A DNA stretch of 64,000 nt from Terasakiella sp. SH-1 (GTDB lineage Bacteria > Pseudomonadota > Alphaproteobacteria > Rhodospirillales > Terasakiellaceae). A program made the position numbers and the translations under genes. The DNA lies in assembly GCF_004564135.1 (NCBI RefSeq), contig NZ_CP038255.1, positions 2,963,501 through 3,027,500 of the forward strand. The letters are read 5' to 3'. The notes beneath the pieces are model-generated. The model made no database searches. It saw only the letters and a program-made list of their open reading frames with translations, and was not told where the DNA came from. Positions 1 through 64,000 of this stretch are shown here, piece after piece (position 1 is the first letter of the stretch; each line of letters begins with the position of its first letter).

Positions 1-463
1 GCCCAGAACGTGCGATATAATAAGCTTCGTGCAGGACACGCCCCAGCTCGTTAACGTCTTTTACCAAATAGTTATGTTTTGTAATGCCGCGCGTGATGCC
101 TGTGATATCGGCTTCCTGAAAGGCATCATTACCGATCAAGGAGCTGGGAACCTGACCTGTCAAACAAACAAGCGGAACAGAATCCATCATGGCATCAACA
201 AGACCTGTGACCGCGTTGGTCGCACCCGGACCGGATGTGACGAGCACAGTCCCCACTTTTCCGGTAGAGCGTGCATACCCTTCCGCAGCGTGGACAGCGG
301 CCTGTTCGTGCTTCACCAGAATGTGGCGAAGGCCATTTTGTTTGAACAGCGCGTCATACAGCGGAAGAAGCACGCCACCCGGTAGCCCGAACATCACATC
401 CACGCCTTGATCTTTCAAAGCTTGAATGATGATTTCAGAACCGGTCATTTCTTTCGTGGACAT
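1..463 (-). CDS. ilvB: Acetolactate synthase large subunit, N-terminal part (runs off the window)
   Basis: First 154 codons of the thiamine-diphosphate enzyme that makes acetolactate or acetohydroxybutyrate in valine, leucine and isoleucine synthesis. The reading frame starts at the ATG at 461-463 behind a strong GGAGG ribosome site. It shows the PYR-domain features of the family: FGLPGG near residue 25, the catalytic glutamate in KHEQAAVHAAEGYAR at about residue 53, and the conserved TSGPGATN and GQVPSSLIGNDAFQE stretches. The rest of the gene, and perhaps ilvN, lie to the left of the window. It is co-oriented with miaA, about 115 bp downstream of it. The opposite-strand reading frames here are shadows. 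Confidence 0.95.
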   Translation of the reverse strand, partial: MSTKEMTGSEIIIQALKDQGVDVMFGLPGGVLLPLYDALFKQNGLRHILVKHEQAAVHAAEGYARSTGKVGTVLVTSGPGATNAVTGLVDAMMDSVPLVCLTGQVPSSLIGNDAFQEADITGITRGITKHNYLVKDVNELGRVLHEAYYIARSG

Positions 464-577
464 GCAATTTTCCTCCGTCTCAACGAATTCTTTTCTTAAC
501 GCTCAAATCGAGCATAGCAAAAGACGCCCGCGCAACTGCGCAGACTTCGAGCTGCGCAACCTAATCGCTCGCGCCCC

Positions 578-1525
578 CTAGGTCAACAAAAATTGACGAA
601 TTTTATTATAAATTTCATCACGCAAACTTTCCGAATATTGCGCAGAATGGATTTTAGGGTTCGAAATCTGATTTCTGAACCATGTACATTGTCGTTTTGC
701 AAACCGTCGCGTCTGCATTTGGGCTGTCTCACGCGCCTCTTCAAGGTTAATTTCACCACGTACATAAGAAAGAAGTTCCGGCACGCCCAACGCCTTCATC
801 GCCGGGAGTTTAGGATCAAGTTTTTGTTCATTAAGCCAACGTACTTCTTCCACCGCGCCTTGTTCCAACATGATATTGAAACGGCGATCACAGCGCTCAT
901 AAAGGATATCACGCGGCGGCATGATCACATGGGTGTCATAATCAGCTTTGAGCACAGGTTCCGGTTTAATTTCACGTTGCAGTAGCGCCAAAGACTTGCC
1001 TGTGGTTTCCAAAACCTCCAAGGCACGACAGATTCGTTGCATATCACGCGGTTTGAGTCGCCCCGCCATTTCTGGGTCTTTTTGCTGCAATTCTTCATAT
1101 AGCACCTCAACCCCTTCCATATCGCCGCGGCGGCGCACCTCATTACGAATCTCATCAGGGATGGCAGGCAGTTGAGAGATCCCTTGCACCAATGTCTTTA
1201 TATAAAGGCCCGTGCCCCCCGTCACCACAGGCAGTTTTCCTCCTGCCCAAGCCTTCTTGATCTCTTCAATACACATTTTTTCCCACAGACCTGCCGAACA
1301 GGTCTCAGACGGGTCCATCACCTGATAAAGGCGATGAGGCACGCGGGCTTCATCTTCTGGGCGGGGGCAGGCCGTGACAATGGGCAGGCCGCGATAGATT
1401 TGCATGGAATCGGCGTTGATAATCACCCCGTCAAATTCCAGGGCTACATCCATGGCCGTGGCGGACTTGCCACTGGCGGTGGGGCCACCAATGACCACCA
1501 CCTTATTTTTCGCGCTCTCAGGCAT
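578..1525 (-). CDS. miaA: tRNA dimethylallyltransferase MiaA
   Basis: 315 residues, the usual family size. It transfers a dimethylallyl group from DMAPP to A37 of tRNAs that read UNN codons. The N-terminus carries the P-loop GPTASGKS (residues 14-21), followed by INADSMQIYRGLPI, the GGTGLY substrate-tunnel motif and, near the C-terminus, RRFAKRQCTWFRNQ, all hallmarks of MiaA. The start ATG at 1523-1525 has an AGGAAGG-like ribosome site. It is divergent from serB with a 66-bp shared upstream region and lies upstream of ilvB on the same strand, an arrangement seen in other alphaproteobacteria. Confidence 0.97.
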   Translation of the reverse strand: MPESAKNKVVVIGGPTASGKSATAMDVALEFDGVIINADSMQIYRGLPIVTACPRPEDEARVPHRLYQVMDPSETCSAGLWEKMCIEEIKKAWAGGKLPVVTGGTGLYIKTLVQGISQLPAIPDEIRNEVRRRGDMEGVEVLYEELQQKDPEMAGRLKPRDMQRICRALEVLETTGKSLALLQREIKPEPVLKADYDTHVIMPPRDILYERCDRRFNIMLEQGAVEEVRWLNEQKLDPKLPAMKALGVPELLSYVRGEINLEEARETAQMQTRRFAKRQCTWFRNQISNPKIHSAQYSESLRDEIYNKIRQFLLT

Positions 1526-1591
1526 AGACTTTATCGCCTTCCTCTGGCATAAACTTTCGCATCTGCAAAATTAACAAGTACACTTAAATTA

Positions 1592-2449
1592 ATGTCCTAC
1601 GTTCTGACCCTTATTGCAAACCCTGACAAGCAACAAATCACCATTGATGATATTTGCGCCCATATTGACGGGGCCCAACCGGTCTGCTTGTCTGAAAACG
1701 AGGCTTATGACGTTCCGATTACCGAGGTCATTAACTTAACCGCTCTGCAAGAGACCCTGCCCCATTGTGACCTGATTTTCCAAAAGGCAGAAGGGCGACA
1801 GAAAACCCTGCTCATCGCCGATATGGATTCCACCATCGTCACAGGTGAAACGCTGGATGATCTGGCAGAATATGCTGGCCTGAAAGAAAAAGTGGCTGAG
1901 ATTACCACCCGTGCCATGAACGGTGAAATCCCGTTTCGTGATGCCTTGAAAGAACGCGTTGCCATGCTTAAGGGCTTGTCTGAGGATTTCCTGTCCAAAG
2001 CGATGGAGCACGTATTCCTGACAGACGGGGCTATGGAACTGGTCAATACCATGAAGGCCAATGGCGCTTATTGCGCACTTGTCTCAGGCGGCTTTACCTT
2101 CTTTACATCACGCGTTGCCCGCGATGTGGGCTTTAACTTTAACGCAGGCAACCAGATGGAAATCGTCGATGGCGTGCTGACTGGCAATGTGATTGAACCC
2201 ATCGTCACCAAAGATTCCAAACTGGAATATCTGCGCACGCTTACGGCCAAACAGGGCTTGAGCACCGATGATGCGGTCGCTGTCGGTGATGGTGCCAACG
2301 ACCTGCCGATGATTTTAGAAGCCGGCCTCGGCATCGCCTATCACGCCAAACCCAGCGTGATTGCCAAAGCCAAACATAATGTGCAAAACGGCAATCTGAC
2401 GGCTTTGCTTTATGCCCAAGGCTATAAGAAAGAAGAGTTTGTCAGTTAA
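1592..2449 (+). CDS. serB: Phosphoserine phosphatase SerB
   Basis: 285-residue HAD-superfamily phosphatase catalysing the last step of serine synthesis. The HAD motif I, DMDST, sits at residues 77-81 (nucleophile Asp77, acid Asp79). Motif II is in LVSGGFTFF, and motif IV is GDGANDLPM near residue 230. An N-terminal stretch of about 70 residues precedes the catalytic domain, as in many SerB proteins with an ACT-like N-terminus. Divergent from miaA. Downstream there is only a weak hairpin (CAAGG/CCTTG, 2454-2475) without a T-tract. Confidence 0.96.
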   Translation: MSYVLTLIANPDKQQITIDDICAHIDGAQPVCLSENEAYDVPITEVINLTALQETLPHCDLIFQKAEGRQKTLLIADMDSTIVTGETLDDLAEYAGLKEKVAEITTRAMNGEIPFRDALKERVAMLKGLSEDFLSKAMEHVFLTDGAMELVNTMKANGAYCALVSGGFTFFTSRVARDVGFNFNAGNQMEIVDGVLTGNVIEPIVTKDSKLEYLRTLTAKQGLSTDDAVAVGDGANDLPMILEAGLGIAYHAKPSVIAKAKHNVQNGNLTALLYAQGYKKEEFVS

Positions 2450-2600
2450 ACGACAAGGTTGAGACCCCAGCCTTGCGTAGGAAAACAGGGACGCCTCATA
2501 AAAACACGCATTACAATACCGAATTACCACTTCACCCCCTTGACCCTGTGGCAAAAAACATTACATTCGACGTAAATATTTAGTTTAAGGAGTTGATGAC

Positions 2601-3242
2601 ATGGATGCAGTGGCGAAGCTTAAGGCGGGTTATGAGAAATTCCAGCAGGGCTATTATCAGGACAATAAAGACCTGTTCAAAGATCTGGTGGAAAATGGTC
2701 AGCATCCGAAAACTCTGTTGGTCTCCTGTTCTGATTCCCGTGTCGAGCCGGGCATTATTTTGCAAAACCAGCCTGGTGAGGTTTTCTCTATCCGCAATGC
2801 CGGGAACTTCGTGCCGCCAAAATCCAAATCCCCGGAAGATCACGGTGTGACCTCCGCCCTTGAATATGCCATCAAGGTCTTGAAAGTGGAAAATATCATG
2901 ATCATGGGTCACGCCCATTGTGGCGCGGTGAAAGCGGCCATTGATACGGAAAAAGATAAAGAGGCCCTCGGCACTGAATTTGTGCAGCACTGGGTCGAAA
3001 TCGCCCATGATGTGTTTGAAAACCCGTGCTGCTGCGCAGACTCCATCAAGGCAGGCAATCGCGATCCACGCGAAGTGGAATATGCCTCTGTCGTGAATTC
3101 CATGAACAATCTGCTGACCTTTGAGTATATCAAGGAAGCTGTGGATGCGGGCCAGCTGAAAATCCACGGGCTGCATTTTGATATCGAAAGCGGGGCGCTG
3201 CTGTCTTATAACAGTGAAACAGGCGCGTTCGGCCCGCTTTAA
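2601..3242 (+). CDS. can: Beta-class carbonic anhydrase
   Basis: 213 residues. It interconverts CO2 and bicarbonate. The zinc ligands of the beta class are visible: Cys43 in CSDSRVEP (with the Asp45-Arg47 dyad) and His104/Cys107 in GHAHCGAV. FSIRNAGNFV is also typical. The start is the ATG 13 bases after an AAGGAG ribosome site at 2587. There is a gap of about 150 bp on the serB side and 66 bp on the def side. The name can (or cynT) follows E. coli usage; no cyanate genes are nearby. Confidence 0.95.
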   Translation: MDAVAKLKAGYEKFQQGYYQDNKDLFKDLVENGQHPKTLLVSCSDSRVEPGIILQNQPGEVFSIRNAGNFVPPKSKSPEDHGVTSALEYAIKVLKVENIMIMGHAHCGAVKAAIDTEKDKEALGTEFVQHWVEIAHDVFENPCCCADSIKAGNRDPREVEYASVVNSMNNLLTFEYIKEAVDAGQLKIHGLHFDIESGALLSYNSETGAFGPL

Positions 3243-3308
3243 CTTGACCTTTCCGGCTGATCGCCTTATGTCCTGAACAACGTTTGATCAAACATAAGAG
3301 TTTTAGCC

Positions 3309-3818
3309 GTGGCTATTTTACCGATTTTAACTGCACCGGACCCGGTCTTGAAAAAGAAGGCCGCGCCGGTCGCAGAAATCACCGATACGATTCGCAGTCT
3401 TCTCGATGACATGCTGGAAACCATGTATGATGCACCGGGTATTGGCTTGGCCGCGCCGCAAATCGGTATCTCCCAGCGCATCATCGTTGTGGATTGTGCA
3501 GGCGAGGATGAAAAGCCTCAGCCCCTGAAAATGATCAACCCGGAAGTGACCTGGACCTCAGAAGAAACATCTACCCATGAAGAGGGGTGTTTGTCTGTGC
3601 CTAAAAGCTACGGTGATGTGGTGCGCCCGGCTCAAGTCCAGGTGACATATCTTGATGAAACCGGAGCCACGCAGGAAATCGAAGCCGATGGCCTTTTGGC
3701 GACCTGCCTGCAACATGAGATTGACCACCTGAATGGCAAGCTGTTTATTGATCATTTCTCCCGCCTGAAACGCTCCATCATTATCAAGAAGCTGAACAAG
3801 CTGAAAAAGGGCGCTTAA
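3309..3818 (+). CDS. def: Peptide deformylase
   Basis: 169 residues. It removes the formyl group from nascent protein N-termini. The three deformylase motifs are all present: GIGLAAPQ near residue 45, EEGCLS with metal ligand Cys94, and QHEIDH with His136, Glu137 and His140. The start codon is GTG at 3309, the only start that keeps the usual MAILPIL N-terminus; an AAGAG lies about 10 bases upstream. It is followed by fmt, the standard def-fmt pair that respectively removes and adds formyl groups. Confidence 0.97.
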   Translation: MAILPILTAPDPVLKKKAAPVAEITDTIRSLLDDMLETMYDAPGIGLAAPQIGISQRIIVVDCAGEDEKPQPLKMINPEVTWTSEETSTHEEGCLSVPKSYGDVVRPAQVQVTYLDETGATQEIEADGLLATCLQHEIDHLNGKLFIDHFSRLKRSIIIKKLNKLKKGA

Positions 3819-3905
3819 TAAGCACAATCTGTCGCCCACGCTACACGTAGGGGCCTTCCTCCTTTATAAATATCCCCGCTTTCACGAGGATGACGAGGTT
3901 TTGTT

Positions 3906-4862
3906 ATGACTGAAGACGAATTCCAAAAAGTTGAAAATCCTATGCGCCTTGTCTTCATGGGCACCCCAGATTTCAGCGTGCCGATTCTGGCCGCATTGAT
4001 CGATGCCGGGCATGAGGTCGTCTGTGTCTATAGCCAGCCGCCGCGCAAAAGTGGCCGGGGGCAAAAGGTCAACCTCACCCCCGTTCATGCCTATGCCCAA
4101 AGCCAAGGCATTGAGGTACGCACGCCGCTGAACCTGAAAAGCGAAGAAGATCAAAAAGCCTTTGCCGACCTGAACGCCGATTGCGCTATTGTGGCCGCTT
4201 ATGGCCTGATCCTGCCCAAAGTGATTTTGGATGCACCGAAGCTGGGCTGTATCAATGCCCATGCCTCCATCCTGCCACGTTGGCGCGGGGCTGCCCCCAT
4301 TCAGCGTGCGATTGAGGCTGGTGATGATGTCTCTGGCGTGACGATCATGCAAATGGATATCGGGCTTGATACAGGCGATATGTTGTTGGTTCAACCTGTT
4401 CCCATTACACAAGAGACAACGGGCCAAAGCCTGCACGACAGCCTGTCCATGGAAAGTGCCCAACTGACATTGGAGGCCCTGCGTGCCTTGGACGGTGGCT
4501 TTGCCAAACCACAAAAACAGCCGGAAGAAGGTGTGACATACGCCCATAAGCTGGAAAAAGGCGAAAGCCAGATTGACTGGAGCCAAAGCGCCATTGAAAT
4601 TGATCGCAAAATCCGCGCCTTTACCCCCTGGCCCGGCACATGGTTTTCCATGGGCAAAGACCGCATCAAGGTGATTGAGGCTGAACCTGTTGAGCTAAAC
4701 GGTGAAGCAGGCACCCGTCTGAAGGCTGACGGTCTCGTCATTGCCTGTGCCCAAGAAGGGGCACTTAAGCTCAAGACTGTCCAGCGCAGCGGCAAAGGGG
4801 CCACCGATGCGGAAAGCTTCTTGTGTGGTTTTGATATCCCGTTTGGTGAAAAGCTGGCTTAA
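3906..4862 (+). CDS. fmt: Methionyl-tRNA formyltransferase
   Basis: 318 residues. It formylates initiator Met-tRNA using 10-formyl-tetrahydrofolate. The core motifs are FMGTPDFSVP near the start, the catalytic region INAHASILPRWRGAAPIQ (Asn-His pair) and GVTIMQMDIGLDTGDML, followed by the C-terminal OB-fold tRNA-binding part (FTPWPGTWF onward). The start at 3906 has GAGG 8 bases upstream; an internal ATG at 3942 would trim 12 residues but has no good ribosome site. The gene is followed by a half copy of the genome repeat and a bidirectional terminator. Confidence 0.96.
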   Translation: MTEDEFQKVENPMRLVFMGTPDFSVPILAALIDAGHEVVCVYSQPPRKSGRGQKVNLTPVHAYAQSQGIEVRTPLNLKSEEDQKAFADLNADCAIVAAYGLILPKVILDAPKLGCINAHASILPRWRGAAPIQRAIEAGDDVSGVTIMQMDIGLDTGDMLLVQPVPITQETTGQSLHDSLSMESAQLTLEALRALDGGFAKPQKQPEEGVTYAHKLEKGESQIDWSQSAIEIDRKIRAFTPWPGTWFSMGKDRIKVIEAEPVELNGEAGTRLKADGLVIACAQEGALKLKTVQRSGKGATDAESFLCGFDIPFGEKLA

Positions 4863-4869
4863 AAGAGAA

Positions 4870-4894
4870 GATTCCCAATCAAGTTGGGAATGAC
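4870..4894. repeat. Intergenic palindromic repeat, half copy A
   Basis: Contains the right-hand hairpin of the repeat family found six times in this window: ATTCCCAA, a TCAAG-type centre, then TTGGGAAT, ending GAC. The left half (GTCATCCTCGC...) seen in the other copies is missing. It lies between the fmt stop codon and the terminator. Confidence 0.8.
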
Positions 4895-4902
4895 AGTCAA
4901 AG

Positions 4903-4937
4903 AAAAATCCCGCACCGAAAGGATGCGGGATTTTTTT
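4903..4937. terminator. Bidirectional rho-independent terminator
   Basis: Stem AAAAATCCCGCA / TGCGGGATTTTT with a 9-base loop, flanked by A and T runs on both sides. It can serve both fmt (rightward) and the convergent unknown gene; that gene's stop codon at 4936-4938 lies within the T run. Confidence 0.9.
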
Positions 4938-6036
4938 AATCTTCTTCGATATTGAGCGCCGCCCCCATGGGCTGGGCTTTTTCCAGATCGCGCATCCGGT
5001 CAATACCTTGTTTCATCTCTGACATGATGAATTCAGAACGCCGAACCGGGCCACCCAAGTTCGGGTCCGGGAACAGGCGCTTCCAGTGCATCATTTTCAC
5101 CGTTAAGCCACACAAAATCCCGCCGATCACCGTGTGATAGCTTTCAATCATATTTTTCACCTGACGGAAACGTTCCGCATTCAGGTTTTTCCACATGTTT
5201 TTAGAGGCTTTGTTAAAAGTTTCAAAACGACCGGAAATAGAGGCACAGGTCTCGTTAATGGTATTTTCCACCATGGTACAGGTCTTCATCAAGGCCGGAT
5301 CATTACGCAACTGCCAGTTGGAACGAATACCTTCCATGGAATCGAGGAATTCATTCACCACAGGCATGATGTTATCCATATTGTTGCGGTAATAGGACAA
5401 AGACAGGAAGATATCGCCATAATCTTCAAGGAATTTTGGCACTTCCATCAGGTCGATATCCAGCTTTTGCGCCATTTGTTGCAGCTTTTCACGGGCCTTT
5501 TTAACATCCGGGTCCTTAAACAGCCCAACCACATCCTGAAAAGACTGGATGGACACATCCTCTGAGCCATAAATCTGCATAATCAACGGCATGGTAAAGC
5601 TGCGCATGTAGCCCGCCAGTTCCGCCTGCTTATCATCAGACAGTTTGAGCGATACGTCATCATTTACCGGAATGCCCTGTTCGCGCAAGGTGATACGCAG
5701 GGAATAGATATCGTAACTTTGCAACACAGAAAGTTTACGCATGATGATCAGGTCAGGGTGGGTTTTATCATCCGGCCAATCAAATTCACCGGGTAAATCC
5801 TCAACGTCAAGTTGGCCTGAACCTGTTTCCTTATCAGCAAAAATCTCAATCGCACTTTGCAGTTTGACGTTCTTCACCATGCGGGCACGTTTCAGCCCCG
5901 TTGTTTCCAACGGCAAGATCGACAAAGGCACCGCATACATGGAATCCATGTCTTCCTGCGTACGCTGACGATCTTCGGCCTCATAGTCTCTTGCGGGTTG
6001 CTCTGGTAAGCGCACACCTTTCTTTGCCACGACCAA
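4936..6036 (-). CDS. Conserved-looking protein of unknown function
   Basis: 366 residues, not recognised. It has no signal peptide and no clear membrane segment. The protein appears mostly alpha-helical and charged; the middle (about residues 90-290) is rich in Leu, Met and Asp, and the C-terminal third holds a short less polar stretch (SYHTVIGGILCGLTVKMMHW) before LFPDPNLGGPVRRSEF. Codon use matches its neighbours, so it is a real gene and not a shadow. The start ATG (6034-6036) has AAGGAAAC upstream. It stands alone between convergent fmt and divergent truA, so context gives no function. It may be a cytoplasmic protein restricted to this bacterial order. Confidence 0.8.
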   Translation of the reverse strand: MVVAKKGVRLPEQPARDYEAEDRQRTQEDMDSMYAVPLSILPLETTGLKRARMVKNVKLQSAIEIFADKETGSGQLDVEDLPGEFDWPDDKTHPDLIIMRKLSVLQSYDIYSLRITLREQGIPVNDDVSLKLSDDKQAELAGYMRSFTMPLIMQIYGSEDVSIQSFQDVVGLFKDPDVKKAREKLQQMAQKLDIDLMEVPKFLEDYGDIFLSLSYYRNNMDNIMPVVNEFLDSMEGIRSNWQLRNDPALMKTCTMVENTINETCASISGRFETFNKASKNMWKNLNAERFRQVKNMIESYHTVIGGILCGLTVKMMHWKRLFPDPNLGGPVRRSEFIMSEMKQGIDRMRDLEKAQPMGAALNIEED

Positions 6037-6145
6037 GTTTCCTTAAGTTTTATCTATTACAAGTGTTTAAATATAGTCCTAACATATATTTTCAGATAAT
6101 ACGAAAAAATATCGCCTTTTTTTCAGCAAAAAGGTAAAAGGTGGC

Positions 6146-6883
6146 ATGCCTAGATACAAACTGACCATAGAATATGACGGAACCGGCCTTGTCGGCTGGC
6201 AACGCCAGGACAACGGTATGAGTGTCCAGCAAGCCATAGAAGATGCCTGCGTCATTTTTGCCGGACATGAAGTGCGCCTTCATGTTGCCGGACGTACCGA
6301 TGCGGGTGTTCATGCTTTGGGGATGGTTGCCCATTTCGATATGGACAAGGATATTCCCCCCAACAAAGTTCTGTTGGCGATTAATCATCATGTCAAACCC
6401 CATCGTGTTTCAATCCTGCATTGTGAATATGTCGATGAAGAGTTCCATGCACGTTTCAGCTGTGTAGAACGCAGCTATTTGTATCGCCTTCTATGTCGCC
6501 CTGGGCGCCCCGCACTGGACCATATGCGGGTATGGTGGCATCAACGCCCCCTGGATGCGGTTGCCATGAACATGGCGGCACAGCTTTTAGTCGGCCATCA
6601 TGATTTTTCAACGTTTCGCGCCGCCCAGTGTCAGGCCAACAGCCCGTTTCGCACTCTGGATGAAATCAGCGTCGAACAGGTCGGCGATGAAATTCACGTG
6701 CGTGTACGCGCCAAATCCTTTTTGCATCATCAGGTACGCAATATTGTTGGCACGCTTTATCTCATCGGTTCGGGAAAATGGTCTGCCGATGATCTTCAAG
6801 ACGCTTTGGAAGCCAAAAACCGAGCTAAAGGCGGCCAAACAGCCCCAGCCCATGGGCTTTATTTTGTTGAGGCGCGCTATTGA
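6146..6883 (+). CDS. truA: tRNA pseudouridine(38-40) synthase TruA
   Basis: 245 residues. It converts U38-U40 of the anticodon arm to pseudouridine. The catalytic aspartate is Asp52 in AGRTDAGVHA; RFSCVERSYLYRL and SFLHHQVRNIVGTL are further family motifs. The start ATG follows AAAAGGTAAAAGGTGGC. Its TGA overlaps the TTG start of the next gene by four bases (TTGA), suggesting translational coupling. Confidence 0.97.
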   Translation: MPRYKLTIEYDGTGLVGWQRQDNGMSVQQAIEDACVIFAGHEVRLHVAGRTDAGVHALGMVAHFDMDKDIPPNKVLLAINHHVKPHRVSILHCEYVDEEFHARFSCVERSYLYRLLCRPGRPALDHMRVWWHQRPLDAVAMNMAAQLLVGHHDFSTFRAAQCQANSPFRTLDEISVEQVGDEIHVRVRAKSFLHHQVRNIVGTLYLIGSGKWSADDLQDALEAKNRAKGGQTAPAHGLYFVEARY

Positions 6884-7575
6884 GCCATTTCATTGAGCTG
6901 GACGGTCAAGAAATCCCGGTGGCTTTACGATGGAATGCGCAGGCCCGTCGCCTGATTTTACGCCTGAACCCCAAAAATGACGGCATTATCGTCACCCTAC
7001 CCAAAGGCATCAGCGCCAAAGAGGGCCTTGAAATGGCCAAGCGCAACAAAGTCTGGATTGCCAATCAGTTTTCACGCCAACCAGAAGCCCCTAAATTTCA
7101 ACATGGCGCAGAAGTCATGCTGCGTGGCGTGGCCCATAAACTTATACATAGGCCAGAAGCACGCGGGACCGTCTGGTGTGAAAACCAACAGATTTTTGTG
7201 GCAGGCAAGGCAGAATTCTTTCAGCGCCGCCTAAGCGACTGGTTCAAAAAGCAAGCACGCGAAGATATCCATTCTTGTGCCCATGACCTTGCCAGCCAAC
7301 TGGGCAAAGGCATCAACCGCATCAGTGTGCGTGATACCGTCTCACGCTGGGGGTCTTGTTCCTCCAACGGCAATCTGTCTTTTAACTGGCGTCTGATCAT
7401 GGCCCCGCCGGATATTTTCCGCTATGTCATTGCCCATGAGGTCGCCCATCTGAAACATATGGATCATAGTCCGGCCTTCTGGCAAACCGTCGATCGCCTT
7501 GGGGTCGATGCCCAAAATGCGCGGCTTTGGCTCAAACGCCATGGCAATTTGTTGCAAAAGGCAGGACGTTCATGA
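6880..7575 (+). CDS. YgjP-type M48-like metallohydrolase (DUF45)
   Basis: 231 residues. The C-terminal half has the zinc motif HEVAHLKHMDHS (His186, Glu187, His190, with a further His nearby) and the preceding VSRWGSCSSNGNLSFNWRLIMAP signature of the YgjP/SprT-like family. The biochemical role of the family is not firmly settled; a nucleotide phosphohydrolase activity has been reported for the E. coli member. The TTG start overlaps the truA stop and has GAGG upstream; no better start exists before the conserved part. Confidence 0.88.
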   Translation: MSHFIELDGQEIPVALRWNAQARRLILRLNPKNDGIIVTLPKGISAKEGLEMAKRNKVWIANQFSRQPEAPKFQHGAEVMLRGVAHKLIHRPEARGTVWCENQQIFVAGKAEFFQRRLSDWFKKQAREDIHSCAHDLASQLGKGINRISVRDTVSRWGSCSSNGNLSFNWRLIMAPPDIFRYVIAHEVAHLKHMDHSPAFWQTVDRLGVDAQNARLWLKRHGNLLQKAGRS

Positions 7576-7617
7576 TATATGACCGACAAATTCAGTCAGA
7601 TATTAAGGAATAGATAA

Positions 7618-7818
7618 ATGGAAGACGAAAACGTCAAAACACCATGCACAGGCGTATGCACACTGGATGACGAAGACAAATATTGTATCGGTTGTTACCG
7701 CAGCCGTGCCGAGCTTGTGGGCTGGCGCAAAATGGATAACGATGAAAAACGCGACGTTCTTAAAAACGTTGAACAACGCATTGCCGATTTGGCAGAAGGG
7801 AAGAAGATCGCCGTATGA
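7618..7818 (+). CDS. DUF1289 small cysteine protein
   Basis: 66 residues. The N-terminal half contains the four-cysteine pattern TPCTGVC...YCIGCYRSRAE that defines DUF1289, probably binding a metal ion or Fe-S cluster; this function is inferred from the cysteines only. The last four bases overlap the start of the U32 gene (ATGA), so the two are translationally coupled. An AAGGAAT ribosome site precedes the ATG. Confidence 0.85.
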   Translation: MEDENVKTPCTGVCTLDDEDKYCIGCYRSRAELVGWRKMDNDEKRDVLKNVEQRIADLAEGKKIAV

Positions 7819-9473
7819 GTACGTCAGATTTGCCAGTGGTCACACGACCGGAACGTTCCGAACTGTTGATGCCTGCGGGCTCATTGACCAAACTGAAAAC
7901 AGCCATCCTTTATGGGGCCGATGCGGTTTATGCCGGCACACCGGACCTGTCGCTGCGCACTCAGTCTTCCTTTACACTGGAAGAACTGATCGAAGGGGTG
8001 AAATTTGTTCATGATCATGGCAAGCGTATTTATCTGACACTCAACCTTTTCACCCATAACAGCGACATTGAAAAGCTGCCCCTGTTTATTGAAACCATCC
8101 GTAAAGTCAAACCGGACGGTGTTATCATTGCTGACCCGGGTGTTTTCCAGTTTGTACGCCAACATGCCCCGGAACTGGAAGCCCATGTGTCCACACAAGC
8201 CAACGTCTGTTCCTGGCTAACCGTTGATTTCTGGCGCAACCAAGGGGCCTCCCTTGTGGTGCTGGCACGTGAAACCAGTTTTGAAGAACTGGCTGAAATT
8301 CGCGAAAAGCAACCCGATATCAAGCTGGAAGCCTTTGTTCAGGGGTCCATGTGTATGACCTATTCCGGTCGTTGCCTGCTCTCCAATTTCATGTCGGAAC
8401 GCGGGGCCAACCAGGGTAATTGCGCCCATTCATGTCGCTGGAAATATAAGCTGCATCTCAAGCTGAAAGACGGCACCGACAAGGCGATTGAAATCACTGA
8501 CCAAAATGCTGATCTGTTTGAATTTCTGATGGAAGAACAATATCGCCCCGGCGAACTTTTCCCCATCGAAGAAGATAATTTTGGCTCTTACATTCTGAAC
8601 TCCAAAGACCTGTGCTTGATGCCGGTCTTACCGGAATATCTTAAACTCGGTGTGGACAGCCTGAAAGTTGAAGGGCGCAACAAGTCTGAATATTACGCCG
8701 CCATCACTGCGCGCGCTTATCGCCTTGCCATTGATGACTGGTATAAAGACCCGGAAGGCTGGGACCCGGACCCTTATTTGCGTGAACTGTACACCCTGCA
8801 AAACCGGGGCTTCACCATGGGCTTCCATGAAGGCCGCTTGACCTCTGTTGCACACAATTATGACCGCACAAAACCTGTTGGTGGCTGGCAGTATGGCGGT
8901 ATCATTACTGATTGGGATGGTGATGATATGATCTTTGAAATTCGAAACTTCATCCTGCCCGGTGATGTGATCGAATTTTTGCCGCCCAAAGAGATTGAGC
9001 CGATCCGCCTGCGTCTTTATGAATTCATTGATGCCAAGACAGGTGATGTGACGGAAAAAGTCAATCCGGGCCAGGGCAAAGCCATTCGCATTCCCATCTC
9101 TGTGTTTGATCAGGAAGACCCGGAAGAGCTGAAAAAACGCATCCCGGCCCTGACGGTTGCGCGTCGTGAAACACCGATGAGTGAAGAAGAACGGGTGTCC
9201 CGCCTGTCTGAAATTCGCGCACAAGAGCTGGAACGCGGCCTGATTAGTGAAGAAGAATATCGCGCCATCATGGATGATCCGGAACTTCTCGGTAAACGGA
9301 TTTCCATGAAAGCCAACACCGGCCATCGTGCCCCGAAACAAGGGCTGGATAGCTGCTGTGGCAAAGGCTGTAACGGCTGCTTGATGTTCTGGCAGGATGA
9401 AAAATACGCCAAAGCACGCGAAAAAATGAAGGAAAAGAAAATCGGCGAAATGCTGGAAGAGAAAGTTTCTTAA
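7815..9473 (+). CDS. U32-family protein (TrhP/YegQ-like, tRNA hydroxylation type)
   Basis: 552 residues. The U32 core begins SELLMPAGSLTKLKTAILYGADAVYAG and includes the conserved LEAFVQGSMCMTYSGRCLLSNFM and NQGNCAHSCRWKY cysteine region, expected to hold an Fe-S cluster. YegQ/TrhP makes the hydroxyl group of ho5U34-type tRNA modifications; most members were first annotated as peptidases. This protein is about 100 residues longer than E. coli TrhP and ends in an extra cysteine cluster (DSCCGKGCNGCLMFW, about residues 515-530). It overlaps the DUF1289 gene by four bases. Confidence 0.85.
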   Translation: MSTSDLPVVTRPERSELLMPAGSLTKLKTAILYGADAVYAGTPDLSLRTQSSFTLEELIEGVKFVHDHGKRIYLTLNLFTHNSDIEKLPLFIETIRKVKPDGVIIADPGVFQFVRQHAPELEAHVSTQANVCSWLTVDFWRNQGASLVVLARETSFEELAEIREKQPDIKLEAFVQGSMCMTYSGRCLLSNFMSERGANQGNCAHSCRWKYKLHLKLKDGTDKAIEITDQNADLFEFLMEEQYRPGELFPIEEDNFGSYILNSKDLCLMPVLPEYLKLGVDSLKVEGRNKSEYYAAITARAYRLAIDDWYKDPEGWDPDPYLRELYTLQNRGFTMGFHEGRLTSVAHNYDRTKPVGGWQYGGIITDWDGDDMIFEIRNFILPGDVIEFLPPKEIEPIRLRLYEFIDAKTGDVTEKVNPGQGKAIRIPISVFDQEDPEELKKRIPALTVARRETPMSEEERVSRLSEIRAQELERGLISEEEYRAIMDDPELLGKRISMKANTGHRAPKQGLDSCCGKGCNGCLMFWQDEKYAKAREKMKEKKIGEMLEEKVS

Positions 9474-9555
9474 AACAATCTGTTTCCATTTTAACGACTA
9501 ATCAAATTGACAGGCTCGGCATATCCTCTTTCTCAATAATCTTAGGAGAAAGACC

Positions 9556-10311
9556 ATGATGCCGAGCCTTTTTATTTCCCACGGGTCCCCCACTGTCATG
9601 ATTGAACCTGACAGCGCAGGACATCAGTTTCTAAAAACACTGGGCAAGACACTTCCCACCCCAAAAGCCATTTTGGTTATCAGCGCCCATTGGGAAACAC
9701 AAAAACCCACCATCACTATCAACAGCCTGCAAAAAACCATTCATGATTTTTATGGTTTCCCCCAAACCCTATTTGAACTGGACTACCCCGCACCCAGCGC
9801 ACCGGAACTTGCCCAAAAGGTTGCCAAGCTGGTGGATGGTGATCTTGAAGAAAGCCGAGGCTTAGATCATGGGGCATGGTCCCCGCTGTTGCTGATGTAT
9901 CCAAAAGCCCACATTCCGGTTATTCAACTGAGCATTCAACCTCACCTGTCTGCACAGTATCATTATGATCTTGGTAGGAAGCTTGCCCCCTTGCGCAAAG
10001 AGGGTGTCCTCATCCTCGCCTCAGGTGCAGTCACCCATAACTTGAGGGAGCTGGATTTTTTCGTTGCCAATAAACCAGACCCTTGGGCACAAGAATTTGA
10101 AGACTGGTTTGTCGCTGCCATTGAACGCAATGATCATGAAGCGATTCTTAGCGCACATCAAGCTGCACCGCATTTTCAACGCAGTCACCCAAAAGATGAA
10201 CATTGGCAACCGATTTACGTGGCACTGGGGGCAGCACAACAAAAAGCCACCCTGCTCCATCGCGGGTTTGAACATAAGAACTTGTCCATGGCCTCAGTAC
10301 GTTTCGACTGA
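9556..10311 (+). CDS. DODA-type extradiol ring-cleavage dioxygenase
   Basis: 251 residues, class III extradiol family (LigB fold; YgiD/DODA group). Likely metal and catalytic histidines are in FISHGSP (residue 9 region), ISAHWE, RGLDHGAWSPL and ASGAVTHN. The family opens catechol-type rings such as DOPA with a non-haem iron or zinc ion; the substrate here is unknown. The start ATGATG follows TAGGAGAAAG. The 3' end overlaps the convergent PACE gene by 18 bp. Confidence 0.87.
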   Translation: MMPSLFISHGSPTVMIEPDSAGHQFLKTLGKTLPTPKAILVISAHWETQKPTITINSLQKTIHDFYGFPQTLFELDYPAPSAPELAQKVAKLVDGDLEESRGLDHGAWSPLLLMYPKAHIPVIQLSIQPHLSAQYHYDLGRKLAPLRKEGVLILASGAVTHNLRELDFFVANKPDPWAQEFEDWFVAAIERNDHEAILSAHQAAPHFQRSHPKDEHWQPIYVALGAAQQKATLLHRGFEHKNLSMASVRFD

Positions 10312-10719
10312 GGGAATAGGAAAGATCAAATCATAAGCCCAGTTAAAGCCAAAGGTATAAATCAAGAAAAAGGCTGACATGCCGATATCTAAAATAAGGG
10401 CTTCCACAAAAGAGATTTCCAGCCACCAGACAACCAAAAACACACCAAAGGTCAGGAAGAAAGCTTCAAACAAAACCGCGTGAGAAATGCGCAGTTTCAC
10501 ACTGCGTTCCTGACCTGCGCGATATCTCTGTTCCCAATGGTCAAACATCCAATTGAACACAAAGTTCCAAACCATCGCCAAAGCACTGAACATCAACCCC
10601 AGCGCCCCGATGGTTTCAATGGATTTCCCTGTAATCCAACTGCCAATAATCGCCACCAGAAATAAGGCAATCCCTTCAAACATCAATGTGTGACGAAGCC
10701 TGTCCTTAAATGTGCGCAT
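10294..10719 (-). CDS. PACE-family (DUF2061) membrane efflux protein
   Basis: 141 residues with four predicted membrane segments in two repeated pairs, the bacterial transmembrane pair layout: RLRHTLMFEGIALFLVAIIG... and LRISHAVLFEAFFLTFGVFLV.... The conserved glutamates in the first helix of each pair (FEG, FEA) and the NWMFD/NWAYD motifs match the PACE transporters (AceI group), proton-driven exporters of biocides such as chlorhexidine. The ATG at 10719 is preferred over the upstream TTG because of the AAAGG ribosome site. It is divergent from a MarR regulator across a palindromic region. Confidence 0.85.
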   Translation of the reverse strand: MRTFKDRLRHTLMFEGIALFLVAIIGSWITGKSIETIGALGLMFSALAMVWNFVFNWMFDHWEQRYRAGQERSVKLRISHAVLFEAFFLTFGVFLVVWWLEISFVEALILDIGMSAFFLIYTFGFNWAYDLIFPIPSVETY

Positions 10720-10739
10720 CAAAGTACCTTTCCAAATAG

Positions 10740-10787
10740 CTTTCTAGAAAGATATATCTCAAAACTATCTTTCTTGCAAGATAGTTT
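10740..10787. promoter_or_regulatory. Probable MarR operator region between PACE gene and marR
   Basis: Two palindromes: CTTTCTAGAAAG at 10740-10751 and a longer inverted repeat AAACTATCTT (10762-10771) with AAGATAGTTT (10778-10787). The size and symmetry suit a winged-helix MarR dimer and both promoters should lie here. The assignment to this MarR protein is inferred from position. Confidence 0.6.
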
Positions 10788-10813
10788 GTATGATACTTGA
10801 AAATGAGGGACCC

Positions 10814-11314
10814 ATGACAGACAAACACAGCATTTCACATTTATTGACCAATATTGAAACAAACTGGCCTGAAGCTGCAACTCTGGACGGAGAAGTTATT
10901 CTCAGCATTATTCGGCTCAAAAATATTGCCGATGAAAAAGCCAGAGAGGCACTTGCCCCTCTTGATCTCACCCTGGCAGGTTTTGAAGTTCTTTTTACGT
11001 TACGCGCCTTACCCGAACCGCGACAAATGACCCCGACCGAACTTTACAAGGCAATTTTAATCACCTCAGGGGGCATGACCAAAGTTCTCAAACAGCTGGA
11101 ACACAACGGCTGGATTCAACGATTGGAAAACACACAGGATAAACGCAGCAAGCTGGTCAAACTCACTCATGACGGTGCACTCATGGCGGAAAAGTCCATG
11201 GCCCTTGTCGGGCAAAGTGATCAAAGTATGTTGTCAGATCACCTGACAGAACAAGAACTGTGTCATCTTCGTGATAGCTTGATGAACGTACTCAGCAAAA
11301 TTGAAGGCAAATGA
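10814..11314 (+). CDS. MarR-family transcriptional regulator
   Basis: 166 residues from the ATG at 10814, chosen because GAGGG lies 7 bases upstream; an in-frame ATG at 10790 has no ribosome site and falls next to the operator. The winged-helix region reads LTLAGFEVLFTLRAL...TPTELYKAILITSGGMTKVLKQLEHNGWIQRLENTQDKRSKLVKLT, with the DxRSK wing motif. It probably represses itself and the divergent PACE exporter through the palindromes in between. Four-base ATGA overlap with the YjbQ gene. Confidence 0.88.
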   Translation: MTDKHSISHLLTNIETNWPEAATLDGEVILSIIRLKNIADEKAREALAPLDLTLAGFEVLFTLRALPEPRQMTPTELYKAILITSGGMTKVLKQLEHNGWIQRLENTQDKRSKLVKLTHDGALMAEKSMALVGQSDQSMLSDHLTEQELCHLRDSLMNVLSKIEGK

Positions 11315-11736
11315 TCATGAAACAGGAGCAAACCCTCTTTCAACTATCGACTCAAGGACAAGGGCTCTATGAATTCACCCGTGACCTTACCAGCTGGGTT
11401 GCACAGTGCCCCATTGAAAACGGGCTACTGACACTTTTTTGCAAACATACAAGTGCCAGCTTGACCATTCAGGAAAATGCCGACCCGGATGTGCAACTGG
11501 ACCTGAATGAATTTTTTGCCCGATTGGTACCAGAACATATGGACTGGTTACGCCATACCATGGAAGGCCCAGACGATATGCCAGCCCATATCAAATCCGC
11601 CCTCACTGATGTATCCTTAAATATTCCGATTTCAAACGGTCGCCCGACATTAGGCACCTGGCAAGGCGTCTATCTGTTTGAACATCGCAAACACCCCCAT
11701 CAAAGACAGGTTGTTGCCCATCTTATGGGAATGTAA
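11311..11736 (+). CDS. YjbQ-family protein (UPF0047)
   Basis: 141 residues. It shows the UPF0047 pattern: LTLFCKHTSASLTIQENADPDV in the first half and LGTWQGVYLFEHR near the end; conserved His and Glu residues in these motifs form a putative active site. Family members have been described as secondary thiamine-phosphate synthases, but the physiological role is uncertain. The gene starts inside the marR stop codon, so it shares the marR transcript. An alternative ATG lies two codons later. Confidence 0.88.
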   Translation: MIMKQEQTLFQLSTQGQGLYEFTRDLTSWVAQCPIENGLLTLFCKHTSASLTIQENADPDVQLDLNEFFARLVPEHMDWLRHTMEGPDDMPAHIKSALTDVSLNIPISNGRPTLGTWQGVYLFEHRKHPHQRQVVAHLMGM

Positions 11737-11740
11737 CAAT

Positions 11741-11803
11741 GTCATCCTCACAAATACGGAGATCTCCTTGATCAACAAGATTCCCAATCAAGTTGGGAAT
11801 GAC
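11741..11803. repeat. Intergenic palindromic repeat, copy B
   Basis: 63-bp copy: GTCATCCTC start, a degenerate left arm, GATCTCCTTGATCAA in the middle, then the hairpin ATTCCCAA/TTGGGAAT ending in GAC. Begins five bases after the yjbQ stop. Confidence 0.85.
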
Positions 11804-11813
11804 ACTGATTTCC

Positions 11814-11995
11814 TAGGGTCAGAACCTATTAATTTACTGAGTTTGGCGGAGCTAAAAATAAAGGCGGATTAGGCATGAAACTCGTCGCAGTGCCACCCAC
11901 TGCAAGAGTTTTATAACGCTAGCCACCTTTATTTTTAGCCCGTCCCTTCGGGATTTGTAGAAAATGACGCAATAAATTAATAGGTCCTGACCCTA
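11814..11995. mobile_element. MITE-like nested palindromic element, 182 bp
   Basis: Outer 23-bp inverted repeats at 11814-11836 and 11973-11995 (TAGGGTCAGAACCTATTAAT... and its complement) differ at one base. A second inverted pair, GCTAAAAATAAAGG(C/T)GG, lies at 11851-11867 and 11923-11939, and a third, AAACTCGTCGCAGTG / CACTGCAAGAGTTT, around 11878-11912. There is no coding capacity. The termini begin and end with TA, which would fit a TA target duplication. The right end overlaps the stop codon of the next leftward gene. Confidence 0.75.
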
Positions 11996-12655
11996 ATTTC
12001 GTGCGTTCCAATATTCCACGGGGATCATACGATTTTGCACAAGCCTGCGAATTTCATCGGCCCATGCTTCATCTTTCAAGCTGATGATCTTCTGCTGGCG
12101 TAATTTTGATGAACGGTCTTTTTTCTTGGCCGCCAGTTCCAACCAGGCAAAAGAAAGCTGCAAGTTAAAATGCACTCCCTTGCCAATATAGTAATAATGG
12201 GCGACCTCACGCATAGCTGTCACATCCCCCAAAACAGCCGCCTTCTTGTACCAAAAAGCGGCCTCAAGATACTTTTTCTTCGTGGCATAAAAGGCCCCAA
12301 GCTTCACCATGGCCTTGCGCGAATCTTTCTTGGCGGCGCGTTCGTTCCATAAAATGGATTTTTCGACACTCGGGTCAATCCCGGTTCCAGATAAATACAT
12401 ATCTGAAACTTTCAACATCGCCTTGACTTCCCCGGCTTCTGCAGCACGCAAAAACCATTCAAATGCCGTCACCGGGTCCGCCGGTAATCTTTTGCCCTGA
12501 GAAAAGAGCAAGCCCAGCTTATAGGCGGCCTTGGCATCCCCGTTCATGGCCTTCATTTCAAGGCGTTCAGCCAAATCGCGCGTACTGTCTTTTGCAACAG
12601 CCTGTGTTGAACACACTAAAACAGCGATAAAAAGAAAGCGGACCAGACTGCGCAT
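11993..12655 (-). CDS. Exported Sel1-repeat protein
   Basis: 220 residues from the ATG at 12655, which has GAGGG 8 bases upstream and opens a good signal peptide (MRSLVRFLFIAVLVCSTQAVA). The mature part has about four Sel1-type repeats (GDAKAAYKLGLLFSQGK..., EVKAMLKVSDMYLSGTG..., YLEAAFWYKKAAVLGD..., MREVAHYYYIGKGV...), helical pairs used for protein contacts, often in envelope stress or signalling. The TAG stop lies within the terminal repeat of the adjacent MITE, so the C-terminus may have been altered by that insertion. Confidence 0.85.
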   Translation of the reverse strand: MRSLVRFLFIAVLVCSTQAVAKDSTRDLAERLEMKAMNGDAKAAYKLGLLFSQGKRLPADPVTAFEWFLRAAEAGEVKAMLKVSDMYLSGTGIDPSVEKSILWNERAAKKDSRKAMVKLGAFYATKKKYLEAAFWYKKAAVLGDVTAMREVAHYYYIGKGVHFNLQLSFAWLELAAKKKDRSSKLRQQKIISLKDEAWADEIRRLVQNRMIPVEYWNARN

Positions 12656-12735
12656 CAAAGTTTCCCTCATTCAGAGTTCAGTTTCGATGACAATCTAGTC
12701 CGCTTTAACGCGAAATATCAATAGGGAATAATACG

Positions 12736-13725
12736 TTAGCTGCCCGCTACATCCACAACGACACGGCCACGTACCTGACCGGCCAAAATGTCTTTACCCA
12801 GTTGCGATAAGTCCTGCAGCTTGGCTTCAGAAATCATACCATCCAACTTCTCCATCGGCAGGTCCGTTACGATACGGTTCCAGGCGTCAATACGGCGCGC
12901 CTTCGGGCACATGACAGAATCAATCCCCAACAGATTTACACCACGCAGCAGAAAGGGGATCACCGTTGCATCCAGCTTATTACCGCCCGCAAGGCCAATC
13001 GCTGCAACAGAACCACCATATTTCATTTGCGCTAAAACACGAGACAAGGTTGTGCCACCAACCGCATCAATACAGCCCGCCCAACGTTCTTTTTCCAACG
13101 GGCGTTTAGACACTTCTGACAGCTCTTCACGACCAATGATGTTTTTCACACCCATTTCACGCAAATACTCATGGGTATCTTCACGCCCTGTTGAACCCGC
13201 AACATCATAGCCCAGCTTTGCCAAAATCGCCGCGGCCACAGAACCAACACCGCCTGCTGCCCCAGTAATCAGCACTTCGCCTTTTTCCGGGGTAAGGCCA
13301 TGATCTTCCAGCGCCATCACCCCCAGCATGGAAGTAAAGCCTGCCGTTCCAACCGCCATCGCCTGACGTGCATCCAAACCTTCGGGCAGATGTACCAGCC
13401 AGTCACCAGACACGCGTGCCTTTTGACCATATCCGCCCCAGTGGACTTCCCCCACGCGCCAGCCTGTCAGGACCACACGATCACCTTCTTTAAAATCTGC
13501 ATGGGAGCTGCTTTCAACCGTTCCGGCAAAATCAACACCACCAACATGAGGATAGTCACGTACCAGACCGCCCAAACCATTGAGCACCAGACCGTCTTTA
13601 TAGTTCAGGGTGGAATAGTCAACATTCACCACCACATCACCTTCGGGCAACTGATCAACCGTCAGTTCCTGAATTTCAGAAGTTACTGCATCATCCGTTT
13701 TTGACAGAACCAAAGCTTTAAACAT
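12736..13725 (-). CDS. acuI: Acrylyl-CoA reductase / YhdH-type zinc-free alcohol dehydrogenase
   Basis: 329 residues from the ATG at 13725 (GAGGTG upstream); the longer frame adds 13 unlikely residues. It is a medium-chain reductase: the N-terminal GroES-like domain (STLNYKDGLVLNG, PHVGGVDFAGTV) lacks structural-zinc cysteines, and the Rossmann motif is VLITGAAGGVGSVAAAIL. It best fits the AcuI/YhdH group, which reduces acryloyl-CoA to propionyl-CoA with NADPH; the exact substrate is not provable from sequence. Divergent from a GntR regulator that probably controls it. Confidence 0.85.
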   Translation of the reverse strand: MFKALVLSKTDDAVTSEIQELTVDQLPEGDVVVNVDYSTLNYKDGLVLNGLGGLVRDYPHVGGVDFAGTVESSSHADFKEGDRVVLTGWRVGEVHWGGYGQKARVSGDWLVHLPEGLDARQAMAVGTAGFTSMLGVMALEDHGLTPEKGEVLITGAAGGVGSVAAAILAKLGYDVAGSTGREDTHEYLREMGVKNIIGREELSEVSKRPLEKERWAGCIDAVGGTTLSRVLAQMKYGGSVAAIGLAGGNKLDATVIPFLLRGVNLLGIDSVMCPKARRIDAWNRIVTDLPMEKLDGMISEAKLQDLSQLGKDILAGQVRGRVVVDVAGS

Positions 13726-13773
13726 GAAACACCTCATTGATTGAAATTTCCTTAAGAATAACACTATTCATCT

Positions 13774-13796
13774 ATTTGTCAAACAAATTAACAAAT
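13774..13796. promoter_or_regulatory. Probable GntR/FadR-type operator
   Basis: Perfect inverted repeat ATTTGT-CAA-ACAAAT at 13774-13788. It contains TTGTCAAACAA, an exact match to the FadR-subfamily pattern TNGTNNNACNA. A further ACAAAT follows at 13791. It lies about 50 bp upstream of acuI and 90 bp upstream of the regulator gene. Confidence 0.65.
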
Positions 13797-13876
13797 GGCA
13801 AAATTCAGTTGAAAAATCTTGCCGTTCAAGCCATTGTAGAAAGAACAGTAATCAAGAACGATATTATCTCAAAACC

Positions 13877-14611
13877 ATGGGCTTAAAATACGAACCACTG
13901 GTCACAGAAAGTCTGGCCAAACAAATTTCAGAAACCATTCGCCAAGCCATTGTCGAAGGCGACTTAAAGGTCGATGAACGCCTGCCCACCGAACCGGAAC
14001 TGGCGGCACGCTTTGGTGTCTCACGCCCCACTATTCGCGAGGCATTGAAACGGCTTGCAGCCCAGAACTTGATCCGCTCTCGTCGCGGGCCATCAGGTGG
14101 CACCTTTGTGAATAAGCCTGACAGTATCGAAGCGCAGGATTCTCTCATCAACATGACCTCCCTGCTTACGACTATGGGAGAATTTGACCTGCCGGAAATT
14201 GCCGAAGCCCGGCGCGAACTGGAACTCATTTGCGTACGACTGGCCGCAGAACGATGCGAGCCAGAGCACTTGGAACGCATGCGCGCTGAAATTGAAATTC
14301 AGAAAAACCCTGATTTGGCAGATCAGGATTTCTGTGCCTCCGATGTGCGTTTTCACCGTACCATCGTTGATGCCACCAACAATGCCATGCTATGTTTCAT
14401 GATGTCTTCCGTCATCGAAGCTGTTCAGCCCATTGTCAATCTGATCGTCTTTCGCTTTTGGGATCGCGACAAAACCGTTTCCCAACATGAACGCATTCTC
14501 AGCGCAATTGAAGCGGGAAATGCCGATAAGGCGACAGAAGTCTTTCTGGAACAAATGGATGACTTGCAACAACGTTACGCCAAAGCTCAAGCCCTGCGTG
14601 ACAATAAATAA
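13877..14611 (+). CDS. GntR-family regulator, FadR subfamily
   Basis: 244 residues. The N-terminal winged helix is IRQAIVEGDLKVDERLPTEPELAARFGVSRPTIREALKRLAAQNLI, followed by the RRGPSGGTFV wing; the rest is an all-helical FCD ligand-binding domain with the Asp/His residues typical of metal-assisted carboxylate binding (VRFHRTIVDATNN). The effector is probably a small organic acid or acyl-CoA. It is divergent from acuI with a consensus operator between them. No strong ribosome site is visible before the ATG. Confidence 0.88.
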   Translation: MGLKYEPLVTESLAKQISETIRQAIVEGDLKVDERLPTEPELAARFGVSRPTIREALKRLAAQNLIRSRRGPSGGTFVNKPDSIEAQDSLINMTSLLTTMGEFDLPEIAEARRELELICVRLAAERCEPEHLERMRAEIEIQKNPDLADQDFCASDVRFHRTIVDATNNAMLCFMMSSVIEAVQPIVNLIVFRFWDRDKTVSQHERILSAIEAGNADKATEVFLEQMDDLQQRYAKAQALRDNK

Positions 14612-14634
14612 AAGGGGGAAAAGGGAGCCCTATC

Positions 14635-15000
14635 ATGTCTGTTCTCAAAACCATGAAATCCAAAGAAGCCACTGACGAAATCTGTCATGCCAATGATGCG
14701 CTTCAACATTTTTATATGGAAGCCAAGCGCAATAAAAAAATTGCTCGCTGGGCAGCAAAAAAGCTGGATAAAAACCGCAAGAAATATTTTCTGGAACTGG
14801 TCAGCGAGGATATTTCCCATGCAGGTCCCAAGCCTGTAATCAAGCGTATTCTCAAAGACTTTAAAACTGCCGGCATTAAAATTAAAGAAGAAGAAATTTG
14901 GGCCAAGCTGCGCCGCTTTGAATGTGAAACACTCAGCGAGATGTTGAGAGAGCATGGCCGGAAAGTCAAAAAAGAACTGAAAAAGAAAAGTAAGAAATAA
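14635..15000 (+). CDS. DUF1476-like protein (F1-ATPase inhibitor zeta family), divergent
   Basis: 121 residues, strongly basic. The middle matches the DUF1476 layout known from the alphaproteobacterial ATP synthase zeta inhibitor: FYMEAKRNKKIARWAAKKL corresponds to the RRNKLLGLWAA motif, then YFLELVSEDISHAG, VIKRILKDFKTAGI and IWAKLRRF. The Lys/Arg content, especially the C-terminal KKELKKKSKK, is much higher than in typical zeta subunits, so this may be a specialised paralogue. It lies 23 bp after the GntR gene, behind AAGGGAG. Assignment rests on motif recall, not on a search. Confidence 0.55.
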   Translation: MSVLKTMKSKEATDEICHANDALQHFYMEAKRNKKIARWAAKKLDKNRKKYFLELVSEDISHAGPKPVIKRILKDFKTAGIKIKEEEIWAKLRRFECETLSEMLREHGRKVKKELKKKSKK

Positions 15001-15091
15001 CAAAAAATCTCATTTCCTCCCTTTCCTGTTCATGCCTGCACTGCTAATTTGTGCCTAAAGAAATCCAAATGAACGACTGGCACATAATCAC

Positions 15092-16897
15092 ATGAGTGAA
15101 ACCGAAGACAATGGCGCCTATCGCGTACTTGCGCGAAAATACCGCCCTTCAACCTTTGAAGAATTGATTGGTCAGGATGCCATGGTGCGCACCCTGTCCA
15201 ATGCCATTGCATCGGGGCGTCTGGCACAAGCCTTTATGCTGACCGGTGTGCGCGGCGTTGGTAAAACCACGACGGCCCGTCTGGTTGCGCGTGCCCTTAA
15301 CTGTATTGGTGAAGACGGTCAGGGCAGTGAAACCATCACACCTTGTGGTGTGTGTGAACAATGTACAGCGATTGCCCAAGACCGCCATGTCGATGTGATT
15401 GAAATGGATGCAGCCTCACGCACAGGGGTGGATGACATCCGCGAAGTCATTGATTCTGTACGCTATCGCCCCACATCGGCCCGCTATAAAATCTACATCA
15501 TTGACGAAGTGCACATGTTGTCCAAGGGCGCCTTTAACGCCCTGCTCAAAACATTGGAAGAGCCCCCGGCCCATGTGAAGTTTATCTTCGCCACCACTGA
15601 AATTCGCAAAGTTCCCGTCACTGTATTATCGCGTTGTCAACGTTTTGACCTGCGCCGTATTGATCAGGATTTATTATCCTCTCATTTCAAAACCGTTTCT
15701 GAAAAAGAAGGGGCACAAGTCGAAGACAGTGCTCTGGCCATGATCGCACGTGCCGCTGATGGTTCGGTACGTGATGGCTTGAGCCTGCTGGATCAAGCCA
15801 TTGCCCACTGTCATGGCGAGGTCAAGGAAGAACAGGTCCGTGACATGCTCGGTCTGGCTGATCGTGGACGGACTTTTGATTTATTTGACGCCATTATGAA
15901 AGGCGATGCGCCCGCTGCTTTGGGTGTGATGGACAATCTTTATGCCGCCGGAGCTGATCCAAGCGTGGTTTTACAAGACTTGCTGGAATTGACCCATTGG
16001 CTGACCCGCGTCAAGGTTGTCCCCGACGCCGCCCAAAATGCCGTTGTCTCCGAAATGGAACGGGTCCGTGGCAAGGAAATGTCAGACGGGCTTGCCATGT
16101 CGGTTCTGGCACGTGCCTATCAAATTTTAATGAAGGGATTGGGCGAAGTCCGCAATGCCCCACACCCGCAACAAGCTGCTGAAATGGTCATCATCCGCCT
16201 GTGTTATGTGGCCGATATGCCCACACCGGAAGAAGCCATCCGCATGATGCAAAACAATCCGCCAGCCCCATCCGGTGGTCCGGGCGGAGGCGTTCCTGCT
16301 GGAAACGGTGGTGGCGGTGGGGCGATGGCCCAGGCCGTTGGCGCACCGAATATGGGCACAGGTAGCCCGCCCCCTAATGGCCCACAAGCTCAAATGCGTG
16401 TGGTCAATGGGGGTGGCATGGCCGCTTGTCAGCCGCGCCTGCAGGACGAGACAAAGCCAGACCCACAAAGCTTCCCCGGAGTCGTTGACCTGGCTGAGGA
16501 AAAACGCGAGATTATTCTAAAGGCCAACCTGATGAACAACCTTCATCTGGTCTCCTTTGAACCGGGCAAAATTGAATTTCGCCCCGGTGATCATGCGCCC
16601 GGCACCTTGGCTGGGGACTTGAAAAAATTCCTTGATACCCATACCTCACGCACATGGGCAATCAGTGTGTCGCGCCATGCTGCGGGTGATATTACACTTG
16701 CCCAGGTACGCGACGAAGCCATTGCCAAACGTAAGGCCGAGGTTGCCCAGCACCCGCTGGTCAATGAAATCCTCACTACTTTCCCCGGCAGTGTGATTGA
16801 AAAGGTTCACGAAATTAAACTGGATAGTATGGACGCCGCCATTCAAATTGAAGAAAACCCCGGCGACCCGGACCATACGAATAATGGAGAAGACTAA
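15092..16897 (+). CDS. dnaX: DNA polymerase III subunit gamma/tau
   Basis: 601 residues. The clamp-loader ATPase has RKYRPSTFEELIGQ, the Walker A GVRGVGKTTTAR near residue 55, a four-cysteine zinc module (CIGEDGQGSETITPCGVCEQC), Walker B IIDEVHML and the sensor region LSRCQRFDLRRI. A Gly/Pro-rich linker (about residues 390-415) separates this from the C-terminal tau-type domain that contacts the polymerase. No A-AAA-AAG type slippery site was noticed, so a programmed gamma product is not supported. Followed after three bases by ybaB, with recR next: the standard dnaX-ybaB-recR order. Confidence 0.97.
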   Translation: MSETEDNGAYRVLARKYRPSTFEELIGQDAMVRTLSNAIASGRLAQAFMLTGVRGVGKTTTARLVARALNCIGEDGQGSETITPCGVCEQCTAIAQDRHVDVIEMDAASRTGVDDIREVIDSVRYRPTSARYKIYIIDEVHMLSKGAFNALLKTLEEPPAHVKFIFATTEIRKVPVTVLSRCQRFDLRRIDQDLLSSHFKTVSEKEGAQVEDSALAMIARAADGSVRDGLSLLDQAIAHCHGEVKEEQVRDMLGLADRGRTFDLFDAIMKGDAPAALGVMDNLYAAGADPSVVLQDLLELTHWLTRVKVVPDAAQNAVVSEMERVRGKEMSDGLAMSVLARAYQILMKGLGEVRNAPHPQQAAEMVIIRLCYVADMPTPEEAIRMMQNNPPAPSGGPGGGVPAGNGGGGGAMAQAVGAPNMGTGSPPPNGPQAQMRVVNGGGMAACQPRLQDETKPDPQSFPGVVDLAEEKREIILKANLMNNLHLVSFEPGKIEFRPGDHAPGTLAGDLKKFLDTHTSRTWAISVSRHAAGDITLAQVRDEAIAKRKAEVAQHPLVNEILTTFPGSVIEKVHEIKLDSMDAAIQIEENPGDPDHTNNGED

Positions 16898-16900
16898 CCC

Positions 16901-17224
16901 ATGAAAAATATGGCAAAAATGATGCAACAGGCCCAAAAAATGCAGGCCAAGATGCAGGAATTCCAAGATGGCTTGGCCGATTTGGAAATCTTCGGCACTT
17001 CTGGCGGTGGCATGGTCAATGTTGTCATTAACGGCAAGGCTGACGTGAAAAAAATCGACGTGGACAAGAACCTCGTTGACCCGGAAGACAAGGAAGTCAT
17101 GGAAGACTTGATTGTCGCAGCACTGGCTGATGCCAAATCCAAGATGGAAGCCGAAGTCAACAAACGTATGGCCGAAGTGACAGGTGGCCTGCAATTACCA
17201 CCGGGCATGCAACTGCCGTTTTAA
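16901..17224 (+). CDS. YbaB/EbfC nucleoid-associated protein
   Basis: 107 residues. It begins MKNMAKMMQQAQKMQAKMQEFQ and has the conserved GGGMVNVVINGKADVKKIDVD core and the C-terminal PPGMQLPF seen across the family. It binds DNA as a dimer. Located between dnaX and recR in the usual cluster; the start lies three bases after the dnaX stop. Confidence 0.95.
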   Translation: MKNMAKMMQQAQKMQAKMQEFQDGLADLEIFGTSGGGMVNVVINGKADVKKIDVDKNLVDPEDKEVMEDLIVAALADAKSKMEAEVNKRMAEVTGGLQLPPGMQLPF

Positions 17225-17302
17225 AGACCGTCGCCCTCGCGCAATGCGGGGGCCAGTTTCCCTTTAGGAGCCCCGCCCCCTTATAAGGATGCGCATCAGG
17301 TT

Positions 17303-17899
17303 ATGGCCGCACAAGAAATCGAACAATTGATCCAGCTGTTGTCCAAGCTGCCCGGTCTCGGACCGAGGTCGGCACGCCGTGCTGCCTTGCATCTGGTAAA
17401 AAAGCGTGAAGTTATGCTCAGCCCCCTGAGCCATGCGCTTAAACGGGTGGAAGAAACCGTCAAGACCTGTTCACACTGCGGCAATCTGGATGCCACGGAT
17501 CCTTGCTCTATTTGCACAGATACCAAGCGAGATGACAGTGTCATCTGTGTGGTGCAAGACGTGGCCGACCTGTGGGCATTGGAACGATCCAACAGCTTTC
17601 GTGGCCGTTATCATGTCTTGGGGGGCACCTTGTCTGCCCTTGATGGGATCGGGCCAGAAGATTTAAAAATCGACACACTTGTAAAGCGTGCCCAGACAGA
17701 AGCCGTCAAAGAAGTCATTCTTGCCACCAGCGCCACAGTGGATGGACAAACCACAGCTCATTACATTGCTGACTGTCTGGAAGACTGTCACGTGGAAGTC
17801 TCCGGTCTTGCCCACGGGGTACCTGTTGGCGGAGAGCTGGATTATCTGGATGATGGCACCTTAAGTGCTGCCTTGTCTGCACGACGAAAAATGGATTAA
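17303..17899 (+). CDS. recR: Recombination mediator RecR
   Basis: 198 residues. It helps load RecA at gaps in the RecFOR pathway. The helix-hairpin-helix part ([19 protein letters not shown]) is followed by a zinc finger with Cys56, Cys59, Cys68 and Cys71, and a Toprim domain ([14 protein letters not shown]... [18 protein letters not shown]). Normal length. Only 5 bp separate its stop from a 24-codon hydrophobic ORF. Confidence 0.97.
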
Positions 17900-17904
17900 C
17901 TGCC

Positions 17905-17979
17905 ATGCCTTATCTGATCATGATGTTATGGATGTGTATGGCCGCCATGTTGGCAACATGCGTGATGGCGCTTTCCTGA
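17905..17979 (+). CDS. Possible 24-residue Met-rich membrane microprotein
   Basis: The frame from ATG 17905 to TGA 17979 encodes a single strongly hydrophobic segment (MPYLIMMLWMCMAAMLATC then VMALS) with seven methionines. It fills the gap between recR and the lipoprotein gene almost exactly, 5 bp after one and 1 bp before the other. Against it: no ribosome site is visible beyond possible coupling to the recR stop, and a short ORF like this can occur by chance. Confidence 0.35.
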   Translation: MPYLIMMLWMCMAAMLATCVMALS

Positions 17980-17980
17980 C

Positions 17981-18934
17981 ATGCTGAAACGTCTGGCCTC
18001 TCTTTGCCTACTTCTTATTCTTGTGGCTTGTACTCAGGCCCCGCAACCCCTGCGCCACAGCCGCACTGGATTTGACACCAACAGCCTGCGCCTACGTGAT
18101 GGCGGTACGGTTTTAATCCTGCCGATTGAAGGCACAGCCCGCCCCTTGGGCCAAACCATTGCACAAGGACTGGCTGAAAGTCTGGGGGTGCGCAACATCC
18201 CCTCTACCTCCAAAATAATCACAAATCCCCCTTATAAAGTACGTGGGCAGGTCGTCATTGAACGCAATCGTCATACCCCCATCATCAAGGGCATGGTCTA
18301 TTGGACCTTTTTTAGTCGCGATGACAAGATCGTGCAGGAATCCTCCCAACCCATTCATGTGGAACGTCACCGCTGGGAATATGGGGACCAGCATATGATT
18401 GACCAGATGGTGGAACGTGCGGCTGATCAATTTGCCGGATATCTGCAAGACCGGGCCGAACGCAAAGCGGTCGAACTTGATGAACGCAATAAACCCGTAG
18501 CCTTTCGCATTGGTCAAATTACCGGGGTCAATGCCACCAACAAACGCGAACTGACAAAAGCCATGGCCCTGACTTTGCGCCAAGCCGGGGCCAGCGTCAA
18601 ATCACAGCCAAGCCCAACCACCTATCAGCTTTCTTGTGAAATTGACGTCCTTGCCCCATTTGAAGGCAAGCAACGCATCAAAGTCGCCTGGATTGTGAAA
18701 GACCCGCAAGGTCATGAACTTGGCCGGGCACGCCAGAATAACCGTCTGGAACAAGGGCGCATGGAACAGCCCTTGGGACGTATGGCTTATCATATTGCCA
18801 AAGCCGCCCTTAACGGGATCGGTCCCCTTGTTGAACGACACCGTAGTGAAATCCAGTTTGAACGGAGTCGCGAACAGATTGGATATACAGCCCCGCCCGG
18901 ACGACGAAATCGCACCATCGCCCCACCTTTTTAA
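17981..18934 (+). CDS. Predicted lipoprotein of unknown function
   Basis: 317 residues. The N-terminus is a lipoprotein signal (LKRLASLCLLLILVAC, lipobox LVAC, cysteine at about residue 17). The mature protein has two similar-looking halves: one around VLILPIEGTARPLGQTIAQGLAESLG, the second around FRIGQITGVNATNKRELTKAMALTLRQAGA, both resembling a fold that samples small-molecule or peptide ligands, but no family is recognised. The C-terminal tail is basic and proline-rich. It lies downstream of the dnaX-recR cluster and is probably co-transcribed. Confidence 0.75.
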   Translation: MLKRLASLCLLLILVACTQAPQPLRHSRTGFDTNSLRLRDGGTVLILPIEGTARPLGQTIAQGLAESLGVRNIPSTSKIITNPPYKVRGQVVIERNRHTPIIKGMVYWTFFSRDDKIVQESSQPIHVERHRWEYGDQHMIDQMVERAADQFAGYLQDRAERKAVELDERNKPVAFRIGQITGVNATNKRELTKAMALTLRQAGASVKSQPSPTTYQLSCEIDVLAPFEGKQRIKVAWIVKDPQGHELGRARQNNRLEQGRMEQPLGRMAYHIAKAALNGIGPLVERHRSEIQFERSREQIGYTAPPGRRNRTIAPPF

Positions 18935-19076
18935 AAAGGGTGAAAGGCGCAGTATGTCTTCATTCTGTCATAAACGGTTTACGTCATTTTGAATAAGGCG
19001 TTTACAGCAGGGGGGCGCATTGATATGTTCCGAAAATATTGATTTGGGCACCTCAACTTAAGGACTCGATTTTCAC

Positions 19077-20009
19077 ATGAAAATCCTTACCGGTAATGCA
19101 AACCGTCCTTTGGCCGAAGCCATCTGCAAAGAGCTCGGCACTCCTCTCACCGAAGCCAGCGTAAAGCGTTTTTCTGACCAGGAAGTTTTCGTCGAAATCC
19201 TTGAAAACGTCCGTGGCGAAGATGTCTTTATCGTTCAACCGACATCTTATCCGGCAAACGATAATATGATGGAATTGCTGGTCACAATTGATGCGGCACG
19301 TCGGGGTTCAGCACGTCGTATTACGGCTGTCGTTCCTTATTTCGGCTATGCCCGTCAGGATCGTAAATCTGCGCCACGCTCTCCGATCTCGGCTAAGCTG
19401 GTGGCAAATCTGATCACCACAGCAGGTGCGGATCGCGTATTGACCATGGACTTGCACGCCGGTCAAATTCAGGGCTTCTTCGATATTCCGGTAGATAACC
19501 TGCATGCTGCCCCGGTTTTTGCCCGTGACATTGCCGCAAATTATGACACCGAAAATCTGCTGATCGTTTCACCTGATGTCGGCGGTGTGGTTCGCGCACG
19601 TGCCATTGCCAAACGTCTGGACTGTAACCTTGCCATCATCGACAAACGCCGCGAACGTGCAGGTGTGTCAGAAGTGATGAATGTTATCGGTGATGTAGAT
19701 GGCATGAACTGCATTTTGATCGACGATATCGTGGATTCTGGTGGCACGCTTTGTAACGCAGCGGCTGCCCTTTTGGAAAACGGGGCAAAGAGTGCCTCTG
19801 CCTACATCACCCATGGGGTCCTGTCTGGCGGTGCGGTTTCACGCATCACGTCTTCTGCACTGCAAGAACTGGCGATTACAGATTCCATTCAAGGTACAGA
19901 ACAGGTACTGGATGCTGAAAATATCCGCCCCATTGCCATCGCCCCTATTTTGGCTGAGGCAATGAAACGCATTCATGACGAACAGTCAGTTTCCTGCCTG
20001 TTTGACTAA
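19077..20009 (+). CDS. prs: Ribose-phosphate pyrophosphokinase
   Basis: 310 residues. It makes PRPP from ribose 5-phosphate and ATP. Visible motifs are the flexible-loop and ATP-binding region [10 protein letters not shown], the metal site [26 protein letters not shown], and the PRPP loop [23 protein letters not shown] lies about 13 bases before the ATG. In many alphaproteobacteria prs sits next to rplY and pth; here those genes are about 35 kb away. Confidence 0.97.
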
Positions 20010-20019
20010 AATATCGGGT

Positions 20020-20083
20020 GTCATCCTCGCACATGTGGAGATCTCTCATGATCAAGGAGATTTCCAATCAAGTTGGAAATGAC
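20020..20083. repeat. Intergenic palindromic repeat, copy C (compensated stem change)
   Basis: 64-bp copy starting GTCATCCTCGC. Its right hairpin reads TTTCCAA/TTGGAAA where other copies have TTCCCAA/TTGGGAA, so both sides of one stem pair have changed together. Located between prs and the TSUP gene. Confidence 0.85.
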
Positions 20084-20140
20084 ATATACATGAATTTGGC
20101 TATCCTTTGCGGGGTAGCCTTTTTCTTTGGATAGAGAGAA

Positions 20141-20881
20141 ATGATGGATTCCCTATTCTGGGCTGCTGTTCTCATATTTTTATGTGCCGGAACCATTAAG
20201 GGGACAGTCGGTATTGGCCTGCCAACAGCGTCAATCTCTGTCCTTACACAGTTCTACGATCCCCACAGTGCCATCGCCCTTGTGATTTTCCCCATTATGA
20301 TCTCCAATATCTGGCAGGTCTATCGCACGGGTGAGAGCCTGCGTGTTTTACGGGAATATTGGCTCTTTGGTCTGATGCTGATGGTCTTTATCCTGATTTT
20401 CACCAACATGAGCACGACCATCCCGGTTAAGACACTCATGATTATTCTGGGCAGTGTGGTTGTCCTGTTTGCCCTGAGCAGTCTATTCATCCATCCCCCG
20501 AAACTGCCTCACCGTTTTGACAAATCCATACAATTTATTGCGGGCAGTCTCGCAGGGGGCATGGGCGGGCTGACCGCTATCTGGTCCCCGCCAATGGTGA
20601 TATATCTGGTCTCAAAGCGCCTTGAGAAAGATGATTTTGTGCGGGCCTCCGGTCTGCTGATCACCATGGGAAGCCTGCCCTTGCTTGCAGGCTATTGGAT
20701 CAATGGATTGATGACAGGTCCCCTTGCCCTGACCTCCCTTTCCATGATGATCCCCACCCTGATTGGCTTTAGCCTCGGGGAAATGCTACGCAAAAAAGTG
20801 AATGGCGAAGTCTTCCAAAAAGTCCTGCTGATCATTTTCCTGCTCATGGGCCTGAATATCATCCGCCGGGCGCTATTTTAA
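20141..20881 (+). CDS. TSUP-family (TauE/SafE) membrane permease
   Basis: 246 residues with about eight hydrophobic segments. The N-terminal repeat LCAGTIKGTVGIGLPTASI and the central GSLAGGMGGLTAIWSPPMVIYL repeat are the paired motifs of the TauE/SafE family, which exports sulfite or other sulfur-containing organic anions. The substrate is unknown. The first of two adjacent ATG codons is used. The stop codon overlaps that of convergent korB by three bases. Confidence 0.87.
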   Translation: MMDSLFWAAVLIFLCAGTIKGTVGIGLPTASISVLTQFYDPHSAIALVIFPIMISNIWQVYRTGESLRVLREYWLFGLMLMVFILIFTNMSTTIPVKTLMIILGSVVVLFALSSLFIHPPKLPHRFDKSIQFIAGSLAGGMGGLTAIWSPPMVIYLVSKRLEKDDFVRASGLLITMGSLPLLAGYWINGLMTGPLALTSLSMMIPTLIGFSLGEMLRKKVNGEVFQKVLLIIFLLMGLNIIRRALF

Positions 20882-21714
20882 AGCTCAAAGCTGGCTTCAA
20901 TATCGGCTAGCCCTTGCTTCTCAGACATTTCTGGCGCATAGACCGGGCGTTGGGTTTCATAGAGAATTCCCGTTGCAAACCCATCATCTGTTGCCAGAAA
21001 ACTCATGGCTTGCGCCAAGCTATGGCCCCCTTCAATCTCTCCTTTGCGCACAATCTTTTTCCATTCGGTTTGTTCCGGACGGAAAGTCACACAAGGACTC
21101 AGAATTTGCACAAATGAAAAACCTTTATGTTGCATCGCCTGGGCAATCAGTTTGGCTGACCCATTCGGGTCCCCGGCAAAACCACGTGCGACAAAAGATG
21201 CCCCGGCAGACAAAGCAATGGACAACGGGTTAAAAGGGGACACCCCTGTGCCATGCGGTGTTAATTTAGAGCCTTCCCAGTCCGAAGCTGTAGTTGGGGA
21301 AGCTTGCCCCTTGGTCATGCCATAGACTTCGTTATCCATAACCACATAGGTCATATCCACATTACGGCGACAGGCATGGAGAAAATGGTTCCCGCCAATG
21401 GAAAAACCATCACCGTCCCCCCCGGTCGCAATGACTGTAAGTTCAGGACGTGCAACCTTTAACCCGGTAGCCGCCGCCAAGGCGCGGCCATGAATGGCAT
21501 GGATTCCATAAACACTGGTATAGGCCGGAATGCGCGATGAACAACCAATGCCGGAGACCACGGCACAATCTTCACGCGGGATTTGCAATTCGGCCAAAGC
21601 CTTGGTAATTGCCGCCAGTACAGAAAAATCACCACAGCCCGGACACCAGACGGGTTTATAGTCTGATTTGTAATCTTTAAAAGTCAGGGGCTTTTGTTGA
21701 AGGACTTGATCCAT
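20878..21714 (-). CDS. korB: 2-oxoacid:ferredoxin oxidoreductase, beta subunit (2-oxoglutarate type)
   Basis: 278 residues. It binds thiamine diphosphate and one 4Fe-4S cluster: cysteines in VWCPGCGDFS, SGIGCSSR and LSPCVTF are the expected ligands, and GGDGDGFSIGGNHF is the ThDP/Mg motif. With KorA it oxidises a 2-oxoacid to its acyl-CoA, reducing ferredoxin. The two-gene alpha-gamma plus beta form and the IHGRALAAATGLK context fit the 2-oxoglutarate enzymes. Its ATG overlaps the korA stop by one base (TAATG). No ferredoxin gene is adjacent. Confidence 0.9.
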   Translation of the reverse strand: MDQVLQQKPLTFKDYKSDYKPVWCPGCGDFSVLAAITKALAELQIPREDCAVVSGIGCSSRIPAYTSVYGIHAIHGRALAAATGLKVARPELTVIATGGDGDGFSIGGNHFLHACRRNVDMTYVVMDNEVYGMTKGQASPTTASDWEGSKLTPHGTGVSPFNPLSIALSAGASFVARGFAGDPNGSAKLIAQAMQHKGFSFVQILSPCVTFRPEQTEWKKIVRKGEIEGGHSLAQAMSFLATDDGFATGILYETQRPVYAPEMSEKQGLADIEASFEL

Positions 21715-23438
21715 TATCCCAGCTCCTTAAGTGTGTTAACAATTTCACCCGGCCTAAAGGGAAGTGGCCCCGGTTTCGCCAGAACGGTTGTGTCTTTCGG
21801 CAAATCAAATTCACTGCGCAAATAACGATAAAACTGTTTGGAATGGGTTTGTTCAACCACCAACAGTTTCTTCACCCCCACCAGTGCTTCATCCATTTTA
21901 TCCGGCAGAGCGGGGCTGAGCAAACGCATGGAAATCATTTTAATCTTCTGCCCTTCGCTTTCCAGTCGCTGAATGGCTTCACGCACGGGGGCAGTCACTG
22001 ACCCAAATGTCACCACAGCCAGTTCCCCCTCCCCTTCAATCTCCGCCCAATGCTGGCCATAGTCAAACTGGCTAAGTTTGCGTTGGCGTTTATCAAGCTG
22101 GGCATAATGGTCTTCCGCCGAGGAAGAGGGACGGGCATTTTCAGCCGTTTCTAACCCATCAGCGACATATTCCCCGCCCGGTGTTCCCGGAATGGCCATG
22201 GGAGAAACACCACTATCGCTCAGGGCATAGCGCTTGTAATCTTCGACTCCGGCCTCAACCACTTCACGTTTGGCAACAAAGGCAAGGTCGGCAGGCTTAT
22301 CAATAATATTGCGCGATTGTCCCAAAGATTGATCAGATAAAACAATCCCGGCTGTTTGCAAGGCTTCGGCCAAATGAACGGTCCATTGGGTGGTAAACAA
22401 ACAGTCTGAAATGGACTGTGCCGCCGTGACAATATGGGGTGCATCACCATGGAGGCCATGAAGGGCAATGTTCAAATCGCTTTGTTCTGACTTGGTTGGA
22501 ATCCCTGTAGACGGCCCACCACGCATCACATCAATCACCACAATCGGAATTTCCGCCGATACAGCCAGACCAAGGGCTTCCGTCATCAAGGCAAGGCCGG
22601 GGCCAGCCGTTGCGGTAATGGAAGGCACCCCGCCAAAGGAACCACCGATGATCATATTCACCGAGGCCAGCTCATCTTCGGCCTGCACAAGCGTACCGCC
22701 GACTTTTTCCAGATTTGGGGCCAGCCATTCCAACACTTCGGTTGCAGGGGTAATCGGATAAGCCGCACAAAAACGCACCCCACCGCGCAAAGCCCCCATA
22801 CCAGCGGCTTCATTCCCGGTTAAAGACCAACGGGTTTGCTGGTTTTCCTTACGCTCCAGATGCAGATCAATACCGATCTTGCTTTCCAGATCTGTGGCGA
22901 CCTGCATGCCTTTTTCCACCCCGGCAATGGAGGCATCAAGGGCAGCTTGCCCTTTGCGTTTTAACACTTTTTCCAAAATCGCTTGCAAAGCATCCAGCGG
23001 CACACCAGCCAATTCTCCCAACATGCCAAGACCGATCATGTTGGGACGACCGCCTTCAATTTCCTTGGCGGCTTCACTTAACGGGACCATGACTTGGCGC
23101 GCAACAGAAGCGGTGATCATTTCCGGTGGATTTTTCGCAGCCTCATCACCAATGATCACACTGTCTGTGCGCAAAGGGAGTTCAGCGGCAAAACGATCCA
23201 CATTCATCCAGTCAAAACAGAACAGCACATCAAAATAGTCATCGGGGCAATCAATGGGATCAGACGACAAACGGATAAAAGCTGCGGCCTCGCCCCCGCG
23301 AATTTGCGGTCCGCTGGAACGGGTCATTAACCCATATAATCCTGCCTTGGCTGCCGCATCCAAAAGCATCTGGCCTGCGGTCATCACACCGGCACCACCT
23401 GCCCCGGTAATTGCGATGGAAACTGTCTTGGATGTCAT
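21714..23438 (-). CDS. korA: 2-oxoacid:ferredoxin oxidoreductase, fused gamma-alpha subunit
   Basis: 574 residues. The N-terminal gamma domain (ITGAGGAGVMTAGQMLL... SSGPQIRGGEAAAFIRL) is fused to the alpha domain, which starts near residue 205 (GNEAAGMGALRGGVRFCAAYPITPATEVLEWLA), with the YPITP motif characteristic of 2-oxoacid:acceptor oxidoreductases. The C-terminal domain (ELAVVTFGSVTAPVREAI) follows. The pair can close the TCA cycle under low oxygen or run reductively. A direct repeat ACATTTGTC occurs twice upstream (about 23470 and 23512). Confidence 0.92.
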   Translation of the reverse strand: MTSKTVSIAITGAGGAGVMTAGQMLLDAAAKAGLYGLMTRSSGPQIRGGEAAAFIRLSSDPIDCPDDYFDVLFCFDWMNVDRFAAELPLRTDSVIIGDEAAKNPPEMITASVARQVMVPLSEAAKEIEGGRPNMIGLGMLGELAGVPLDALQAILEKVLKRKGQAALDASIAGVEKGMQVATDLESKIGIDLHLERKENQQTRWSLTGNEAAGMGALRGGVRFCAAYPITPATEVLEWLAPNLEKVGGTLVQAEDELASVNMIIGGSFGGVPSITATAGPGLALMTEALGLAVSAEIPIVVIDVMRGGPSTGIPTKSEQSDLNIALHGLHGDAPHIVTAAQSISDCLFTTQWTVHLAEALQTAGIVLSDQSLGQSRNIIDKPADLAFVAKREVVEAGVEDYKRYALSDSGVSPMAIPGTPGGEYVADGLETAENARPSSSAEDHYAQLDKRQRKLSQFDYGQHWAEIEGEGELAVVTFGSVTAPVREAIQRLESEGQKIKMISMRLLSPALPDKMDEALVGVKKLLVVEQTHSKQFYRYLRSEFDLPKDTTVLAKPGPLPFRPGEIVNTLKELG

Positions 23439-23544
23439 ATGTCTTGTGACCCCTTCTGGTTCATTGCAAACATTTGTCTAATATATTTCAAAAACAATGT
23501 GGCACGCCCATGACATTTGTCAATTTATTGAGACTAGACACAAA

Positions 23545-23572
23545 AAAACCGGATAGCAGCCTATCCGGTTTA
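23545..23572 (-). terminator. Terminator of the XRE regulator gene
   Basis: Stem AAACCGGATAG / CTATCCGGTTT with a 4-base loop. Read leftward it ends in a run of seven T. It lies just after the xre stop codon and upstream of korA. Confidence 0.88.
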
Positions 23573-23596
23573 ATCAATACAGAGATATCTTTAAAA

Positions 23597-23992
23597 TCAG
23601 TTACTTTCCGCAGCCAAAGCACGGGCCAACTGGCTTAGTGCATCCTGATGACGATCATTTTCAATATGAGAGAAATTACGCGCCAATTCCAGGCACATAC
23701 GCTGACGGTCCGTCAGATCAATTTCTGTCTCGTCATTTTCATCAAGCCCTTCAAAGAAGAACCCGACAGGAACTTTCAACACTTGGGCAATTTCATAAAG
23801 ACGCCCGGCAGAAATCCGGTTAATGCCGCGTTCGTATTTATGGGCCTGCTGATAAGTCACCCCGATCATATCAGCCATTTGTTGCTGTGAAAGGCCGAGC
23901 ATAATGCGACGTTCACGAATGCGTGCGCCTACATGGCGATCCGTGTCGGTTGCCCGGTTGGTGGTTTTACCTTCAGTTGCTTCATTGGACAT
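23597..23992 (-). CDS. XRE-family helix-turn-helix regulator
   Basis: 131 residues from the ATG at 23992, chosen for AAGGAG 10 bases upstream; a TTG seven codons earlier lies inside that ribosome site. The Cro/CI-type HTH spans about residues 20-75: VGARIRERRIMLGLSQQQMADMIGVTYQQAHKYERGINRISAGRLYEIAQVLKVPVGFFF. This is the chromosomal alphaproteobacterial type with a short acidic C-terminus, not an obvious phage repressor. Possible binding motifs (TATTTCAAAT) lie upstream. Confidence 0.88.
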   Translation of the reverse strand: MSNEATEGKTTNRATDTDRHVGARIRERRIMLGLSQQQMADMIGVTYQQAHKYERGINRISAGRLYEIAQVLKVPVGFFFEGLDENDETEIDLTDRQRMCLELARNFSHIENDRHQDALSQLARALAAESN

Positions 23993-24078
23993 GAAAGCAC
24001 ACTCCTTGTTCAACTTACATTCCGCTTACTTCTTGTTATTTTCTATCCATGATTATAGGACACAAGACACTATTGCAA

Positions 24079-24220
24079 GGAAATATTTCCAAATATTTCA
24101 AATTTTCACATCTTTTTTTCGTTTAAATATCCCCACTGAAACTAGGGAAACTCTCTTTGCCTAAAAAACAGGCAACTGTCTAAAATTCATTATTTCAAAT
24201 TATTTCAAATTTTATTGAAA
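24079..24220. promoter_or_regulatory. AT-rich region with TATTTCAAAT repeats
   Basis: The gap upstream of xre holds GGAAATATTTCC (24079-24090), TATTTCAAAT at 24094-24103, and the same ten bases twice in tandem at 24191-24210, followed by TTTATTGAAA, which makes an inverted pair. Binding by the neighbouring XRE protein is a guess. A small hairpin TTGCCT/AGGCAA lies at 24158-24176. Confidence 0.4.
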
Positions 24221-24230
24221 TGCCATTTGC

Positions 24231-24788
24231 TCAAGCGTTCATATTTAACGCTGTCAAAACAGGGGGAACCACGATTGTTTTTTCTTGTAATTCATCACGA
24301 CGCAACTGCGCCTCACGCACTGCAGCTTCCCCACCGCGCTGCGCCCCGGCGGAAACATAGCGATCATGATAGGCACTATGTTGGGTACGGCTAAGCCCAC
24401 CAGTATTTTCCCCGAGTTCAGATGCTGATAGCTGTGCTTGAAGCAAAGTAAAATTACCGACATGAAGCGGTGTGGCATAAGCTTCCTGAGCACTGTCCCC
24501 GATTTCAGCAAATGCCTCAGGGCTATTTTCGATTTGGGAAGGCGCACGTTCTGAACGTTGTTCTTGGCTGCGCGATGCCCCATCAAACTGATCACGTTCA
24601 AGGTTCTCACGCGGTGGACGGCCAATGCGCCCACGTGCTTCTGCTGGAAGGCTATCCACAAAGACTTGTGCAGAACGTTGTGTGGCAGACTCCTCCAGCG
24701 TTCCGGGTGATCGTGTCACACGGGCAGGCAGGGTCGTTCCAATACCAACAGCAGGTAAAGAGACCTTCGGATCAACACTCGAAACCAC
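24231..24788 (-). CDS. Protein of unknown function
   Basis: 185 residues from a GTG start; no ATG or better start is in frame upstream. Not recognised. It is hydrophilic, rich in Glu, Arg, Ser and Ala, with no signal peptide or membrane segment, probably disordered in the first 90 residues (SPGTLEESATQRSAQVF... RGRIGRPPRENLERDQFD) and with a possible helical part after VGNFTLLQAQLSASELGE. It ends with VVPPVLTALNMNA. Codon usage looks native, supporting a real gene. The region upstream of its start holds repeat copy D. Confidence 0.6.
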   Translation of the reverse strand: MVSSVDPKVSLPAVGIGTTLPARVTRSPGTLEESATQRSAQVFVDSLPAEARGRIGRPPRENLERDQFDGASRSQEQRSERAPSQIENSPEAFAEIGDSAQEAYATPLHVGNFTLLQAQLSASELGENTGGLSRTQHSAYHDRYVSAGAQRGGEAAVREAQLRRDELQEKTIVVPPVLTALNMNA

Positions 24789-24849
24789 GTTTATCTCAAA
24801 TGGTCAGACTTAAATAGGTGAAGCATATAAACCGACGACACCATCATTT

Positions 24850-24912
24850 GTCATCCTCGCGCAGGCGGGGATCTCCGGGATTAGGGAGACTCCCAATCAA
24901 GTTGGGAATGAC
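24850..24912. repeat. Intergenic palindromic repeat, copy D (most symmetrical)
   Basis: 63-bp copy with both arms well preserved: GTCATCCTCGCGCAGGCGGGG at the left gives a CCTCGC/GCGGGG-type stem, and CTCCCAA/TTGGGAA forms the right stem; it ends in GAC. Confidence 0.87.
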
Positions 24913-24955
24913 GTTGAAGGGACTAAATTTACCTTGCTTCAAGGCCCAAAAGTAT

Positions 24956-24991
24956 AAACCGAATGAACCTGCTTGTCAGCTCATTCGGTTT
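24956..24991 (-). terminator. Probable phaR terminator
   Basis: Stem AAACCGAATGA / TCATTCGGTTT with a 14-base loop, 35 bp beyond the phaR stop codon. The T-tract on the leftward transcript is short. Confidence 0.65.
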
Positions 24992-25026
24992 ATTAAATCA
25001 CAAATGGATGTCTTTAAAAGGGATGC

Positions 25027-25638
25027 TTACTTGCCCGAAAGCTTGGAAAGCTGCTCTTGCATCGCTTCAAGCTGGGCTTTCATATCCTGAAGGTCATCAA
25101 CTGTTTTTTCCTGCTCTTTAGCTTCTGCAGGGGTTGGTTTTTCCTCAGAATCGGAAGAGCCATCAGCTTCCTTATAGAAAGGAGGTGTGAACATGCGCAT
25201 GGCATTTTCAAACATAGCCATATTTTGCTTGTTCATTTCTTCAAACTGACCAAACGGGTTTAAGCCCCCCATGGTTTCTTGCATATAATCACGCATCTTT
25301 TCCTGATTGGTGGCAAAAGATTGCATGGATTGTTCAAGGTAACTTGGTACCAGACCTTGCAGGCTGTCACCATAGAAACTGATCAAATGACGAAGGAAGC
25401 TGACCGGCAGCAGGTTTTGCCCCTTGGCTTCTTCTTCAACGATGATCTGAGTTAAAACCGAACGGGTAATTTCGTCCCCACTTTTGGCATCAAAAACCGC
25501 AAACTGTGTCCCATCTTTGACCATCTGTGCCAAATGATCCAGGGTCACATAACTGCTGGTCGCCGTGTTGTATAAACGACGGTTCGCATATTTCTTAATG
25601 GTAATCGGTGCGTCTTGATCCTGATTTTGTGCAGCCAT
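25027..25638 (-). CDS. phaR: Polyhydroxyalkanoate synthesis regulator PhaR
   Basis: 203 residues from the ATG at 25638 (AGAAG upstream); the longer open frame is not conserved. The N-terminal PHB/PHA accumulation regulator DNA-binding domain is ITIKKYANRRLYNTATSSYVTLDHLAQMVKDG, followed by the PHB_acc domain (SFLRHLISFYGDSLQGLVPSYLEQSM). PhaR represses phasin genes and binds both DNA and PHB. The C-terminus is acidic, ending in a probable coiled coil (DDLQDMKAQLEAMQEQLSKL). It is divergent from the phasin-phaC pair. Confidence 0.95.
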   Translation of the reverse strand: MAAQNQDQDAPITIKKYANRRLYNTATSSYVTLDHLAQMVKDGTQFAVFDAKSGDEITRSVLTQIIVEEEAKGQNLLPVSFLRHLISFYGDSLQGLVPSYLEQSMQSFATNQEKMRDYMQETMGGLNPFGQFEEMNKQNMAMFENAMRMFTPPFYKEADGSSDSEEKPTPAEAKEQEKTVDDLQDMKAQLEAMQEQLSKLSGK

Positions 25639-25722
25639 AGCTCTACTTCTTTTTTTATCTGTTCCCAGAACTTGTGTCATGACAGGTTCTGGCTCCCCAC
25701 TGCTTGTTAGCATAACGCGAAA

Positions 25723-25848
25723 TTGCTGCGCACAAAAGTGTTGCATTGCACTATTTGTAAAAAAATATGTAAATCATCTAAAGATTGACCCCAAACAAGT
25801 CTCTATAGTAGTTTTTTGCTGCGCTAAATGCTGCAAAATTTGCTGCAC
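25723..25848. promoter_or_regulatory. TGC-rich region, probable PhaR binding sites
   Basis: TTGCTGCGC occurs at 25723 and again at 25816. From 25817 three TGCTGC motifs sit at 25817, 25829 and 25841, exactly 12 bp apart. GTTGCATTGCAC lies at about 25740. PhaR proteins of alphaproteobacteria are known to bind TGC-rich DNA, and the position between phaR and the phasin gene fits autoregulation. The assignment is inference. Confidence 0.55.
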
Positions 25849-25871
25849 TACACAATAGAGGTTTCCAAGGG

Positions 25872-26261
25872 ATGAGCGACTCGCAAAAAAACATCAATGA
25901 TCTTGCTGCACAATATATGGAGCTGTGGCAAAAACAGCTGGCTTCGCCTGCGACAGAACGTGCGATGGGTGATGCGATGAAAACAGCCGAAGCCTTTGGA
26001 GAGCAATCAGCCGAGCTGATGAAAAATCTGGACTCACCGGAAAAAGTCCAAAACTGGATGCAAACCTGGACAGAAAGTTGGAAGGCACAGTTCGAAGATG
26101 GAAAAGACCCGCTCAGCCAATTCGCCGCCGCCGCAACGCAAGGGGCCAAGGCCACTGGCGCTCCATCTGGGGACGCTGTGGACAAGCTGGATGAGCTGTC
26201 GCAGCGCATTGACGGGCTTGAACACCGCATCCGTGAGCTGGAATCCAAACTTACAAAGTGA
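25872..26261 (+). CDS. Small phasin-like / PHA synthase partner protein
   Basis: 129 residues. The N-terminal two thirds are amphipathic helices rich in Ala, Gln, Lys and Trp (YMELWQKQLASPATERAM..., VQNWMQTWTESWKAQFEDG); a Gly/Ala linker follows, then a C-terminal coiled coil (LDELSQRIDGLEHRIRELESKL). This layout resembles PHB granule-associated proteins and the partner subunit of two-component synthases (PhaE-like), but the family is not certain. It overlaps phaC in another frame, showing they form one transcription and translation unit. Confidence 0.7.
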   Translation: MSDSQKNINDLAAQYMELWQKQLASPATERAMGDAMKTAEAFGEQSAELMKNLDSPEKVQNWMQTWTESWKAQFEDGKDPLSQFAAAATQGAKATGAPSGDAVDKLDELSQRIDGLEHRIRELESKLTK

Positions 26262-27339
26262 AGCCGACGCCCTTTTAAACGAAATTAAACGACATGACCC
26301 AGCTGCCTTTCGCGCAGCACTGGATGTTGAACATTATCTGCATGGCCTGGCCTTTACCAACGGGGTACGCGCTTATCACGCTCATCCCTATCACCGGGAT
26401 CTCAAAGACCCCAAATCTATTTGGGCAGAAGGGGGCAGTCGCTTGCTCGATTACGCAGGCCGCAATGAGGGGCCTGTGGTGCTTTGCATCCCTTCCCTGA
26501 TTAACAAATCCTATATCCTTGACCTCACCAAAAGTCGCAGCCTGATGCGCAGCCTGTCAAAAAAGGGCCTGCGCTGTTTCTTGCTTGATTGGGGGGACGT
26601 GGGAGAAACCGAAAAAAGCATGGGGCTGGAAGACTATATCCTGGGCCGTCTCCATCATTGTGTTCAGGAAGTCCATAAGCAAACAGGCCGCCCTGTGACC
26701 CTGCTGGGCTATTGTATGGGCGGTGTGCTGGCAACAGCCTATAGCGTTATGGAGCCGGAACATATTGAACGACTGGCCCTGCTGGCAACCCCCTGGGATT
26801 TTCATGCCGGCCACAGTTCCCATATGACTGTGATCCGCAATGCCCGCCCCCAACTTCAAAGCGTCATTGATTACGCAGACGAACTGCCTGTTGATGTCAT
26901 TCAATCCCTTTTCACAGCCATTGACCCCTATGGCATTTTGCAAAAGTTTGCTGATTTTTCAAAACTGCCCGCCGATAGCGTTGAGGCACGTAAGTTCATT
27001 GCCATGGAGGATTGGCTCAATGACGGTGTGCCCCTTGCCCCGCGTGTGGCAAAAGAGACCCTGTTTAACTGGTATATTGATAATCTGCCTGGGCGTGGTA
27101 TTTGGGAACTGGATGGACATTATATTGATCCCGCAGAAATAAACTGCCCGACTTTATTATATATTCCCCAAAATGATCGAATCGTTGTGCCAGAATCTGC
27201 GCTGGCACTGGGTAGCCTGATACCAAACGCCGAAACAAAATTGGTCAAGAGCGGCCATATCGGCATGGTTACAGGTAAAAATGCCATAAAAAATCTCTAT
27301 GCACCTTTAGCTAAGTGGTTAATTTCGCAACCAAAGTAA
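26233..27339 (+). CDS. phaC: Poly(3-hydroxyalkanoate) synthase PhaC (short form)
   Basis: 368 residues from a GTG at 26233, 28 bases before the partner's stop; the open frame reaches back to 26098, with an ATG at 26191 as an alternative. Catalytic Cys161 is in the modified lipase box GYCMGG; the Asp is in IPQNDRIVVP and the His in KSGHIGMV. VLCIPSLINKSYILDL and FLLDWGDVGE are PhaC motifs. At about 370 residues it is much shorter than class I enzymes (near 600), so it probably depends on the overlapping small gene. It polymerises 3-hydroxyacyl-CoA at granules. Confidence 0.88.
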   Translation: MSWNPNLQSEADALLNEIKRHDPAAFRAALDVEHYLHGLAFTNGVRAYHAHPYHRDLKDPKSIWAEGGSRLLDYAGRNEGPVVLCIPSLINKSYILDLTKSRSLMRSLSKKGLRCFLLDWGDVGETEKSMGLEDYILGRLHHCVQEVHKQTGRPVTLLGYCMGGVLATAYSVMEPEHIERLALLATPWDFHAGHSSHMTVIRNARPQLQSVIDYADELPVDVIQSLFTAIDPYGILQKFADFSKLPADSVEARKFIAMEDWLNDGVPLAPRVAKETLFNWYIDNLPGRGIWELDGHYIDPAEINCPTLLYIPQNDRIVVPESALALGSLIPNAETKLVKSGHIGMVTGKNAIKNLYAPLAKWLISQPK

Positions 27340-27477
27340 GTTTTTTATAATTTCACGATCATTTGCGAACAATCATTACTTGACCATTGGCCTCTCTCCT
27401 ATACTCTATGTGACCTATTGACGACGGCTGAGGTATCTTGGACCGTCCAGAGAAAATAATTTTAGGAGACTTTGAAT

Positions 27478-28653
27478 ATGACTGAAGTAGTCATTGTCGG
27501 TGCTGCACGTACAGCGGTCGGTAACTTTAGCGGTAGCCTTGCTTCCGTACCTGCTCACGAACTGGGTGCAACTGTCATCAAAGCCGCACTGGAACGTGCA
27601 GGCGTTCCGGCTTCTGACGTACAAGAAGTATTCATGGGTCAGGTTCTGACAGCAGGTCAGGGGCAGAACCCAGCACGCCAGGCTGCAATCCATGCAGGTT
27701 GCCCGGAAGAATCCACTGCGATGACAATCAACCAGGTTTGTGGTTCCGGCTTGCGTTCCGTTGCCATGGGTATGCAGTCCATCCTGATGGGCGATGCTGA
27801 CATTGTTGTTGCCGGTGGTCAGGAAAACATGTCTGCCTCCAAACATGCCATGCACCTGCGCAATGGTACAAAAATGGGTCCATCCAAGATGGACGACACG
27901 ATGATCGTTGATGGCCTGTGGTGTGCATTTAATGATTACCACATGGGAACAACTGCGCAAAACATCGCAGACAAGTACCAAATCTCACGTGAAGAACAGG
28001 ATGCTTTTGCAGCTGCGTCTCAAAACAAAGCAGAAGCCGCACGTAACGAAGGCAAGTTTGCTGAAGAGATCGTTCCGATCACAATCAAGTCTCGCCGTGG
28101 CGAAACTGTGGTTGATACAGACGAATTCATCAAAGACGGTGTCACTGCTGAAGGTCTCGCAAAACTGCGTCCGGCCTTTTCTAAAGATGGTTCTGTCACT
28201 GCGGGTAACGCATCCGGTATCAACGACGGTGCATCCGTTGTTGTTCTGATGTCCAAGGAAGAAGCTGAAAAGCGTGGCCTGACACCGCTGGCAACTGTGA
28301 AAGCATGGGCAACACATGGTGTTGATCCGACCATCATGGGTACAGGCCCGGTTCCGGCTGTGAAAAAAGCTTTGGATAAAGCAGGCTGGGATATCGCGGA
28401 TATCGACCTGGTCGAAGCCAACGAAGCCTTTGCTGCACAAGCGATTTCTGTGAATAAAGAACTCGGTTGGGATACAGATAAAGTCAACGTCAATGGTGGT
28501 GCCATTGCAATCGGTCACCCGATCGGTGCCTCAGGTAACCGCGTTCTTGTCACCCTGCTGCACGAAATGAAACGCCGCGATTCTAAGAAAGGTGTTGCGA
28601 CACTTTGTATCGGTGGTGGTCAAGGCGTTGCCCTGTGTGTTGAACGCGCATAA
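27478..28653 (+). CDS. phaA: Acetyl-CoA C-acetyltransferase (beta-ketothiolase)
   Basis: 391 residues from the ATG after AGGAG; a TTG two codons earlier is less likely. It condenses two acetyl-CoA to acetoacetyl-CoA. The catalytic residues are Cys88 in [11 protein letters not shown], His347 in [14 protein letters not shown] and Cys377 in TLCIGGGQG. Codon use is noticeably more biased than in its neighbours (many GGT, CTG, GTT), as in phaB, suggesting high expression. Followed by a strong terminator, so phaB has its own promoter. Confidence 0.95.
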
Positions 28654-28706
28654 TTGACTGTTTGGTCTATTTTTTCACCCTGAAAAAATAGCATCAACCT
28701 ATTGAT

Positions 28707-28743
28707 AAATAGCCCTTTTCTATATGGAAAGGGCTATTTTTTT
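28707..28743 (+). terminator. Terminator after phaA
   Basis: Stem AAATAGCCCTTT / AAAGGGCTATTT followed by a run of seven T. Confidence 0.93.
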
Positions 28744-28881
28744 ACCCACCCTTCATAAAGTTTGAATATTTCAAAAATAAGGGTGGATTTATTAAAATAA
28801 TGTCCCCACAATGCTTTTGTCAAAGATCGGGGGTTTCGGTCTTTTCAGAATTTTTAAATGACTAATAAGAGGAAGAATCAT

Positions 28882-29604
28882 ATGGGTCGTGTAGCACTCG
28901 TTACTGGTGGAACGCGCGGTATTGGTCGCGCTATCTCTGAACGCCTTAAAGAAGCAGGTTACACTGTTGCAGCCAACTTTGGCGGCAACGAAGAAGCTGC
29001 AAAAAAATTCACAGAAGAAACAGGTATTGCTGCATTCAAATGTGACGTAAGTGACTTTAACGCTTGTCAGGAAATGCTGGCAAAGATCAAAGAAGACTTG
29101 GGTCCGGTTGAAATTCTGGTTAACAACGCAGGTATCACACGTGATGGCACATTGCACCGTATGTCTGAAGACAACTGGGAAGCTGTTATCGCAACAAACC
29201 TGACATCTTGCTTCAACCTGTGTCGTGGTGTTATCGACGACATGCGTGCAAATGGTTTCGGTCGTATCGTAAACATCGGTTCCATCAACGGCCAGGCTGG
29301 TCAGTATGGTCAGGTGAACTACGCTGCTGCCAAATCCGGTATCCACGGCTTCACAAAAGCCTTGGCACAAGAAGGTGCTGGTAAAGGCATCACTGTAAAC
29401 GCGATTGCACCGGGTTATGTTGATACAGACATGGTTCGTGCAGTTCCGCCAGCAGTTCTGGAAAAAATCATTGCGAAAATCCCGATGGGCCGCTTGGGTC
29501 GTGCAGACGACATCGCACGTGGCGTTCTGTTCCTGGTTGCCGATGACGGTGACTTCGTAACAGGTGCAACACTGTCCATCAACGGTGGTCAGCACATGTA
29601 CTAA
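28882..29604 (+). CDS. phaB: Acetoacetyl-CoA reductase PhaB
   Basis: 240 residues from the ATG at 28882 (GAGGAAG upstream); an ATG at 28858 is less likely. It is a short-chain dehydrogenase reducing acetoacetyl-CoA to (R)-3-hydroxybutyryl-CoA with NADPH. The cofactor loop is GGTRGIGRA, with NNAG, the catalytic Ser in NIGSINGQAGQ, and the YAAAKSG Tyr/Lys pair. A long cysteine-rich open frame on the opposite strand is a by-product of strong codon bias. Confidence 0.95.
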   Translation: MGRVALVTGGTRGIGRAISERLKEAGYTVAANFGGNEEAAKKFTEETGIAAFKCDVSDFNACQEMLAKIKEDLGPVEILVNNAGITRDGTLHRMSEDNWEAVIATNLTSCFNLCRGVIDDMRANGFGRIVNIGSINGQAGQYGQVNYAAAKSGIHGFTKALAQEGAGKGITVNAIAPGYVDTDMVRAVPPAVLEKIIAKIPMGRLGRADDIARGVLFLVADDGDFVTGATLSINGGQHMY

Positions 29605-29625
29605 TATCTCTTCAACTGAGATATA

Positions 29626-29661
29626 AAAAAGCCCTTTCCATTCATTTGGGAAGGGCTTTTT
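29626..29661. terminator. Terminator after phaB
   Basis: Stem AAAAAGCCCTT / AAGGGCTTTTT with A and T runs on both sides. Confidence 0.92.
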
Positions 29662-29750
29662 CTTTGTTACGCCCATTACATAATAATTATAGCATATACC
29701 ATCTGAATAGCTTAGTATGCGCGCCACCTTCAAAATAACCGGGCTGTCCA

Positions 29751-30470
29751 ATGAATAAGTTCCCTTATCCGCCAAGCACCATTCTGTCTTTTCTGGTTCT
29801 TCTTGTTTTATTCGCAAGTGTGATCATCGGGTTGGAAAGTGAAACAAATTCATCGCGTGCAACACAGGCTGAGCAAACAGCACCAACTTCGGCTTCCCAG
29901 CAACAGCCCCAATCCCGGACCGTCGGTTTTTTGCGACCTACAGCGCCGTTATCTCAAGAAGAAATTCGCGATCTTCGCTTCATGCGCGAAGAGGAAAAGC
30001 TGGCACGTGATGTTTACAGCGTGTTGTTTCAAAAATGGCAACTGCCCATTTTCCAGAATATTGCACAAGCTGAACACAAACATACCAGCGCAGTTCTGAA
30101 CGTCATCAACCGTTATGGCATTTCAGACCCCGCAGCCGGTAAGCCCGCAGGTGTCTATGCCGATGCCCATCTCACTAAAATGTACAAAGACCTGATCGCC
30201 AAAGGGCAACGTTCTGTTGAAGATGCCCTTTGGGTGGGGGGGATTATTGAAGAGGTCGATATTGATGATCTGGATAAGGCCATCTCACGCACCCAGCGTG
30301 GCGACATCATCCGGGTTTATCGCAACATCCAATTGGGATCGCGCAATCACTTGCGTGGTTTTGCCAAATCACTGGCCGGATTGGGACGTGATTATAAACC
30401 ACAACATCTTCCCCTTGAAAGTGTCACCCAAATCCTTGCCGGTCCGATGGAAAACAATCGACCATTTTAA
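29751..30470 (+). CDS. Membrane-anchored DUF2202 (ferritin-like) protein
   Basis: 239 residues. One N-terminal membrane segment (STILSFLVLLVLFASVIIGL), a Ser/Gln/Thr-rich linker to about residue 60, then a DUF2202 domain: FMREEEKLARDVYSVLFQKWQLPIFQNIAQAEHKHTSAVLNVINRYGI and IIEEVDIDDLDKAI...GSRNHLRGF. The Glu and His residues spaced along these helices resemble a ferritin-like diiron site. The function of the family is unknown. The domain should face the periplasm. It stands alone between phaB and the convergent PaaK-like ligase. Confidence 0.82.
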   Translation: MNKFPYPPSTILSFLVLLVLFASVIIGLESETNSSRATQAEQTAPTSASQQQPQSRTVGFLRPTAPLSQEEIRDLRFMREEEKLARDVYSVLFQKWQLPIFQNIAQAEHKHTSAVLNVINRYGISDPAAGKPAGVYADAHLTKMYKDLIAKGQRSVEDALWVGGIIEEVDIDDLDKAISRTQRGDIIRVYRNIQLGSRNHLRGFAKSLAGLGRDYKPQHLPLESVTQILAGPMENNRPF

Positions 30471-30482
30471 CGATTTCTCCCC

Positions 30483-31724
30483 TTACTCGTAGGTGCGAAT
30501 ATCGTCGATCACTTTGCCATCATTAATCAAGCTACCCGGCGCAACAAATTCGATCATACCGCGCAGCTTACAGATGGTCTGCACCGTTTCGCCAATCGCC
30601 TGCGCCAGATCGTCTGAGCCCTGATCCACTTCACACTGAAGGGTCATGGCATCACGGTTGTCATCATTACTGACAACCAGACGGCCCTTTTTGATCTCGT
30701 CAAATTGTTTCACAATCTGGTTAACCTGACCGGGATGCACAAACATGCCCTTAATCTTGGTGGTTTGGTCTGCACGACCCATCCAGCCTTTGATACGCAT
30801 ATTGTTGCGCCCACAAGGGCTGGCCCCTTCCAAGACAGCCGATAGATCCCCTGTACCAAAACGGATCAGTGGATAGGCTTTGGACGTCAGATTGGTTACA
30901 ACCACTTCACCCACTTCGCCATCTGGCACCGGATCATTTGTGCCCGGACGCACGATTTCAACCAGTACGCCTTCATCAACGATCAAACCTTCTTTGGCAG
31001 AAGATTCATAAGCAATGGACCCCAGATCAGCCGTGGCATAGACCTGACCCACATTAATGCCACGTTCCACAAACCAGTCACGCACAGACGGCGGTAAAGC
31101 CTCCCCCGTTACCAGAGCTTTTTTGAAACAGCTGGTGTCAATGCCCGCTGCATCTGCCTTTTCCAGCAAAATGCGCAAGAAAGACGGTGTGCCGCAATAG
31201 CCATTTGGTTTTAAATCACGGATCAATTCCAGCTGTTGTTCCGTATTGCCCGGACCTGCGGGAATGACACTACAGCCCAGTGCATGAGCGCCACCATCAA
31301 GGATAAAGCCACCCGGCGTCATGTGATAAGACAGGGTATTGAGCACCACATCACCTGCACGGAAACCTGCGGCATGAAACGCCCGGCTTGTGCGCCAGTA
31401 ATCAGCCTCACGTCCTTCCGGGTCATAAATCGGCCCTGGGGATTGGAAATAGCGCCCCATTACACCTGTGGCTGTTGCATTCAATCCCCCAAAAGGCGGT
31501 TTGTCTTTTTGTTGGGCAACCAGATCAGATTTACGTGTCACCGGAATTTGGGCCAAAGCTTCACGGTCCAGTTTCGTTGCGTCCACATCTTGTAAGAGAT
31601 CACTGAAATAGGAAGCATTGTCTTTTGCATAAGCCAGTTGGCTTGCCAGCTGAACCAGCTGTTCGCTCTCACGCGTTGTTGTGTCACGTGTTTCCAAAGG
31701 ATCGTAATATTGTTGGTCGCTCAT
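30483..31724 (-). CDS. PaaK-like AMP-dependent CoA ligase
   Basis: 413 residues. It resembles phenylacetate-CoA ligase: a QIPVTRKSDLVAQQ opening, the acyl-adenylate region PGPGNTEQQLELIRDLKPNGYCGTPSFL, YATADLGSIAYES and RFGTGDLSAVL, and a C-terminal domain with KIKGMFVHPGQV. The normal P-loop of such enzymes (SSGTTG) appears replaced around ATATGVMGRYFQSPG, so its acid substrate and activity need testing. Last gene of the leftward liv operon, 47 bp after livF, suggesting that it activates an imported carboxylic acid. Confidence 0.82.
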   Translation of the reverse strand: MSDQQYYDPLETRDTTTRESEQLVQLASQLAYAKDNASYFSDLLQDVDATKLDREALAQIPVTRKSDLVAQQKDKPPFGGLNATATGVMGRYFQSPGPIYDPEGREADYWRTSRAFHAAGFRAGDVVLNTLSYHMTPGGFILDGGAHALGCSVIPAGPGNTEQQLELIRDLKPNGYCGTPSFLRILLEKADAAGIDTSCFKKALVTGEALPPSVRDWFVERGINVGQVYATADLGSIAYESSAKEGLIVDEGVLVEIVRPGTNDPVPDGEVGEVVVTNLTSKAYPLIRFGTGDLSAVLEGASPCGRNNMRIKGWMGRADQTTKIKGMFVHPGQVNQIVKQFDEIKKGRLVVSNDDNRDAMTLQCEVDQGSDDLAQAIGETVQTICKLRGMIEFVAPGSLINDGKVIDDIRTYE

Positions 31725-31771
31725 GGGTCTACCCTGTTTTTATCACTTGTCTTTTTTCTTGATTATTGGCC

Positions 31772-32602
31772 TTACAACCAACGCTTACGACGCTTGTAAG
31801 ATTTCAGGTTTTTAAACGATTTACGGTCTTCATCACCGCCACCACCGAGGTAGAATTCTTTTACATCTTCGTTGTTCAGCAACTCTTCACGCGTCCCATC
31901 CAGAACAACTTTCCCAGATTCCATGATGTAACCGTAATCACAGTGTTTCAGCGCCATATTAGCGTTCTGTTCCACCAGCAACATAGTAATGCCCAGCTCT
32001 TTGTTCAGTGTGCGGATGATTTCAAACACTTCTTTCACCAACAGCGGGGACAGACCCATGGACGGTTCATCCAGCAAAATCATATCCGGCTTGGACATGA
32101 TCGCACGACCAATCGCCAGCATCTGCTGCTCCCCACCTGACAGATACCCTGCCAAGCCAGTACGTTCTTTCAGGCGCGGGAAATAGTGATAAACCTTTTC
32201 AATGTCCGCCTTGATTTCTGCGGCACTGTCGTTGCGGGTATAAGCCCCCAGACGCAGGTTTTCCAAAACGGTCATATCTTCAATGATCCGGCGGCCTTCC
32301 ATCACCTGAAACAGGCCGTTGCGCACTGTTTTTTCCGGGCTACCGTTGGCAATGTTTTCCCCTTTATAGGTCACATCACCACGAGTCACTTCACCGTCTT
32401 CTGTGCCCAACAAGCCAGAAATCGCTTTCAGGGTTGTGGATTTACCCGCCCCGTTTGGGCCAAGCAATGTCACCAGTGCCCCTTTCGGTACGTCCAGAGA
32501 TACACCGCGAAGGACCAAAATCACCTCGTTATAAACAACTTCAATATTGTTAACACTCAGCATCAGGTCTGCGTTGTCTTGCGCTAAAGCTGCCTCTGCC
32601 AT
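31772..32602 (-). CDS. livF: Branched-chain amino acid-type ABC transporter, ATP-binding protein LivF
   Basis: 276 residues. Walker A GPNGAGKST, signature YLSGGEQQMLAIGRA, Walker B MILLDEPSMGLSP and the switch His in LLVEQNANMAL. The C-terminal tail is unusually basic (FKNLKSYKRRKRWL). Partner of LivG in the HAAT family of importers. A stem-loop precedes it, in the gap after livK. Confidence 0.92.
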   Translation of the reverse strand: MAEAALAQDNADLMLSVNNIEVVYNEVILVLRGVSLDVPKGALVTLLGPNGAGKSTTLKAISGLLGTEDGEVTRGDVTYKGENIANGSPEKTVRNGLFQVMEGRRIIEDMTVLENLRLGAYTRNDSAAEIKADIEKVYHYFPRLKERTGLAGYLSGGEQQMLAIGRAIMSKPDMILLDEPSMGLSPLLVKEVFEIIRTLNKELGITMLLVEQNANMALKHCDYGYIMESGKVVLDGTREELLNNEDVKEFYLGGGGDEDRKSFKNLKSYKRRKRWL

Positions 32603-32696
32603 TGTTACTTTCCTTTTTTCCCTGTGCTCCTGAAATTAAGAGCGCGTTTGTTTCTTTAAATTTCTAAATAAATATTTTGAATTTAAGGAGTAAGGA

Positions 32697-32718
32697 GGTC
32701 CGACCCGAAATATGGACC
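32697..32718 (-). promoter_or_regulatory. Intercistronic stem-loop between livK and livF
   Basis: GGTCC / GGACC with a 12-base loop, near a further GGAA/TTCC palindrome. There is no T-tract, so it is more likely an mRNA-stabilising or attenuating stem that lets livK exceed livF, as is usual for binding-protein genes. Inference. Confidence 0.35.
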
Positions 32719-32747
32719 GGAACTCCAAACCCTCAGGAAGGCATTCC

Positions 32748-34022
32748 TTAGAGGCCAAGCCACTCAGCTTTACGCTCGAGCTTCGCATCAAACAGTTTCG
32801 TCATGCCAATTGTGCCGTCTTTCAGCAGCTGCGGAACAGTCTTGGACGGATCAGCATCAGCTTTTACGTTTGCTTGGTAAACGTAAACATCCATGTGACC
32901 ACGATGGTCAGTTGCTGTCCACGTACCCGCCGGGCAAACGCCTTCAAGGCCAGCCGGGATCCAGTCAGACTTCTGATACATCCCTTTTTTGATGTTCTCG
33001 CCTTTGATCCCACCGTTCTGAGCAGCCCATTCCATGGCTTCTTTCATGTAGAAGAAGGAACAGACGCCACGTACATAGTGAACGTTGTGGTGATCTTGAT
33101 TAGAACCAGCAGCGTTGATTGCTTTCACCAGTTTCATACCCGGTACATCTGCGTTAAAGGCCGCAGCACCCATCGGGAAGACAACGCCGTCAGCCGCTTT
33201 ACCAGCCGCTTTCATTACGTTTTCGTCCATACCCCAAACGTTTGTGATGAACTGAACGTTTGCACCAACAGCCTTACAGGATTTCAGCAGAGAAATACCC
33301 GAACCGCCAGTGTTTGCCAGATACGCATACTGTGCGCCAGACTCTTTCAGTGACAGACACTGCGCTTTAAAGTCACCAGCTTTCATAGAGTATACGATGT
33401 TGTTGCCAACTTCGAAGCCCAGATCAGCAGCGTAGCCGTTTGCCGCTTTTTTCGCAGCATTCGGGTACGGGTGGTTGTCGCCCATGAAGACGAATTTCGG
33501 CTTGGCAATGCCTTTTTTCTTCGCATCAGCTGCAGCCCACTGGATTACAGCGCGCGCGCCATCAGAATAAGACGGGCCAGCGAAGAAGTTGTACGGTGCA
33601 CCTTTTTTCACATGGTCAGACTTACCAGTCGGGTCCTGCAGGTGAGCAGAATAAGACGCAGAATAGTAAGGGATCTTGTCACGGCCAACAAAACCAACCA
33701 GTGCTTCGGTATCAGCTGTACCCCAGCCCTGAATGACAACCGCGCCCGCAGATTTCCATTTTTTGTACTGACCAATGGCTTGCGGTGCTTTGTAACCGTA
33801 ATCCACTGTGTCCAGTTCAATCATTTTACCCGCAATACCACCATTGGCATTGATGTAAGCTGCTGCATCTTTTTTACCTTGTGTAAAAGGCTTGGATACA
33901 GAAGCCGTCGGGCCAGTCAAGTCAGCCAGGTTTGCAATCAGAAGCTTGTCAGCAGCCAGTGCGGAACCGGCAAAAGCAACTGCAGTAGAAGTGGCCAACA
34001 GACCTGTCATAAATTTGCGCAT
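32748..34022 (-). CDS. livK: ABC transporter periplasmic substrate-binding protein (LivK type)
   Basis: 424 residues. It has a clean signal peptide (MRKFMTGLLATSTAVAFAGS, cleavage after ALA). The mature part is a type I periplasmic fold (LIANLADLTGPTASVSKPFTQGKKDAAAYINANGGIAGKMIEL). It binds the substrate of the liv-like importer; whether this is an amino acid, an aromatic acid or a short-chain acid cannot be told from sequence, and the flanking CoA ligases favour an organic acid. Confidence 0.9.
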   Translation of the reverse strand: MRKFMTGLLATSTAVAFAGSALAADKLLIANLADLTGPTASVSKPFTQGKKDAAAYINANGGIAGKMIELDTVDYGYKAPQAIGQYKKWKSAGAVVIQGWGTADTEALVGFVGRDKIPYYSASYSAHLQDPTGKSDHVKKGAPYNFFAGPSYSDGARAVIQWAAADAKKKGIAKPKFVFMGDNHPYPNAAKKAANGYAADLGFEVGNNIVYSMKAGDFKAQCLSLKESGAQYAYLANTGGSGISLLKSCKAVGANVQFITNVWGMDENVMKAAGKAADGVVFPMGAAAFNADVPGMKLVKAINAAGSNQDHHNVHYVRGVCSFFYMKEAMEWAAQNGGIKGENIKKGMYQKSDWIPAGLEGVCPAGTWTATDHRGHMDVYVYQANVKADADPSKTVPQLLKDGTIGMTKLFDAKLERKAEWLGL

Positions 34023-34119
34023 GTAATGCGTCTCCCTTTAATAAAGTTAACCTTCCTGTAGAGGTGATCTGGGGCATTTATTTTTGCTTTTATCGCCCCA
34101 ATATTTCGAACAAATCGAA

Positions 34120-35208
34120 TTAGTACGAGAATGGGTAAAGCTTCCAATAAGCCTTGGTCATTCTCCAGCGGTGGGCCAGCCCTTCCGGTTCAAAGATCAG
34201 GAACAGGACAATTGCCAAACCAACCGTCATTTCTTTTAAGAAGTTGATGCCATCCATAAAGCCGGAGCCAACACCGGGAATAGCAGATGCCATACCCGCA
34301 GCCCCTTGCATGATCTCTGGCAAGAGAACCATGAAAACTGTCCCCATCATTGAGCCCATGACACTGCCCAAACCACCGATGATGATCATACCGATGAACT
34401 GAATGGACAGCAGCAGGTTGAAGCTTTCAACCGATACATATTGGAGGTAATGAGCATAAAGCGCACCCGCCACACCGGCATAGAAAGAGGAAATACCGAA
34501 AGACAAAACACGGTACCATGTCAGGTTAATACCCATGACTTCGGCCGACAGATAGTGGTCACGGACCGCAACAAAGGCACGACCATCACGTGAGCGCATC
34601 AGGTTTGATGCACCGATATACATGATCACCACATAGACCAGAACCACATAGTAGTAGCTACGGTCCGTATCAAGGGCAAAACCGAAGATCTCGAACGGGT
34701 TGGCCAAGGCACCGGCAGAACCACCTGTGAACCATTCTGCACGGGCAAAGAAGTCTTCCAGAATGAACTGGGACGCCAGCGTTGCAATGGCAAGGTAGAG
34801 ACCTTTAATACGCGCAGCCGGCATACCGAACATCATCCCCACAGCCATAGTCAGCAAACCTGCCAACGGAATGGTGAAGAAAACCGGGATGGAGAATTCG
34901 TTGCTCATCCAGGCTGAGGCAAAGGCACCAAAGCCGAAGAATGCTGCGTGCCCCAGTGAAATCTGACCGGTAAAACCAACCAGAATGTTCAGGCCCAATG
35001 CCCCGATGGACATGTAACCAATCTGGATCATCAGGGACAGCATGAAGTCACTGACGAAGCTGAACTCACCGATTTGCAGTGGGGCGATGATACACAGGAT
35101 CACCCCCATCATTGCAAATTTTTTGGACGTAGGCGTCGGAAAGATGGTTGTATCTTTCTCGTAGGTGGTGCGGAATTCACCGCACCGCATCATGTTATAA
35201 CCAGCCAT
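34120..35208 (-). CDS. livM: ABC transporter permease LivM
   Basis: 362 residues with about ten membrane helices. The conserved LNILVGFTGQISLGHAAFFGFGAF and GRAFVAVRDHYLSAEVMGINLTWYRVLSFGISSFYAGVAGALYAHYL coupling motifs identify LivM. The start lies 5 bases after the frame-restored livH stop at 35214-35216, showing that the two genes were originally joined tightly. Confidence 0.93.
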   Translation of the reverse strand: MAGYNMMRCGEFRTTYEKDTTIFPTPTSKKFAMMGVILCIIAPLQIGEFSFVSDFMLSLMIQIGYMSIGALGLNILVGFTGQISLGHAAFFGFGAFASAWMSNEFSIPVFFTIPLAGLLTMAVGMMFGMPAARIKGLYLAIATLASQFILEDFFARAEWFTGGSAGALANPFEIFGFALDTDRSYYYVVLVYVVIMYIGASNLMRSRDGRAFVAVRDHYLSAEVMGINLTWYRVLSFGISSFYAGVAGALYAHYLQYVSVESFNLLLSIQFIGMIIIGGLGSVMGSMMGTVFMVLLPEIMQGAAGMASAIPGVGSGFMDGINFLKEMTVGLAIVLFLIFEPEGLAHRWRMTKAYWKLYPFSY

Positions 35209-35213
35209 CTTTC

Positions 35214-36106
35214 TTATACTCGCTCAATATCTTTTGTACCAAACAGACCGTAAGGTTTGATCATCAGAATGATAACCAGCACGTAGAACGGTGCGATTGT
35301 GTAAAGTTGCCAACCTGGAACCACTGGCTATCTGCAAATTCTGCAAAGTTTTCCAGCAGGCCGATGATGATGCCGCCAACGATGGCACCCACGATTGAGT
35401 CCAGACCGCCAAGGATTACCGCCGGGAATACTTTGATCCCGATGAAGGCCAAGGTGTCAGACACACCGTTCACAATCCCGATAACCACACCGGCAACCGC
35501 AGACACAACAGCGGAGATCGCCCAGGCCATGGCAAATACGTTTTTCACGGAAATACCCAGTGATTGCGCAACCTGTTGGTCAAAGGCTGTGGCACGCATG
35601 GCGAGGCCATGTTTGGATGTTTTAAAGAACCAGGCAAAACCCACCATGATGAAGAGTGATATAATCAAACTCATGATATAGGCGCTCTGGATCTGGAAGC
35701 CCCAGAACTGGACAGTTTCCGTATCAAACACTTTCGGGAAAGGCTGTACGTCCACACCGAACATCCATTTCATACCCGCCTGGAAGAACAGGGACAGACC
35801 GATAGTCACCATGATGACCGAGATAATCGGCTCGCCAATCATGGGGCGCAAAACGATGTTTTGAAGGGCAATACCAAAGACCGTCATAAAGGCCAGCGTA
35901 AAGAGGAAGCCAACCACAAAGGGCAACTGCCATTCCGTTAGGAAATACCAGCAGGCCCATGCACCGATGAGCAGGAACTCACCTTGGGCAAAGTTAACAA
36001 TCTGTGTTGATTTATAAATCAGAACGAAGCACATCGCGACCACACCGTAAAGTGCACCGATGATCAGCCCGTTCATAAGCAGCTGGATAAGTAGATCCCA
36101 ATTCAT
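35214..36106 (-). pseudogene. livH: ABC transporter permease LivH with a frameshift near its 3' end
   Basis: As read, the frame gives 280 residues (stop at 35264) ending abnormally NFTQSHRSTCWLSF. Adding one G between 35305 and 35306 (one C on the coding strand) restores a C-terminus of the expected kind (NLYTIAPFYVLVIILMIKPYG, then LFGTKDIERV) and moves the stop to 35214-35216, 5 bases before livM; the product would then be 297 residues. The rest is a normal LivH: FVLIYKSTQIVNFAQGEFLLIGAW and the coupling loop MRATAFDQQVAQSLGI. It is either a true mutation removing the last helix or a sequencing error; the latter is quite possible because all neighbours are intact. Confidence 0.85.
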
Positions 36107-36121
36107 TTTAGTCGTCCTCCC

Positions 36122-38056
36122 TTATTCAGCCGCAGCTTTTGTTTGTTGAGGAATTGCACCGTCCATGGATTCCACCATAAGGTCGGTCACGATGTGCGAC
36201 TTGGAGCCATCCTGGAAGGTAATCATCGTATCAATATGCACTTCCGGCTTGTCTTCATAGATCGCATCAATAACGTCAGCGTATTTCTCCGCCACCACTT
36301 TACGGCGGACCTTACGTGTCCGTGTCAGCTCGCCATCATCGGCATCCAGCTCTTTATAAAGAAGCACGAACTTCTTGATTTGCTGGGCCTCTGGCAGGGT
36401 CGCGTTTACCTGTTCAATCTCTTTCTTCACCGCTTCATAAACCGGTGCCAGTGACGACAGATTGGTGTAGTTGGTGAAAGCAATCTGATTTTGCTCTGCC
36501 CATTTTGAGACGATGGAGAAACGGATACAAATCAGGGCCGAGAGATACGGGCGATCCTTACCCAAAATCACAGCTTCACCCACATAAGGGGAGAACTTGA
36601 GTTTATTCTCAATAAACTGCGGGGAGAAGCGAATACCTGTAGATGTTTCCGCCAAATCCTTGATCCGGTCAATCACCACCAGGTGGCCGTTTTCTTTCTT
36701 GAAGTAACCCGCATCACCTGTATGCATCCAGCCATCACGCACATCTTCCTTAGTGGCTTCTTCATTTTTGTAGTAGCCGAGGAACATACCTGTGTTTTTG
36801 GAAACAATTTCACCAACACCTTCTTCATCCGGATTGATGATCTTGATTTCGGAATTCTCAAACGGATGACCGACAGAATCGAAATCAATGTCATTGCCAC
36901 GGTGAATGGTATAGGCACCGGCCATTTCTGTTTGACCGTACAGCTGTTTCAGCGGCACACCCATGGCGAGGAAGAAGCGGAATGTATCCGGCCCCATCGC
37001 TGCACCACCTGTGGCGGCTGAACGCAGGTTGGTGAAACCAAGACGGTCACGCAAGGCGCGGAACAGGATGAAGTCAGCCAGTTTGGAACGTTCACCACGA
37101 TCCAGCGCTTCCATACCCAGCTTCATGCCCCAGTTAAACATTTTCTGTTTAAACGGTGTGGAGTCCATCATGCGAGCCTTCACGTCTGCGGCGATATTTT
37201 CCCACACACGCGGGGCCAACAAAACGAAGCTTGGGCCAATTTCGCGAAGATCGGACATCATTGTTTCCGGTTCTTCCACGAAGTTGACAATCACACGGGC
37301 CACAAGGGCCTGAGAGACCACATACATCTGTTCCATAATCCACGGCAGTGGCAGAACAGAAACATAGTTATCACCCGGCTTTTTGTCATCCGCTTCAAGA
37401 TAGGCAATGGTGTGATCCAAGAACGGACCGGACTGCAACATGGTCAGCTTCGGATTAGATGTTGTCCCTGATGTCGTACACAGAATAGACACGTCATCAG
37501 CATGGCCCTTATCCACCAGATCGTCATAGATCTTTGGATTTTTCACCAATGCCTCACGGGCCATGTCTTTGAGCTTTGCATGATCCAGAAGACGCTCATC
37601 ATCATATTTACGCATGCCACGTGGGTCGCAATAAACGATATGCTTGATGGAAGTCACATCTTCCAGTTCCAGCAGCTTATCCACCTGCTCTTCATCTTCT
37701 GCGATAACGACTTTTGTTTCCGCATAATTGATCAGGTAAGAAGCTTCCGGGCCTAAGGAATCTTCGTAAATCCCCATGGACATGGACCCAATGGCCTGGG
37801 CTGCCACTTCGCCCCACACCCATTCCGGGCGGTTTTTACCAAGAAGGCCGACCGTATCGCCCTTCCCGCAGCCCAACACATGCATCCCCACAGCCAGAAG
37901 CTTTACTTCTTCGTGGTAGTCAGCCCATGTGAATTCATTCCAGATACCGAATTCTTTTTCGCGCATGGCGACGTCATTCGGCCAATTTTGTGCATTGTAG
38001 CGCAAGATTTTGGGGAACGTATCATGCACCTTAATGTCGCAATATTGATTGCTCAT
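36122..38056 (-). CDS. AMP-binding long-chain acyl-CoA synthetase-type ligase
   Basis: 644 residues. P-loop ILCTTSGTTSNPKLTM, A5 motif KQLYGQTEMAGAYTIHR, and the hinge/lysine region DGWMHTGDAGYFKKENGHLVVIDRIKDLAETSTGIRFSPQFIENKLK mark the FadD/FAA1-like group that tolerates long or bulky acids. It forms acyl-CoA via an acyl-adenylate. Inserted between livG and livH in the operon; this insertion of a synthetase in a liv cluster recurs in alphaproteobacteria and suggests activation of the transported acid. Confidence 0.9.
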   Translation of the reverse strand: MSNQYCDIKVHDTFPKILRYNAQNWPNDVAMREKEFGIWNEFTWADYHEEVKLLAVGMHVLGCGKGDTVGLLGKNRPEWVWGEVAAQAIGSMSMGIYEDSLGPEASYLINYAETKVVIAEDEEQVDKLLELEDVTSIKHIVYCDPRGMRKYDDERLLDHAKLKDMAREALVKNPKIYDDLVDKGHADDVSILCTTSGTTSNPKLTMLQSGPFLDHTIAYLEADDKKPGDNYVSVLPLPWIMEQMYVVSQALVARVIVNFVEEPETMMSDLREIGPSFVLLAPRVWENIAADVKARMMDSTPFKQKMFNWGMKLGMEALDRGERSKLADFILFRALRDRLGFTNLRSAATGGAAMGPDTFRFFLAMGVPLKQLYGQTEMAGAYTIHRGNDIDFDSVGHPFENSEIKIINPDEEGVGEIVSKNTGMFLGYYKNEEATKEDVRDGWMHTGDAGYFKKENGHLVVIDRIKDLAETSTGIRFSPQFIENKLKFSPYVGEAVILGKDRPYLSALICIRFSIVSKWAEQNQIAFTNYTNLSSLAPVYEAVKKEIEQVNATLPEAQQIKKFVLLYKELDADDGELTRTRKVRRKVVAEKYADVIDAIYEDKPEVHIDTMITFQDGSKSHIVTDLMVESMDGAIPQQTKAAAE

Positions 38057-38869
38057 TTAAGCCACCTCGCCTGAAACTTCGTCAGCGTCATCTTCTTCAC
38101 CGAGGTAAGCGCGCTTAACGTAATCGTTGCTCATAATTTCATGGGGCAGGCCCTCGGCAATATTCTTACCAAAGTCCAGAACCATCACGCGTTCAGAAAT
38201 GTCCATGACCACACCCATATCGTGTTCGATCATGATCACCGTCATGCCCCATTCTTCATTGAGGTCAACGATGTAACGCGCCATATCTTCTTTTTCTTCC
38301 AGGTTCATCCCGGCCATTGGCTCATCCAGCAAGATCAGGTCTGGACGCAGGGCTACGGCACGAGCAAGCTCAACACGCTTGCGCAGACCATAAGACAGCG
38401 TACCTGCCACAGACTTGCGGATATGGGAGATTTCCAGAAAGTCGATAATATCTTCGGCTTCACGACGGTGGATAAGCTCTTCTTTCTGCGCCCCACCGAC
38501 CCAATAGGCCATACCGTTCAAAAAGTTATTTTTCATCAGGTGGTGGCGACCAACCATGATGTTATCCAGAACCGTCATGTGCGAGAACAGGGCCAGGTTT
38601 TGGAACGTACGCCCCATACCCAGTTCAGCACGATGGTTCGGTGTCATTTTCGTAACTTCTTGTCCCTTGAACTTAATGGACCCTTCCTGCGGCGAATAAC
38701 GCCCGGATACACAGTTCAAAAGAGATGTCTTCCCCGCACCGTTCGGCCCGATGATGGAAAACAATTCACCTTGTTTTACATTGAAGCTGACATTGCTCAG
38801 CGCACGGACACCGCCAAAACGCAAGGAAATGTCATCAACTTCCAAAATGGGCGTATTTTGCCCTGTCAT
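38057..38869 (-). CDS. livG: Branched-chain amino acid-type ABC transporter, ATP-binding protein LivG
   Basis: 270 residues. Walker A GPNGAGKTS, signature LSYGLRKRVELARAVALRP, Walker B LILLDEPMAGMN and the switch His in VIMIEHDMGVV. First gene of the leftward operon; its stop abuts the acyl-CoA synthetase start directly. The upstream region carries several palindromes. Confidence 0.92.
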   Translation of the reverse strand: MTGQNTPILEVDDISLRFGGVRALSNVSFNVKQGELFSIIGPNGAGKTSLLNCVSGRYSPQEGSIKFKGQEVTKMTPNHRAELGMGRTFQNLALFSHMTVLDNIMVGRHHLMKNNFLNGMAYWVGGAQKEELIHRREAEDIIDFLEISHIRKSVAGTLSYGLRKRVELARAVALRPDLILLDEPMAGMNLEEKEDMARYIVDLNEEWGMTVIMIEHDMGVVMDISERVMVLDFGKNIAEGLPHEIMSNDYVKRAYLGEEDDADEVSGEVA

Positions 38870-38890
38870 CTACTTTCTCCCCGTCAGATC

Positions 38891-38985
38891 GTCTTTAACG
38901 TTAAAGACCATTTTAGTTGTCGTTTACGTCAACGTAACATTACCCTTCATCAAAGGAAACAAATAACCTTACGCTTACGTAAACG
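38891..38985. promoter_or_regulatory. Operator cluster upstream of the liv operon (LiuR-like)
   Basis: Perfect 18-bp palindrome GTCTTTAACGTTAAAGAC at 38891-38908; perfect 14-bp palindrome TTACGTCAACGTAA at 38924-38937; and TTACGCTTACGTAA at 38969-38982 followed by ACG. The second and third resemble sites described for LiuR, a MerR-type regulator of branched-chain amino acid and fatty acid use in proteobacteria. The match is recalled, not computed. Confidence 0.6.
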
Positions 38986-39114
38986 TCTTATTTGACTGTA
39001 GGAAGCCTAGCCCATAACTGTGAAGGGGCAATGCAGAGACTTTCAAGAAACCGATAAACTTTGTAAAGGAATGTAAAGTTCACCCTCACATCCAAGCTTT
39101 TCGCTAGCCTGTAG

Positions 39115-41178
39115 ATGAGTTACAACACAGGTATGGTAATGGGAAAAACATATAAAATTCTGGATAAACAGAAGATTAGCGCCCTTGATGGCCCTTCTCT
39201 GGATGCGCAACAATGGGCCTTTGTTCAAACGGGTCTGGAACATCTGGATGACGGTTTTTCCATTTTTGATACCGACCTTAAACTGGTTGCCTGGAATTCA
39301 AAATTCTTTGAGCTGACCGACTTTCCCATCGAGGAATTCAGCTATTACGGTGCCCCTTTTGAAAGCTTCATTCGCTATAATGCTGAACGGGGAGAATACG
39401 GTCAGTTTCCGGTAGAAGACATTATTGCCGATACCGTGGCCGAAGCTCGTAAATTTCAGCCTCATGTCATGGAACGCGAACGCCCAAACGGCATGATTTT
39501 GGAAGTGCGCGGCAATCCCATGCCCGGTGGTGGCTTTGTCACTGTTTACAAAGACATCACTGAACGTAAAAAAGCCGAACGCTACCTTCGCCAAGCCAAT
39601 GATGAGCTGGAAGCCCGCGTTCAATCACGCACTGCCGAACTGAACGAAGCCCTTAAGGCCCTTAAGAAATCAGAAGAACAAATCCGTCTGATTGCCGATA
39701 CGGTCCCTGCCCTCATTGGATATGTCGATAAAAACCAGACCTATACCTTTGCCAATAAACAATATGAAGACTGGTTTGGCCGCAGCCCGGACAAGCTTGT
39801 GGGAAAGTCAGCCAAAGAAGTTCTGGGTGATCAAATCTATCGTGATCAGCTTTCCTGCATTCATGCAGCCTTAAATGGCGAAGAAGCCTCACGCGAATTT
39901 ATTCTAACCATGTCTGACGGGCGCGAGATTAATGCGCTTGTATCTTATATTCCCCATAAAAATAAAGAGGGAAAAGTCTGGGGCTATTTTGTTTTAGGTC
40001 AGGATGTCACCGATATTCGCAGTGCTGAATTTAAATTCCGCCAAGCCCAGAAAATGGAAGCCATCGGCCAACTCACCGGCGGGCTGTCCCATGATTTCAA
40101 CAACCTGCTGACTATTATCATCGGCAATCTATCCGTTTTACAAGAAGATGGCGAAAACGACCCTGCCCTGCTCGATATGGTTGACCCGGCACTGGATGCA
40201 GCACGCCGGGGTGGGGAACTGGTGAAGCAACTTCTTGCCTTTGCACGACGCCAGCCCCTTAAGCCTGCCTTAAGTGACCCTGGTGAATTGATTATCGGCA
40301 TGCAGGATTTGCTCAGCCGTGCGGTGGGCTCCCAAGTGGAACTTAGCCTACATGTCAATGAGAATGTCTGGCCCGTCCTGATTGATGCCCATCAGTTTGA
40401 AAACTCTATTCTAAATCTGTGCATCAATGCACGTGATGCCATGAACGGGGTTGGAAAAGTTTCGATCTTTGCTGAAAATGTCACCCTAAAAAGTGTCTTT
40501 TCGGATCGCAACATTGATGTCACACCGGGTGATTATGTGGTGATTTCCGTGGTGGATAATGGTTCTGGCATGCCACCTGAAATTATGGAACGAATTTTCG
40601 AACCCTTCTTCACGACCAAGGAAAAAGGGCCAAACAGTGGTCTGGGTCTATCCATGATTTATGGTTTTGTACGTCAATCCCAAGGTCATTTACAAGTCGA
40701 CAGCCAATTGGGTGAAGGCACACGTTTTCGCATGGTTCTGCCCCGTAGTCAGGAAACTCAAATCAGCGAAAAGAGCCAAAACCGCAATCACAATGTTCCA
40801 CAGGGGAGTGAAAGAATCCTTCTTGTCGAAGATGACCCCGGTGTGCGAGCCTTTGCCTCCAACAGCTTGCGCCGCCTTGGGTATGACGTGATTGCCGCCA
40901 GCGATGGTCACGAGGCCCTTGGAATTTTGGAACTGGATTCTCAGTTTGATCTGATTTTCTCTGATATTGAAATGCCCGGCGGTCTCAATGGCATTGAAAT
41001 GGTCGAACAAATCAGACACACGCTTCCTAAACTTCCTGTCTTGTTCATGTCAGGATATCCGGACAAAGTGATGGATCAAACGGGACGTGATCAAGAAGAA
41101 ATTGACCTTCTGGCCAAACCATTTGAACGGCTGGAACTGGCCAATCGCATCCGTCGGGCGCTTGATCGAAACAATTGA
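39115..41178 (+). CDS. PAS-containing hybrid sensor histidine kinase
   Basis: 687 residues, apparently cytoplasmic. Domain order: PAS (about 35-150, [28 protein letters not shown]), coiled coil (150-190), second PAS (190-305), dimerisation domain with phospho-acceptor His326 in [11 protein letters not shown], ATPase domain (about 420-545, with [11 protein letters not shown] and a GLGLSM box) and a receiver domain (about 565-685) with Asp617 in FSDIEMPGG. The start is uncertain: ATGs at 39115, 39133 and 39139 are all possible. Followed after 73 bp by a response regulator. The signal is unknown. Confidence 0.9.
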
Positions 41179-41251
41179 AATAAAAAGCCTTCTTTCAAGC
41201 ACACTAATCTTCATGTAAGATTTCAAATAAAACACAAACACAGGGACTAAA

Positions 41252-41974
41252 ATGACAGATACAGGTCATATTCTGATTGTTGATGACGAACCCCATATCT
41301 GTTCGTTGGTGGAACGCTGCCTGACAGGGGTTGGTTTTCGCGCAAGTTCGGCACAAAGCGGCGAAGAAATGAAAGCTGCTTTGGCCAAAGGCGATGTGGA
41401 TATGGTGGTGCTGGACCTGATGTTACAGGGGGAAGACGGCCTTGACCTGTTGCGCCAAATCCGTGGGGAAAACGAAATTCCGGTGATTATTCTGACCGGT
41501 ATGGGCGAAACAGCCGACATGGTCATTGGCTTGGAACTGGGCGCGGATGATTATATCTCCAAACCGTTTGAGCCCCGCGAATTGCGTGCCCGCGTGCGCA
41601 GTGTATTGCGTCGTTCCAAAGGGGCTTCTCAAAACACACCTAAAGGGGATGAGATTTCAGAAATGCGTTTTGCCGGATGGACACTGGATCGCATGGCACG
41701 CAAACTCATTGACCCCACAGGTACAGAGACCCCCTTAACAGCAGCACAATTTGACCTACTGACCGCCCTTGCCTGCCACCCCAATCGGGTACTGAGCCGG
41801 GACCAACTACTGGATTTGGCCCGTGGCCGGGAATCATCGCCTTTTGACCGTTCAATTGATGTCCATATCGGGCACTTGCGTCAAAAAATTGAAAAAGACC
41901 CCAAAGACCCGACCATGATCAAAACTGTTTATGGGGCAGGCTATATTTTCACCCCGACAGTGAATGTCTCCTAA
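41252..41974 (+). CDS. OmpR-family response regulator
   Basis: 240 residues. Receiver domain with Asp55 in VVLDLMLQGEDGLDLL, the acidic pair DDEP near the start, and KPFEPRELRARV; then an OmpR/PhoB winged helix (PLTAAQFDLLTALACHPNRVLSRDQLLDL... FDRSIDVHIGHLRQKIEKDP...IKTVYGAGYIF). Probably phosphorylated by the upstream hybrid kinase, though the kinase's own receiver means the route may be indirect. Confidence 0.92.
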   Translation: MTDTGHILIVDDEPHICSLVERCLTGVGFRASSAQSGEEMKAALAKGDVDMVVLDLMLQGEDGLDLLRQIRGENEIPVIILTGMGETADMVIGLELGADDYISKPFEPRELRARVRSVLRRSKGASQNTPKGDEISEMRFAGWTLDRMARKLIDPTGTETPLTAAQFDLLTALACHPNRVLSRDQLLDLARGRESSPFDRSIDVHIGHLRQKIEKDPKDPTMIKTVYGAGYIFTPTVNVS

Positions 41975-41981
41975 ATCAAAC

Positions 41982-42048
41982 GTCGTCCTCGCGAATGCGG
42001 GGACCTTATTCACTTGAGATAAAGATTCCCAATCAAGTTGGGAATGAC
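41982..42048. repeat. Intergenic palindromic repeat, copy E
   Basis: 67-bp copy between two convergent genes: GTCGTCCTCGCGAATGCGGGGA at the left, a longer spacer, then ATTCCCAA/TTGGGAAT and GAC. It may also act as the terminator for both genes, as no other is seen. Confidence 0.85.
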
Positions 42049-42054
42049 GCGAAG

Positions 42055-42666
42055 TCAGCTATTCACATTTTCAATCATCCAGCTCTCCCCACGGGCCGGG
42101 TCCTGAATATGGCTAAGTCGACTAAGCGATAAAGTTTCCACCTGAATATTAAGAGCTTTGGTCGGGGGAATATCCAGCGCTTGGGCAAGAGCTGCACGAA
42201 TAGTGCCGGCATGGGTGACACAGATGATCTCCTGGCCGGGGTATTTCTTCACCAAATGCGTAATGCAGTTCTGAACACGCCTGCACAACTGTTCAAAACT
42301 TTCCCCATCCGGCGGACAATGGCCTGCCGGATCATCCCAGAAAGTTTTAGCATCCGGGTCATCTTCCAGCTCATCCCATATCTTGCTTTGCCACAGGCCA
42401 AAATTCTGTTCCATCAATTCTTTATACGCCATCAACTTGGGCTTTTCTTCACGCTGTTCAGCAATGGCCTTAGCGGTTTTTTTTGTGCGCGACAGGGTCG
42501 ACGTAACCCACAGGGCCTCTTTGGGTAATTGGTCCGCCAAGGCTTTTAAACGGTCCGTATCTTTGAGGTTACAGCCCACATCACGCTGCCCGTAAATACG
42601 CCCCGGCATCATCGCTTTGACCGGGGCATGGCGTACCCAGTAAAACCGTGTGGTGGTCACACTCAT
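42055..42666 (-). CDS. cobC: Histidine phosphatase, probable alpha-ribazole phosphatase CobC
   Basis: 203 residues. Histidine-phosphatase fold with FYWVRHAPV (catalytic His in RHA) and the second-His region EIICVTHAGTIRAAL. The position immediately downstream of cobS, overlapping by four bases (ATGA), supports the cobalamin role: removal of the phosphate from alpha-ribazole 5'-phosphate or adenosylcobalamin phosphate. Fold certain, exact role from context. Confidence 0.85.
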   Translation of the reverse strand: MSVTTTRFYWVRHAPVKAMMPGRIYGQRDVGCNLKDTDRLKALADQLPKEALWVTSTLSRTKKTAKAIAEQREEKPKLMAYKELMEQNFGLWQSKIWDELEDDPDAKTFWDDPAGHCPPDGESFEQLCRRVQNCITHLVKKYPGQEIICVTHAGTIRAALAQALDIPPTKALNIQVETLSLSRLSHIQDPARGESWMIENVNS

Positions 42667-43466
42667 GCCAGACCTGCTACAACGACAAGAATGGTCATTT
42701 CCATCACCTGCTGAGCAGCCCCGTTCACATCTCCGGTATGGCCCCCAATGTGTTTTTGCGCCATTCCTTGAAAAACGTAAAGCGTCGCTAAAGCCATCAC
42801 CAGTGTGACCATGCCTGCATCAAGCGGCATACACAGCAAAAACAAGGCAACGGCCAAACCACATCCTTGTACCACCACCAACCAGTTCGGCTTTTCCATG
42901 CTCGCGGCCAGCCCATCGTTGCGTGCAGGTTCCATAAAATAAATCAGATAAATCGGTGCCATGCGTGATAAGCAGGCCGCAGCCACAATAGCACTGGCCC
43001 CGACTTGCCAATCCTCAAACCCGCCAAGAGCGGCACTGCGCAAACCGATGGACATGATCAAGGCAATGGCTCCATAGGTCCCGATGGTGCTATCGCGCAT
43101 GATCTCCAGTTTGCGATCTTTGTCAAAACCACCGCCAAACCCATCGGCAACATCGGCCAGCCCATCTTCATGTAGGGCCCCGCTCAAGAGCACCATACTC
43201 AACACCGCAATCAAGCCACAGGCCAGCGGTGGAATTTCAAAGGTATGGGCAATCCCAAAAACCGTTGCGGCCAATCCGCCCACCAATAATCCAACAAGGG
43301 GAAAGGCCCGCAATGCCCGGTTCAAAGCTTGGGGCGGGGCATCTTTTTCCAGTTTCCATGGCACGCGTGTCAGAAAGACCACAGCCAATTGAAAATCTTC
43401 CCACCAACTCTTTGGTGTCTGGGCATCTTTTTGAAAGGTTGAACTGGTATCGGTCATGGTTTGCAT
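42663..43466 (-). CDS. cobS: Adenosylcobinamide-GDP ribazoletransferase (cobalamin synthase)
   Basis: 267 residues, multi-pass membrane protein. Family motifs: FLTRVPWK near residue 33, ALHEDGLADVADGFGGGFDKDRKLEIMRDSTIGTYGAIAL, in which the acidic residues bind Mg, and GGHTGDVNGAAQQVMEM at the end. It joins the lower ligand to adenosylcobinamide-GDP. The start may be the first ATG (43466) or the one three codons in. Divergent from cobT. Confidence 0.95.
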   Translation of the reverse strand: MQTMTDTSSTFQKDAQTPKSWWEDFQLAVVFLTRVPWKLEKDAPPQALNRALRAFPLVGLLVGGLAATVFGIAHTFEIPPLACGLIAVLSMVLLSGALHEDGLADVADGFGGGFDKDRKLEIMRDSTIGTYGAIALIMSIGLRSAALGGFEDWQVGASAIVAAACLSRMAPIYLIYFMEPARNDGLAASMEKPNWLVVVQGCGLAVALFLLCMPLDAGMVTLVMALATLYVFQGMAQKHIGGHTGDVNGAAQQVMEMTILVVVAGLA

Positions 43467-43536
43467 GCTATGAGTTGGTGAAAGAATATGTTCTTATAAC
43501 GAACCATTTGCCATTGGGAAAGAGAGTAGGGATATC

Positions 43537-44565
43537 ATGAATACATTACCCCATGTTCAAAAGCTGGACGACATTCGCGAGATTTTAGAAGTTCTGCCGG
43601 AATTTTCCCACGAGGCCAAACAACAAGCCGATGCGCGTGAGCCGCAATTGACCAAACCAGCTGGCTCTTTAGGCCGTTTGGAAGAAGTCAGCCATTGGGT
43701 GGCGTCTTGGCAAGGTTCTTACCCCCCACGTGTGAAGTCTGTGCACTGTAATGTGTATGCTGGCAATCACGGGGTTGTCGCACGTGGTGTTTCCGCCTAT
43801 CCCCCCGAAGTCACTCAACAGATGGTACAGAACTTCATTAATGGCGGGGCGGCAGTCAACCAGCTCTGTGAAACCTTTGATGTGGATTTACAAGTCCATG
43901 AAATGGCACTGGATCAACCAACCAATGATTTTTCCAAAGGTCCGGCCATGTCCGATGAAGATGCTGCCGAAGCCTTTTTCTATGGTATGACAACGGTGAA
44001 AGATCATACAGACCTGCTGTGTATCGGGGAAATGGGCATTGGCAACACAACAGCAGCAGCAGCCGTTGCCCACGGCCTTTATGACGGGGCGGCTGAAACC
44101 TGGGTGGGCCGTGGCACAGGCGTAAATGACGAAGCCATGGGCCATAAAATCGCCGTGGTGGCCGAATCTGTTTTGGTTAATAAGGCTGAAATGAAAGACG
44201 GCCTTGATGTCCTGCGATGCTTGGGCGGGCGTGAACTGGCCGCGATGGCCGGTGCGGTAATCGCTGCACGACTAAAACGTATTCCGGTCCTGCTGGATGG
44301 CTATGTCTGCACCGCAGCTGTTGCCACACTGGAAGCCACCTGCAAAGGGGCCTTGGATCACTGTATGGTCGCCCATAATTCTGTGGAACCGGGTCATCAG
44401 CTGCTCTGTGAAAGAATCGGCAAGAAAGCCCTGTTTGATCTGGATATGCGTCTGGGCGAAGCCAGCGGTGCGGTTCTCGCTGTTGGTCTGGTGCGTTCTG
44501 CTGTGGCCTGTCACAATAACATGGCGACCTTCGGCGATGCCGGGGTTGCGACCAAAGAAGACTAA
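43537..44565 (+). CDS. cobT: Nicotinate-nucleotide:dimethylbenzimidazole phosphoribosyltransferase
   Basis: 342 residues. It activates dimethylbenzimidazole as alpha-ribazole phosphate. Visible motifs: LTKPAGSLGRLEEV, YAGNHGVVARGVSAYPPEVTQQMVQNFINGGAAVNQL, GEMGIGNTTAAAAV and the C-terminal RLGEASGAVLAVGLVRSAV; the catalytic Glu is expected in the C-terminal LDMRLGEASG region. Divergent from cobS-cobC; the 70-bp gap has no room for a cobalamin riboswitch. Confidence 0.96.
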   Translation: MNTLPHVQKLDDIREILEVLPEFSHEAKQQADAREPQLTKPAGSLGRLEEVSHWVASWQGSYPPRVKSVHCNVYAGNHGVVARGVSAYPPEVTQQMVQNFINGGAAVNQLCETFDVDLQVHEMALDQPTNDFSKGPAMSDEDAAEAFFYGMTTVKDHTDLLCIGEMGIGNTTAAAAVAHGLYDGAAETWVGRGTGVNDEAMGHKIAVVAESVLVNKAEMKDGLDVLRCLGGRELAAMAGAVIAARLKRIPVLLDGYVCTAAVATLEATCKGALDHCMVAHNSVEPGHQLLCERIGKKALFDLDMRLGEASGAVLAVGLVRSAVACHNNMATFGDAGVATKED

Positions 44566-44569
44566 AACA

Positions 44570-45457
44570 ATGGCGAAATCCCTCACCCTAACCGGGTTTA
44601 TCATGCTTATCATTTTAGCGATGATGTGGGGATCAAGCTTTACCATGATCAAGATTGCGCTTGATGCCTTTGGCCCTGCCAGTATTGCTGCGGGGCGCAT
44701 TGGGCTGGCCGCGATTGTCCTTGTGCTCATCGCAACCTTGCGCCGTGAAGAAATCCCACGTGAACGCAAAACCTGGGTCGGGCTGTTCTGGTTGGCCATT
44801 TTGGGCAATTGCGCCCCCTTTTTCCTAATCGGTTGGGGCGAACATGTGGTTGATGGTGGAATGACAGCAGTCTTGATGTCCACCATCCCCCTGAGTGTAC
44901 CGATCATGGCCCATTTCTTTACCGATGATGAAAAGCTCACCCCTTATATGGTCGCCGGGGTTTGTATCGGTTTTGTCGGGCTACTCGTTCTGGTTGGCCC
45001 CAGTGTGCTTTATGGTTTAGGTCAGGATATCCTTGCCCAAGGGGCCATTGTATCAGCCGCCCTGTGTTATGGGGCTGCTTCTATCGTGGCCCGCCGTCTT
45101 TCCCATGTACCGTTTATGGTGGTGGCTGCGGGTTCCATGACCATTGCCACCTTGATCATGATCCCGCCTGCCTTAATCATTGACCAGCCTTGGACGATTG
45201 AAGCGAATTTCAGCCAGGTTGCCTCCCTCATCTACCTTGGTCTTTTCCCAACGGCCCTTGCCAATATTTTGCTATTACAGGTCATCAATACCTCTGGGGT
45301 GAGTTTTCTGGCCCTGAATAACTATCTGGTGCCTGTTTTCGGCATTGCCATTGCGGCCCTCACACTGGGTGAAAAAATCCCGCCTGAAATGCTCACGGCT
45401 TTGGGAATTATTTTTGTCGGCATTTTTGTAAGTAACTTAAAACGCAAAAGTGGCTGA
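44570..45457 (+). CDS. EamA/DMT-family membrane exporter
   Basis: 295 residues from the ATG at 44570, 4 bp after the cobT stop; the longer open frame overlapping cobT is spurious. Ten predicted helices in two EamA repeats (AMMWGSSFTMIKIALDAFGPASIAAGRIGLAAIVLVL and AALCYGAASIVARRLSH...GLFPTALANILLLQVI). The substrate is unknown; members of the family export amino acids or other metabolites. Probably co-transcribed with cobT, but a functional link is not implied. Confidence 0.88.
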   Translation: MAKSLTLTGFIMLIILAMMWGSSFTMIKIALDAFGPASIAAGRIGLAAIVLVLIATLRREEIPRERKTWVGLFWLAILGNCAPFFLIGWGEHVVDGGMTAVLMSTIPLSVPIMAHFFTDDEKLTPYMVAGVCIGFVGLLVLVGPSVLYGLGQDILAQGAIVSAALCYGAASIVARRLSHVPFMVVAAGSMTIATLIMIPPALIIDQPWTIEANFSQVASLIYLGLFPTALANILLLQVINTSGVSFLALNNYLVPVFGIAIAALTLGEKIPPEMLTALGIIFVGIFVSNLKRKSG

Positions 45458-45510
45458 TTTTACATGTAAAATTTGCTATGCTGCCTGCACGGTTCATGAG
45501 GAAGGACATC

Positions 45511-46182
45511 ATGCGTCGCAAAGGGCATATCGTTAACCGCTACCGCCGACAACTCCCCAATCAGGAGGGAGAGAACCTTCTTTTTGCCGATGATTTGCCA
45601 CGCTATGAAATTGCCCGCAATGCCGATACGCTGATAAAGCTGGTGCAGATGAACCCTTATAATAAGGAAATCCTCAAACGGATGCATTTGCTGGATGCAC
45701 CGGATTGCTGGCTGGTATCAGGTTGCCTCTTTCAAACCGTGTGGAATGTGGTGGAAGGACGCCATCCGTGTGATGGAATTCTGGATTATGACATCATCTA
45801 TTATGACCCAGACCAAAGCCGCGAAGCCGAAGAGGTCATGACCATACGGGCAGGAGCGCTTTTTTCGGATTTGGATGTCAAAATACAGATCAAAAACCAA
45901 TCACGCGTTCATATGTGGTACGAACCCAAATTCGGCCTGCCCTATCCTGAATTGAAATCAGCCGCCCAATCCTTGCGCTATTACCCGTCCAAGGTTCAGG
46001 CCATTGCCTTACAAGGGCGGGGTAGCTCACGCATTGCCTTTGATGCGCCCTTTGGCTTTGAAAATATCCTGCGCCTAATTGTGCGCCCAAATCACGCCTT
46101 GGAATTTCCCGATATTTACGAGGCTAAGACCAAACGCTGGAAAGATATCTGGCCGAATTTAGAAATTCATCCTTGGGCATAA
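45511..46182 (+). CDS. DUF925 nucleotidyltransferase-like protein
   Basis: 223 residues from the ATG at 45511, chosen for the GAGGAAGGA ribosome site; two upstream ATGs have none. The DUF925 pattern is visible: LKRMHLLDAPDCWLVSGCLFQTVWN, then GILDYDIIYYDPD with the Asp-x-Asp pair of a nucleotidyltransferase fold, VKIQIKNQSRVHMWYEPKFG, and the terminal KRWKDIWPNL. The biochemical activity of the family is unknown. Confidence 0.85.
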   Translation: MRRKGHIVNRYRRQLPNQEGENLLFADDLPRYEIARNADTLIKLVQMNPYNKEILKRMHLLDAPDCWLVSGCLFQTVWNVVEGRHPCDGILDYDIIYYDPDQSREAEEVMTIRAGALFSDLDVKIQIKNQSRVHMWYEPKFGLPYPELKSAAQSLRYYPSKVQAIALQGRGSSRIAFDAPFGFENILRLIVRPNHALEFPDIYEAKTKRWKDIWPNLEIHPWA

Positions 46183-46192
46183 CCCATAAAAA

Positions 46193-46226
46193 AACGCCAT
46201 TCCCGCTTTCATTCAGGAATGGCGTT
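46193..46226. terminator. Bidirectional terminator
   Basis: Stem AACGCCATTCC / GGAATGGCGTT with a 12-base loop between the convergent DUF925 and uspA genes. The A-run on the left gives a good T-tract for the leftward transcript. Confidence 0.85.
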
Positions 46227-46245
46227 CTTCAGGGGAAGCACGAAC

Positions 46246-47061
46246 TTAGTGCGACATCAACACAGGCACAGTCATATGCTTGAGGATTTCACGGGTATTG
46301 CCACCGCGCAACATGTGGGACATGCCGTAATGGCCGTGTGCCCCCATGACAATCAGATTGGTGCCTTCATCTGCGGCATGGGACAACAGCATATCGGTGA
46401 TGCTGGCTTTATCACGTTTCTCATGAGCCGCTTTGGCTGAAATACCGTATTTACCCAGATGGTCAACCACTTCACTTTCACTTGGGCGTTTGACGCCTTC
46501 TTTTTCGATGGAATAAATTTCAGCAATTTTGGCACCCGCCATCATCGGTAAGGCATCGTTCAACGCACGGGCAGATTCACGACCGCCATTCCAGGCAATC
46601 AAGCAACGTGTGCCGATTTCCTTAAACTCCCCGGCAAACGGAATAACAAGGGCAGGACGACCAGAATGTACGATCACATTTTCCGCCAGATCAGAAGGCA
46701 AGGCACTGTAGTTTTTCGACCAGTCATACTGACCTAAAATCGAAATATCACTGGTACGTGCCGCCCATGTAACAGCCTGAACCACCTGGGCATGGGAGGT
46801 ACACAGCGTGCTGGCTACCGACATGCGCACGCCAGCTTCTTCGGCCATAGTGGTGAATTTAACTTCCGTTTCCTTGGCAAGCTTGCGCAGCTCATCACTA
46901 ATCGGATGATTCCCGACAATCGCAGACAAGGCTGGATCCGTTTGACAGAACAGGGCGCTGATATGCGCATCACCTTTTTTTGCCAGATCAATGGCAATTT
47001 TGACACGTTTTTCACATTGTTCTGTGGCGTCTAAATGCAACAAAATATGCTTGAATGGCAT
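46246..47061 (-). CDS. Universal stress protein, tandem UspA
   Basis: 271 residues, two UspA domains. The first (MPFKHILLHLDATEQCEKRVKIAIDLAKK) is degenerate; the second ends in NLIVMGAHGHYGMSHMLRGGNTREILKHMTVPVLM, which has the GAHGHYG...GGNTRE nucleotide-binding pattern. Probably a cytoplasmic stress or energy-state protein. Single gene with its own promoter. Confidence 0.92.
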   Translation of the reverse strand: MPFKHILLHLDATEQCEKRVKIAIDLAKKGDAHISALFCQTDPALSAIVGNHPISDELRKLAKETEVKFTTMAEEAGVRMSVASTLCTSHAQVVQAVTWAARTSDISILGQYDWSKNYSALPSDLAENVIVHSGRPALVIPFAGEFKEIGTRCLIAWNGGRESARALNDALPMMAGAKIAEIYSIEKEGVKRPSESEVVDHLGKYGISAKAAHEKRDKASITDMLLSHAADEGTNLIVMGAHGHYGMSHMLRGGNTREILKHMTVPVLMSH

Positions 47062-47273
47062 GGTTTGGACCTTCCCTGAATTGCCTGATTAGTTTTGTTC
47101 ATTGTGCCTAACATCAATCAGCTTGTGCAGGGGGGCTTTTTTCCTTTTTTTCCAAGCTTTTACAAAAAACACATAAGAGCTTAACATTTCTTTGCAATTC
47201 AATGTCGACAATGACTTTGCGGATGTGGCAAAACAGCATATCCCTTTTATGTAATCAGGACAGGACGAAAACC

Positions 47274-47708
47274 GTGCCTCCGTTTATTAATGACTGCGCC
47301 TTATTTTCCGTCAGCCAAAAAGCCATCATCAAAGATAAAAAAGGCCGTATCCTCATGATGGAAAAGGCTGGAAAAGGCCATTGGGACCTGCCCGGTGGCA
47401 AGCTGGATGAAGGCGAAGACATGCATGATAGCATTGCCCGTGAGATCATTGAAGAAATCGGCTTTGATAAGGTCCGTATCGGCGATATCATTTATGCGGG
47501 ACGGCGCAGTTTTGAAGAAAAAGGCAAACCGGAACGGGTTATGATTTTCTATGCCTGTGAGGTAGATCACAAGCTGGAAAAGATCAAACTGTCTGATGAA
47601 CATAGTGAATGGCGTCTACTCAGTGAAGACGACATCAAAGATCAGAAAAAATATGAGATCAACCCGGTTGTTCGCACCGCCCTCAAGGTTGCTTTTGCGC
47701 AAAATTAA
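47274..47708 (+). CDS. NUDIX hydrolase
   Basis: 144 residues from the GTG at 47274, chosen because AGGACAGGA lies about 8 bases upstream; the open frame extends to an ATG at 47202 without a ribosome site. The Nudix box is complete: GGKLDEGEDMHDSIAREIIEEIGF, with the REIIEE metal-binding glutamates. Substrate unknown (a nucleoside diphosphate derivative). Followed after 14 bp by the CYTH gene. Confidence 0.9.
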   Translation: MPPFINDCALFSVSQKAIIKDKKGRILMMEKAGKGHWDLPGGKLDEGEDMHDSIAREIIEEIGFDKVRIGDIIYAGRRSFEEKGKPERVMIFYACEVDHKLEKIKLSDEHSEWRLLSEDDIKDQKKYEINPVVRTALKVAFAQN

Positions 47709-47722
47709 GTCAGGAACACATC

Positions 47723-48235
47723 ATGTCAAACCAGTTGGAAATCGAACGTAAATTTTTGGTCACAGGTTCCGGCTGGAAAGACGGGGCCAATGCCAAGAAA
47801 ATCTCCCAAGGCTATATCAGCAAGGATGAGTCCCTTGTGGTGCGGGTACGCACCAAGGGCGAAAAATCTTTCCTGACCATCAAGGCTGATCGCGGTGAGA
47901 TTTCCCGCTTGGAATTTGAATATGAAATCCCAAATGAAGACTGCGAGAAAATGCTTGCTGAACTCTGCGGCGATGCCATCTCAAAAACCCGCTATACACT
48001 GGATGTAGCGGGCAACACGTGGGAAGTTGATGAATTCCACGGTGTCAATGACGGGCTTGTCATGGCAGAAATCGAACTGAGCAGTCCAGATCAAGCTTTT
48101 GATAAACCTGAGTGGGCCGGACCGGAAGTCAGCCATGATAAACGATTTTTCAATTCCTATATCTCCGAACATCCCTTCTCTTCATGGGGCGTGTCTTTTG
48201 AGGAATTGGTCAAAGAATTTTGGACCTGTCGCTAA
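47723..48235 (+). CDS. CYTH-domain phosphohydrolase-like protein
   Basis: 170 residues. The ExExK signature is LEIERKFLV at residues 5-13, followed by alternating charged strands (VVRVRTKGEKSFLTIKADRG, RLEFEYEIP) of the triphosphate tunnel fold. Members hydrolyse inorganic triphosphate or make cAMP. The pairing with a NUDIX enzyme suggests phosphate-compound housekeeping. Preceded by CAGGA. Confidence 0.92.
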   Translation: MSNQLEIERKFLVTGSGWKDGANAKKISQGYISKDESLVVRVRTKGEKSFLTIKADRGEISRLEFEYEIPNEDCEKMLAELCGDAISKTRYTLDVAGNTWEVDEFHGVNDGLVMAEIELSSPDQAFDKPEWAGPEVSHDKRFFNSYISEHPFSSWGVSFEELVKEFWTCR

Positions 48236-48268
48236 ACCCTTTTAAATCTGAAGAACAAGAATAGAACT

Positions 48269-48451
48269 ATGAAAGTTATGATTGAAATCTGGAACACCTC
48301 AGGTGGTGAACCAGTCTTTATCTTTCGTAAAATTTATAAAATTAATGACGATGGCGCAATGGAACGAGCAATAACGGATTGCCGAAAGCGTGCTTGCAAG
48401 ATTAAGGGCTCTTTGATGTTCAGCATGGATATCAAAGTAAGACCTGCATGA
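48269..48451 (+). CDS. Small hypothetical protein
   Basis: 60 residues, basic: MKVMIEIWNTSGGEPVFIFR..., with two cysteines near DCRKRACKIKG. No recognised family. The position 33 bp after the CYTH gene and the polar, folded-looking composition favour a real gene, but the ribosome site is weak (AAGAA about 14 bases upstream). Confidence 0.4.
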   Translation: MKVMIEIWNTSGGEPVFIFRKIYKINDDGAMERAITDCRKRACKIKGSLMFSMDIKVRPA

Positions 48452-48511
48452 GGTGTAAGAAACAGGGTTTGATGAATTCAGAGCTTGTGCGTTGCCCGAG
48501 TTTTAGAGCGT

Positions 48512-48573
48512 GTCATCCTCGCGCAAGCCGAGACCTTTAGATCACACAGATTCCCAATCGAGTTGGGAATGAC
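48512..48573. repeat. Intergenic palindromic repeat, copy F
   Basis: 62-bp copy: GTCATCCTCGCGCAAGCCGAG with a degraded left arm, then ATTCCCAA/TTGGGAAT with a TCG centre instead of TCA, ending in GAC. Nothing else is seen in 48452-48680. Confidence 0.85.
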
Positions 48574-48680
48574 CGCTTACAGCCCTTTTCTCTAAATCTG
48601 ACCCATTTCATGGAGCCTTATTTTTTCTTGAGTTAGGAAAGTTGTGCAAAGCGTTAAACTAACCGAATACCAAACAACAA

Positions 48681-48712
48681 AAAACCCCGCCGAATTTCTC
48701 CGGCGGGGTTTT
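48681..48712 (-). terminator. Terminator of acnB
   Basis: Stem AAAACCCCGCCG / CGGCGGGGTTTT with an 8-base loop; read leftward it ends in a T-run. It lies 20 bp beyond the acnB stop. Confidence 0.93.
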
Positions 48713-48732
48713 TCGTGTGTCGGCGTAAAGCC

Positions 48733-51318
48733 TTAAACGTCAACAGTCTCAGCTTTTTCAACAAAAGCAGGGATCTGGTCGAAGTTCATGTAACGATAAA
48801 CGTCATCGGCTTGTTCGTTCACAGACTTCACTTTTGCCTGATACTCTTCGTTTGTCGGGATCTTACCTGTCATGGCACAAACAGAAGCCAGTTCGGCAGA
48901 ACCGAGGTAAACCAGAGTATCGATACCCAAACGGTTCGGGAAGTTACGTGTGGAGGTAGACATGGCCGTTGACCCTTTACGGATCTGCGCCTGGTTACCC
49001 ATACACAGGGAACAACCCGGTGTTTCCATACGTGCACCGGTTTTACCCAGAATAGAGTAATAGCCTTCTTCCGTCAGGATTGCCGCGTCCATCTTGGTCG
49101 GCGGTGCAACCCACATACGTGTCGGCAGGTCAGTCAGACCGTCCAGAACTTTACCAGCGGCACGGAAGTGACCGATGTTTGTCATACAAGAACCGATGAA
49201 CACTTCATCAATCGCAGTACCTGCAACGTCAGACAGAGTTTTCACATCGTCCGGGTCGTTCGGGCAAGCCACGATCGGCTCTTTGATTTCAGACATGTTG
49301 ATTTCGATCACAGCAGCGTATTCAGCGTCTTCGTCACGCTTCATCAGCTCTGGGTTCGCAATCCATTCTTCCATCGCCTGAATACGACGCTTCAATGTAC
49401 GCGCATCATCGTAACCTTCTGCGATCATCCATTTCATCATGGTGATGTTGGAGCGCATATATTCGATGATAGGCTCTTCGTTCAGGTGAACGGTACAAGC
49501 CGCCGCAGAACGTTCTGCCGCAGAGTCAGATAATTCAAACGCTTGTTCAACTTTCAGATCCGGCAGACCTTCGATTTCAAGGATCTTACCAGAGAAGACG
49601 TTAACCTTACCGGCTTTTTCTACGGTCAACAGACCTTGCTTGATGGCATAGAACGGAATGGCGTTTACCATGTCACGCAATGTGATGCCTTCTTGCAGCT
49701 CACCAGAGAATTTAACCAGAACTGATTCCGGCATATCCAGCGGCATAACGCCTGTTGCAGCACCGAAAGCCACCAGACCAGAACCAGCCGGGAAAGAGAT
49801 ACCAATAGGGAAACGAGTGTGAGAGTCACCACCTGTACCCACAGTATCGGGCAACAACAAACGGTTCAGCCAAGAGTGAATAACACCGTCCATCGGGCGC
49901 AGCGCAACACCGCCACGTGTTTCGATGAAGTCTGGCAGAGTCTTGTGTGTGTTCACGTCAGCCAGTTTCGGGTAAGCAGATGTGTGACAGAAAGACTGCA
50001 TCACCAAGTCAGCAGAGAAGCCAAGGCAAGCCAGGTCTTTCAGTTCGTCACGTGTCATCGGGCCAGTTGTATCCTGAGACCCAACTGTTGTCATCTTCGG
50101 CTCACAATAAGTCCCCGGACGGATACCTTTGCCAGCTTCCAGACCACAAGCCTTACCAACCATTTTCTGTGCAAGTGTGTAACCCTTGCCAGTATCTTCC
50201 GGCTCAGCCGGTGTGCGGAATAGGTCAGAAGCCTCCAGACCCAGGGCTTCACGTGCACGGGCTGTCAGGCCACGACCGATGATCAGGTTAATACGGCCAC
50301 CGGCACGTACTTCGTCAAAGATCACTTCAGATTTCACAGTGAATTCAGAAACAACTTCATCGCCACGCAGGACTTTGCCTTCATAGGGGCGCAGTTCAAT
50401 CTCGTCACCCATGTTCAGGTTTGTACAATCAACTTCGATTGGCAGCGCACCAGAGTCTTCCATTGTGTTGTAGAAAATCGGCGCGATTTTAGAACCGAGA
50501 CATACACCACCGAAACGCTTGTTCGGCACGAACGGAATGTCTTCACCTGTCCACCACAGAACAGAGTTTGTTGCAGACTTACGAGAAGAACCCGTACCAA
50601 CAACGTCACCAACATAAGCAACCAGGTTGCCTTTTTCTTTCAGGTCCTGAATGAACTGAACCGGGCCACGCACACCTGCTTCTTCTGGTGTGATGCCGTC
50701 GCGCGGGTTTTTCAACATTGCCAATGCGTGCATCGGAATGTCCGGGCGTGTGAACGCATCCGGTGCCGGGGACAGGTCATCAGTGTTTGTTTCACCTGTG
50801 ACTTTGAAGACTGTCAGCTTCATGCTTTCAGCAACTTCGTCACGGCTTGTAAACCATTCAGCATCCGCCCAGGACTGCATAACCGCTTTCGCGTTTGCAG
50901 AACCTTTTTCAGCGCGTTCTTTGATGTCGAAGAAATAATCAAACACCAACAGTGTTTTCTTCAGACCTTCCGCAGCTGTTTCACCAACTTCTGCATCGTC
51001 GATCAGTTCGATCATCGGTTCAATGTTGAACCCGCCCAGCATTGTGCCGAGCAGCTCAGTTGCTTTTACTTTGGAGATCAAAGCACAAGCGACTTCGCCT
51101 TTGGCAACCTGTGCCAGGAAGCCAGCTTTAATACGGGCAGCATCGTCCACACCAGCCGGAACACGGTTGGTCAGAAGATCAACCAGTGTATCTTCTTCAC
51201 CCGCTGGCGGGTTTTGCAACAATTCTACGAGCGCTTCAGTTTGTTCAACTGACAGCGGCAGGGGGGGGATACCAAGAGCAGCACGCTCTTCGACATGTTT
51301 GCGATATTCTTCAAGCAC
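48733..51318 (-). CDS. acnB: Aconitate hydratase B
   Basis: 861 residues, the AcnB type. It has an N-terminal HEAT-like domain ([31 protein letters not shown]), the swivel domain next ([17 protein letters not shown]), then the catalytic core with the Fe-S cluster cysteines in [19 protein letters not shown] and [12 protein letters not shown]. It interconverts citrate and isocitrate. GTG start at 51316-51318 behind GGAGGAAG. Codons are strongly biased, indicating high expression. Tandem GATATCTC sites lie upstream. Confidence 0.97.
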
Positions 51319-51350
51319 TAGACTTCCTCCGCTTATGCAAGAGTGATGAT

Positions 51351-51380
51351 GAGATATCTCTTTTTATTATTGGATATCTC
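51351..51380. promoter_or_regulatory. Tandem GATATCTC motif upstream of acnB
   Basis: GATATCTC occurs at 51353-51360 (within the palindrome GAGATATCTC) and at 51373-51380, exactly 20 bp apart, two turns of DNA, and 35-60 bp before the acnB start. The binding protein is unknown. Nothing further is seen in the rest of the gap up to the MCP terminator (51381-51629). Confidence 0.4.
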
Positions 51381-51629
51381 GTAAAATAACGTGCGATATA
51401 TACACCACATCTCAAGCCAAATGTCCAGCCCTCTAAACCTTTGAAAAACCGCAGAAAACCTCACTTCTGGTATTACCAAGGAAACATAAAGACGCTCCAT
51501 GTTTGATTTTTATGGGCAAAGAGTCTGACGCCACAGAACCTTAGCCCGTTTTATCATTTCGTCTGGTTATGTCTTTCAACTTCACAAATCCATCTCATAG
51601 ATGTGAATGCATACGATTAAAGTCAAGAA

Positions 51630-51666
51630 AAAGCACGCGACGACCATTCATATCGACGCGTGCTTT
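51630..51666 (-). terminator. Terminator of the leftward MCP gene
   Basis: Stem AAAGCACGCG / CGCGTGCTTT with a 17-base loop; the leftward transcript continues into TTTTTCTT. It lies 43 bp beyond the MCP stop, on the far side of a solo MITE end. Confidence 0.85.
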
Positions 51667-51691
51667 CCAAGGATTCGCCTTAAGGTTAGAA

Positions 51692-51711
51692 CTAGGGTCA
51701 GGACCTAATTA
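51692..51711. repeat. Solo copy of the MITE terminal repeat
   Basis: CTAGGGTCAGGACCTAATTA matches the outer end of the 182-bp element at 11814-11995 for 15 or more bases. No second end or inner palindrome is found nearby. The TAA stop of the MCP gene lies within it. Confidence 0.65.
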
Positions 51712-53421
51712 GCCGTGGGAAATCCGTGCAACAAATTTCTGCACCTGCACTTCCAAGGCATCGGCATGAGAGGTCAGCTCATTGGCTGCATGCAAAACCT
51801 TCTGAGAAGATTGATCAGTCAAATCAGAGGCGGCTGACAGGTTCCCAATACAGCCTTGAACCTCGCTGACATGTTGGGAGGCTGTTGTCGCACTTTGGGC
51901 GATTTCCTGTGTCGCATGACCTTGTTCTTCTGCGGAATGAAGAATGGAAACCGAAATTTCATTGACTTGTTCAATGGTGTGGCTAATCGCGTTAATCGCC
52001 TCTGCCGCTGTACTGGTGGCATCCTGCATGGACGAAATATGCGAGGTAATTTCACCTGTTGCACGCGCCGTTTGGTTTGCAAGGTTTTTCACCTCACCGG
52101 CAACAACGGCAAAACCTTTCCCGGCTTCACCAGCACGTGCGGCTTCAATAGTGGCATTGAGCGCCAACAAATTGGTTTGTTCTGCAATATCGGAAATTAG
52201 GCCAACAACTTCCCCTACTTTATTGGCCGCATCAATCAAACCTTCCATTTTCTCAGACGTCGCATGGGCCTGCGTCACCGCGTCACCCGCAATCTGGTTG
52301 GAATCGGACACCTGAGTTTCCACCTGTTGAATAGACGCCGACAATTCTTCAATCGCAGACGCCACAGAATTTACGCTATGGCTGGCCTGAGCTGAGATCG
52401 TATCGACATTTTCAGACTCACGAATAGCCCCTTTTGCATTTTCCGACATATGAACAGCCGTTCCCTGCCAATCATTGGCAGATACTGTAAGTTGTTCTAC
52501 GAAACTCTTGAATTGCTCTTTAAACTCGCTGGCCAGTTGCTCACGTTCGACCTGTTTTTGCTGCTCAACCTCGTCTTCAGCCGTTTTCTGTTCTTGCTGT
52601 AATCTCAAACGTTCCTGACTGCGTTCTTTCAAAATGGCTACAGAGCGTGACATATCCCCGATCTCATCCCCGCGATTTTGATAAGAAATTTCCACATCCA
52701 TATCATCTTGGCTCAGGCGCAGCATGGCACCAGACAACACATTGATGGGCTGTAAGAAACCTCGGGTCCAGAAGAAAGCGACAATGATGGAAAAGACAGT
52801 CACCCCAAGAAAAGACAAAACAATCCCGTTGATAATATTGTCCAGCAACCCTTCAATATCCGATTTCAAAACACCGGCATATAAAATGCCGACGATCTCT
52901 TTCTTTGAATTTCGGATTGGTTCGTAAATGGTGAAATAATCTTTACCCAGGATCGTTGCTTCACCACTATAGGTCTGCCCTTTGGTCACGACCGGATACA
53001 CACGCCCTTTTTGTCCAAGAGGTGTCCCCACAGCACGCTTGCCGTCCGGCTTGATGATATTGGTAGTTTTACGCCAAAAATCCTTGGTTTTATCGTCCCA
53101 CTTGAAAATGGTAACAGTTTCCCCCGTCACGGCCCCAATTTCATCAATCATGGCATGACTGGAAAAATTATCCGGAATGGCATCCATACGCACATTGGAG
53201 ACCACCCCTTCTTGCGAAAGGGAAAATGACACCCCGTCCATAGATTTTTTGGCAATAGTCGCCGCAATACGCAGGCTCATACTCTGGCGTTCCACGACCT
53301 TGTTGACCAAATCAGCACGAATGAGCCAGATTGTCGAACCACCAATCGCAATACCAGTTAGCGCAATCAGAACAATTGTAAAAATTGTCAATTTTGCGTT
53401 TAGCTTCAATTTTCCAAACAT
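51709..53421 (-). CDS. Methyl-accepting chemotaxis protein (Cache sensor)
   Basis: 570 residues. Membrane segment 1 (about 10-32), a periplasmic single-Cache domain (to about 190, with FKWDDKTKDFWRKTTNI and YFTIYEPIRNSKKEIVGILYAG), membrane segment 2 (about 198-222), HAMP, and the signalling domain with the tip [39 protein letters not shown]. The ligand is unknown. Its stop codon lies in the solo MITE end. Single gene with its own terminator. Confidence 0.95.
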   Translation of the reverse strand: MFGKLKLNAKLTIFTIVLIALTGIAIGGSTIWLIRADLVNKVVERQSMSLRIAATIAKKSMDGVSFSLSQEGVVSNVRMDAIPDNFSSHAMIDEIGAVTGETVTIFKWDDKTKDFWRKTTNIIKPDGKRAVGTPLGQKGRVYPVVTKGQTYSGEATILGKDYFTIYEPIRNSKKEIVGILYAGVLKSDIEGLLDNIINGIVLSFLGVTVFSIIVAFFWTRGFLQPINVLSGAMLRLSQDDMDVEISYQNRGDEIGDMSRSVAILKERSQERLRLQQEQKTAEDEVEQQKQVEREQLASEFKEQFKSFVEQLTVSANDWQGTAVHMSENAKGAIRESENVDTISAQASHSVNSVASAIEELSASIQQVETQVSDSNQIAGDAVTQAHATSEKMEGLIDAANKVGEVVGLISDIAEQTNLLALNATIEAARAGEAGKGFAVVAGEVKNLANQTARATGEITSHISSMQDATSTAAEAINAISHTIEQVNEISVSILHSAEEQGHATQEIAQSATTASQHVSEVQGCIGNLSAASDLTDQSSQKVLHAANELTSHADALEVQVQKFVARISHG

Positions 53422-53576
53422 GTCACCCTTCCAGCAAACAGGTAAAAGATTAACCTAGAAAATCTTCTAACTGCCCGCTGAACAGAATGACATCGACTTT
53501 TAGTCTTACTACTTCCGCATAAATCCGTTAGGATTGGCGCAAAGAAAGTCGAAAAATTAAACCCGGCTTTGCCAAC

Positions 53577-54680
53577 CTACACATTAAAGCGGAAGTGGAA
53601 AACATCGCCGTCCTGGGCAATATAATCTTTGCCTTCCTGACGCATTTTACCGTTTTCCTTGGCACCGCTTTCACCGCTAAATTCAATATAATCTTCATAG
53701 GCAATGGTTTCTGCCTTAATGAAACCACGCTCAAAATCCGTATGGATAGCACCTGCTGCTTGCGGCGCTTTAGACCCGGTACGTACCGTCCAGGCACGCG
53801 CTTCTTTCGGGCCAACGGTGAAGAAGGTCAGCAAATCAAGTAGTTTGTAGCCTTCACGAATAACACGGGCCAACCCCGTTTCTTCCAGACCAAGGCTTTC
53901 CAGGAATTCAGCCTTGTCTTCTTCACTATCCAGTTTGGAGACTTCTTCTTCGATTTGTGCAGAAATCACAACAGCACGAGCATTTTCAGAAGCTGCTTTT
54001 TCAAAAACTTTAGCCGAAATGGAATTGCCTTCAGAGGCACTGTCTTCTTCAACATTACACACATACAGCACAGGCTTTGATGTCAGCAGTTGCAGCATCT
54101 GAAAAAGTTTTTCCTCTTCATCATCGCGGCGTTCCACCACGCGTGCAGGTTTGCCTTCTCGCAAGACTTCCAAAACCTTTTGCACCAAGTCCAATGTCAC
54201 CTTGGCGTCTTTATCCTGACCACGGGCCTTTTTAATCAACGCCTGCTCACGTTTTTCCAGACTTTCCAGATCAGACAGCATCAATTCTGTTTCAACCGTT
54301 TCGGCATCACGGATCGGATCAATGGTGTTGTCTACGTGGGTGATGTTTTCATCTTCAAAACAGCGCAGAACATGGATAATCGCATCCACTTCGCGAATGT
54401 TACCCAGGAACTGGTTGCCCAACCCCTCGCCTTTGGAGGCACCACGCACCAGTCCGGCAATATCCACAAATTCCAACTGCGTTGGGATTACTTTGGCCGA
54501 TTGTGCAATTGCTGCCAGTTTATCAAGACGTACATCCGGCACACCCACACGGCCAGAGTTGGGTTCAATTGTACAAAACGGGAAGTTTGCTGCTTCGGCT
54601 GCTGCCGTTGAAGTCAGTGCGTTAAACAATGTTGATTTGCCCACATTCGGCAGGCCAACGATACCACAATTAAAACCCAT
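53577..54680 (-). CDS. ychF: Ribosome-associated ATPase/GTPase YchF (OBG family)
   Basis: 367 residues. Begins MGFNCGIVGLPNVGKSTLFNALT with the P-loop, then DIAGLVRGASKGEGLGNQFL (G3) and YVCNVEE in place of the usual NKxD, the change that lets YchF favour ATP. The C-terminal TGS-like part ends QEGKDYIAQDGDVFHFRFNV. Forms the usual leftward cluster rplY-pth-ychF. Confidence 0.96.
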   Translation of the reverse strand: MGFNCGIVGLPNVGKSTLFNALTSTAAAEAANFPFCTIEPNSGRVGVPDVRLDKLAAIAQSAKVIPTQLEFVDIAGLVRGASKGEGLGNQFLGNIREVDAIIHVLRCFEDENITHVDNTIDPIRDAETVETELMLSDLESLEKREQALIKKARGQDKDAKVTLDLVQKVLEVLREGKPARVVERRDDEEEKLFQMLQLLTSKPVLYVCNVEEDSASEGNSISAKVFEKAASENARAVVISAQIEEEVSKLDSEEDKAEFLESLGLEETGLARVIREGYKLLDLLTFFTVGPKEARAWTVRTGSKAPQAAGAIHTDFERGFIKAETIAYEDYIEFSGESGAKENGKMRQEGKDYIAQDGDVFHFRFNV

Positions 54681-54759
54681 GATCTCAGGTCCATTTCATA
54701 TGTTAAAAATCTTGCCCTAGCGGATAGCGTGCTTAGGGACTTTCGTCAAGTTTTGACTG

Positions 54760-55461
54760 TTATTCCTGAACTGAGGTCTTTTTCAACTTTTGTAAAACCG
54801 CAAAAGGATTCCCCTCATCCTCAGAAGACTTATCTTTTGGTGCAGGCGTTTTTTGCGCCACATTTTTATCAGCCTTCGGCTTGTTGGGACGTTGCGGGCG
54901 CATGTCCATGGCGTAACGGTTCATAAAATCCGTATCTTCGCCTTTCAGCACGCAACTGATATGCTGACAGACCGTGTCGAGCATTTTATCCAGCTCAGTC
55001 CCTTCTGCCTTAGCAAAATCACCCAAGACATGGGAATGCACTTTTTCTTTGGAACCGGGATGGCCGATCCCTAAACGCACACGCTTGTAATTTTTCCCCA
55101 AATGGGCATCACAACTACGCAAACCATTGTGCCCGCCATGACCACCGCCTGTTTTGACCTTAATCTTGGTGAAGGTCAAATCCAGTTCGTCATGCATGAC
55201 CACAACATGTTCGGGATCAATTTTATAAAAACGTGCCGCAGCACCGACAGAACGACCAGACTCATTCATATAAGTCTGGGGCTTGAGTGCGAGAACTTTC
55301 ACACCATTGATGGTGCCTTCGCACATTTCGCCCTGGAATTTTGTCCGCCAGGGACCAAAGGAATGGCGCTGAACCATCAAGTCCAGCGCCATAAACCCGA
55401 TGTTGTGCCGATTCTTTTCGTATTTCCCGCCAGGATTACCAAGACCGACCAACAAAATCAT
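54760..55461 (-). CDS. pth: Peptidyl-tRNA hydrolase
   Basis: 233 residues. The core (about 1-185) has VGLGNPGGKYEKNRHNIGFMALD with the catalytic His20, KPQTYMNESGRSV, HDELDL and GGHGGHNGLRS. It frees tRNA from stalled peptidyl-tRNA. A Lys/Pro-rich tail of about 45 residues is added at the C-terminus (PQRPNKPKADKNVAQK...), as in other alphaproteobacterial forms. 12 bp after rplY. Confidence 0.96.
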   Translation of the reverse strand: MILLVGLGNPGGKYEKNRHNIGFMALDLMVQRHSFGPWRTKFQGEMCEGTINGVKVLALKPQTYMNESGRSVGAAARFYKIDPEHVVVMHDELDLTFTKIKVKTGGGHGGHNGLRSCDAHLGKNYKRVRLGIGHPGSKEKVHSHVLGDFAKAEGTELDKMLDTVCQHISCVLKGEDTDFMNRYAMDMRPQRPNKPKADKNVAQKTPAPKDKSSEDEGNPFAVLQKLKKTSVQE

Positions 55462-55473
55462 AAGAAAGAAACC

Positions 55474-56094
55474 TTACTCTTCAGCAGCTTCTTCTTCTTC
55501 ACCTTCTACTTCTACAGCAGCTTTCTCACCAGAAGACGGTGCTGCGATAGAACAGATTGTGAAGTCACGATCCGTAATTGTCGGTGTTACACCTTCTGCC
55601 AACGTCACAGCAGAAATGTGGATTGTGTCACCAACGTTTGTACCAGTCAGGTCAACTTCGATGCTTTCCGGAATAGCGTTTGCCGGAACGTTACATTCGA
55701 TCTCGTGACGAACAACGTTCAATACACCGCCGCGCTTCAGACCTTCAGAAGCAGCTTCGTTTGTGAATGTAACCGGGATCGCAACAGAAATCTTCGCATC
55801 TTTACCCAGACGCAGGAAGTCAGCGTGCAACGGCTGGTCAGTTACCGGGTGGAACTGAACGTCGCGGCAGATCACAGTTTCAGCTTCTTTGCCGAGTTTG
55901 ATTTCGCCAGTAGAAGCGAAGAAAGTTTGACCTGTGTGCAGTTGAACCCACAGTTCTTTCGGGCAAATAGAGATGCTTACCGGATCTTTCTTGTCACCAT
56001 AGATTACGGCCGGAACAAGACCTTCACGACGGATTGCGCGGGCTGCCCCCTTGCCGGCTGTCTCACGCTGTTGTGCATTTAGAACATAGCTCAT
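55474..56094 (-). CDS. rplY: Ribosomal protein bL25 (CTC/TL5 form)
   Basis: 206 residues from the ATG at 56094 (AAGGA upstream); the longer frame adds 36 unlikely residues. N-terminal 5S-rRNA-binding domain (LNAQQRETAGKGAARAIRREGLVPAVIYG), then the TL5-type beta domain (VTFTNEAASEGLKRGGVLNVVRHEIECNVPANAIPESIEVDLTG). Acidic tail VEVEGEEEEAAEE. Biased codons, as expected for a ribosomal gene. Confidence 0.96.
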   Translation of the reverse strand: MSYVLNAQQRETAGKGAARAIRREGLVPAVIYGDKKDPVSISICPKELWVQLHTGQTFFASTGEIKLGKEAETVICRDVQFHPVTDQPLHADFLRLGKDAKISVAIPVTFTNEAASEGLKRGGVLNVVRHEIECNVPANAIPESIEVDLTGTNVGDTIHISAVTLAEGVTPTITDRDFTICSIAAPSSGEKAAVEVEGEEEEAAEE

Positions 56095-56296
56095 AGCTGA
56101 TTCCTTAAATAAATTCTTTGATTGATAATTGTCATAGAGCCTCCAGGGGTGCCCTACGTACAGTAAGGGGCGCGTGATACAAGAATTCGCCTCAAGAGTC
56201 AATCAAACAATCACTCACAGCCGGGTTTCACTGTCACGTCTCGTAATTTCAAACAACCGTGTCCTTATACACACATAAAAATAAAAAGTGTGCGCC

Positions 56297-58342
56297 ATGA
56301 AAATGAAACTCACCCCCAAACTGATCTCAGCCTTTCTTGCCATCGGGCTGATCCCGTTCTTTATCGTTGGCATCATGATGCTCAATCGCGCCAACCATGC
56401 ACTGGAAGACGAAGCGTATGCAAAACTAGCGTCTGTTGCCGAATATAAAACCCTTGCGATTAAAAACTGGCTCAAAGACCGCAAGGCAGATGTTCATTCT
56501 GTACCTTTAACCCCGTTCTACATCAATGCGGCCAAAACCTTGCTCAATGGGACGGCGGCAGAAAAGGCGCAAGCCCAAAAAGATGTGCGACATGAATTTG
56601 AAATCAACCAGCGCCTGCACGGCTATTATAACGAGATGAAAATCCTTGATCTCAAGGGTAATCATCTGATCAGCCTACAAAACATCAATCAGAATGAGGC
56701 TGACAAAGACTGGTTTCAGGCCGCCCTAAAAAAAGCACAGCACACAAAAAAAGGCGATGAATGTCACGACCTGTATGTCGGCCCGCTGGAATTCTGTGAA
56801 GAGCTGAAAAAGCCCAGCGTTCATATGAGCCATGTCATTCGGGATCGTGACACGTTTGAGCCCATTGCCATGTATGTGGTCGATGTAAATGTCGATAAAA
56901 TCGAACATCTGATGGAAGTCACCACAGGTATGGGGGAAACCGGACAAACCTATCTTGCCGGGGCCGACGGTATCTTAAAATCCAATACTCGCCACAATGA
57001 TCAAGCCATTTTCACCCAAAAAATCGACACCACAGGGCTCACCGATACGTTTGAGCGCCGCGAAACAAAACGCGGAGCCGATATTTGTCAGAACCTCGTC
57101 TATGAAGGCCCCAATGGTCATGAAGTGCTTGGGCATAACCATTACCTGCCGGAACTTGACCTTGCCATCATGACCGAAATCCACAAGGAAGAAGCCTTTG
57201 CCACCATCACAGAAATGGAATGGACCATGGCGAGCATTGCCTCAATCGGGTTACTCTTAATCAGTGGAGCTGGCTGGTATACGGCCCAATCTGTGGCCCG
57301 CCCAGTTGTTGCCATGACCGATGTCATGGGAGAAATGGCTCAAAACAACCTGCATGTTGATGTGCCCTATACAAAGCGTCGTGATGAATTGGGAGATATG
57401 GCCGGGTCTGTCAGCCATTTCAAAGACCAGATGCTGCGCGTCAAAGAACTGGAACAACAGGCCGAAGCGGACAAACAACAAGCTGAAATCGAACGCAAGG
57501 CAGCCATGAATGAAATGGCCACCACTTTTGAGAATTCTGTTGGTCAAGTGGTGGAAAGCGTTACCTCGGCTGTGACACAGCTTCAAGCCTCTTCCACACA
57601 AATGTCAAACACCGCCAATCAAACCAGTTCGCAAGCCACCACAGTCGCAGCAGCGGCAGAAGAAGCCTCCACCAATGTACAAACGGTTGCAGCCGCATCC
57701 GAAGAACTGGCTGCATCTGAAGAAGAAATCAGCCGCCATGTCCAACAATCTTCAAGCGTTGCTGACCGGGCTGCCGTTCAGGCAGACACCACAAAAGAAA
57801 CCGTTGAAAATATGGTCGAAGAAGTCGGTAAAATCAGTGAAGTCGTCAATTTGATTTCCGATATTGCCGAACAGACCAACCTTCTTGCCCTGAATGCAAC
57901 AATCGAAGCCGCACGGGCTGGTGAGGCAGGCAAAGGCTTTGCCGTTGTTGCCAGCGAGGTTAAAAACCTTGCCAATCAAACGGCCAAAGCCACCCAGAAT
58001 ATTGCCCTGCAAATATCGCAAGTCCAATCGGTGACACAAGAGGCAGCCCATGCCATCCATAATATTGGCTCCACCATCACTGAAATTGACGAAATCGCCA
58101 ATTCCATTGCAGCAGCGGTGGAAGAACAAACCGCAGCCACCACGGAAATCGCCCGTAATGTCGAACAGGCATCTCAAGGCACAGCCGAAGTTTCTGTCAA
58201 CATCCAGTCTGTTGAAACCGCCGCCGGGGAAACTGGATCAGCCGCACAACAAATCAGTTCTGCGGCAACAGACCTGTCCAAACAAGCCAACGTGCTACAA
58301 CAGGAAGTCCGTCATTTCCTTGAAAAGGTCCGTTCAGATTAA
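56297..58342 (+). CDS. Methyl-accepting chemotaxis protein (large periplasmic sensor)
   Basis: 681 residues from the ATG at 56297; a GTG three codons earlier is possible. Membrane segment 1 (about 7-27), a long periplasmic region of about 270 residues with a double-Cache layout and several cysteines ([20 protein letters not shown]), membrane segment 2 (about 300-322), HAMP, and the signalling tip [39 protein letters not shown]. The closing part carries [14 protein letters not shown]. Ligand unknown. Its terminator is shared with ftsK. Confidence 0.94.
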
Positions 58343-58356
58343 ACGGACAAACAAAA

Positions 58357-58386
58357 AAGGGGGAAAGCATAAACACTTTCCCCCTT
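58357..58386. terminator. Bidirectional terminator
   Basis: Stem AAGGGGGAAAG / CTTTCCCCCTT with an 8-base loop between convergent MCP and ftsK; A- and T-rich on both flanks. Confidence 0.9.
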
Positions 58387-58402
58387 CTTCTTTTTCACAG
58401 GC

Positions 58403-60778
58403 TTATTCAACCCCGTCTTGACCTGCAAGAATTTTACGCCGCCCAACCCGATCAGGGGCTGACACAATGCCGTCTTCTTCCATCTGATCAACAATACGCG
58501 CTGCCCGGTTATAGCCGATAGACAAGCGACGCTGGATGTGGCTGGTGGATGCCTTACCATCTTGAATACAAATTTGCACTGCCTGGTCATAAAGCGCATC
58601 ACCGCTGGATGTATTGCCCCCTACAGAACCTGCGGGCATGACCAGACCGTCAATCGGTTCATCGCTTTCTTCTGTGACCGCATCCACATAAGCAGGCTCA
58701 CCCTGTTTCTTCAGGTGGTTGACCACTTCTTCAACTTCTTCATCAGAAGCAAATGGACCATGAACACGCGAAACCTGCCCGCCATTAGGTTTAAAGAGCA
58801 TATCCCCCATCCCCAAGAGCTGTTCAGCCCCTTGCGTTTCTAAAATAACGCGGGAGTCAATCTTGGTCGTCACTGTAAAAGCAATACGAGACGGGAAGTT
58901 GGCCTTGATCGTCCCGGTCATCACATCAGTTGAAGGACGCTGCGTTGCCATGATCAAATGCACCCCGGCAGCACGCGCTTTTTGCGCCAAAGACTGGATA
59001 CAGGCATCAATCTCTTTACCCACCATCAACATCAGATCAGCAAATTCATCGACGATCACCACAAGGAACGGCATGGGTTCCATATCCAGTGGCTGTTCTT
59101 CAAAGATCGGCTTGCCTGTTTCCGGGTCAAAACCGGTTTGCACCCGACGGGTCAGCACTTCGCCTTTCTTGCGGCTTTCTTCCAGCTTGGCATTATAGCC
59201 TGCGATGTTACGCACCCCCAGATTGGACATGAGGCGGTAACGCTCGTTCATTTCCTGAACACACCATTTCAGCGCCATCACAGCCTTGCCCGGATCTGTC
59301 ACCACAGGAGACAACAAATGCGGAATGCCTTCATATACAGACAGTTCCAGCATTTTTGGATCAATCATAATGAACTTACATTGTTCCGGCGTCATGCGAT
59401 AAAGCAGGCTCAAGATCATGGTATTCACACCCACAGACTTACCGGAACCGGTTGTCCCTGCCACCAACAAGTGCGGCATACGAGCCAGATCGGCCATAAC
59501 AGGCTGACCGCCAATATCCACACCGAGTGCCATATTCAATGAGGCTTTCGGATTATTGAAACTATCAGCCTCAACCAATTCACGTAGATAAACAGTGTCA
59601 CGACGCGCATTGGGTAATTCAATGCCGATGACGCTACGCCCCGGTACAACTGCGATACGCACAGAGACAGCAGACATGGAACGCGCAATATCATCTGCCA
59701 GCGAAATCACCCGTGATGTTTTTGTCCCCGCAGCTGGCTCCAGCTCATAAAGCGTCACCACAGGACCGGGGCGGACTTCAACGATTTCCCCCTTAATACC
59801 GAAATCAGAAAGGACCTGTTCCAGCAGTTCCGCATTATGTTCAAGGGCAGCACGATCAATCTTAGCCGCCTGTTTTTGCGAAGCAGATGCTTCGGCCAAC
59901 AGGTCAAGGGGCGGGAAATTATAGCTATCTGGAGAAAGGACCAAATTTTGCTGTTTGGCTTTCTGCGTCTTTTTCGGCAAGGCGACGTCTTCAACGTCCG
60001 GCGTGCTAATCTTGGTCTGTGTTTTCTTACGTTTAAGGACAGGGGCCTCTTCTACAATACCGCTTTCTTCCTCAATCATCTCGTCCAGCTTGGTACGTTG
60101 AAGAACACTAACCCCTTTGCTCACCGCTTCAACAGACCCATTCAAGGTACCGCGTGCCGCCACAGCCACACCATGCCCCATATGCGACCATTCATTTTTG
60201 GATAAGGCCAATCCATAAATCAATCCAACCCCGCCAAGAACCGCCGCCAAAAGCGCAATTCCCCAATCAAGAAACGGCAAGGTTTCCAGCCCGACAAAGG
60301 CAAACAGCCCCATAATCCGTTCAGAGAGCATCAGGCCGGACAAGCCCCCAAGCCCACTGCGCAACGGCCAATCAGAGGGCATGGGCAACACATGAAAAGC
60401 AATGGACAATAAAAAAGCGCTAAAACACAACACAACAAGACGCATCCACAAATTGGATACCATTTGTTTGGACGCGATACGCCAGGCCCAGGAAAACAGC
60501 ACCAACACAGGTAGCGTACTGATCAGGCCAAAGGATTGCATCATAATATCGGCAACATAGGCCCCAACCGGACCAAGCAAATTTTGTACATCATGAGGGG
60601 AGGCACTGTTAAAAGACGGATCACCTGGCGTATAGCTTAGCAGAATCATCGCCAAAATGATGGCACTGCCCCCTAAAAACAAACCGGATGTTTCAATTGC
60701 ACGATTAAACAAAAAATCTTTGACCGCCGCAGGTAACAAAGGAGTCCGTTGGCTTTTGGATGTGGTGCGCGCCATCAC
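58403..60778 (-). CDS. ftsK: DNA translocase FtsK
   Basis: 791 residues. The N-terminal 200 residues hold four membrane segments that anchor it at the septum; a short linker follows. The motor has Walker A VAGTTGSGKSVGVN, Walker B VVIVDEFADLMLM, and ATQRPSTDVMTGTIKANFPSRIAF. The C-terminal gamma winged helix (DGKASTSHIQRRLSIGYNRAARIVDQMEEDGIV) reads KOPS sites. It moves chromosome ends during division and activates XerCD. The linker is shorter than that of E. coli. Confidence 0.97.
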   Translation of the reverse strand: MMARTTSKSQRTPLLPAAVKDFLFNRAIETSGLFLGGSAIILAMILLSYTPGDPSFNSASPHDVQNLLGPVGAYVADIMMQSFGLISTLPVLVLFSWAWRIASKQMVSNLWMRLVVLCFSAFLLSIAFHVLPMPSDWPLRSGLGGLSGLMLSERIMGLFAFVGLETLPFLDWGIALLAAVLGGVGLIYGLALSKNEWSHMGHGVAVAARGTLNGSVEAVSKGVSVLQRTKLDEMIEEESGIVEEAPVLKRKKTQTKISTPDVEDVALPKKTQKAKQQNLVLSPDSYNFPPLDLLAEASASQKQAAKIDRAALEHNAELLEQVLSDFGIKGEIVEVRPGPVVTLYELEPAAGTKTSRVISLADDIARSMSAVSVRIAVVPGRSVIGIELPNARRDTVYLRELVEADSFNNPKASLNMALGVDIGGQPVMADLARMPHLLVAGTTGSGKSVGVNTMILSLLYRMTPEQCKFIMIDPKMLELSVYEGIPHLLSPVVTDPGKAVMALKWCVQEMNERYRLMSNLGVRNIAGYNAKLEESRKKGEVLTRRVQTGFDPETGKPIFEEQPLDMEPMPFLVVIVDEFADLMLMVGKEIDACIQSLAQKARAAGVHLIMATQRPSTDVMTGTIKANFPSRIAFTVTTKIDSRVILETQGAEQLLGMGDMLFKPNGGQVSRVHGPFASDEEVEEVVNHLKKQGEPAYVDAVTEESDEPIDGLVMPAGSVGGNTSSGDALYDQAVQICIQDGKASTSHIQRRLSIGYNRAARIVDQMEEDGIVSAPDRVGRRKILAGQDGVE

Positions 60779-60899
60779 ATTCTCTCATGACTATTCAAAC
60801 AGAGTTTTGGTTATGCTCCACCTTATCGAAAGAGAGTTAAGGGATGGTTTACGCCCTTTTCTTAAAGAGAATTGACAATTCGCAATGAAAAGAAATCGG

Positions 60900-61002
60900 G
60901 AATTTCGCATGATCCCCTTACCCGCTGAACAGGTACCCTCCCTTCAGCATTAATCTCGCAGCCCTCTTTCAGTTCCCCAGACCTGAAAGAGGGTCTTTTT
61001 TT
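60900..61002 (+). ncRNA. Candidate small RNA upstream of pgk
   Basis: This gap has no coding frame. A hairpin GCTGAA / TTCAGC (60924-60929 and 60943-60948) exposes a loop with ACCCTCCC, complementary to a Shine-Dalgarno sequence. It is followed by a full rho-independent terminator (60962-61002). No rightward gene lies upstream that this terminator could serve, because ftsK runs leftward. Start unknown; a TTGACA at 60872 lacks a good -10. A leader or attenuator of pgk is the alternative. Confidence 0.5.
60962..61002 (+). terminator. Orphan terminator upstream of pgk
   Basis: Stem CCCTCTTTCAG / CTGAAAGAGGG, 10-base loop, then TCTTTTTTT. It ends 78 bp before the pgk start. Confidence 0.9.
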
Positions 61003-61079
61003 GGCTTAAATTTCCAACAAAAATATGTATAGTGCGCTCAAGGGTCTCTAGATACCATCACATATTTTAAGGAATTCCC

Positions 61080-62279
61080 ATGTCCCAGTTCAAAACACTT
61101 AGTGATTATGATGTTGCAGGCAAACGCGTTCTGCTGCGTGCTGACTTGAACGTCCCGATGAAAGACGGTGCCATCACAGACACCACACGTATTGACCGCA
61201 CCTTGCCCACCATTGAAGAGCTGGTGCAAAAAGGTGCCCGTGTTGTTCTGATCACACATTATGGTCGCCCCAAAGGCCAGCGTGTCCCGGAAATGAGTGT
61301 GGAACCGATTGCGGGTGCAGTGGCTGAAAAACTGGGTAAAGACGTCAAATTCGGTTCTGACTGCATCGGTGAAGAAGCTGAAAAAACAGTCGCTTCCCTA
61401 TCTGACGGCGACGTCTGCATTCTGGAAAACCTGCGCTATTATAAGGAAGAAACAGATAACGATCAGGCGTTTGCCGAAAAACTGGCAAAACTGGGCGATA
61501 TCTATGTCAACGACGCCTTTTCTTGTGCTCACCGTGCCCATGCATCCACCGAAGCCCTTGCCCGCCTGTTGCCCTCTGCAGCTGGTCGTTTGATGCAAGC
61601 TGAGCTGGAAGCCCTTAGCGGGGCCTTGGAAGCCCCCGAACGCCCGGTTGCTGCCCTTGTCGGCGGGGCCAAGGTATCTACAAAGCTGGATGTTCTCAAC
61701 AACCTGTCGGCCAAAGTGGACATGCTCATCATCGGGGGCGGCATGGCGAACACATTCCTCAATGCTCAAGGTGTGGATATCGGCAATTCCCTGTGTGAAC
61801 ATGATCTGGCAGATACCGCCAAGGAAATTCTAGCCAATGCTGAGAAAAATGGCTGTGACATCGTGCTGCCCGTTGACGGTGTGGTTGCCAAGGAGTTTGC
61901 CGCCAATGCCGAAAACCGTACAGTTGCCCTGGCTGACGGTGTGGCAAAGGACGAGATGATTTTGGATGTCGGCCCAGCTTCTGTTGAAGACCTGAAAGAC
62001 CGCCTGTCCAAATGCAAAACCATCGTCTGGAACGGCCCGATGGGCGCCTTTGAAATTGCCCCATTTGACAATGGTACAAACGGCGCTGCCCAAGCTGCCG
62101 CCGCCCTGACCAAAGAAGGTTCACTTGTTTCTGTTGCCGGTGGTGGTGATACGGTTGCAGCCCTTGAACATGCCGGGGCCAAAGCGGATTTCACCTATAT
62201 CTCAACCGCAGGCGGCGCTTTCCTTGAATGGCTGGAAGGCAAGGAACTGCCGGGCGTTGAAGTCTTGCGCGTGAAATAA
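61080..62279 (+). CDS. pgk: Phosphoglycerate kinase
   Basis: 399 residues. It interconverts 1,3-bisphosphoglycerate and 3-phosphoglycerate. Motifs: [14 protein letters not shown] near residue 18, [34 protein letters not shown], and the ATP site WNGPMGAFE and [16 protein letters not shown] upstream of the ATG. Its own terminator follows. Confidence 0.97.
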
Positions 62280-62286
62280 GCCTCAA

Positions 62287-62318
62287 AAAAGCCCGCAGCC
62301 ATATTACTGCGGGCTTTT
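62287..62318 (+). terminator. Terminator after pgk
   Basis: Stem AAAAGCCCGCAG / CTGCGGGCTTTT with an 8-base loop. Confidence 0.88.
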
Positions 62319-62375
62319 CATAACTGGGTAAGTATCCTATATTTTAGAGATGTAATTAGATATCAGGCGCGTTTC

Positions 62376-62624
62376 ATGTCAAAATCGAATGGTAATTTTT
62401 GGTTAATGTTAGCAGGCATCGGTTTGTTCGCTTATGCTGCCAAAAAAATCATGGATGCCCAAAAAAGAAAAACCGACAATGATTTTGCCAATGCAAAAGA
62501 AATGCTGGGCCATGACAACCTTTATGAACTTGTTTCCTTACCCAACGGCACACAAGAAAAGCATTTACGTCACGACATAATTCAATCCGCCCTGAATACT
62601 GTTAAAGCTCATCGGTCTCATTAA
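62376..62624 (+). CDS. Small membrane protein of unknown function
   Basis: 82 residues. One N-terminal membrane helix (FWLMLAGIGLFAYAAKKIM), then a charged cytoplasmic tail. No family recognised. The start ATG has GGCGC upstream but no strong ribosome site. It lies 2 bp before the next gene, so the two are likely co-expressed. Confidence 0.6.
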   Translation: MSKSNGNFWLMLAGIGLFAYAAKKIMDAQKRKTDNDFANAKEMLGHDNLYELVSLPNGTQEKHLRHDIIQSALNTVKAHRSH

Positions 62625-62626
62625 TC

Positions 62627-63049
62627 ATGAATGAGTTTCAGGATAAGAATAAATACGCCTACGACTTACTCGTGCATGAGCATGGCGACCTGGTCGGATA
62701 TGTTGCGTACGGATTTTATAAAAAAAGTAAACGGGAATGGCTGATGTCATCCCACCGCTCAGATGAAGAACGCGCCAAATATTATGAAATGCTCACCCCT
62801 CAATTGGTAGAAACATATAGAAGCGATGCCGAACACGTTTTAGAAGAATATGCCAAGGCTGCTATTGAAGCCGCTAAACCGAGCATTGAAAGCCGGGCAA
62901 AGGATGCTCGTGTTGTACAAATTATAAATAGGAAAAGCGGCTTCTGGTCACAGGTTTGGGCTGGTTTCACAGCTTCTGTCATCGTTCTATTTGTCACAGC
63001 CATGATCGCCTTTGCTTTAAAAAATGACATCATGTCATTCATCAAATGA
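62627..63049 (+). CDS. Protein of unknown function with C-terminal membrane anchor
   Basis: 140 residues. The N-terminal part (KYAYDLLVHEHGDLVGYVAYGFYKKSKREWL) resembles a widespread small domain of unknown role that starts with a Tyr-rich stretch and a YKxxK motif. The middle is helical and charged; a membrane helix lies near the C-terminus (VWAGFTASVIVLFVTAMIAFAL). It overlaps the mmcB gene by four bases (ATGA), so the three small genes form one unit. Confidence 0.65.
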   Translation: MNEFQDKNKYAYDLLVHEHGDLVGYVAYGFYKKSKREWLMSSHRSDEERAKYYEMLTPQLVETYRSDAEHVLEEYAKAAIEAAKPSIESRAKDARVVQIINRKSGFWSQVWAGFTASVIVLFVTAMIAFALKNDIMSFIK

Positions 63050-63456
63050 CAAAAACCGCTGAGATCACCCAAGGTACACAGCTTCTTTTACAAAATATGG
63101 GCTATGCCTGCCTAAACGAAGTCACCCTGCCCAATGATCGCCGCGCCGACCTGATGGGCCTCAACAAAAAAGGTCAGATTTTTATCGTTGAAGTCAAATC
63201 GAGCCTTGAAGATTTCCGCAGTGACCTGAAATGGCAAGACTATCTAGACTATTGTGATTTCTTTGCCTTTAGTGTTGATGAAGACTTCCCTAAAGATATC
63301 CTGCCAGCAGAACATGGCTTGATCATTGCTGATAAATTTGAAGGCTATCTGCACCGCCATAGCCCTGAACACAAACTCAATGGGGCACGACGTAAAAGCC
63401 TGACCTTAAGTTTTGCCCGGACAGCGGCAAAGCGGCTGGAAAAAGATCAGGTTTAA
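63046..63456 (+). CDS. mmcB: MmcB-family DNA repair protein
   Basis: 136 residues. A PD-(D/E)XK nuclease-like fold: RRADLMGLNKKGQIFIVEVKSSLEDFRSDLKWQDYLDYCDFFAFSV, with the Asp and the Glu-Val-Lys as the expected active site. MmcB is known from alphaproteobacteria as an SOS-linked factor in mitomycin C resistance. No clear LexA box was noted in the short upstream gap. Four-base overlap with the preceding gene. Confidence 0.85.
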   Translation: MTKTAEITQGTQLLLQNMGYACLNEVTLPNDRRADLMGLNKKGQIFIVEVKSSLEDFRSDLKWQDYLDYCDFFAFSVDEDFPKDILPAEHGLIIADKFEGYLHRHSPEHKLNGARRKSLTLSFARTAAKRLEKDQV

Positions 63457-63516
63457 ATTTTCTCAAAACACCGTATAGTTCGACACATCGACTTTCCCTA
63501 TTTGAGGCACGCAACC

Positions 63517-64000
63517 ATGCAACAGAACCTTTCCCTTCAACAAGCCCTGCAAGTGGCCATGCAACAAATCAATGCGAACCAGTTGCCACAGGCTCAAGAC
63601 TTGCTGTCTCAAATTCTCAAACAAATCCCCAAACATTCCGATGCACGCAATCTTTTGGGCGTTACCTATCTAAAACAAGACAGATTTGACGACGCATATA
63701 GCGAAATCAAAAAATCCCTGCAAGGCAACCCGAAGTTCGCCTTGGCCCATTACAATATGGGCCTGACCCTATTGGGGATGAACGAACCGGACAAAGCCAT
63801 TAAATCCTTTAAAAAAGCGATCAAGATCAAACCAGATTATTTTGCCGCCAAGCGCCATTTATGTGATGCGCTGTTTATCGCTGAAAAATTTGAAGAGGCT
63901 GAACAGAATTTCCGCGCATTAATAGACCAAGCCCCCCAGGATATCGCCCTGATTGTCACACTGGCAGATATGGTCGATACACAAGGCAAATGGGATGATG
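63517..64000 (+). CDS. TPR-repeat protein, N-terminal part (runs off the window)
   Basis: 161 codons from the ATG at 63517 (GAGG upstream) to the window edge, no stop. About four TPR units are visible: NQLPQAQDLLSQILKQIPKHSDARNLLGV, RFDDAYSEIKKSLQGNPKFALAHYNMG, EPDKAIKSFKKAIKIKPDYFAAKRHL and KFEEAEQNFRALIDQAP. Possibly an O-GlcNAc-transferase-like or methyltransferase fusion further on, but that cannot be judged here. Confidence 0.85.
   Translation, partial: MQQNLSLQQALQVAMQQINANQLPQAQDLLSQILKQIPKHSDARNLLGVTYLKQDRFDDAYSEIKKSLQGNPKFALAHYNMGLTLLGMNEPDKAIKSFKKAIKIKPDYFAAKRHLCDALFIAEKFEEAEQNFRALIDQAPQDIALIVTLADMVDTQGKWDD

Follow-up and report, generated by a model that had tools for sequence, protein, structure and literature searches.

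The alphaR14/NfeR1 RNAs (SmelA075 family) of the Rhizobiales are trans-acting alphaproteobacterial small RNAs (sRNAs) that carry anti-Shine-Dalgarno (anti-SD) motifs in hairpin loops, with variable stems and invariant loops. They form three hairpins, each with CCUCCUCCC (PMC10746234, PMC3927594), and the anti-SD loops of NfeR1 repress translation (PMC10746234). The alphaR8 RNAs (MmgR, SisA-D) are short molecules that combine a single hairpin, a single CCUCC-type anti-SD stretch and a terminator, and their 10-mer UUUCCUCCCU is single-stranded after a weak hairpin (PMC12559287). Other sRNAs are linked to low-oxygen regulators. E. coli FnrS is controlled by FNR, and in R. sphaeroides two sRNAs have FnrL bound ahead of them (PMC4263372); FnrS of the Enterobacteriaceae represses many mRNAs that the cell can do without in anaerobiosis (PMC8139620), and RSs0019, RSs2461 and PcrZ of Rhodobacter sphaeroides are alphaproteobacterial sRNAs tied to FnrL (PMC4263372, PMC8139620).

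The window analysed here is a 64,000-nucleotide stretch of the complete 3.83-Mb genome of Terasakiella sp. SH-1. We found in it what is very probably a real, conserved and undescribed sRNA gene, which has the following features and neighbours.

58403 to 60778, minus strand: ftsK-like DNA translocase gene, the divergent left neighbour, with its start at 60778.
60870 to 60887, plus strand: predicted FNR/FixK-type operator AATTGACAATTCGCAATG, with half-sites TTGAC (60872-60876) and CGCAA (60881-60885) and its centre at 60878.5, present in six of six genomes.
60908 to 60913, plus strand: predicted -10 element CATGAT, 29 bases past the box centre, as would suit class II (-41.5) geometry.
60920 to 61002, plus strand: sRNA gene with a predicted transcript of about 83 nt, the 5' end placed from the putative promoter and the 3' end from the putative terminator; recognised from fold z-score, homologues and covariation.
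60924 to 60948, plus strand: hairpin 1, stem GCTGAA/TTCAGC, recognised from folds and from compensatory changes at two pair positions in the genus.
60935 to 60942, plus strand: anti-SD motif ACCCTCCC in the loop of hairpin 1, with the core CCCTCC invariant in six of six genomes.
60961 to 61002, plus strand: intrinsic terminator with a 12-pair stem (60961-60972 with 60983-60994) and a run of seven T (60996-61002), recognised from folds and covariation.
61022 to 61035, plus strand: predicted pgk promoter element AATATGTATAGTGC, with -10 TATAGT at 61028-61033, downstream of the sRNA terminator.
61080 to 62279, plus strand: pgk, phosphoglycerate kinase, a neighbour outside the sRNA.

In hairpin 1, GCTGAA (60924-60929) and TTCAGC (60943-60948) form the stem and enclose the loop CAGGTACCCTCCC (60930-60942). 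A linker of 12 bases (60949-60960) leads to the terminator stem, whose arms GCCCTCTTTCAG and CTGAAAGAGGGT (60961-60994) are followed by C and the seven T. The preliminary description of this DNA had reported the hairpin and a strong terminator, both of which are present, with a gap of 13 bases that proved to be 12. It had also set the candidate at 60900-61002, of which the right end holds and the left edge was too generous, the predicted 5' end lying at about 60920 and 60900-60919 being promoter. Its statement that no gene lies to the left on that strand agrees with the minus-strand orientation of ftsK. We found that the segment 60920-61003 folds at -29.8 kcal/mol (z -6.38) and that the longer 60900-61004 reaches z -3.66, with none of 200 shuffles as good in either case. 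The loop of hairpin 1 is open in the centroid structure, and two G-C pairs inside the loop partly cover the motif in the MFE structure; the modelled unpaired probability along ACCCTCCC is about 0.36-1.0. Short matches to 60899-60914 elsewhere in the genome appear inside coding genes, so that a repeat family was rejected. On the other side of the intergenic region, a TTAA-N7-TTAAC-like (CtrA-type) box lies at 60830-60853 upstream of ftsK (reverse strand TAAACCATCCCTTAAC); its 24 bases are identical in two other species, and it stands before ftsK-like genes in the genus.

Homologues of the sRNA were found in all five other Terasakiella genomes examined, namely G001 (L010), G002 (L044), G003 (L034), G004 (L073) and G005 (L041), that of G001 matching at 80% over 170 bases. 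The FNR/FixK-type box, the CCCTCC hairpin and the terminator occur together in each of the six genomes. When the six RNAs were aligned, the stem core GCTGA/TCAGC and the loop CCCTCC were invariant, and the terminator varied in sequence with its pairs kept. An automatic alignment put the stems out of place, and a hand-built alignment, padded to fit the stems, was used instead. The resulting counts, which lean towards structure on that account, gave 94.9% of cells paired and 9 pairs with double changes, two in hairpin 1 and seven of the 12 in the terminator, whose cells were 100% paired. None of 500 shuffles reached any of these measures and slid controls gave 45-50%, although with six related sequences these figures are counts and not probabilities. 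That six genomes share this hairpin, its loop core and the terminator, with compensatory changes, is more than chance would give; conservation of the loops in related genomes was a check proposed in the preliminary description.

Covariance-model searches over 199 genomes of the order (R1) and over 385 of the class with 38 relatives (R2), run with strict filters and a model built from few sequences, gave real matches in the genus only, the sRNA not being found outside Terasakiella in more than 500 alphaproteobacterial genomes. Matches outside the genus that were inspected were look-alike terminators. Upstream of pgk, no comparable hairpin and box were seen at 79 further loci of this gene in alphaproteobacteria. 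In G001, a second hairpin-plus-terminator (L010:1410-1485) a short way upstream of the sRNA scores 44.7 bits to the sRNA model and overlaps the stop codon of a cytochrome b gene; it is perhaps a decayed duplicate of the sRNA.

With the alphaR14 RNAs, the Terasakiella sRNA shares the anti-SD loop, ACCCUCC(C/U) or close variants, but it has a single ACCCUCCC hairpin and a terminator in place of three hairpins, so that membership in that family was rejected. No sequence relation between the two was detected, and alphaR14 carries LsrB/NtrC sites where the Terasakiella gene carries a Crp/Fnr-type box. It resembles alphaR8 in being short, with one hairpin, one CCUCC-type stretch and a terminator, whereas its motif lies within the hairpin loop and the alphaR8 10-mer is absent. 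Membership in alphaR8 was likewise rejected, the locus having no match to the Rfam suhB model RF00519, which we take to be alphaR8. An RNA elsewhere in the same genome (L353, G000:C1:2234082-2234158, minus strand) carries GTTTCCTCCCAAAC and a terminator and scores 39.0 bits against the RF00519 gathering score of 41; it is likely the alphaR8/suhB RNA of this genome. With Rfam 15 covariance models, the window gave no hit at gathering score and no match to the RNA at E <= 10; within 60780-61100 we saw only a spurious viral match (E 1.8) outside the RNA, and the homologues gave spurious matches only. Thus, the likeness to alphaproteobacterial anti-SD sRNAs noted in the preliminary description stands as to the general kind and not as to any described alpha-r family, and the Rfam comparison that it had proposed matched the RNA to none of these families.

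FnrS resembles the Terasakiella sRNA in being under FNR control, a control that we infer for the latter, but it comes from an unrelated lineage and has no relation in sequence or structure, as indicated by the lack of an Rfam match. The R. sphaeroides RNAs are other genes in another bacterial order. The Terasakiella sRNA is undescribed as a gene; FNR-linked sRNAs as such (FnrS and those with FnrL bound before them) are already known. Two further RNA candidates were noticed. One (L356, G000:C1:2569855-2569932, minus strand) forms several hairpins in which CCTCC or CTCCC is exposed, has a terminator as well, and is a possible multi-loop anti-SD sRNA. The other, at L178 and L179 (G432 and G332, one genus), has a conserved CACCCTCGTTCTGCGAGGTGTGCCTCCCC followed by a terminator and is a candidate sRNA of another family.

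In all six species the sRNA and pgk share a strand, the sRNA lying no more than about 1.7 kb upstream, and a terminator ahead of a gene is the layout of an attenuator. We therefore considered whether the structure is a pgk leader acting in cis, with transcripts from the upstream promoter passing the terminator and continuing into pgk in certain conditions. Against this, a promoter element of pgk itself, AATATGTATAGTGC or TTTTATGTATATTGC, lies past the terminator and directly before pgk in each of the five genomes compared, also where genes intervene, and the folds showed no alternative pairing of the antiterminator kind. The gene order varies as well: cobS-cobC-sRNA-pgk in G002 and G004; cobS-cobC-octaheme cytochrome-cytochrome b-sRNA-pgk in G001; octaheme cytochrome-cytochrome b-sRNA-(convergent tautomerase-like gene)-pgk in G003; cobS-cobC-sRNA-two genes-pgk in G005; and ftsK as the left neighbour of the sRNA in the window (cobS, cobC and tautomerase being named from reading the translations and the cytochromes from NCBIfam). 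The separate pgk promoter and the intervening genes in G003 and G005 indicate, on sequence evidence, that the sRNA is a separate gene as the preliminary description had supposed, and we regard a leader as very improbable. The link to carbon flow through pgk that had also been suggested finds no support, since pgk has its own conserved promoter past the terminator and the sRNA promoter points to an FNR/FixK-type (oxygen/redox) signal. It is scarcely credible that the element serves only to end an upstream transcript, or to terminate transcription from both sides, and stands next to a hairpin by chance. Terminators do score best in the model and the weak matches elsewhere are terminators only, but in the window no gene precedes it on this strand, all six genomes retain hairpin 1 and its loop core and show compensatory changes, and the operator-type box precedes the sRNA everywhere. 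Taken together, these comparisons at the sequence level establish that there is a gene independent of pgk, that it has a two-hairpin structure with an invariant loop core, and that the box is conserved.

The box, passed over in the preliminary description, has its core TTGACAATTCGCAA at 60872-60885 and recurs ahead of the sRNA in each of the six genomes in the form TTG(A/C)NAA(T/A)TCGCAA. It fits the TTG-N8-CAA class of Crp/Fnr-superfamily sites, and is asymmetric (TTGAC-N4-CGCAA) as compared with the canonical FNR site TTGAT-N4-ATCAA (PMC2908626). In the window, its centre is at -41.5 from the predicted start at 60920, the foot of the hairpin, and CATGAT falls at -12 to -7; the closest relative, G001, has CATTAT in this place. 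A TTG-N8-CAA site stands at an activating position upstream of this predicted start. The class II geometry holds in the window and G001 and roughly in G003, and is variable in the other genomes. The distance from box to hairpin is 45-46 bases in three genomes and 65-76 in the other three; being 20-31 bases longer in G002, G004 and G005, it implies that the promoter geometry there must differ. Allowing at most one mismatch, the 16-mer ATTGMNAATTCGCAAT occurs 3-6 times per Terasakiella genome, as compared with 0-2 for a control pattern. A box TTGCGAATTGTCAA was also seen at L020 (G042), where two hairpins, CCTCCC and a terminator come after it, next to a tRNA-like sequence; this locus was rejected as a homologue because of its different structure in spite of the similar box and CCTCCC, and is another candidate for an sRNA linked to a Crp/Fnr box.

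Among the other sites in the genus, one precedes, in G001 and G003, the gene of an octaheme tetrathionate-reductase-family cytochrome (TIGR04315, 613 bits), after which comes a cytochrome b gene, and one precedes a DsrE-like gene (named from reading the gene) in G003. In all six genomes, a site lies before the gene of a 33-aa membrane protein immediately downstream of an FNR-like regulator gene. The small protein itself (MDSIAMFGIGGVVTTVVVVIGLLAFLMRKINGN; L087:1290-1391, minus strand, with orthologues near L051, L043, L058, L080 and L057) had no NCBIfam match and is conserved in the genus. The adjacent FNR-like protein of the window's genome has its nearest PDB counterpart in an FNR-type regulator (5cvr and relatives, E ~1e-21), and E..SR, the pattern by which FNR recognises its site, is retained. 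Its Cys16, Cys19 and Cys117 match FNR ligands, and Ala25 occupies the place of the third N-terminal cysteine ligand of FNR, which would put it in the FixK group by the rule of PMC2908626; from its sequence, it may lack direct oxygen sensing. A second FNR/FixK-like protein (L085) is also encoded. Judging from the sites and proteins, we consider control of the sRNA by an FNR/FixK-type regulator to be quite probable.

We propose that a Crp/Fnr-superfamily regulator of the FNR/FixK group would bind the box at 60872-60885 and activate transcription from about 60920 at low oxygen or a related signal, giving an RNA of about 83 nt that would stop at the terminator of the gene. In the 5' hairpin, the ACCCUCCC loop, single-stranded for the most part, would then pair with GGAGGGU-type ribosome-binding sites of target mRNAs and block their translation, for which NfeR1 is a precedent. 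Hfq, which is encoded in the genome, would probably take part. An autonomous trans-acting sRNA, induced by such a regulator and blocking ribosome binding through its loop, is the reading that we hold to be probable from the sequence data. As for the loop itself, a conserved CCUCC-type motif, CCCTCC in six of six loops and mostly unpaired in the models, makes an anti-SD action reasonably probable. In the window's genome, GGAGGGT occurs 3-9 bases before ATG at nine places as compared with 13 for a control, and such start sites exceed the control in several relatives. Clustering of the possible targets brought out a few pairs and a LexA-type repressor gene that was confined to three of the other species, with none shared by more than three species; the pairing of loop and target may be shorter or bulged.

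The absence of GGAGGGT enrichment in the window's genome would also suit a real sRNA whose loop does not cover ribosome-binding sites but sponges up another RNA or binds a protein. C-rich motifs can pair with G/A-rich RNAs, and in Caulobacter the anti-SD motif of SisA-D is the pairing partner of a sponge, CrfA (PMC12559287). However, an anti-SD mechanism calls for precisely such a core as the invariant CCCTCC and could work with just a few real targets; we judge the sponge or protein-binding role to be quite unlikely. Somewhat unlikely, in our view, is that the sRNA is driven by another Crp/Fnr member (NnrR/DNR-like, CRP-like or of other specificity) in response to nitric oxide, carbon or redox, and not oxygen. 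About six Crp/Fnr-type regulators are encoded in the genome, the sites of the FNR, FixK and DNR groups are nearly alike in alphaproteobacteria (PMC2908626), the half-site CGCAA differs from the canonical ATCAA, and the adjacent regulator is without one FNR cysteine. The sites before the tetrathionate-reductase-family cytochrome operon and beside the FNR-like gene nevertheless favour the anaerobic-respiration group in general. We prefer the FNR/FixK-controlled anti-SD sRNA as the working model.

More tentatively, and just short of what we would call probable, the gene may be an oxygen/redox-switched anti-SD sRNA, an independently arisen and lineage-specific alphaproteobacterial counterpart of FnrS that would silence mRNAs with strong GGAGGGU sites on a shift to anaerobic respiration. 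The genus Terasakiella includes a magnetotactic species, T. magnetica, in which oxygen control matters. For this genus, the present gene adds an sRNA that is conserved and undescribed and whose predicted switch is the FNR/FixK-type box. With a regulator class, a seed and the species named, the idea can be tested. The gene also suggests that separate bacterial lineages may each, independently, have put a repressor RNA under a low-oxygen regulator.
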